From a virus, in the IMG/VR virus record IMGVR_UViG_3300007345_000406, positions 1-20,126 of that record: a stretch of DNA of 20,126 bases. One strand, written 5' to 3'. This document shows positions 1 through 20,126 of the stretch, one piece after another (positions within the stretch are counted from its first letter, which is position 1; every line of letters begins with the position of its first letter). The notes under the pieces were generated by a model. That model made no database searches, was not told the DNA's origin, and worked only from the letters and a program-made list of their open reading frames with translations. The position numbers were made by a program, and so were the translations under genes.

Positions 1-119
1 CGCCCCGTGTCGGCTGGGGTGTCGTCGATGATCCTACCTGCAAGCTCCAGGAGGGTTCCCCGGACCACCTTCTCCGGCATCTCCGCTAGATTGTCCAGGG
101 CCTGCTTGAAGCTCTTCAT
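1..119 (-). CDS. Tail-completion / HK97 gp10-like protein (N-terminal part, runs off the window)
   Basis: Only the first 39 codons are inside the window. The reading starts MKSFKQALDNLAEMPEKV and reaches DDTPADTG at about residues 32-39. A short amphipathic N-terminal helix followed by a D-T-P-x-D-T-G motif is typical of HK97 gp10-like tail-completion or minor tail proteins, which sit at the head-tail junction of long-tailed phages. The start codon overlaps the stop of the upstream connector gene as ATGA, so translation is probably coupled. Its place after two connector genes fits a neck or tail-terminator role. The family call rests on the short N-terminus and position; the rest of the gene is outside the window. 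Confidence 0.72.
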   Translation of the reverse strand, partial: MKSFKQALDNLAEMPEKVVRGTLLELAGRIIDDTPADTG

Positions 120-466
120 TTTCGGATTTGCAGATTTGAGGCCACCACCGCCCCAGAGGGGGCAATGTCAGCAACGGCGACAACGCGCCACGAATCCGAT
201 CCAATACCCACTTGATCGCCGACCTCATAGGTCCCCGCCTCCGCTAGCAGCCGTCGAGCCCCCTGGAGCACCGCTCCATCAGCGCGATCAGCGTCAGAAT
301 AATCAAAAAGGCAGCCATATCCCGTAAACGTGGACGATGTATCACTGGTCCTCCCCGTCGCCGGGCTGTAGGCCCCCTTCACCGTGCGCGTGAACGTGTA
401 CTGCTTCCCGAACTTAGTCAGCAGGGACGCTGCGCTATTGGCGAGGGAGGTGTAGTTGAAGCTCAT
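116..466 (-). CDS. Putative head-tail connector / head-closure protein
   Basis: Encodes 116 residues. It has a helical N-terminus, then a beta-rich body containing a GYGCLFDYS segment at about residues 49-57 and an EVGDQVGIGSDSWRVV segment at about 81-96. Small mostly-beta proteins with a 'VGDxVxIGSxxWRVV' strand are common among head-closure or stopper proteins that seal the portal ring after packaging. It overlaps both neighbours by 4 nt (ATGA) and lies between a DnaT_2-like connector and a gp10-like protein, the usual order in head-completion modules. I recognise the type from size, fold pattern and order, not from a diagnostic motif, so an unassigned neck protein is the alternative. Confidence 0.75.
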   Translation of the reverse strand: MSFNYTSLANSAASLLTKFGKQYTFTRTVKGAYSPATGRTSDTSSTFTGYGCLFDYSDADRADGAVLQGARRLLAEAGTYEVGDQVGIGSDSWRVVAVADIAPSGAVVASNLQIRK

Positions 467-936
467 GCCCGGGACACCGCCGTCACGGGCTTAATCAGCT
501 TCTTCAGGGCGTAGGTCAGAGCCGGGACCTGGCGCTTCATGCCGGTGCTGCTCTTGTACGTCACCTGGATGGAGTCCACCTTCTCGGAGAGGACCTCTCG
601 CTCGACCGGGGTCAGCCGGGAGTCGCTGTCGATCTCCGTCTTGATGCACTCATACAGCGCGACCTTCAGCTCCTTGGGGATCTCGTCCGCGTCTACCGCG
701 TAACCGTCGATATAGACCTGATCCCGGGGCCACTGGAGGGCCTGGTTCTCGTCTGCCTTCAGCCCCTGGTAGTCCAGGGTCTCTAGGTAATCCATGGACC
801 GGAGCATCTGCTGCCCGATCACTTCATCCGTGCCGTAGGTGATGCCGCGAGCATCAGCCCAGGTCTTGAAATCTGCCACGCTGGAGTAGCTGTTCGCTCC
901 GGAGACCAGGGTCCCATCTTCTACCACGATTGCCAT
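463..936 (-). CDS. Head-completion adaptor, DnaT_2-like family
   Basis: Encodes 157 residues. The N-terminus reads MAIVVEDGTLVSGANSY, followed by an ADFKTWADARG helix and QMLRSMDYLETL at about residues 43-54, then a LQWPRD segment near 67-72. This pattern (short beta start with 'GANSY', tandem helices, WPR) is what annotation pipelines often label 'DnaT-like ssDNA-binding protein'; in tailed phages that family sits immediately after the coat gene and is thought to act as the adaptor below the portal. There is no evidence here for real DNA binding. A clear GGAGG lies 8 nt before the ATG, just downstream of a terminator-like hairpin, and the 3' end overlaps the next gene by 4 nt. Confidence 0.82.
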   Translation of the reverse strand: MAIVVEDGTLVSGANSYSSVADFKTWADARGITYGTDEVIGQQMLRSMDYLETLDYQGLKADENQALQWPRDQVYIDGYAVDADEIPKELKVALYECIKTEIDSDSRLTPVEREVLSEKVDSIQVTYKSSTGMKRQVPALTYALKKLIKPVTAVSRA

Positions 937-950
937 GTATTAGCCTCCGA

Positions 951-978
951 AGGAAAGAGGGGGCCCGAAGGCCCCCTC
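951..978 (-). terminator. Intrinsic terminator-like hairpin after the coat gene
   Basis: Positions 957-965 (GAGGGGGCC) and 970-978 (GGCCCCCTC) form a perfect 9 bp GC stem; on the minus strand the loop is TTCG, an extra-stable tetraloop. The minus-strand transcript then reads TTTCC, a short U tract. It begins 7 nt after the coat stop codon. It could lower expression of the connector genes relative to the coat protein, or protect the 3' end of coat mRNA. The short U run makes full termination uncertain. Confidence 0.6.
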
Positions 979-985
979 GTACACC

Positions 986-2131
986 TTAGCCCATGAGGGT
1001 TGCGATGTAGTCCGGCTTCCAGGCTTTCACGCCCCAAGCCACTGCCACTTCGATCATGGTCTTGCGATACCCACGATACACGCGGACCTCAAACACCAGG
1101 CCGGAGGCCGGGTCTTGGACGGTCAGCGCATCGTCGGCAGCATCGCCACCATTCGGCACGGCCGGAGCGCGGATTGCCAGCTCCAGAGCGCGACGATGGA
1201 AGGCCATGTTCGCCGTGTAGCCGTTGCCCACGGTGATGGCTGCGTTGTCGGCGAGAGCCGAACGAAGGCCAGGACCACCGATAGCGAAGGACCCACCGGC
1301 CAGAGCCGTGTTCACGACGTACTTGTTGGTATCGCCGTTGAAGGTCACAACGTCACCAGCCAGGATGGTGCCGGAGCCACCGTCTGCTGCGATGGTCGTG
1401 TCGCCAATAGCGGACGACGCATCGTTCAGGAGGTAGCTGGCGCCGGTGCCTTTGGTGTGCGCCTGCACTTGGGCAGATTCGCGCATCATGAGGCCCTGGA
1501 GGTCCAGGAGAACGCCCTGGCGGAGGAGGTCCGTACCACCGGCCTCGTTTGCCTTCTGGAGCTGGGCAAGCTGGCGGAGGTTGGTTCCTGCCACGGTGTT
1601 GAGCACCAGGCTGGCCTGGCCGTCGTTCATGGGCATACCGTTGTCAGCGAGGATCTGGCGGACTTCTGCCACTTCGCTGAAGTTGGAGCCGAACGGCGTG
1701 GTGCCAGCGGTACCGAAGGCGCGGGAGGCGTTCTTGTACGCTTCCCCAGCCAGGTCTGCTTCGATCTCGTTGCAGAGCGCACGCATCGCCTGAGCGATTT
1801 GGTCGCCGTACACGGTCTCAAAGCCGATACCGTTGTTCAGGTGCAGCACGTTCTCCCCCGTGTAGGGGATCTGGACGGCGCGAGAGTTGCTGATCGTCAG
1901 CGTCTTGCTGTCCACGGTCTGATCCGTCCCTTCCGGGATGGTCATCGCCTCGGACACGTCCACCGGGCTGGCTGCGCGGGTGAAGCTAGCGCGAACAACG
2001 TCGCCCTTCGCCACACGCTCGGAGCCGTCAGCGTTGATGGTAACAGCAGGGATGAAGCCGACTAGCTCCCGCCCCACCACGTCGGCAGCCTTGAAGATAT
2101 CGGCTGCGAGGTTCGTCAGTACGTTAGCCAT
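986..2131 (-). CDS. Major capsid protein, P22 coat (gp5) family
   Basis: Encodes 381 residues beginning MANVLTNLAADIFKAAD. The early segment with VGFIPAVT and DVVRASFTR, the QIPYTGENVLHLNNG stretch near residues 87-101 and the terminal helix-strand region (FEVRVYRGYRKTMIEVAVAWGVKAW) are typical of the P22 gene-5-like coat family, an HK97-fold shell protein. Alternating beta and G/A-rich segments around residues 230-290 suit an inserted domain. The start has a GGAGG 6 nt upstream; its 14-base context GGAGGCCGACCATG is identical to that of the small gene starting at 8654. The upstream neighbour is a coiled-coil scaffold, as expected, and a strong hairpin follows the stop. Family call is confident. 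Confidence 0.92.
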   Translation of the reverse strand: MANVLTNLAADIFKAADVVGRELVGFIPAVTINADGSERVAKGDVVRASFTRAASPVDVSEAMTIPEGTDQTVDSKTLTISNSRAVQIPYTGENVLHLNNGIGFETVYGDQIAQAMRALCNEIEADLAGEAYKNASRAFGTAGTTPFGSNFSEVAEVRQILADNGMPMNDGQASLVLNTVAGTNLRQLAQLQKANEAGGTDLLRQGVLLDLQGLMMRESAQVQAHTKGTGASYLLNDASSAIGDTTIAADGGSGTILAGDVVTFNGDTNKYVVNTALAGGSFAIGGPGLRSALADNAAITVGNGYTANMAFHRRALELAIRAPAVPNGGDAADDALTVQDPASGLVFEVRVYRGYRKTMIEVAVAWGVKAWKPDYIATLMG

Positions 2132-2145
2132 GGTCGGCCTCCACG

Positions 2146-2814
2146 TTATTCATCGAAAAGTTTACCGCCACCTCGCATGAACTCCGACTGCTGACGCATC
2201 GTCAGGCCGTTAAATTCTGCTCGGCTCATTTCCTTACCGCTTCGCGCCTCGGCTCCACCTTGCGCCCTGACGGCCCCGCCGCCACTCGCCTGGCTCCCGT
2301 CGATCAGCACCGCATAGCGGCTCTTCACGGCGTTAGTCAGGTCATCCAGCGACGACACGGTAAGCTGTCCGCTCTCGTCCGTCACCCGGATTTCGCCATC
2401 CACCAGCGTCATGCGCTGGCTTAGCTTTTCCTGCAATAATTCTGCCCGAACGGTGTCCTTTGTCAACGTGTTGGCGATTTTCGCCGCTTCTTGGCCAATT
2501 CGCTGACGTTGGATATCTCCGTTCATCTTCTCAATCGTGGAGCGTAAGGAGTCAGCCTGCTGCTTCTGGCTCTCGTAGAGCTGCTTATAGTCGTTGGCCT
2601 TAGCAGCTCGCTCCTCCGCTTCCTGGGCAGCCATGAGGGCCGCCTCCTCCTTCTCCCGCTGGACGCGCTTCTTCTCGCCCAGCAGCTCGTCCACCTTGGA
2701 CTTAAGACCTTTGGTCTCGTTCTCCAGCCGCTCCTGGAGGGCCTGGTCCAGCCGTTCAGCGAGCTGGCCCTTGATGGAATCGTCCAATTCAATGTCATTC
2801 AGTAAATCGCTCAT
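2146..2814 (-). CDS. Capsid scaffolding protein
   Basis: Encodes 222 residues, very rich in charged residues and Q, with a long predicted coiled coil from about residue 15 to 115 (repeated ERLENETK, GEKKRVQREKEEAA and KQLYESQKQQADSLRSTIEK-type heptads). The C-terminus is basic and ends MRGGGKLFDE, resembling the small coat-binding tail of many scaffolds. Scaffolds guide coat assembly into a procapsid and then leave or are degraded; the gene sits directly before the coat gene, the conserved position. Start has AGGGG 6 nt upstream. A small GC hairpin (2838-2850, 5 bp stem) lies between this gene and the preceding small gene. Assignment is by coiled coil, size and context, as scaffold sequences diverge widely. 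Confidence 0.85.
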   Translation of the reverse strand: MSDLLNDIELDDSIKGQLAERLDQALQERLENETKGLKSKVDELLGEKKRVQREKEEAALMAAQEAEERAAKANDYKQLYESQKQQADSLRSTIEKMNGDIQRQRIGQEAAKIANTLTKDTVRAELLQEKLSQRMTLVDGEIRVTDESGQLTVSSLDDLTNAVKSRYAVLIDGSQASGGGAVRAQGGAEARSGKEMSRAEFNGLTMRQQSEFMRGGGKLFDE

Positions 2815-2849
2815 GCGTCACCCCTGGTTAGCATTGCGCGGCCCAGCCG

Positions 2850-3017
2850 CTATATGTCGATCCCTTCCGGGACCTCCTCCTCATTATACGGGACTCCGGT
2901 CTCGATGGCGTCATATATCGCCTCAAACGGGAAGCCCTCAAATGCCGCCACGCCAGTGAATACTGGCTCCTCGCCGAACTTCTCGACGTACATGGCGATC
3001 AGCTCGTCCTCGTTCAT
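2850..3017 (-). CDS. Small acidic protein, 55 residues, unknown
   Basis: Starts MNEDELIAMYVEKFGEEP, continues FEGFPFEAIYDAIETG and ends VPEGIDI. It is strongly acidic with no cysteine or membrane segment. The start shares one base with the stop of the MuF-peptidase gene (TAATG), so translation is coupled. I do not recognise the family. Position between head morphogenesis protein and scaffold suggests a role in head assembly, for instance regulating or binding one of these partners, but this is inference. Dense packing, coupling and a non-repetitive sequence support it as a real gene. Confidence 0.7.
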   Translation of the reverse strand: MNEDELIAMYVEKFGEEPVFTGVAAFEGFPFEAIYDAIETGVPYNEEEVPEGIDI

Positions 3018-4801
3018 TACTGATTCTCCTCTGCCACTGACCGTAACTTGGCCTCAAATACCCTCATGAGGTTGGGGAACAATTCCCGCGCCTTCTCCCG
3101 CGCCTCCTCCTTGCCCTGGATGGCGAACAGGTTGGCGAATGTCTCCTTCTGCTTGGCCCCGTCCCTCTTGTAATAGGTGACGCCGTGTCCCCAGGTGTAG
3201 CGCGTCCTCTGGAACTGCCCTCCGGTCATAGCGTCGATAATGTCGGAGAACATGGTGTCTAGGGCCGTTTTGGGGACGTTCTTATATCCCAGCACCGTAT
3301 CTGGGTTGTACTTGCTCAATATCGCCTGCCGGTCGAACATAAGGTCCAGCATACGATCCATGGCCGCGTCCCTGTCGTCGATCAGCCCCAGCGCCTGCCG
3401 GTCTTGATTAAAGGCGTCCAGGAACTCCTGGCTCGTCTCACTCCACGCCTGGGATCCCCCTAGGCCCTGCTTTCGCTGGATCTCGTAGTCGATATGGTGG
3501 CCATACTCGTGGGTGAACACCTCTTTCCAGCGTTCGATCTTTTTCTGCTGTAACCTCCTGCTCGCTGGAGCATAGAACGCCTTCCCGCCTGGGAGCCTCG
3601 ACGTTATCAGGGCTGGCTTTTCCAGTACGCCTGCCACCGCCTTGGCCAGGTCGGAGCTGTTCTCGTTAAAGGCTTTCTCGTAGGCCGCCTGCTTTAGTGA
3701 GGCTTTTGGATCCACGATGCCGTCCAGCTTTAGCGGAGGCGCTGCCAAGGGAACCGGTGCCGGCGGCTCAGGAACCGGGATGGGCGCCAGGCCGTTGAAG
3801 TCCTCATCCATCCGCCGGAGCTGGTCCAGGGATAGGACCCGCCCCTGGTCGTCCACGAACCGGTCGATGGGGATGTTCTGCTCCCGGAATAGCTTGGCCC
3901 TCTCCCTGCCTAGCACCTGCTCCTGGAACTCCGGGCTCTGCCTGCGCAGCCAGTCACCGAAGGTCAGGTTCCGGTCTACTGGGCCGTCTACCGATGACCT
4001 AGTGCCTGGTAGGTCTGCCCCCAGGTCGAACTCTGGCTTCACCGCGAAGGATATCGTAGACCGGCAGTTGAAATGGGCCGGAGGCTTGGGGCTGTCGTCC
4101 GCGATAGGGAAGATCTTCCCATCCCGTGAGGCGCAGATCAGCGAGGTCCGGCCGTCTAGCGTGGCCACCCACTTGTAGCCCTCCAGGATATCCCGGTTGT
4201 CCCCCATGGTGAGGTCCCGGGCCTGGATTGCGACGTGGTTCGTGATGGTCCTGGCAAGGGTAGATGCCTGGCGCTTCTGTACGCTTCCCAGGTCCATGAT
4301 CCCCTGGATGATGGCCTGCGTGGTCTCCCCTAGGACGGTGCCGTCTCGTATCACCTGGACGATCTGCTGGGCCTTCCTGCTGCCGAACTCCGCCAGCGCC
4401 GATCTGATCGTGTAGCCCTTCGTGGGCTCCAGCTTCATGATGTTAGTCGATAGGGCCGCCTCGATCTGGTTCGCGTTAGGCAGGGACAGGTCTGCCACCA
4501 CCCGCGTATCCAGGATCTCGTAGTTGAACTGGGCCTCCTGCGTCATGAATCGACGCATCTCGTCCATGGTCTCCTCGGTCAGCTCACCCGTAAGCTGCTC
4601 CGCCAGAGCCTTGAGGTCCAGCATGAGGCGCTCCGTGCGAACCCTAGACTCGGGAGTCAGGTCGAACGTGAGGCGAGCCCTGGTCTGCTCCAGGAGGTCC
4701 TCAATATAGAGCTGATACGCCTCCTCCCGGCCCTTCGCGTACCGCTGCACGAAGATCTGGTGCCGGGTGATGGCGTCCTCTATCTCGTCGTTCGTGCTCA
4801 T
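3017..4801 (-). CDS. MuF-type head morphogenesis protein fused to a zincin-like metallopeptidase domain
   Basis: Encodes 594 residues. Residues 1-160 are mainly helical. Residues about 160-255 carry the SPP1 gp7 / Mu gpF domain: ARTITNHVAIQARD, then ATLDGRTSLICASRDGKIF and PPAHFNCRSTI, with conserved D215, C223, H243, C246 and R247. MuF proteins bind portal and enter the procapsid in small numbers. A proline-rich linker (about 339-356) leads to a C-terminal domain with HEYGHH at 431-436, an HExxH zinc-binding helix, and KETFANLF at 552-559, whose Glu553 could be the third ligand. This fits a gluzincin-like fold. Fusions of MuF to peptidase or toxin-like domains are known; the cargo could process scaffold, act in the host on injection, or work against competitors. 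The start is coupled (ATGA) to the small upstream gene and has no strong Shine-Dalgarno site of its own. Confidence 0.88.
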   Translation of the reverse strand: MSTNDEIEDAITRHQIFVQRYAKGREEAYQLYIEDLLEQTRARLTFDLTPESRVRTERLMLDLKALAEQLTGELTEETMDEMRRFMTQEAQFNYEILDTRVVADLSLPNANQIEAALSTNIMKLEPTKGYTIRSALAEFGSRKAQQIVQVIRDGTVLGETTQAIIQGIMDLGSVQKRQASTLARTITNHVAIQARDLTMGDNRDILEGYKWVATLDGRTSLICASRDGKIFPIADDSPKPPAHFNCRSTISFAVKPEFDLGADLPGTRSSVDGPVDRNLTFGDWLRRQSPEFQEQVLGRERAKLFREQNIPIDRFVDDQGRVLSLDQLRRMDEDFNGLAPIPVPEPPAPVPLAAPPLKLDGIVDPKASLKQAAYEKAFNENSSDLAKAVAGVLEKPALITSRLPGGKAFYAPASRRLQQKKIERWKEVFTHEYGHHIDYEIQRKQGLGGSQAWSETSQEFLDAFNQDRQALGLIDDRDAAMDRMLDLMFDRQAILSKYNPDTVLGYKNVPKTALDTMFSDIIDAMTGGQFQRTRYTWGHGVTYYKRDGAKQKETFANLFAIQGKEEAREKARELFPNLMRVFEAKLRSVAEENQ

Positions 4802-4923
4802 TTCTTGGGCTTGTATCCCGACGCATAGGCCGCTCGGCCCTGCTTCTCAGCCTCGGCCTTTGTCTTGTACACCTTCCCGCTCTTGCCCCAGCGGTAGCCA
4901 CCCTTCACCTTTTGGACAGGCAC
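4798..4923 (-). CDS. Conserved phage small basic protein, 41 residues (GTG start)
   Basis: Reads MPVQKVKGGYRWGKSGKV, then YKTKAEAEKQGRAAYASGYK, ending in lysines. The pattern 'KVKGGYRWGxSGKVYxTxxxAxxQGRAxYASGY' is one I recall as a widespread tiny phage protein found near portal genes; its function is not known to me. It starts with GTG sharing one base with the upstream stop (TAGTG) and its own stop overlaps the MuF start as ATGA, so it is embedded in a translationally coupled string. High lysine content suggests nucleic-acid or capsid-interior contact, which is inference. Confidence 0.8.
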   Translation of the reverse strand: MPVQKVKGGYRWGKSGKVYKTKAEAEKQGRAAYASGYKPKK

Positions 4924-5204
4924 TACCACTTCTCCTTCGCTGCCCAATAGGCCGCGCTCATCTTCCCCTTGTCTATGTTCTTCTTGTGCCGGGCCATGAA
5001 GGAGGCTCGTCGCTCCTTGTCGGCCTTCGACTCGCCCTTGCGGGGGGGAGAACCAGAGACACCTTGCTGTCCGAACCTGATCGTCTTGATCTGGTCGCCC
5101 TCCTTCGCCAATACGACGTGGCTTTTGGTGGGATGGCTCGGGGTACGTTTGGGCTGGTTATAGCCCTTGACTCCCAGCTTCTCGATCCTCGGGTCCTTGG
5201 CCAT
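4923..5204 (-). CDS. Conserved phage protein of the 'KGYNxPKRTPSHPTKSHVV' family
   Basis: Encodes 93 residues, strongly basic. The segments KGYNQPKRTPSHPTKSHVVL (about 14-33), IKTIRFGQQGVSGSPP (about 39-54) and RHKKNIDKGKMSAAYWAAKEKW (C-terminus) are highly characteristic of a small protein seen in many environmental phages, which I recall as DUF6321 (number not verified). No enzymatic motif is apparent; the conserved H, K and W residues suggest nucleic-acid or virion binding. AGGAG lies 7 nt before the ATG. It sits between the portal and the MuF block, a common position, suggesting a head-related or packaged role. Confidence 0.82.
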   Translation of the reverse strand: MAKDPRIEKLGVKGYNQPKRTPSHPTKSHVVLAKEGDQIKTIRFGQQGVSGSPPRKGESKADKERRASFMARHKKNIDKGKMSAAYWAAKEKW

Positions 5205-5214
5205 GGCATGGCTC

Positions 5215-6612
5215 CTACGCTAGCGGGTTCAGCTCGCCCAGCTCGCCCTTCACGTCCTCCAGGGTGCGATCCCCTTCGACGATCCCGGCTGCCTTGAGGC
5301 GGTCGAATATGTCCTGGTCCGAAATGATCTGCCGGTCCATCAGCGTGACCATTGACATAATTAGCTGCGGGTCCACGCTCTTATCGTAAAACTCCCGGTT
5401 GATCTCAAACTCCACCGACTCGTCCGTCCCCATGAACTCCCCGCACCACTCGATGCACTGGCGGAGGGCTGCGGACAGGTTGTGGACGATATCCCCTAGG
5501 ACGCTGTTCTCCGATGCGAACCGGATCCGGGCCCCTTCTGCGGTCTCGTTACCGCCCCGGTCAGTGATGATCCGGGCTCCGATAGCCACCATGGCCGCTT
5601 CCTTGGCCTTCATCGCTTCCATGACCAGGCTGTTCGGGTTCGGCTGGAGGAGGGTCGCTGATCCAGTGTCCCCTAGGACGTGGCCAGCACGCGATCCCAG
5701 CTTGATCCCTTCCGGGTTGTATTCGTACCACTGCTCCGGGCTCAGGTTGTGCGTGATGAAGAGGGTCGGCTGCCCCGTGATGAAGCAGGACTCCTCGTAG
5801 TCGGCGGAGTTGCGGTAGTGGGCCACGTTGACGTCCGCAATATCGGACAAGGGGGCGTCGTCGATGGTGCTGTCGTTGTTCTTGGACCCGATGAATACCA
5901 GCGGGATCTCGTCCCAGGTAGACCCATCAGAACGGCGAGGGTACGCCTCCTCCGTGAACGCCTCGCCTTCCCGGTAGACCTGCTGCGTGTACCCGTCCTC
6001 CCGTAGGCGTAGGACCCGATATTGCGTCTTGGCTTCGTGGTCGAACTCGTCGTCGGACTCCAGGTAGGTCTCCGCCAGCACGCATAGGACCAGGAGCTTC
6101 CGCCCTCGTACCACGTCCGTCTTCCAGTTGACGCACTGTTCCGCCGTGTAAGGAATGATGGACGCCCGAAGGTCCAGACGCGCCACTTCCTCCAGGGAAA
6201 GCCCCTCGTCAGCCTGGGGATAGTCCACCAGGAGGATGGAGCGGCCGGTCTCCAGCAGGTTGGACAGCTCGTCCTTGGCCAGTTGGACCAGGCTCAGGCC
6301 GTCCCCCGTGGCGTCGTACTCCAGATATTCCAGGGCCGTGGGCAGCTCGTAGCTCGGCTCCTTGCGGAAGGCAGCCCCTACCAGAGCTGACTTCGTGCGC
6401 CCCGTGAAGTTGGTGTACAGGGCCCGCTTCAGATACTGCCGATATCGCATCGTCTCCGACCCAATCCGGTCGTCGCTCGACTCGGCATCAGGGACGGGCA
6501 GGTATTCGTGGCCTCGCTCCTTGATGGCCACCGATCCGCGAACGGCGTCGCGGGTCTTCTGCCACATGAACTTGAAGCGATCATAATCGGGGTGTTTTGT
6601 ATCTACCGGCAT
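5215..6612 (-). CDS. Portal protein, DUF4055 family
   Basis: Encodes 465 residues. The N-terminus has YDRFKFMWQKTRDAVRG and LKRALYTNFTGRTKSALVG, with RKEPSYELP near 83-91. Later come EIPLVFIGSKNND (about 236-248), DVNVAHYRNSADYEES (about 263-278) and ITGQPTLFIT (about 280-289). The 'IPLVFIGSxN...LADxNxxHYxxSADYExxxxxTGQP' block is the hallmark of the DUF4055 portal family, the dodecameric ring through which DNA is packaged and ejected. The C-terminal third is helical, with a NREF-type segment. GAGGG lies 7 nt before the ATG. It follows terL and precedes head genes, the standard order. Confidence 0.92.
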   Translation of the reverse strand: MPVDTKHPDYDRFKFMWQKTRDAVRGSVAIKERGHEYLPVPDAESSDDRIGSETMRYRQYLKRALYTNFTGRTKSALVGAAFRKEPSYELPTALEYLEYDATGDGLSLVQLAKDELSNLLETGRSILLVDYPQADEGLSLEEVARLDLRASIIPYTAEQCVNWKTDVVRGRKLLVLCVLAETYLESDDEFDHEAKTQYRVLRLREDGYTQQVYREGEAFTEEAYPRRSDGSTWDEIPLVFIGSKNNDSTIDDAPLSDIADVNVAHYRNSADYEESCFITGQPTLFITHNLSPEQWYEYNPEGIKLGSRAGHVLGDTGSATLLQPNPNSLVMEAMKAKEAAMVAIGARIITDRGGNETAEGARIRFASENSVLGDIVHNLSAALRQCIEWCGEFMGTDESVEFEINREFYDKSVDPQLIMSMVTLMDRQIISDQDIFDRLKAAGIVEGDRTLEDVKGELGELNPLA

Positions 6613-6641
6613 CGTCGGACCCTCTGTTCGGCCTGGTTAGA

Positions 6642-7877
6642 TCATACCGCAAAACTGAAGGCTACATTAGCCACGGGCTTGACCACTGGGAACTCGTAGG
6701 CGATGGGGTAGGTGGTGGCGTCGTTCTGGTGATCCACCCCTGAGGTCTTGTCTGGCTCCCCGTTCTTGAACACCTGCTGCTCCAGGCATTCAGCCGTGTT
6801 CTTGCACCGCTGGGCGTTGATCCGGACGTGCCCCTTCTCCAGGGCTGCGTTCATGGCCAGGATCCGGTCCTTCACCGCCGGGTTCCGCTTGTTCACCCGA
6901 ACGTAGAAGCCAGCCTGCTCCAGTAGCGCGATATCTGAGACGCTGGCGTTCACCGTCTTACGGGCCGATCCACTGGCGTCGGGGTAGATGTAGATCCGGC
7001 TCCCTTCATACCTGGACTGGATAATCCGAATCATTTCCGGGGTGTCGTACATTCGGGACAGCTCGTCCACCGCGTGCCAGGTCCTGCCTCCGTCCCTCTG
7101 GACAAACACGGTGGCGCATTGCTGCGTCACGTTGAAGTCGCAGCCGATGAACAGCGGCTCTCCTGGCCGGATCTCCTCCTGGCTGTCGTGGGCCTGCCGG
7201 TTGTAGGCGCTATAGACGGTCCCAGACGTCAGGTTCACGAAGTTGCCCTGGAGGTAGGCCGCCAGCAGGTGCTCGGGGTAGGCGTCCCTTAGGGACTGGA
7301 TATAGCCTTCCGGGAGGTGCGGGTTCGACTCCGTGGGCGCCTGGATGATCTCGTAGCCGTCCTTTGGCTCCTTCTTCCACTGTTCGTATACGAACCGGAA
7401 CCCCTCAGGCGTTGTAGTCACACCGATGGTGTTCTGCCCCACCTTCTTCTGACGATTCCGGGCCATGATCTGGCGCCAGGCATAGGCAGCATCGTCCCGC
7501 TTCAGGGTGTCTAGCTCGTCGATATCGGCGTCCGCGTGCTCATAGCCCACGATCCGGTGAGGATTGTCCATGGTCCTAAAGAAGATCGACCCGTAGCCCT
7601 CGACGCTGATCTGGTTTAGCGGGCTCTTTTGGAGCCTGTAGGGGACCTGGAGCGACTCCAGCATGGCCTCAAACCTGGGCCAGGCGATCATCCGGATGAG
7701 GTCGTAGGTGGGCGCATAGAACCCCCTATTCGTCCCCGGGTTGTTTATCAGCCCGAACACCGCACGAAGGATGGCGGCCTCCGTCTTCCCAGCACCGAAC
7801 CCCGCGATGAACGCCGGGAACCGTGCCTCGGAGGTGATGTACTGCCACTGTGGGAGGGTCGGCTTAACCTGCGGCAT
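6642..7877 (-). CDS. terL: Terminase large subunit (TerL)
   Basis: Encodes 411 residues of packaging ATPase and nuclease. The Walker A is GFGAGKT at residues 26-32. The Walker B is DADIDELD at 116-123, with D120 and catalytic E121. A coupling segment TTTPEGF follows at about 154-160. The C-terminal RNase H-like nuclease shows D247 (FIGCDFN), D300 (YPDASG) and D386 (DHQNDA), the three metal-binding acids expected. It overlaps terS by 14 nt. With portal and terS it forms the packaging motor, cutting concatemers and driving DNA into procapsids. The last codons also contain a motif resembling the candidate promoter near 19940 (see findings). Confidence 0.95.
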   Translation of the reverse strand: MPQVKPTLPQWQYITSEARFPAFIAGFGAGKTEAAILRAVFGLINNPGTNRGFYAPTYDLIRMIAWPRFEAMLESLQVPYRLQKSPLNQISVEGYGSIFFRTMDNPHRIVGYEHADADIDELDTLKRDDAAYAWRQIMARNRQKKVGQNTIGVTTTPEGFRFVYEQWKKEPKDGYEIIQAPTESNPHLPEGYIQSLRDAYPEHLLAAYLQGNFVNLTSGTVYSAYNRQAHDSQEEIRPGEPLFIGCDFNVTQQCATVFVQRDGGRTWHAVDELSRMYDTPEMIRIIQSRYEGSRIYIYPDASGSARKTVNASVSDIALLEQAGFYVRVNKRNPAVKDRILAMNAALEKGHVRINAQRCKNTAECLEQQVFKNGEPDKTSGVDHQNDATTYPIAYEFPVVKPVANVAFSFAV

Positions 7878-8226
7878 CTGGCTGGACGATCTGGATGTTG
7901 ATCGGCCTGGAGTCCTGGTCCGGGTTCTCTGCCTCTACCCATCCCGCCTGGGTCTTTAGGTAGAAGATCGCCGCCGTGACGTGCCCGTCTATGGCCTTCT
8001 GGGAGAGGCTCTGGGCCACGTTCTTGATCTGGATGGCCTTGCCCTTTTTAAGGGCTAAAGAAACCTCCTCCTGACGCTCCTCGCACCGCTGGAGGGTGAC
8101 ATGGCTTATCCCAAGGAAGTCAGCGATCTGTGCCTTGCTCAGGTAGCCAGCGAGGGCCTCAATCTGGATTAGCTCATCCGGGCTAATGACTCTAGGCGGT
8201 CGCCCGCCTTTGTTGACTTCTTCCAC
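7864..8226 (-). CDS. terS: Terminase small subunit (TerS)
   Basis: Encodes 120 residues from a GTG start with AGGG 6 nt upstream. An N-terminal basic KGGRPPR leads into a helix-turn-helix (SKAQIADFLGISHVTLQRCEER, about residues 30-51), followed by a helical oligomerisation region with KGKAIQIKNVAQSL and an AIFYLKTQAGW segment. This HTH plus 'FYLKxxxGW' arrangement is common in TerS proteins, which form rings that recognise the packaging site and load TerL. The C-terminal tail overlaps the terL start. A repeat-bearing gap about 550 nt upstream (8776-8819) is a possible recognition site, by inference only. Confidence 0.88.
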   Translation of the reverse strand: MEEVNKGGRPPRVISPDELIQIEALAGYLSKAQIADFLGISHVTLQRCEERQEEVSLALKKGKAIQIKNVAQSLSQKAIDGHVTAAIFYLKTQAGWVEAENPDQDSRPINIQIVQPDAAG

Positions 8227-8247
8227 GATAGGCCCTGCCTATGGCGA

Positions 8248-8439
8248 TCACCCCTCCGGGGCGGAGTCGTCATTGTATCGCAGATCCTCGTCGCTATCAC
8301 TCCGGAGGGCGTCCTTCGCATTCTCCAGCTCGATGGCCTTCAGCTCGTCCCAATGCCCGTAATACTCGGACGGCATCCGGGCCCGCTTAGGCAGCCCGTC
8401 CCTCACGTCTTGCGCAGCCAGCACCTTGTAGAACCACAT
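8248..8439 (-). CDS. Hypothetical 63-residue acidic protein
   Basis: Starts MWFYKVLAAQDVRDGLPKRA and has a C-terminal acidic half with KDALRSDSDEDLRYNDDSAP. No cysteine cluster, signal peptide or membrane segment. GGGAGG lies 7 nt before the ATG and the start shares one base with the upstream stop (TAATG). I do not recognise the family. It is the gene just before terS, so it probably belongs to the same transcript. Confidence 0.7.
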   Translation of the reverse strand: MWFYKVLAAQDVRDGLPKRARMPSEYYGHWDELKAIELENAKDALRSDSDEDLRYNDDSAPEG

Positions 8440-8654
8440 TAGTGAACCTCCCTAGCCAGGGCGTCCTGCATCCCCTTTTGATACGCGCTCTCCAGGAGCT
8501 GGGACACCTGCTCATCGTTCCGCTCGCTGAGCTGGAGAAGGACGTCCGCGAACTCCTCCGCCAGCTCGATCTGCTCCAGGGAGGCGTCAGCGGCCAGCTC
8601 GATCTCGTAGGCGTGCTCGTCTGAGTTGTACCCCATCGAATAGATCCACCGCAT
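8439..8654 (-). CDS. Hypothetical 71-residue acidic helical protein
   Basis: I chose the start at 8654 (MRWIYSMGYNSDEHAYE) because it has GGGAGG 6 nt upstream, in the same 14-base context as the coat gene, whereas a longer in-frame start at 8708 has no ribosome site. The 71 residues are largely helical (EIELAADASLEQIELAEEFA, then VLLQLSERNDEQVSQLL) and acidic. Family unknown. It leads the string that continues into the packaging genes. Confidence 0.72.
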   Translation of the reverse strand: MRWIYSMGYNSDEHAYEIELAADASLEQIELAEEFADVLLQLSERNDEQVSQLLESAYQKGMQDALAREVH

Positions 8655-8820
8655 GGTCGGCCTCCCTGTTGCCAGACCCATCCTAGCGCGTTCCCCGGGT
8701 TTACTCATCCCGAATTATGTCGCCCTTAGGTAGACCGTTGGCCTTGAACTTGAAAGGGTTACTTACAGGTTGCGATTTTCTGCGCATAGTTTGCGGTGAT
8801 TGGCGCATTTTTCTGCGCAA
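8655..8820. promoter_or_regulatory. Gap upstream of the packaging operon with two direct repeats
   Basis: This 166 nt gap is noticeably more A/T-rich than the flanking genes. It contains two exact 11 bp copies of TTTTCTGCGCA (plus strand 8776-8786 and 8809-8819), 33 bp apart, roughly three helical turns. Each contains the palindrome TGCGCA, and GCGCA and TTGCG recur between them. A possible minus-strand -10 (CATAAT, 8714-8719) lies closer to the gene but lacks a convincing -35. It is the only sizeable gap before the terminase genes, so a promoter/operator or a TerS-binding site are the main readings. Confidence 0.45.
8776..8819. repeat. Pair of 11 bp direct repeats, 33 bp period
   Basis: TTTTCTGCGCA occurs exactly at 8776-8786 and again at 8809-8819. 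The core TGCGCA is self-complementary, so either strand could be read by a dimeric protein. The two copies fall on nearly the same face of the helix. No third full copy was found nearby. Confidence 0.75.
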
Positions 8821-9018
8821 TCAAAATCCGCCTCCAGACCGCTGGCCAGAGCGCTCGCAGTCCACCTCAAACTCTGCCACCTCCGGGGGCCAGTACCCCT
8901 GGCAGATCATGTCCTCGGTGTAGTCCTGCTCGTTCTGCGCCTCCTCGTAGGATTGATCCGTCGCAATGATCGCGCCAAATAGCGCCACCGCCAGGATCCA
9001 CCAGAGCTTAGTATCCAT
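8821..9018 (-). CDS. Small membrane-anchored protein, 65 residues
   Basis: Begins MDTKLWWILAVALFGAIIAT, one hydrophobic segment (about residues 5-20) that could be a membrane anchor or an uncleaved signal, followed by a short soluble domain with YEEAQNEQDYTEDMICQGYWPPE. Two cysteines (39 and 54) could form a disulfide outside the cytoplasm. There is no lipobox. Similar tiny one-TM proteins with a CxGxW/CEM-type motif occur among phage early genes, but I assign no function. Its start overlaps the upstream gene by 11 nt. Confidence 0.68.
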   Translation of the reverse strand: MDTKLWWILAVALFGAIIATDQSYEEAQNEQDYTEDMICQGYWPPEVAEFEVDCERSGQRSGGGF

Positions 9019-9319
9019 AGTAGTCCTCCAGGTTCACGCTCGCCTCGACGTAGGTCTCCAGGTCGTCCCGGTAGTCCTCCAGGATCCGGCGCCGCACCTC
9101 GTCCGTGAACGGCTTACCGCTCACCCCTGCCTCCCATAGGACCTTCGTAATGTCCTCCCCTACCGCGCACCATAGCTCGTCCAGGTCCACCAGCTTGATC
9201 TTGTCGTCCAGCCATTGCTCGGACACCTCAGCCAGGCGCTCCTTGTGCAGCTCCTCCTCGTAGAGGCTCTTCTCGTGCGCGTAGAGGCGCTGGGATTCGT
9301 AACAGCCCATATAGTCCAT
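9008..9319 (-). CDS. Hypothetical 103-residue acidic protein
   Basis: I chose the ATG at 9319 (MDYMGCYESQRLYAHEKSLY) because GGAGG lies 6 nt upstream and this start clears the preceding gene; a longer in-frame reading would run well into that gene. The protein is acidic and helical, with EELHKERLAEVSEQWLDD and a C-terminus YVEASVNLEDYYGY. I do not recognise the family. It is the third of four consecutive small unknown genes after the primase finger. Confidence 0.72.
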   Translation of the reverse strand: MDYMGCYESQRLYAHEKSLYEEELHKERLAEVSEQWLDDKIKLVDLDELWCAVGEDITKVLWEAGVSGKPFTDEVRRRILEDYRDDLETYVEASVNLEDYYGY

Positions 9320-9336
9320 GACGTCCTCCTGGCGAC

Positions 9337-9639
9337 TTACGCCGCCTCTCGCTTGGCTTTGATTTCCAGCAGCGCAGCCTCGGCCTCTGGCCACCATGTG
9401 CACATGATCTCGTCGTCCCAGCGGGTCTCGGGGTAAGGGTTGTAAACGTACACGCGCCAGAAGTTGTCATCGCGGCAGATTTCCAGCTTGACGCCCAGCT
9501 CCGTGGCAAGCTTGCGGGCCGCCCGGCGGCTCTTGGCGTTTTCGTTTCGCTCCTCGCGCTTGAGCTCCTCGGCCGCCTTGCGAGCAGCTTCGGCTCGGAG
9601 CCCAGTTGGGTCGCGCATCAGATCGTCAAATAATCCCAT
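9337..9639 (-). CDS. Hypothetical 100-residue basic protein
   Basis: Begins MGLFDDLMRDPTGLRAEAAR, then a strongly charged helix (ARKAAEELKREERNENAKSR), then a compact C-terminal part with LEICRDDNFWRVYVYNPYPE and MCTWWPEAEAALLE. The unit looks like a small alpha/beta domain with a helical N-terminal arm. GAGGAGA precedes the ATG by a few bases. No known motif is identified. Confidence 0.72.
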   Translation of the reverse strand: MGLFDDLMRDPTGLRAEAARKAAEELKREERNENAKSRRAARKLATELGVKLEICRDDNFWRVYVYNPYPETRWDDEIMCTWWPEAEAALLEIKAKREAA

Positions 9640-9659
9640 CGTCTCTCTCCTCGGGCGGC

Positions 9660-9941
9660 TTACGCCGCCTCCTCGATCTTGAACACGCCGTCCGTAATGT
9701 CGCCCAGAAAGGTAGGCGTCCCGTTCAGCGGGGGGAACACGCGCTCCCCTTCTTCGACCTCTACCTCCTCGCCGCCGAACACTGCACGGGTCACGCGAAT
9801 GTCGTACCGCGTGCAGCCTTCCAGGTCCTTGAAGCCCTCGACCACGCCCTCGATATAGCAGGCCCTATCGCCTTCCAGGTCGCGATTCATGCGGAAGTCA
9901 AAGCTGCGAACGGTGTCGTTGATGCGGATCTGATCGGTCAT
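9660..9941 (-). CDS. Conserved small phage protein (MTDQIRINDTVRSFDF family)
   Basis: Encodes 93 residues: MTDQIRINDTVRSFDF, then RDLEGDRACYIEGVVEGF (about residues 19-36), CTRYDIRVTRAVFGGEE and a C-terminal acidic strand region ending GVFKIEEAA. It appears to be all-beta. I recall the arrangement 'xVRSFDF...RDLEG.RACYVEGxV.......Y.IRV.R.VF.GEE' from many phage genomes, where it is uncharacterised. GAGGAG precedes the start by 8 nt. It is the first of four small genes after the primase-finger gene and may have its own promoter at 9983-10011. Confidence 0.78.
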   Translation of the reverse strand: MTDQIRINDTVRSFDFRMNRDLEGDRACYIEGVVEGFKDLEGCTRYDIRVTRAVFGGEEVEVEEGERVFPPLNGTPTFLGDITDGVFKIEEAA

Positions 9942-9982
9942 GTTCTGTCTCCTCGTACCGGGACCACCCCGGCCATGTAGAG

Positions 9983-10011
9983 AGTAGACACTATCCGAAC
10001 ACGTCGTTCAA
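9983..10011 (-). promoter_or_regulatory. Candidate sigma-70-type promoter for the small-gene block
   Basis: On the minus strand TTGAAC (10006-10011) and TCTACT (9983-9988) are separated by 17 bp, each matching consensus at 4 of 6 positions. The -35 is inside the end of the primase-finger gene, and the predicted start is about 35 nt before the next ATG. A small hairpin (CCGGG/CCCGG, 9958-9972) lies in the leader. Similarity is modest, so this is tentative. Confidence 0.3.
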
Positions 10012-10428
10012 CATTTTTCTAACATTATTTTCACCCCCCTGACTCCACTCCTCCGCCAGCCCCATCCGATGCCTCGCCAGCTTCAGCCGCTTGTAGTCGG
10101 AATAGCTCAGGCGCTGACCCTTCTTCTGCATCTGCTCGGCCCCTGCGATGACGTACCGGTCCAGCTCCAGCTCCTCCTTGATCCGCTTGGGCATCTCCCC
10201 CGTCCGCTCCAGCGGCTTCTCAAACAGGACCGAAATGGGGAGCCCTAGGGCCTCCACCACTTCCTTCCCGTTAGCGTTACAGGCGAAACAGTGAATCAGG
10301 ACCCGGCCGTCCTTCTCCGTCAGGCTCATGGATGGATTCTTGTCCCCATGCACCGGGCAGCACGCCGTATATCGGTCCTTACCAGTCCGCCGGACCTTCT
10401 CCAGCTTGTCCAAAATCTGTTCTAGCAC
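9991..10428 (-). CDS. Stand-alone primase-type CHC2 zinc-finger protein
   Basis: I prefer the GTG at 10428 (reading MLEQILDKLEKVRRTGKDRY) because GGGAGG lies 6 nt upstream; an ATG at 10449 adds 7 residues but lacks a good ribosome site. About 145 residues. The zinc motif is C24-P-V-H27 and C47-F-A-C50 (CCPVHGDKNPSM, then VLIHCFACNA), matching DnaG-type CHC2 zinc ribbons that read the template for primer start. No TOPRIM catalytic domain follows; instead there is a charged helical tail with MGLAEEWSQGG. It likely partners a separate primase or helicase, and it lies two genes after the SF2 helicase. Confidence 0.87.
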   Translation of the reverse strand: MLEQILDKLEKVRRTGKDRYTACCPVHGDKNPSMSLTEKDGRVLIHCFACNANGKEVVEALGLPISVLFEKPLERTGEMPKRIKEELELDRYVIAGAEQMQKKGQRLSYSDYKRLKLARHRMGLAEEWSQGGENNVRKMLNDVFG

Positions 10429-10487
10429 CACCAGCCTCCCTATCTGCATCTTCCCAGCCTGCGAGCCAGGCCATACGTTTACCGATC

Positions 10488-11078
10488 TCAGCCATTCCGA
10501 AGGGACAGGATTCTCTCCGTTTGTTCATCCCTCTGGCGATACGCCCCATTTTCAATGGCTTTGCGTACTTCTGCACTCCGTAATTCCTCAAGCGATTTCC
10601 CCCTCATTGCTGCGTGATTCTGCACCGCGTCTTTCCAGGCCGTCCGGATCTTCCGCGCTGCGCTGTTTATGCTCCTTTGGGTATATAGCGACCCCTTAAC
10701 CGCCTCTAATGCGTCGATCACGATTGACGCCTCGTTGATGGTGAACCGGAGCGTGCCCCTCTGTGTAACCGGCTTCCGCCTGAAATTCCCTTCCACGTCC
10801 GCCAGCCGATCCACAATGAACCGCCGCTGGCTCTCCTCCTTCATGGCCTCCAGCTCCTGCCTCAGAGCCCTATTGTGGGCCTGGAGGGTTTGAACCTTCC
10901 TCTCCAGGGTCAGGACCCCGCGCTCCTGCATCGTGCGCTTCATGGCCCTTAGCTGCTGCTGTAGGGCTTGATTCCGCTCCTTGGACCTAGCCAGCTTCTC
11001 TTCTAGCCGCCGCCATAGAGGCAGCCGCTTTTTGGCCAGCCCTTGAGCCCGAAAGGCGCTTGCCATTGCGTCGCTCAT
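10488..11078 (-). CDS. Coiled-coil protein of unknown function, overlapping the helicase end
   Basis: Encodes 196 residues. A strongly basic coiled coil spans about residues 20-85 (RRLEEKLARSKERNQALQQQ and similar heptads), followed by a helical domain with VTQRGTLRFTINEASIVIDA and YTQRSINSAARKIRTAWKDA. The start at 11078 has GGAGG 7 nt upstream, so a 92 nt overlap with the helicase 3' end is probably real and both frames are used. No family recognised. Basic coiled coil plus position between helicase and primase finger suggests DNA binding or a replisome adaptor role (inference). Confidence 0.74.
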   Translation of the reverse strand: MSDAMASAFRAQGLAKKRLPLWRRLEEKLARSKERNQALQQQLRAMKRTMQERGVLTLERKVQTLQAHNRALRQELEAMKEESQRRFIVDRLADVEGNFRRKPVTQRGTLRFTINEASIVIDALEAVKGSLYTQRSINSAARKIRTAWKDAVQNHAAMRGKSLEELRSAEVRKAIENGAYRQRDEQTERILSLRNG

Positions 11079-12531
11079 TTCCCATCCTCCACTTGATCGC
11101 CTGGTGCTTGATGAACCCTTCCACGTCCCGGGACAGCTCGACCACGTTATGGTTCTGCTGGATCCTGTTAGGCCAGACGCCGAACTTCTCCCGATACTTG
11201 TGCTTGGCCCAGCCGTCGGAATAGCCCCTGCTCGATCCGTACACCAGCAGCTCGGAGAACCAGCGCTCCTTCTCCTGGACCGGCGTCTCCCGGTTGGTCT
11301 TGCGTAGGGCCTTCAGCTCCGACCCGTCCGTCTCCAGGACCTCGCGAATCGGGATCTCATATCCGCATTTACAACGTATCCCCACCATTTTCCGGTGGCA
11401 CTGGGGGCAATCCCTGGGCTCCTTCTCCTTCCGCTCCTCGGTCTGCTTGCGCTCGGAGAACGCCTTCTCGCCGTCGTCCAGGCTGTCTGGGACGATGCAC
11501 TCCGCGAACCCATGCCGGGCCACATTTCCGGCGTGGTCCAGGTAGACGGCGTTTTCCTTGCCCTCTGCCGTCCGCATGATCCGGCCAGCTCGTTGGACAA
11601 ACGCGATCAGGGACTTAGTGGGGAAGCAGTCGATGAGGCAGGACACGCCCGGGGCGTCGTAGCCGGTGTTCAGCAGCCGGGAGCAGGAGAGGATCTGGAA
11701 CTCCCCCTCGTCGTGCGCTTGATAGAGGATCTGGCGCTCCTCGTCGTCCATATAGCCGTCGATATGGGCCGCCGGGATACCTGCCGCGTTGAACGTGTCC
11801 ACCAGGGTCTTGCTGTGCTTGATCGACGGGGTGAACGCGATGGTCTGCCGTCCCTTCCCGTACTTGAGCCAATTCTCCACGATGGCCCCCACCAGGGAGC
11901 CGTCATCCTCGATAGCGGTCGCCATCTGTTTCGGGTCGTAGTCCGTGCCTCCGGTCGTCAGCCCTCTGAGACCGATCTGGGACACGTCCACCTCCTGGCC
12001 CCCGTAGTAGTCCACGGGGCAGAGATAGCCCTGGTCCAGGAGCTGCTCGGGGGTGATAGGAACCACCAGGTCGTCGTAGGCGACGCCTAGGCCCTTGCTG
12101 TAGGGCGTAGCAGATAGCCCGATGAAGGGGACGGCCGTATACCGGTCCATGAGGGCCTGGAGGCTCTTGTAGTGCGTATGGCACTCGTCCACCACCGCCA
12201 GGTCGAAGTCTGGGCTCTTCCGTCTTGCCAGCGTCTGCATGGAGGCGATCTGGATAGGTGCGCCAGGGTTGCTGCGCTCATGGGCGCCCTGCATAACCCC
12301 TACCCGGAGCCCTTCCCGGTCGAAGGCTTCCAGAGCCTGCTGCACCAGCTTCACTCGGTCGCAGATGAAGATCCCGCGCTTACCCTTCTTGGCTGCCTCG
12401 GCCAGGATATAGGCTGCGGTGATGGTCTTTCCGAATGAACAGGGCGCCGCCAGGATGGGGCGCTTGTTCCCGTGCCGTAGGCTGTGCCGAAGCATCTCCA
12501 CGGCCCGGACTTGATGCGGTCTCAGTTGCAT
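10987..12531 (-). CDS. SF2 DEAD/DECH-box helicase with C-terminal zinc ribbon
   Basis: Encodes 514 residues. Q-motif-like LRPHQVRAVEML starts the protein. Walker A is APCSFGKT at 29-36, motif II is DECH at 115-118, motif III SAT at 140-142, motif V around SRLLNTGYDAPGVS at 284-297 and motif VI QRAGRIMR at 313-320, so both RecA-like domains are complete. A CxxC...CxC cluster (C375, C378, C387, C389) is a zinc ribbon. The C-terminal segment with SRGYSDGWAKHKYREKFGVW (about 433-452) is a small domain I know from phage helicases of this type. It probably unwinds origin or recombination intermediates. The last 30 residues overlap the next gene in another frame. A 503 nt repeat-rich leader lies upstream. 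Confidence 0.93.
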   Translation of the reverse strand: MQLRPHQVRAVEMLRHSLRHGNKRPILAAPCSFGKTITAAYILAEAAKKGKRGIFICDRVKLVQQALEAFDREGLRVGVMQGAHERSNPGAPIQIASMQTLARRKSPDFDLAVVDECHTHYKSLQALMDRYTAVPFIGLSATPYSKGLGVAYDDLVVPITPEQLLDQGYLCPVDYYGGQEVDVSQIGLRGLTTGGTDYDPKQMATAIEDDGSLVGAIVENWLKYGKGRQTIAFTPSIKHSKTLVDTFNAAGIPAAHIDGYMDDEERQILYQAHDEGEFQILSCSRLLNTGYDAPGVSCLIDCFPTKSLIAFVQRAGRIMRTAEGKENAVYLDHAGNVARHGFAECIVPDSLDDGEKAFSERKQTEERKEKEPRDCPQCHRKMVGIRCKCGYEIPIREVLETDGSELKALRKTNRETPVQEKERWFSELLVYGSSRGYSDGWAKHKYREKFGVWPNRIQQNHNVVELSRDVEGFIKHQAIKWRMGNERRNGKRLSGSRAGQKAAASMAAARREAG

Positions 12532-12614
12532 AGGTCAGTCTCCTCTGTCCCCCATCATGCCACCACGGCCCTGGGGGTCTAATTGGTTCTGTCTATCGCT
12601 CCGGTTTCTCCAGG

Positions 12615-12781
12615 CATAGGTTGTCTAATGAGGGCTGTTGGTGCCCCCTGACTCTCACTCCGTCAAATTGCCCAGTCACTAGCGGTAATCGGCAACGATT
12701 TGACCCCGGCTCGCAACACCGTCCCCCATCCTCAGATGGCACCTTTACGCCGTTTGTCCCGCCCTCATAGGTTGCTAGTGA
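12615..12781. repeat. Imperfect direct repeat, CATAGGTTG-CTA-TGA, two copies
   Basis: CATAGGTTG occurs exactly at 12615-12623 and 12766-12774; the match continues as TCTAATGA in the first copy and CTAGTGA in the second, giving about 16 bases with one indel and one substitution. The copies are 151 bp apart. On the minus strand both read as a TCAyTAG...CAACCTATG unit, and the helicase start region also contains ACCTATG. They could be iterons or operator half sites. Confidence 0.5.
12662..12704. repeat. Bulged 11 bp inverted repeat
   Basis: GTCAAAT (12662-12668) pairs with ATTTGAC (12698-12704), and the adjoining TGCC (12669-12672) pairs with GGCA (12691-12694), leaving a 3 nt bulge ACG on one side and an 18 nt loop. 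Either strand could form it. There is no U tract on either side, so it is not a plain terminator. Confidence 0.6.
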
Positions 12782-12827
12782 AATCCCGCTTTACCGGTGG
12801 CCGCACGGTGCGACGGCGCTGCTTACG

Positions 12828-12839
12828 GGGACCGGTCCC
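12828..12839. repeat. Perfect 12 bp palindrome GGGACCGGTCCC
   Basis: The 12 bases are fully self-complementary with no spacer, a pattern of a dimer-binding site rather than an RNA hairpin. A second ACCGGT core occurs at 12793-12798, 38 bp away, and CGCACGGTGCG (an 11-base palindrome around one G) lies between them. Confidence 0.6.
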
Positions 12840-12841
12840 GC

Positions 12842-12871
12842 CACGTTCCCGCATGGGAATTAGGGAACGTG
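12842..12871. repeat. 9 bp hairpin with a competing inner pairing
   Basis: CACGTTCCC (12842-12850) pairs perfectly with GGGAACGTG (12863-12871) around a 12 nt loop. The TTCCC part of the left arm can also pair with GGGAA at 12855-12859 across GCAT, so two mutually exclusive stems share one arm. Confidence 0.6.
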
Positions 12872-12886
12872 AAAGCTTGTTTTCTT

Positions 12887-12934
12887 GGGGAGAGTTAGTG
12901 ACAATCGGAGAGCGCGTGGTGCCTGGCTCTCCCC
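12887..12934. repeat. 8 bp inverted repeat with a competing 7 bp stem
   Basis: GGGGAGAG (12887-12894) pairs with CTCTCCCC (12927-12934). The same right arm can instead pair with GGAGAGC at 12907-12913 (partner GCTCTCC, 12926-12932, 12 nt loop). This repeats the shared-arm design of the neighbouring hairpin. Confidence 0.55.
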
Positions 12935-13034
12935 TCTCCTCATCCTCAGGTTGGGCTTCGCGGACTAACCACCCGACACGCGCCTTCACCCGAACCCCAA
13001 ATATGCCGAAGCATCCACTCCGCCGCAAGGCTTC

Positions 13035-13439
13035 TCAGTTGTAGGAGATGAAATACGGCTCCCCGGATGCCTCATACGCCTGGAATTGTGCCCTGTAGTG
13101 GGCAGATACCTCCTTCCTTAGGTCCTTAGTCGCCCTCAGGAGCCCGTTGCGCTTCTCTAGCAGGAGATCAAGGTGTCCCTGCCCCAGGTGATCCTCTAGC
13201 CACCTGGTGAACTCTACGGGGTGCTCCGTGAAGTACCGGTGGTGGTACGCGCAGAGGGAGACCGCGTTATCCATGGACCAGCGGGTCGAATTGTTCCTGC
13301 GTCCGTAGATATGGGCGCAATGGAGCCCCTGATCGGGCCCAGGGAACCCCTTCCCGCAATGCTCGCACGTCCAGTTTGCCCTAGCCCTTACACATAGACT
13401 AAACCAGTGATCCGCCGCGTCCCGTTTAATGGCTGCCAT
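13035..13439 (-). CDS. HNH endonuclease
   Basis: Encodes 134 residues. An N-terminal DHWFSLCVRARANW leads to C25-E-H-C28, then GLHCAHIYGRRNN (H40, H43), N58 in MDNAVSLC and C63 with H66/H67 in CAYHHRYF. This is a zinc-knuckle HNH fold: two CxxC/CxxH zinc clusters around the ββα-metal active site. Free-standing HNH proteins of this shape cut phage or host DNA and can act as homing, packaging-accessory or NinG-like recombination nucleases. It is far from terS/terL, so a packaging role is less favoured. The start overlaps the DUF3310 gene by 14 nt, with GAGAG upstream. The 503 nt gap begins right after its stop. Confidence 0.88.
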   Translation of the reverse strand: MAAIKRDAADHWFSLCVRARANWTCEHCGKGFPGPDQGLHCAHIYGRRNNSTRWSMDNAVSLCAYHHRYFTEHPVEFTRWLEDHLGQGHLDLLLEKRNGLLRATKDLRKEVSAHYRAQFQAYEASGEPYFISYN

Positions 13440-13638
13440 TTATGCTCTCAATTAGAAGGTCGATGTAGTGCCTGGCCTTCTCCAGGTCCTGGATGCCGTT
13501 CTTGTGCCGCCACCGGCAGAGGTACTTGATCGCATTCGCCTCGCAGAACGGGATCTCGTTGGCCAGGATGAAGTCTATGGGCTGGATCTTCAGGCGCTGG
13601 TAGTGGTCGCCGCCGACCTGCGTCTCCTTAGCCGTCAT
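13426..13638 (-). CDS. DUF3310 family small protein
   Basis: Encodes 70 residues: VGGDHYQRLKIQPIDFILAN (about residues 8-27), FCEANAIKYLCRWRHKNG and DLEKARHYIDLLIE. These three blocks define DUF3310, a small helical protein widespread in phages and often labelled 'nucleotide kinase' without evidence. The conserved GGDHY, K-Y-x-x-R-W and KARHYxDLLI residues are all present. It has GGAGG 4 nt before the start and sits among early replication genes. The biochemical role is unknown; a link to nucleotide or DNA metabolism is suggested only by context. Confidence 0.92.
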   Translation of the reverse strand: MTAKETQVGGDHYQRLKIQPIDFILANEIPFCEANAIKYLCRWRHKNGIQDLEKARHYIDLLIESINGSH

Positions 13639-13801
13639 CGTCCCTCCTGGGGATTGTGGCCAGCCTAGGGGTGTCCTCTAGCGCCGCCTTGAGAGCGCGC
13701 CTCATACGCGCCAGCAGGGCCTTGTCGTCCGTGATGAGGACAATGGACAGAACCACGTCCCCGTCGTCGTCAGGGTCGTCCTCCTGCCACTCCAGGCGCA
13801 T
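13628..13801 (-). CDS. Hypothetical 57-residue protein with acidic N-terminus
   Basis: Begins MRLEWQEDDPDDDGDVVLSI and continues VLITDDKALLARMRRALKAA to a basic C-terminus. The start shares one base with the upstream stop (TGATG) and has no ribosome site of its own, so coupling would drive it. The end overlaps the DUF3310 start by 11 nt. No family recognised; a strand followed by a helix (VVLSIVLITDD-KALLARMRRAL) suggests a small alpha/beta fold. Coding status is supported by packing and composition. Confidence 0.62.
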   Translation of the reverse strand: MRLEWQEDDPDDDGDVVLSIVLITDDKALLARMRRALKAALEDTPRLATIPRRDDDG

Positions 13802-14010
13802 CATGCAGCCAGGCGCTTGTAGAGGCTGTTGATGGCTCGATTCAGGTCGGACTCGCTGTAGATGTAGAACACGTCCCCGGCCTGCTTCTCGCCCTCATGC
13901 ACCACGATCCGGAAGGCGTCCGTCCCGTATCCCGGAACGTGAGTACAGTCCACGTCCTGGTAGGCCGTGACACGCCGGAGGGTGCCGTCCATGTTCCCAT
14001 AATTATTCAT
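13801..14010 (-). CDS. Hypothetical 69-residue protein
   Basis: Reads MNNYGNMDGTLRRVTAYQDV, then a strand-rich middle (AFRIVVHEGEKQAGDVFYIY) and a C-terminal helix SESDLNRAINSLYKRLAA. GAGGAGAG precedes the ATG. It overlaps the phosphoesterase end by 8 nt. The beta-strand plus helix layout looks like a complete small domain, but I recognise no family or motif. Confidence 0.7.
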   Translation of the reverse strand: MNNYGNMDGTLRRVTAYQDVDCTHVPGYGTDAFRIVVHEGEKQAGDVFYIYSESDLNRAINSLYKRLAA

Positions 14011-15193
14011 ACTCTCTCCTCAATACGTCGATCCCGCACGTCAGGCGCATCTGTTCGCCGTATTCCTCGTGCATCACAATGCACTTCATGTCTCGCCCTG
14101 AGAGCCACCCGCCGCCCACGCTGTAGGAGTCGCCGGGAGCGAGCGTCCGCACCTGCTCCACGAAGCATGGCCCGGTATACTCCACTCGGTTGTCGTGATG
14201 GTGGTGTCCCCGGAAAAAGGTCCGGTGTTTAGTCTGCCCCCAGTCCTCCGGCCGCTCCGCTGCCATTATGCCAGGCAGATCCCGGTCCTTCGTTTGATGA
14301 CCATGCACCACCCCGATCAAGCACTTCCCGTGCCGTAGGTAGTGGCGAGTCGTGGGCGCGTCATGGATGACCACCCGGGGCTCGTTCTCGTATAGGGTCC
14401 GGAACATGACGTTCAGGAAATGCGCGAAGGTCTCGTCGTGGTTCCCCGGCGCATTTATCACCTCGACCACTTCGTGCTTCTCTCGCATCCGCTCGATGCA
14501 CCGCTTCAGGATCCGGACGCCGACGTCTATCATCTTGGCGGTCCTACTGTCGCGATCAAGGATATGGCCAGATTTCTCGGTGCTTCCGGCCATGTTCGTA
14601 TAGTGAAAAAAATCGCCCAAATTCACAAGGACGCCGCGCTTCGATGGCGGGCTGCGCTCGACTAGATAGTCTACCGCGTTGCACATATCGGCCTCGGCGA
14701 TGGCTAGGTCGAAGTTTTCCCCGACCTCCTCCGCCCAGGCGTACATTCCCACCTGAGGGTCGCCCCAAGGGTAGACAGACAGGAGCTGCCCGTTCACGTC
14801 AGGGGGAGGCGGCATGGTTTTCGTGGGCTTCACGTCTGCGCAGATCGCCTCGACGGCCTGGCGCATGATCTCTAGCTGCGCTTCCTTATCCAGCGCCGTC
14901 TTGACCCACTGAATTTTAGGCTGGCCGTCCTCTCCGTAGAGGGTAGACGTCCCCTTCACCACGAACGGGCCGGTGGTCGGCCTGGTCATGTCGGCGTCCG
15001 GCGCATAGCCCATCTTCGCGGCTCGATAGCGAACCCGGTCTACGGCCTGGCGGATGGTCCCGCTGTTTACCCCTAGGGCCTTGGCTGCCGCGTTCATGGC
15101 GCCGTGTTCGATTGTGGCCTTCAGGTAGGTGCGCTCCTGGTCAGATACGCAATAATCCAGGAGCTTCTCGTCTAGCTTTAACGGTGCGCCCAT
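14003..15193 (-). CDS. HTH-containing calcineurin-like metallophosphoesterase
   Basis: Encodes 396 residues. An N-terminal helix-turn-helix (about 27-50, with HGAMNAAAKALGVNSGTIRQ) could bind DNA. The phosphoesterase domain shows motif I as GDPQVG (D145, Q147 where the family normally has DxH), motif II NLGDFFHYTN (D194), motif III APGNHDE (N251, H252), motif IV VVHGH (H297, H299) and motif V FRGHHHHD (H330-H333). It should bind two metals and cleave phosphodiesters or phosphomonoesters; related phage proteins are often labelled DNA repair exonuclease-like. The His-to-Gln change in motif I could alter metal 1 binding. Strong GGAG-rich ribosome site. Context suggests DNA metabolism. Confidence 0.88.
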   Translation of the reverse strand: MGAPLKLDEKLLDYCVSDQERTYLKATIEHGAMNAAAKALGVNSGTIRQAVDRVRYRAAKMGYAPDADMTRPTTGPFVVKGTSTLYGEDGQPKIQWVKTALDKEAQLEIMRQAVEAICADVKPTKTMPPPPDVNGQLLSVYPWGDPQVGMYAWAEEVGENFDLAIAEADMCNAVDYLVERSPPSKRGVLVNLGDFFHYTNMAGSTEKSGHILDRDSRTAKMIDVGVRILKRCIERMREKHEVVEVINAPGNHDETFAHFLNVMFRTLYENEPRVVIHDAPTTRHYLRHGKCLIGVVHGHQTKDRDLPGIMAAERPEDWGQTKHRTFFRGHHHHDNRVEYTGPCFVEQVRTLAPGDSYSVGGGWLSGRDMKCIVMHEEYGEQMRLTCGIDVLRREYE

Positions 15194-15212
15194 GGCTCCC
15201 CCTCCCAGAGGT

Positions 15213-15650
15213 TCAGGCTTGGCTCTTCCTGATTTGCATAAACTCCGACTCGGCCGGGGTGGCGAGCTGGCATCCTAGGTCTAATGCCCATGCGTAGACG
15301 CTCTCCATGAAATGGTACATTTCGCCCCGTTTGAGTTTTGCGGTACTGCGTAGCTGGTTATCAATCATTAGCTTACCAGCTTTTATTGATTCGGTGCCCA
15401 AGAACCGATACTTCACAATGGCCTTCATTTCCTCTTCCGTTAGCTCGGGCCTAGCGGGTTTGAAATGCTTCACCATTTCCCGGATCCAGACGTGGAAGAG
15501 CGCGTTCTGATCCAGGCTTCTGGGATTCTGGTACTCCTCCGGCTTGATGCAGACCGGCTTAGTCCAGTCCCACTGGTCCCGTAGGTATGCCTTGAGGTGA
15601 TCCAGGCGCTCGTCTAGCTGTCGCTTGCTGTCGATCTTCCAAAATTGCAT
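15213..15650 (-). CDS. NinB-like recombination protein
   Basis: I place the start at 15650 (MQFWKIDSKRQLDERLDHL), giving 145 residues; a longer in-frame reading from 15731 would overlap the regulator. PRSLDQNALFHVWIREM (about residues 42-58) resembles the 'RSLxQNxxFH' block of NinB/Orf (YbcN) proteins, which bind single-stranded DNA and assist recombination mediators. The remainder has LKRGEMYHFMESVYAWALDL near the C-terminus, plausible for that family. The call is moderate. The odd feature is its ribosome site: the only AGGAGG lies before the hairpin at 15659-15674, which separates it from the ATG. Confidence 0.72.
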   Translation of the reverse strand: MQFWKIDSKRQLDERLDHLKAYLRDQWDWTKPVCIKPEEYQNPRSLDQNALFHVWIREMVKHFKPARPELTEEEMKAIVKYRFLGTESIKAGKLMIDNQLRSTAKLKRGEMYHFMESVYAWALDLGCQLATPAESEFMQIRKSQA

Positions 15651-15652
15651 AC

Positions 15653-15674
15653 AAAAAAGGGGCCAGATGGCCCC
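15653..15674 (-). terminator. Intrinsic-terminator hairpin with U6 run between regulator and NinB-like gene
   Basis: On the minus strand GGGGCC pairs with GGCCCC (15669-15674 and 15659-15664) around the loop ATCT, then TTTTTT follows (15658-15653). This is a classic short terminator. It begins 6 nt after the regulator stop and ends 3 nt before the next ATG. It also holds the spacer between an AGGAGG (15676-15681) and that ATG, so folding would bring the two close. Read-through or antitermination would be needed for downstream genes unless there is another promoter. Confidence 0.75.
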
Positions 15675-15679
15675 TCCTC

Positions 15680-15907
15680 CTATTGGTAGGTGATGAACTG
15701 GTCTATGGTGACGCCGAAGTAATTGGCCCACATTTTGACCAGGCTCAACCTTGCGTCCTTCATCGTCCGCCAGCGCGAGACCTCCGGAGCGGCCACCTTG
15801 AACGCTCGCTGGAGGTCCGCGTTCCGAACCTTCCTATCGGTCTGGAGGGCTCGTAGCGAACGGCCGACGTCTATCTGTAGGGCCTCGACCGCCGCCGCCT
15901 TATCCAT
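15680..15907 (-). CDS. Small helix-turn-helix regulator
   Basis: Encodes 75 residues. After a helical N-terminus, RNADLQRAFKVAAPEVSRWR (about 28-47) is a compact HTH of the XRE/Cro type (A-D-L-x-x-A-F-x-V-x-x-P-E-V-S-R-W), followed by SLVKMWANYFGVTIDQFITY, the usual fourth-helix 'YFGVxxDxF' closure. It is likely a DNA-binding repressor or activator. It starts coupled to the SSB-like gene (TGATG) and is followed at once by a terminator, so it may be the last cistron of the recombination operon and could act on the operators near 17711-17764. I see no lysogeny genes alongside it. Confidence 0.8.
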   Translation of the reverse strand: MDKAAAVEALQIDVGRSLRALQTDRKVRNADLQRAFKVAAPEVSRWRTMKDARLSLVKMWANYFGVTIDQFITYQ

Positions 15908-16143
15908 CAGAACGGCACCTGGTCGAAGTCATCAGCCGGGGGGCTCGGAGGCGTCAGGCGCTCCTCTTTCGGCTTGAATGCTAGCTTGATGGCCGGACGG
16001 GTCTCCGGTGCATCGTCATCCCGGGGCCAGGCGCTCACCCAATACTCCACGCCGTCGATGGTGGCGGATCCGGTCCACTTGGGATGCTTCTCGTTTTGGC
16101 GCTTCCGGTTGCCCCAGAGGCCGCCGCTGTTATCGTAGCTCAT
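15907..16143 (-). CDS. Small protein with SSB-like C-terminal tip
   Basis: Encodes 78 residues from the ATG at 16143, which overlaps the exonuclease stop (ATGA); longer in-frame readings run into the exonuclease. It reads MSYDNSGGLWGNRKRQNEKH, then PKWTGSATIDGVEYWVSAWP (about 21-40), a strand pair, then a P-rich acidic tail ending DDFDQVPF. Bacterial SSB proteins end in a D-x-x-P-F tip that recruits recombination and replication proteins. The body with G-x-x-x-I-x-G-x-x-Y-W is common in small phage proteins near recombination genes. I infer an ssDNA- or partner-binding role. Confidence 0.8.
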   Translation of the reverse strand: MSYDNSGGLWGNRKRQNEKHPKWTGSATIDGVEYWVSAWPRDDDAPETRPAIKLAFKPKEERLTPPSPPADDFDQVPF

Positions 16144-16739
16144 CGCTTGTATCTCTCCACTTCTGCATTGATTAGGTCGCACGCCGAACGAACCACTCCG
16201 TCCAGCTTGGCGATGTACTCCTCGTCTCTGTCGATCCGGACGATCAGCACTTCCATGTCCGGATGGTAGGAGACAAAATCCCACCACTTCCTGCCGGTGA
16301 TCCAGAGGCAGCCCTGAACCTGGGGGATATGCTTCGTGGGCATAGTCCCAAGTCGGAGCGTCTCGATATGCGTATGGGGTAGCGGGCACTTGATCTCGAT
16401 GCCACCTAGCCCACCGATGAACCCATCAGGCGAGCATCCGGCCTCGATCTCGTCGTGTTTAATGAACCCCATTTCCGTGACGGTGTTCCCGGTCTCGAAC
16501 TCGTAGAAGGCGCGAGCGTGAGGTTCCAATTCGGTCCCTCTAGCCATGGCGTCCGTGGTCGGGATCTTCGTTGACTCACCAGTGATCCGTTCGGCGATCA
16601 TCTGGTTTATATATGAGTCATAGCTCGCTGCCTGCTTCCCTGTGGGCGTCAGGAGCTTGCCAAAGCTAGAGGCGGACGGCACGCCTAGACGCGCCGCCAG
16701 CCACTCCTCGGAGCCCTGTTGAACGTCTAGGACGCGCAT
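16140..16739 (-). CDS. YqaJ/lambda-type 5'-3' exonuclease (recombination)
   Basis: Encodes 199 residues. Motifs of the PD-(D/E)XK recombination exonucleases are complete: RGTELEPHARAFYE (about 68-81), GCSPDGF with D105 (101-107), GIEIKCP with E115 and K117 (113-119), and HIPQVQG with Q140 and Q142 (138-143). The N-terminus QQGSEEWLAARLG is the typical YqaJ start 'QGSxEWxxxRxG'. Such enzymes resect one strand of double-stranded ends so the annealing protein can load. The partner annealing protein is two genes upstream. It overlaps the preceding gene by 13 nt and the next by 4 nt, so this is a coupled operon. Confidence 0.93.
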   Translation of the reverse strand: MRVLDVQQGSEEWLAARLGVPSASSFGKLLTPTGKQAASYDSYINQMIAERITGESTKIPTTDAMARGTELEPHARAFYEFETGNTVTEMGFIKHDEIEAGCSPDGFIGGLGGIEIKCPLPHTHIETLRLGTMPTKHIPQVQGCLWITGRKWWDFVSYHPDMEVLIVRIDRDEEYIAKLDGVVRSACDLINAEVERYKR

Positions 16740-17119
16740 ACGCCCAGGCTCTCAAACGCGGTGCGGATCCGCTTCGTGACGTGCGTCCCACAAAACGGCA
16801 GACGCTTCAGGCCCATGGAGAAGATAGGCTGCGCGAACTCAATCGGCGAGACCTCCCGGATGGGAACGTACTTGCAGAGAATGTCCGTGTCCCGGGTCTC
16901 CAGCTTTGCGAACACGTCGTCCCAGGCCAGCGTCAGCTCGGGCTCTACCTGGTCGATCTGAAGGGACGCCTGGCCCTTCCTGGGCGCCGTCTCGTCGGAG
17001 AGGCACTCCCACATGGAGTCCAGCTCCCGTGCCACTTGATTGAGGAGGTCGCCCTCCTGTTCGGTCCGTGCGGCCACTGATAGGCCGCGAATCTGCTCGG
17101 AAAGGTAGTGTTTACGCAT
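16727..17119 (-). CDS. Hypothetical 130-residue protein in the recombination operon
   Basis: Reads MRKHYLSEQIRGLSVAARTE, then VARELDSMWECLSDE, then VEPELTLAWDDVFAKLETRD and a C-terminal segment LKRLPFCGTHVTKRIRTAFE. GGAGA lies 6 nt before the ATG. Four cysteines are scattered, not clustered. I do not recognise the family. Its place between annealing protein and exonuclease, with overlaps of 8 and 13 nt, suggests a role in recombination, perhaps an accessory or inhibitor protein (inference). Confidence 0.75.
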   Translation of the reverse strand: MRKHYLSEQIRGLSVAARTEQEGDLLNQVARELDSMWECLSDETAPRKGQASLQIDQVEPELTLAWDDVFAKLETRDTDILCKYVPIREVSPIEFAQPIFSMGLKRLPFCGTHVTKRIRTAFESLGVCAS

Positions 17120-17690
17120 CGCCGTTCTCCTCTTGGCTGGCGAGTTTCTTCTGGAGGATAGCCAGGGCCCGGTTGTAGGACTCCGGCGTCAGGTCTGCTA
17201 GCGCCTTCACCTTGAACGCCAGCAGGAACTTCTCTAGGTCTGATCCCGTCTCCACCAGGAGGTCGTGGACCAGCTTCTGCTGCTTCTCGTCGATGGTCTC
17301 GACGTCTTGCCCAGCCGGGAGATCTTCCCCGGCGTAGATGTAATGGCCCAGCCCCATCATGGACAGGGTTTTGACCAGGCACCGCATCTTGCAGGTGTTC
17401 CGTGCGAAGGCATCCGGATGCTTGACCGCCTTGTTCCGGTGATCCATGACCGGCAGCCACATGGTCTGGCTGTGCTGCTGGCCTTCGTGCTTCACCGTCA
17501 CGGTGCAAACGTACTCCACCGATCCGTCCGGGAACTCCTCAGACTGGAAGGTGTAGGTCGTGTCCGGGAAGTGTTCGCACATGACGCCCCAGGCCCAGGC
17601 CCAGGACAAATAGGACAGGCCCTGCTTCTTCTCGACGTGCTCGTTCACATTGATGGCGGAAAGGGTCCGCCAGATCAGCTTAGGTAGCAT
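17112..17690 (-). CDS. DUF1071 / Sak3-type single-strand annealing protein
   Basis: Encodes 192 residues. NVNEHVEKKQGLSYLSWAWA (about 14-33) is the strongest block: DUF1071 proteins begin 'INVNxHxEKKxGLxYLSWAWAW'. It is followed by CTVTVKHEGQQHSQTMWLPV and a conserved KHPDAFARNTCKMRCLVKTL helix (about 90-109), then GLGHYIYAGEDLPAG. The family is grouped with phage annealing proteins (Rad52-like, often called Sak3). It anneals strands made by the exonuclease two genes downstream. The tail is helical. GAGGAG precedes the start by 7 nt, and the operon promoter with overlapping inverted repeats lies just upstream. Confidence 0.88.
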   Translation of the reverse strand: MLPKLIWRTLSAINVNEHVEKKQGLSYLSWAWAWGVMCEHFPDTTYTFQSEEFPDGSVEYVCTVTVKHEGQQHSQTMWLPVMDHRNKAVKHPDAFARNTCKMRCLVKTLSMMGLGHYIYAGEDLPAGQDVETIDEKQQKLVHDLLVETGSDLEKFLLAFKVKALADLTPESYNRALAILQKKLASQEENGDA

Positions 17691-17710
17691 GGTTAATCTC
17701 CTCAGTAACC

Positions 17711-17736
17711 GTTAGAGATTTTGGCAAACTTCTAAC
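17711..17736. promoter_or_regulatory. Inverted repeat over the -10 region (candidate operator)
   Basis: GTTAGA (17711-17716) and TCTAAC (17731-17736) are exact inverted repeats, 14 bp apart, centred on the -10 element at 17718-17723. The centre-to-centre distance of 20 bp (two helical turns) suits a dimeric repressor. Confidence 0.45.
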
Positions 17737-17746
17737 CCGATAGCAA
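17718..17746 (-). promoter_or_regulatory. Candidate promoter of the recombination operon
   Basis: On the minus strand TTGCTA (17741-17746) and CAAAAT (17718-17723) are separated by exactly 17 bp, each matching 4 of 6 consensus bases. It would start transcription about 20 nt before the annealing-protein ATG. Inverted repeats overlie both elements, as expected for a regulated promoter. Confidence 0.5.
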
Positions 17747-17764
17747 CACCTTCACACGGGTGTT
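17745..17764. promoter_or_regulatory. Second inverted repeat overlapping the -35
   Basis: AACACC (17745-17750) and GGTGTT (17759-17764) form a 6 bp inverted repeat with an 8 nt centre; the left arm covers the edge of the -35 element. Its sequence differs from the repeat at 17711-17736, so a second protein or a folded leader is possible. Confidence 0.35.
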
Positions 17765-17794
17765 TTCGCGCTGCTGGGGGATATGGTTAAACCC

Positions 17795-17803
17795 TGCTAG
17801 ACT
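17795..17803 (+). promoter_or_regulatory. Plus-strand extended -10 element
   Basis: TGCTAGACT contains TGn followed by TAGACT (4 of 6 to consensus), the extended -10 pattern that can work without a good -35; none is visible. It would start RNA near 17810, exactly where the hairpin of the candidate small RNA begins. Confidence 0.35.
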
Positions 17804-17809
17804 GGGCCG

Positions 17810-17867
17810 GTCGGACGTTGTTCCGCCCGTGACGTCTGACACTGGGCCCCTTCGGGGGCCCTTTTTT
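17810..17867 (+). ncRNA. Candidate ~58 nt phage small RNA on the plus strand
   Basis: The plus strand has GTCGGACGT (17810-17818) pairing with ACGTCTGAC (17832-17840), 9 bp with one G-U, and immediately after it the terminator hairpin (17844-17861) and U6. An extended -10 lies just upstream. Two stems plus a terminator in under 60 nt is the shape of phage small RNAs such as lambda OOP or P22 sar. It is opposite in sense to all genes here and ends at the 3' end of the 17866-18579 gene. No coding potential. Existence is inferred from structure only. Confidence 0.4.
17844..17867 (+). terminator. Strong intrinsic terminator, plus strand
   Basis: GGGCCCC (17844-17850) and GGGGCCC (17855-17861) form a 7 bp GC stem with a TTCG loop, followed on the plus strand by TTTTTT (17862-17867). 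On the minus strand no U tract follows the hairpin, so it should act on plus-strand RNA, although all known genes are on the minus strand. Confidence 0.72.
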
Positions 17868-18579
17868 ATTCGTCCTTCGCTAGGATCCCTTCCACGAAGA
17901 TGGAGACGATGTTCTCCCCGCTGCTGCTCTTCGCCTCAAACTGGAAGTCCGTTTTCTCGCTGATCCGGAAGGGGACCTGCCGGTCGAACGATTGCTGGTC
18001 GCTCTGCCAGGTCGCCTCCGCTACCCGTAGAATTCGGCCCGTGCTCGTCCTGGTCACGTTGCGATAGGTGATGTACTTGTTCGGGTTGACCGACCCGGAG
18101 GTAATGTCGATCCTGTACAGGTACAGCGAATGGCCCACCGGGACGGTGTAGTTGCACGCCTGCGTCAGACCCTTGCCGATGGAGATATAGCCCAGGACGG
18201 TGCCGTCGTTGGTGATGGTGATGTTCCCGGCGTTTTCCCCGGAAAGAATCACCGCCTGATTTACCCTGAGAAAGGCTTTCGACGTCGTGACCGCGCTGGT
18301 CCCGTTGAGCGTCACCACCTCGTCGATGGGCCAGTAGTTGGCATCCAGGCCGCGAATCAGCACCGGCATGGTGTCGGCCGCGCTGGAGCTTACCGCTGAT
18401 AGGGCCGCTGCGCTGGCTGCATAGGAGTAGAGCCCACCGTAGTCCCAGAGCGTTTCGTAGGTAGAGCCCACCACCGGATTCACCCCGAAGATGTTCACCG
18501 CTTCCGCGTCGGAGACCAGGCCAGCAGAGACCGCTAGGAGCCCCTGTGGCTGGCGGACGATATCGTTAATCAGACTCAT
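17866..18579 (-). CDS. Putative virion structural protein
   Basis: Encodes 237 residues beginning MSLINDIVRQPQGLLAVSAG. The middle has TYETLWDYGGLYSYAAS followed by an S/A/T-rich stretch, then VLIRGLDANYWPIDEVVTLN (about 73-92) and a run of beta strands with AFLRVNQAVILSGENAGNIT. I recall this 'GLDANYxxIxExVTLNGTxAVxTxxxFLRVxxAxV' pattern as a structural protein of marine and freshwater phages, possibly a head fibre or decoration protein; the exact role is unassigned. It has GGAGG 5 nt upstream, overlaps the lysozyme end by 14 nt, and its stop abuts the plus-strand terminator. Confidence 0.75.
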   Translation of the reverse strand: MSLINDIVRQPQGLLAVSAGLVSDAEAVNIFGVNPVVGSTYETLWDYGGLYSYAASAAALSAVSSSAADTMPVLIRGLDANYWPIDEVVTLNGTSAVTTSKAFLRVNQAVILSGENAGNITITNDGTVLGYISIGKGLTQACNYTVPVGHSLYLYRIDITSGSVNPNKYITYRNVTRTSTGRILRVAEATWQSDQQSFDRQVPFRISEKTDFQFEAKSSSGENIVSIFVEGILAKDE

Positions 18580-19018
18580 AGGACCTCCAGTCCATTCCCT
18601 GCCATAGTAGCGCCTCGGCCTTCCTGCGTCTTACCAGCCCCTCCAGGACCTGCCCACCCGCTCTAGTCCATCGCTGAATCTGGAAAGGCACCTCGCTGAG
18701 AGGACCATAATTGATCCGATTAAGGAGCGTGCTTTCGCGCAGATTGCCCGGACCCAAGTTGAACGTCCAGGCGACGATAGCATCGAATTGATGCTGCTCA
18801 AGGTCGATCTCCACCGCATGGTTCACATACTCCTCAAACTCGGCCAGGTCCTCAATCAGGAGGGCCTCTGCCTCTTCCTGGTCGATGACGTCGCCTTCCT
18901 TTACCCCTTTGGTGTGCCCGTAGCCGATGGTCCAGACGTTGGCCGGGCATAGGTATGCCTCTAATCGGCAGCCCTCGAAATGGCAGATCAGAGCGACGCC
19001 TTCCTGGCTCGTTTTCAT
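18566..19018 (-). CDS. Endolysin, GH24 (T4-type) lysozyme
   Basis: I chose the ATG at 19018 (MKTSQEGVALICHFEGCRLE), with GAGGG upstream; longer readings would overlap the holin. It has 150 residues. E15 in HFEG is the catalytic acid, and T30 in VWTIGYGHTKG is the conserved Thr. The middle member of the Glu-8-Asp/Cys-5-Thr triad is Cys24 (YLCPAN), not Asp, as in many phage lysozymes. Later blocks FNLGPGNLRESTLL and LVRRRKAEALLW match the C-terminal lobe. There is no signal peptide, so it needs the holin to reach the cell wall. It follows the holin by 4 nt. Confidence 0.92.
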   Translation of the reverse strand: MKTSQEGVALICHFEGCRLEAYLCPANVWTIGYGHTKGVKEGDVIDQEEAEALLIEDLAEFEEYVNHAVEIDLEQHQFDAIVAWTFNLGPGNLRESTLLNRINYGPLSEVPFQIQRWTRAGGQVLEGLVRRRKAEALLWQGMDWRSYESD

Positions 19019-19022
19019 GGGC

Positions 19023-19496
19023 CTAATCCCTCGGGTTGCTAGCTCCAAAATAGAACGAAACAATCGCAGACACGACGCCGCCCAGGTAGCCCAGCACCAG
19101 GTTGATGACCGCTTCACTGTTCGCCTCCGGGGGAAGGAACGTCACGCTGAAGATGTAGCCTCCGAAAAACAGGATGCAGAGCATAGCGATGACCCGGGGC
19201 GTCCAGTCCCCCTTATGCGACTCCCTGGCGTGCTGGATATCTTGGGTCTGGAGCGCGTAGACGTCCACGTCCAGCTCCTTCATCCGGGCCTGGAAGTCCA
19301 GCTCCGCCTTCTTGATCTCTGCTAGCTGGTCAGGGGTAGCCTTCTGTAGGGCCTTATCTAGGCTCTGTGGGTCGTTCTCGCATCCCAGGACCTGGGCTAT
19401 AGCTGAGGCCGCCGCGCCGCCCAGAGGGCCTCCTAGGGCCGTTCCCAGGGTAGGTGCTACCGCCCCCACTAGCTTCTTGATCGAATCAAATCCCAT
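19023..19496 (-). CDS. Holin, GTA-type three-TM family
   Basis: About 157 residues from the ATG at 19496 (MGFDSIKKLVGAVAPTLGTA), preceded by AGGAG; a GTG 6 nt earlier is too close to it. Residues about 10-38 are a G/A-rich hydrophobic segment (LGTALGGPLGGAAASAIAQV), followed by a charged helical linker, then WTPRVIAMLCILFFGGYIFS and NLVLGYLGGVVSAIVSFYFG, two strong membrane segments. This layout matches the 'holin of 3TMs' family described for gene transfer agents. It should open the inner membrane to release the lysozyme encoded next. A topology of three TM segments is inferred from hydrophobicity. Confidence 0.85.
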   Translation of the reverse strand: MGFDSIKKLVGAVAPTLGTALGGPLGGAAASAIAQVLGCENDPQSLDKALQKATPDQLAEIKKAELDFQARMKELDVDVYALQTQDIQHARESHKGDWTPRVIAMLCILFFGGYIFSVTFLPPEANSEAVINLVLGYLGGVVSAIVSFYFGASNPRD

Positions 19497-19498
19497 GG

Positions 19499-19660
19499 TC
19501 ACTTGCTCCTGCTGTTCCAGAGATCGAAGAGGACCCGGATCTTCTCCTTCATCGTCTCCTGGTCCGCGTGCATCTTAGCCAGGACGATGATCACTGAAAT
19601 GAAGCCCGCCGCTACCGGCCAGAGGTTGAACAGCATCTCAAGGCGTAGGGAGTCGTCCAT
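19499..19660 (-). CDS. Small one-TM lysis-cassette protein, 53 residues
   Basis: Reads MDDSLRLEMLFNLWPVAAGF, with a membrane segment about 13-28 (LWPVAAGFISVIIVLA), then a short charged helix HADQETMKEKIRVLF. Its stop lies 2 nt from the holin start, and it begins 1 nt after the preceding stop. It may be a second holin, a holin modifier or a spanin-like piece; there is no lipobox. The ATG has no strong ribosome site, so coupling is likely. Family not recognised. Confidence 0.68.
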   Translation of the reverse strand: MDDSLRLEMLFNLWPVAAGFISVIIVLAKMHADQETMKEKIRVLFDLWNSRSK

Positions 19661-19661
19661 T

Positions 19662-19898
19662 TCATCGCCGCTCCATGAGCCGGTCTAGCTTGGCGTCTAG
19701 GGTTTCCAGCCGGTCTAGGACCCGGTTGATATCTGCATGGACCTCGGCCTTCGTGACGTATTCCTTGGCCAGCTCTTCCCTGGTCTTATTTACCAGAATG
19801 CCAATACGGGACAGCTCGTCAGACCGGCTCTTGAACGTCCAGGCTAGGAGCCCGATTGCTGCGGTGAGAATGCTACTCCAGATGATCGGCATATCCAT
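19662..19898 (-). CDS. Small N-terminal TM plus coiled-coil protein in the lysis cassette, 78 residues
   Basis: Begins MDMPIIWSSILTAAIGLLAW (one TM, about residues 5-21), then KSRSDELSRIGILVNKTREE and a C-terminal heptad helix HADINRVLDRLETLDAKLDR. A single TM plus coiled coil is compatible with an i-spanin or a pinholin-associated protein, but it is short for an i-spanin and no o-spanin is visible. AAGG lies 9 nt before the ATG. I recall similar small proteins near phage holins; function unknown. Confidence 0.75.
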   Translation of the reverse strand: MDMPIIWSSILTAAIGLLAWTFKSRSDELSRIGILVNKTREELAKEYVTKAEVHADINRVLDRLETLDAKLDRLMERR

Positions 19899-19931
19899 GC
19901 TGCTGGCCCTTCAGTCCATTACCACGTTGTC

Positions 19932-19959
19932 AGTGTAGCGCAGAACTGAGGGCCATCAA
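19932..19959 (-). promoter_or_regulatory. Candidate promoter for the lysis cassette
   Basis: On the minus strand TTGATG (19954-19959) and TACACT (19932-19937) are separated by 16 bp, 4 of 6 consensus matches each. It lies in the gap between the coiled-coil gene and the first lysis gene. The -10 region shares the string TCAGTTyTGCGsTA with the end of terL. Confidence 0.42.
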
Positions 19960-19967
19960 ACGCATGG

Positions 19968-20126
19968 CTAGTGCTGGGGGACGTCCTCCGGGACTTCCTC
20001 CTGCTCCGGTTCTGGCTGCTGTTGCTGCGCTTGCATGAGCGCGATCTGTGCTTCCAGGTCAGCGATCCGGACAGCCTGCTGGGCGTTCTGCCGTGCAAGG
20101 CTCTCTAGTCGCTGGTTTGCGTAAAA
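19968..20126 (-). CDS. C-terminal part of a Q/E-rich coiled-coil protein (runs off the window)
   Basis: 52 codons plus stop are visible. The reading starts FYANQRLESLARQNAQQAVR, continues IADLEAQIALMQAQQQQP and ends EPEQEEVPEDVPQH. This is a short coiled coil with a Q/P/E-rich tail. Such tails occur on phage tail or virion proteins, but position before a lysis cassette is the only hint and the bulk of the gene is outside the window. Confidence 0.65.
   Translation of the reverse strand, partial: FYANQRLESLARQNAQQAVRIADLEAQIALMQAQQQQPEPEQEEVPEDVPQH

Follow-up and report, generated by a model that had tools for sequence, protein, structure and literature searches.

The put RNA of HK022-type phages is a short folded antiterminator RNA in the phage early operon, and ColE1 RNA II is a structured RNA of several hundred nucleotides, transcribed from a promoter of its own beside a replication function. 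The RNA described here resembles put RNA as a folded RNA in a phage early operon, but is several times larger, is pseudoknotted and has a terminator after it in one lineage. With ColE1 RNA II it shares a length of several hundred nucleotides, a predicted promoter of its own and an adjoining replication function, but it comes with no origin evidence and belongs to phages that have helicase and primase genes. Among large phage RNAs, GOLLD is an ornate RNA of phages and prophages of unknown function, over 800 nt long, encoded near tRNA islands and made of one conserved and one less conserved part, and ROOL is rich in pseudoknots, with no protein known to partner it (PMC12286853). Our RNA is likewise large and pseudoknotted, and combines a conserved with a less conserved part as GOLLD does (PMC12286853). 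However, it is smaller than both (about 400 nt), lies beside helicase-primase genes in a replication module rather than near tRNA islands, with no tRNA found in the window, and matches neither of them in Rfam.

The window is the whole stretch of DNA that was analyzed, 20,126 nt of the viral record IMGVR_UViG_3300007345_000406. All of its substantial genes lie on the minus strand, and those around a 503-nt gap at 12532-13034 mostly overlap or abut, as the original prediction had pointed out. Read on that strand, the gap precedes the start of the helicase and follows an HNH gene. A protein encoded in it was ruled out because none of its open reading frames matched a PHROG family, which bears out the claim of half a kilobase with no credible gene. 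The genes needed to place it are the following.

9991-10449, minus strand: CHC2 zinc-finger primase domain protein (Pfam Zn_ribbon_DnaG)
10987-12531, minus strand: DEAD-family DNA helicase, the constant neighbor (Pfam ResIII/Helicase_C; PHROG 16, DNA helicase)
13035-13439, minus strand: HNH or NinG/Rap-like junction endonuclease, upstream of the RNA (PHROG 5034, E 3.4e-19; HNH_2)

A 396-amino-acid protein encoded at 14003-15193 on the minus strand matched PHROG 704, "DNA repair exonuclease" (E 2e-105), and had no Pfam match.

A helicase search of viral contigs yielded 80 loci, and blastn of the gap against them matched a stretch of 200 to 230 nt at 70 to 75% identity in many of them, in some cases with the stretch and the helicase in opposite orientations. 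Compensatory changes were visible in the alignment of these relatives. A conserved-pattern scan gave 116 stretches of viral DNA, many of which match the profile, and a second pattern scan added further members. The covariance model R1, built on a hand-written structure for 17 sequences, recognizes family members at E values of 1e-50 to 1e-11; a second model, R2, represents the 5′ domain. In the window, cmsearch with R1 matched 12611-12792 on the minus strand with 139.4 bits (E 7.5e-37, a value to be read with the fact that the 17 training rows include L001, whose core is the same as the window's). R1 also matched 16 of 18 larger phage records, with exactly one copy in each; the remaining two comprise G011, which carries a type II RNA (see below), and G012, with no recognized RNA. 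An RNA of type I or II/III was found at 58 of the 64 helicase loci that have at least 1.3 kb upstream, and R2 added four helicase loci (L014, L070 and, weakly, L021 and L024). A pattern scan of a genome collection returned two matches, one of which R1 confirmed (L198, a MAG contig), while finding nothing in the other (L199).

This conserved core could not be seen in the single sequence from which the gap had been proposed as a replication origin or structured leader. The palindrome (12828-12839), the stems (12662-12704, 12842-12871, and 12887-12934) and the direct repeat (12615-12631/12766-12781) named in that proposal are all present, but on their own they do not rise above chance. Folding energy was no better than that of dinucleotide shuffles for the gap on both strands (z 0.62 and 0.85), with a z of 0.27 for the core, and a repeat search of the gap found no inverted pairs and, among direct repeats, just two short families; single-sequence folding was therefore set aside as evidence for the RNA, as it gave no signal. 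The 11-bp stem at 12662-12704 is conserved in no relative: only 1 to 4 of its 7 outer pairs are kept outside the window's own lineage, and it competes with pseudoknots supported by covariation. At the palindrome, relatives keep a hairpin of different sequence. The gap in relatives keeps the RNA structure and no reading frame. The elements of the RNA in the window are as follows.

12605-12985, minus strand: probable full extent of the RNA, its 5′ end placed from relatives, which reach about 155 to 200 nt 5′ of the core start
12828-12839, minus strand: P0 hairpin, palindrome GGGACCGGTCCC; relatives have a hairpin with other sequences (GGGACTGCTCCC, GGTACTGCTCACC, and GTAGTGTCGAGCCACTAC; no formal count)
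12800-12817, minus strand: P1 hairpin, with its loop paired to AAAGCGGG at 12785-12792; covariation in relatives, 100% paired
12611-12792, minus strand: conserved core, type I 3′ domain (R1 match; blastn relatives at 70 to 75%)
12774-12782, minus strand: P2 5′ strand, partner 12675-12683; 9 of 9 pairs change on both sides in relatives, 8 of 9 pair in the window
12675-12683, minus strand: P2 3′ strand, partner 12774-12782; covariation in relatives
12761-12766, minus strand: P3 5′ strand, partner 12630-12635; GAGGGC/GCCCTC in the window, and GAGGAC/GTCCTC, GATGGC/GCCATC, and GAGAGC/GCTCTC in relatives
12630-12635, minus strand: P3 3′ strand, partner 12761-12766; covariation in relatives
12749-12752, minus strand: PK1 5′ strand CGGC, partner GCCG at 12690-12693; CAGC/GCTG in other sequences
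12690-12693, minus strand: PK1 3′ strand, partner 12749-12752; double change
12738-12743, minus strand: P4 5′ strand, partner 12640-12645; GGTGCC/GGCACC, with double changes in relatives
12640-12645, minus strand: P4 3′ strand, partner 12738-12743; covariation in relatives
12707-12721, minus strand: P6 hairpin, whose loop 12711-12714 pairs with 12695-12698 (P7 pseudoknot); P6 95.6% and P7 100% paired
12605-12626, minus strand: conserved 3′ tail AGACAACCTATGCCTGGAGAAA; members of types I and II have a similar tail, whether or not a start codon follows

The 3′ domain consists of P2, P3, PK1, P4, P6, and P7. A double pseudoknot arises where P2 and PK1 are interleaved with P3 and P4; P7 is a further pseudoknot, of the loop-to-strand kind. 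In alignment A2, paired in 90.5% of cells, the covariation score of this domain was 0.401, compared to 0.147 for shuffled and 0.06 to 0.12 for slid alignments. The 5′ domain (H1 to H4) with P1 behaved similarly in alignment A4 (0.395 versus 0.151 shuffled and 0.04 to 0.065 slid). The stem and loop pairs of P1 were 100% canonical there, with many double changes: all 5 stem pairs covaried, as did 2 of the 3 loop pairs, the loop partner in the family being AAAGCN'AG. H1/H2 across types scored 0.357, compared to 0.150 for shuffles. Since the structures were drawn from the same alignments, the slid control favors them in percentage paired, and the covariation score is the safer measure; moreover, P2 and P4 are partly out of register from one subfamily to another in the alignments, and this reduces the covariation counts. 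The window itself pairs fully in P3, PK1, P4, P6, and P7 and in 8 of the 9 positions of P2, and it is the window that carries the double change in PK1; P7 changes from ACGA/TCGT to ACTA/TAGT in L190 and L152. G-U cells (91) outnumber A-C cells (19), indicating that the RNA strand is the minus strand of the window. As judged from these comparisons, the gap encodes a folded RNA, and its predicted fold is borne out by compensatory changes in the nested pseudoknots of relatives.

An alternative pairing of the 5′ strand of H1, with a copy that lies closer to it, is seen in alignment A5. In L053 (3088-3171) and other A5 rows (columns 4-7, 36-39, and 77-80), this strand has two mutually exclusive conserved partners, which change together (UA and CG). 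These alternative partners possibly represent a conformational switch.

Conservation in relatives extends about 155 to 200 nt upstream of the core, and where the full length can be defined, the RNA measures 350 to 420 nt from its 5′ end to the core end. The best sigma-70-like site has a −10 element ending 6 to 9 nt before the conserved 5′ end in 38 of 42 scanned members, some of which are near relatives and so not all independent. The promoter spacer is 17 bp in 71%, and the mean score was 9.4, compared to 7.7 for shuffled sequence. The constant distance between promoter and 5′ end is a stronger argument than the mean score. The RNA in relatives is thus predicted to have its own sigma-70 promoter, which would fix its 5′ end. 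The window keeps P1 and the tail, and R2 found no match in its 5′ half, which is too divergent for the model; no promoter was recognizable in the window either. For these two reasons, its 5′ end was taken from relatives.

The 3′ domain occurs in three types. Type II, found at helicase loci without an R1 match, is 370 to 450 nt long and combines the same 5′ domain (GUGUCGG/CCGACAC) with a different 3′ domain; by eye, the loop pairing of its P1-like hairpin varies in a compensatory manner (AUCG/CGAU, AGCG/CGCU, and ACUG/CAGU) and its 3′ tail resembles that of type I. Type III shares only the 5′ domain. A common 5′ domain with H1/H2, a P1 with a loop pseudoknot and a 3′ tail were thus found for the family, with H1/H2 counted across types, P1 and its loop counted in type I, and P1, its loop and the tail compared by eye in type II. 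The RNA type follows the helicase tree, requiring 9 changes compared to 31 for shuffles. Six loci (L046, L049, L051, L055, L060, and L068) within the type II helicase clade have the same 5′ RNA domain and a different 3′ domain, which looks like an exchange of the 3′ domain.

The RNA usually lies before the helicase, either directly or with one to three small genes in between. Its downstream gene varies among the helicase, several nuclease-like genes and other small genes, and in L088, L090, and L095 the downstream genes differ from this helicase and by eye resemble phage replication proteins. At L026, L130, L033, and L038, different small genes stand between RNA and helicase, some of them nuclease-like by eye. 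In most same-strand members, a start codon follows the tail at a distance of 5 to 40 nt, with no terminator found after the RNA. One lineage has the RNA inverted, i.e., divergent from the helicase; in its members L008, L015, and L176 the RNA ends at an intrinsic terminator, and a sequence resembling a promoter lies ahead of the gene that follows. The inverted arrangement forms one clade, a single event on the helicase tree. An inverted RNA with a terminator at its end suggests that the RNA can stand alone, and we prefer a standalone RNA to a pure leader on this account, with the caution that it concerns a single lineage.

Rfam 15, at the curated gathering score, gave no family match for the window and the loci with type I or II members, the only hit being a tRNA in L003; permissive Rfam scans of three members gave chance-level matches or none. 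An identity with GOLLD, ROOL, HEARO, a group I intron, or RNase P was rejected on this basis, and a group I intron, a ribozyme, and a CRISPR-type guide RNA were also considered with no support from Rfam. By blastn, no named phage matched the type I, type II, or window queries, and no plasmid matched the type II query. R1 and R2 gave no significant match in the isolates PS-1, YA3, HS1, and Vibrio 1.233, nor did R2 in Fels-1, KPP5665-2, Fostie, and PSTCR3. The RNA therefore matches no described family, although its function may prove to be of a known kind. A published catalogue by Fremin and colleagues reportedly holds thousands of candidate phage structured RNAs, and it is possible that this RNA is already listed there as an uncharacterized motif.

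We consider it reasonably probable that the gap holds a dedicated gene for a structured RNA, present in single copy and inherited with the helicase-primase module, that acts in trans in the replication phase. The gene would specify a highly structured phage RNA on the minus strand, about 350 to 420 nt long where its length can be defined; the RNA would be made early, and the folded molecule would act in trans during replication, where it might, for instance, partner replication or host factors, assist them as a cofactor, or divert them as a decoy. Transcription of the RNA would in most phages continue into the replication genes, so that the same RNA would also form their 5′ leader. The predicted promoter in relatives, the varied downstream genes, the divergent lineage, and the terminators point to an RNA gene and not merely a helicase leader. 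The structured leader of the original prediction thus stands as a folded RNA on the helicase strand with compensatory changes, but not as a mere leader of the helicase. Against the trans-acting reading are the start codon 5 to 40 nt downstream and the lack of a terminator in most same-strand members, the inversion being a single event on the tree, and the window's own lack of a recognizable promoter together with its divergent 5′ half. The first two features would also suit a cis-acting leader of the replication operon, controlling the downstream genes at translation or termination, or modifying RNA polymerase like the put antiterminators. Such a leader would fit the usual position of the RNA upstream of and on the same strand as helicase and primase with its own promoter, and the mutually exclusive 5′-strand pairings could be its switch. 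We nevertheless regard it as unlikely, if clearly the foremost competitor, as the downstream gene varies, put RNAs are several times smaller, and in one lineage the RNA and the helicase diverge. In that lineage the next gene has a promoter-like sequence in front of it, and three members have a terminator directly after the RNA, which would speak against antitermination in particular. For most members a helicase leader is conceivable, though it does not hold as the general rule.

A quite improbable reading is an RNA-dependent origin, in which the transcript would fold as a pre-primer of the ColE1 RNA II type and prime or open an origin by the helicase-primase genes. Replication genes adjoin almost invariably in either orientation, an adjacency so strong that an origin or primer role is still a candidate, and the dedicated promoter, the large pseudoknotted transcript, and the A-rich conserved 3′ tail would all suit it. 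However, the replication origin that had been proposed for the gap found no support in cumulative GC skew, which does not turn at the RNA in six of the seven large records; in the seventh, G015, the turn at the RNA coincides with a flip in gene direction. Iteron-like repeats were looked for in the gap and not found, and some members have a terminator right at the RNA end. That the gap is an ordinary spacer or the remnant of a coding gene with chance hairpins would agree with its shuffle-level fold energies and repeats, but is scarcely credible given the conservation with compensatory change across many contigs and the lack of a PHROG family for its open reading frames; the covariation controls refute it. 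We favor a trans-acting RNA of the replication phase, a preference drawn from comparative sequence data. That this large folded RNA is an obligatory component of the replication machinery, i.e., a helicase-primase cofactor or an origin-building RNA, co-inherited with the helicase and with an exchangeable 3′ domain, is a more speculative and doubtful proposal.

The cultured temperate phages Fels-1 of Salmonella, PS-1 of Pseudomonas, and YA3 have gaps of 240 to 610 nt between cro and a related helicase, raising the question of whether RNAs generally occupy this slot. The PS-1 (L245, 2382-2994) and YA3 (L246, 2260-2730) gaps, of 610 and 470 nt, have a common motif, CATCGGCCAGTGATGGTTAAAGCG, with 91% identity over 53 nt and no R1 or R2 match. 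In enteric phages (L249, 1765-2005, of Fels-1, also L250 and L251), the cro-helicase interval contains a conserved G-rich stretch that is not in Rfam and is apparently noncoding, though open reading frames are annotated over parts of it. It has a possible long-range pairing, GTACTAG/CTAGTAC, and is perhaps another structured RNA in the same slot.

It is rare for a large structured RNA of several architectural types and no described family to accompany a widespread phage replication module near-invariably, and such RNAs can be missed completely by single-sequence folding and Rfam. Our findings suggest that in these phages an RNA, and not proteins alone, is put to use when the replication program starts.
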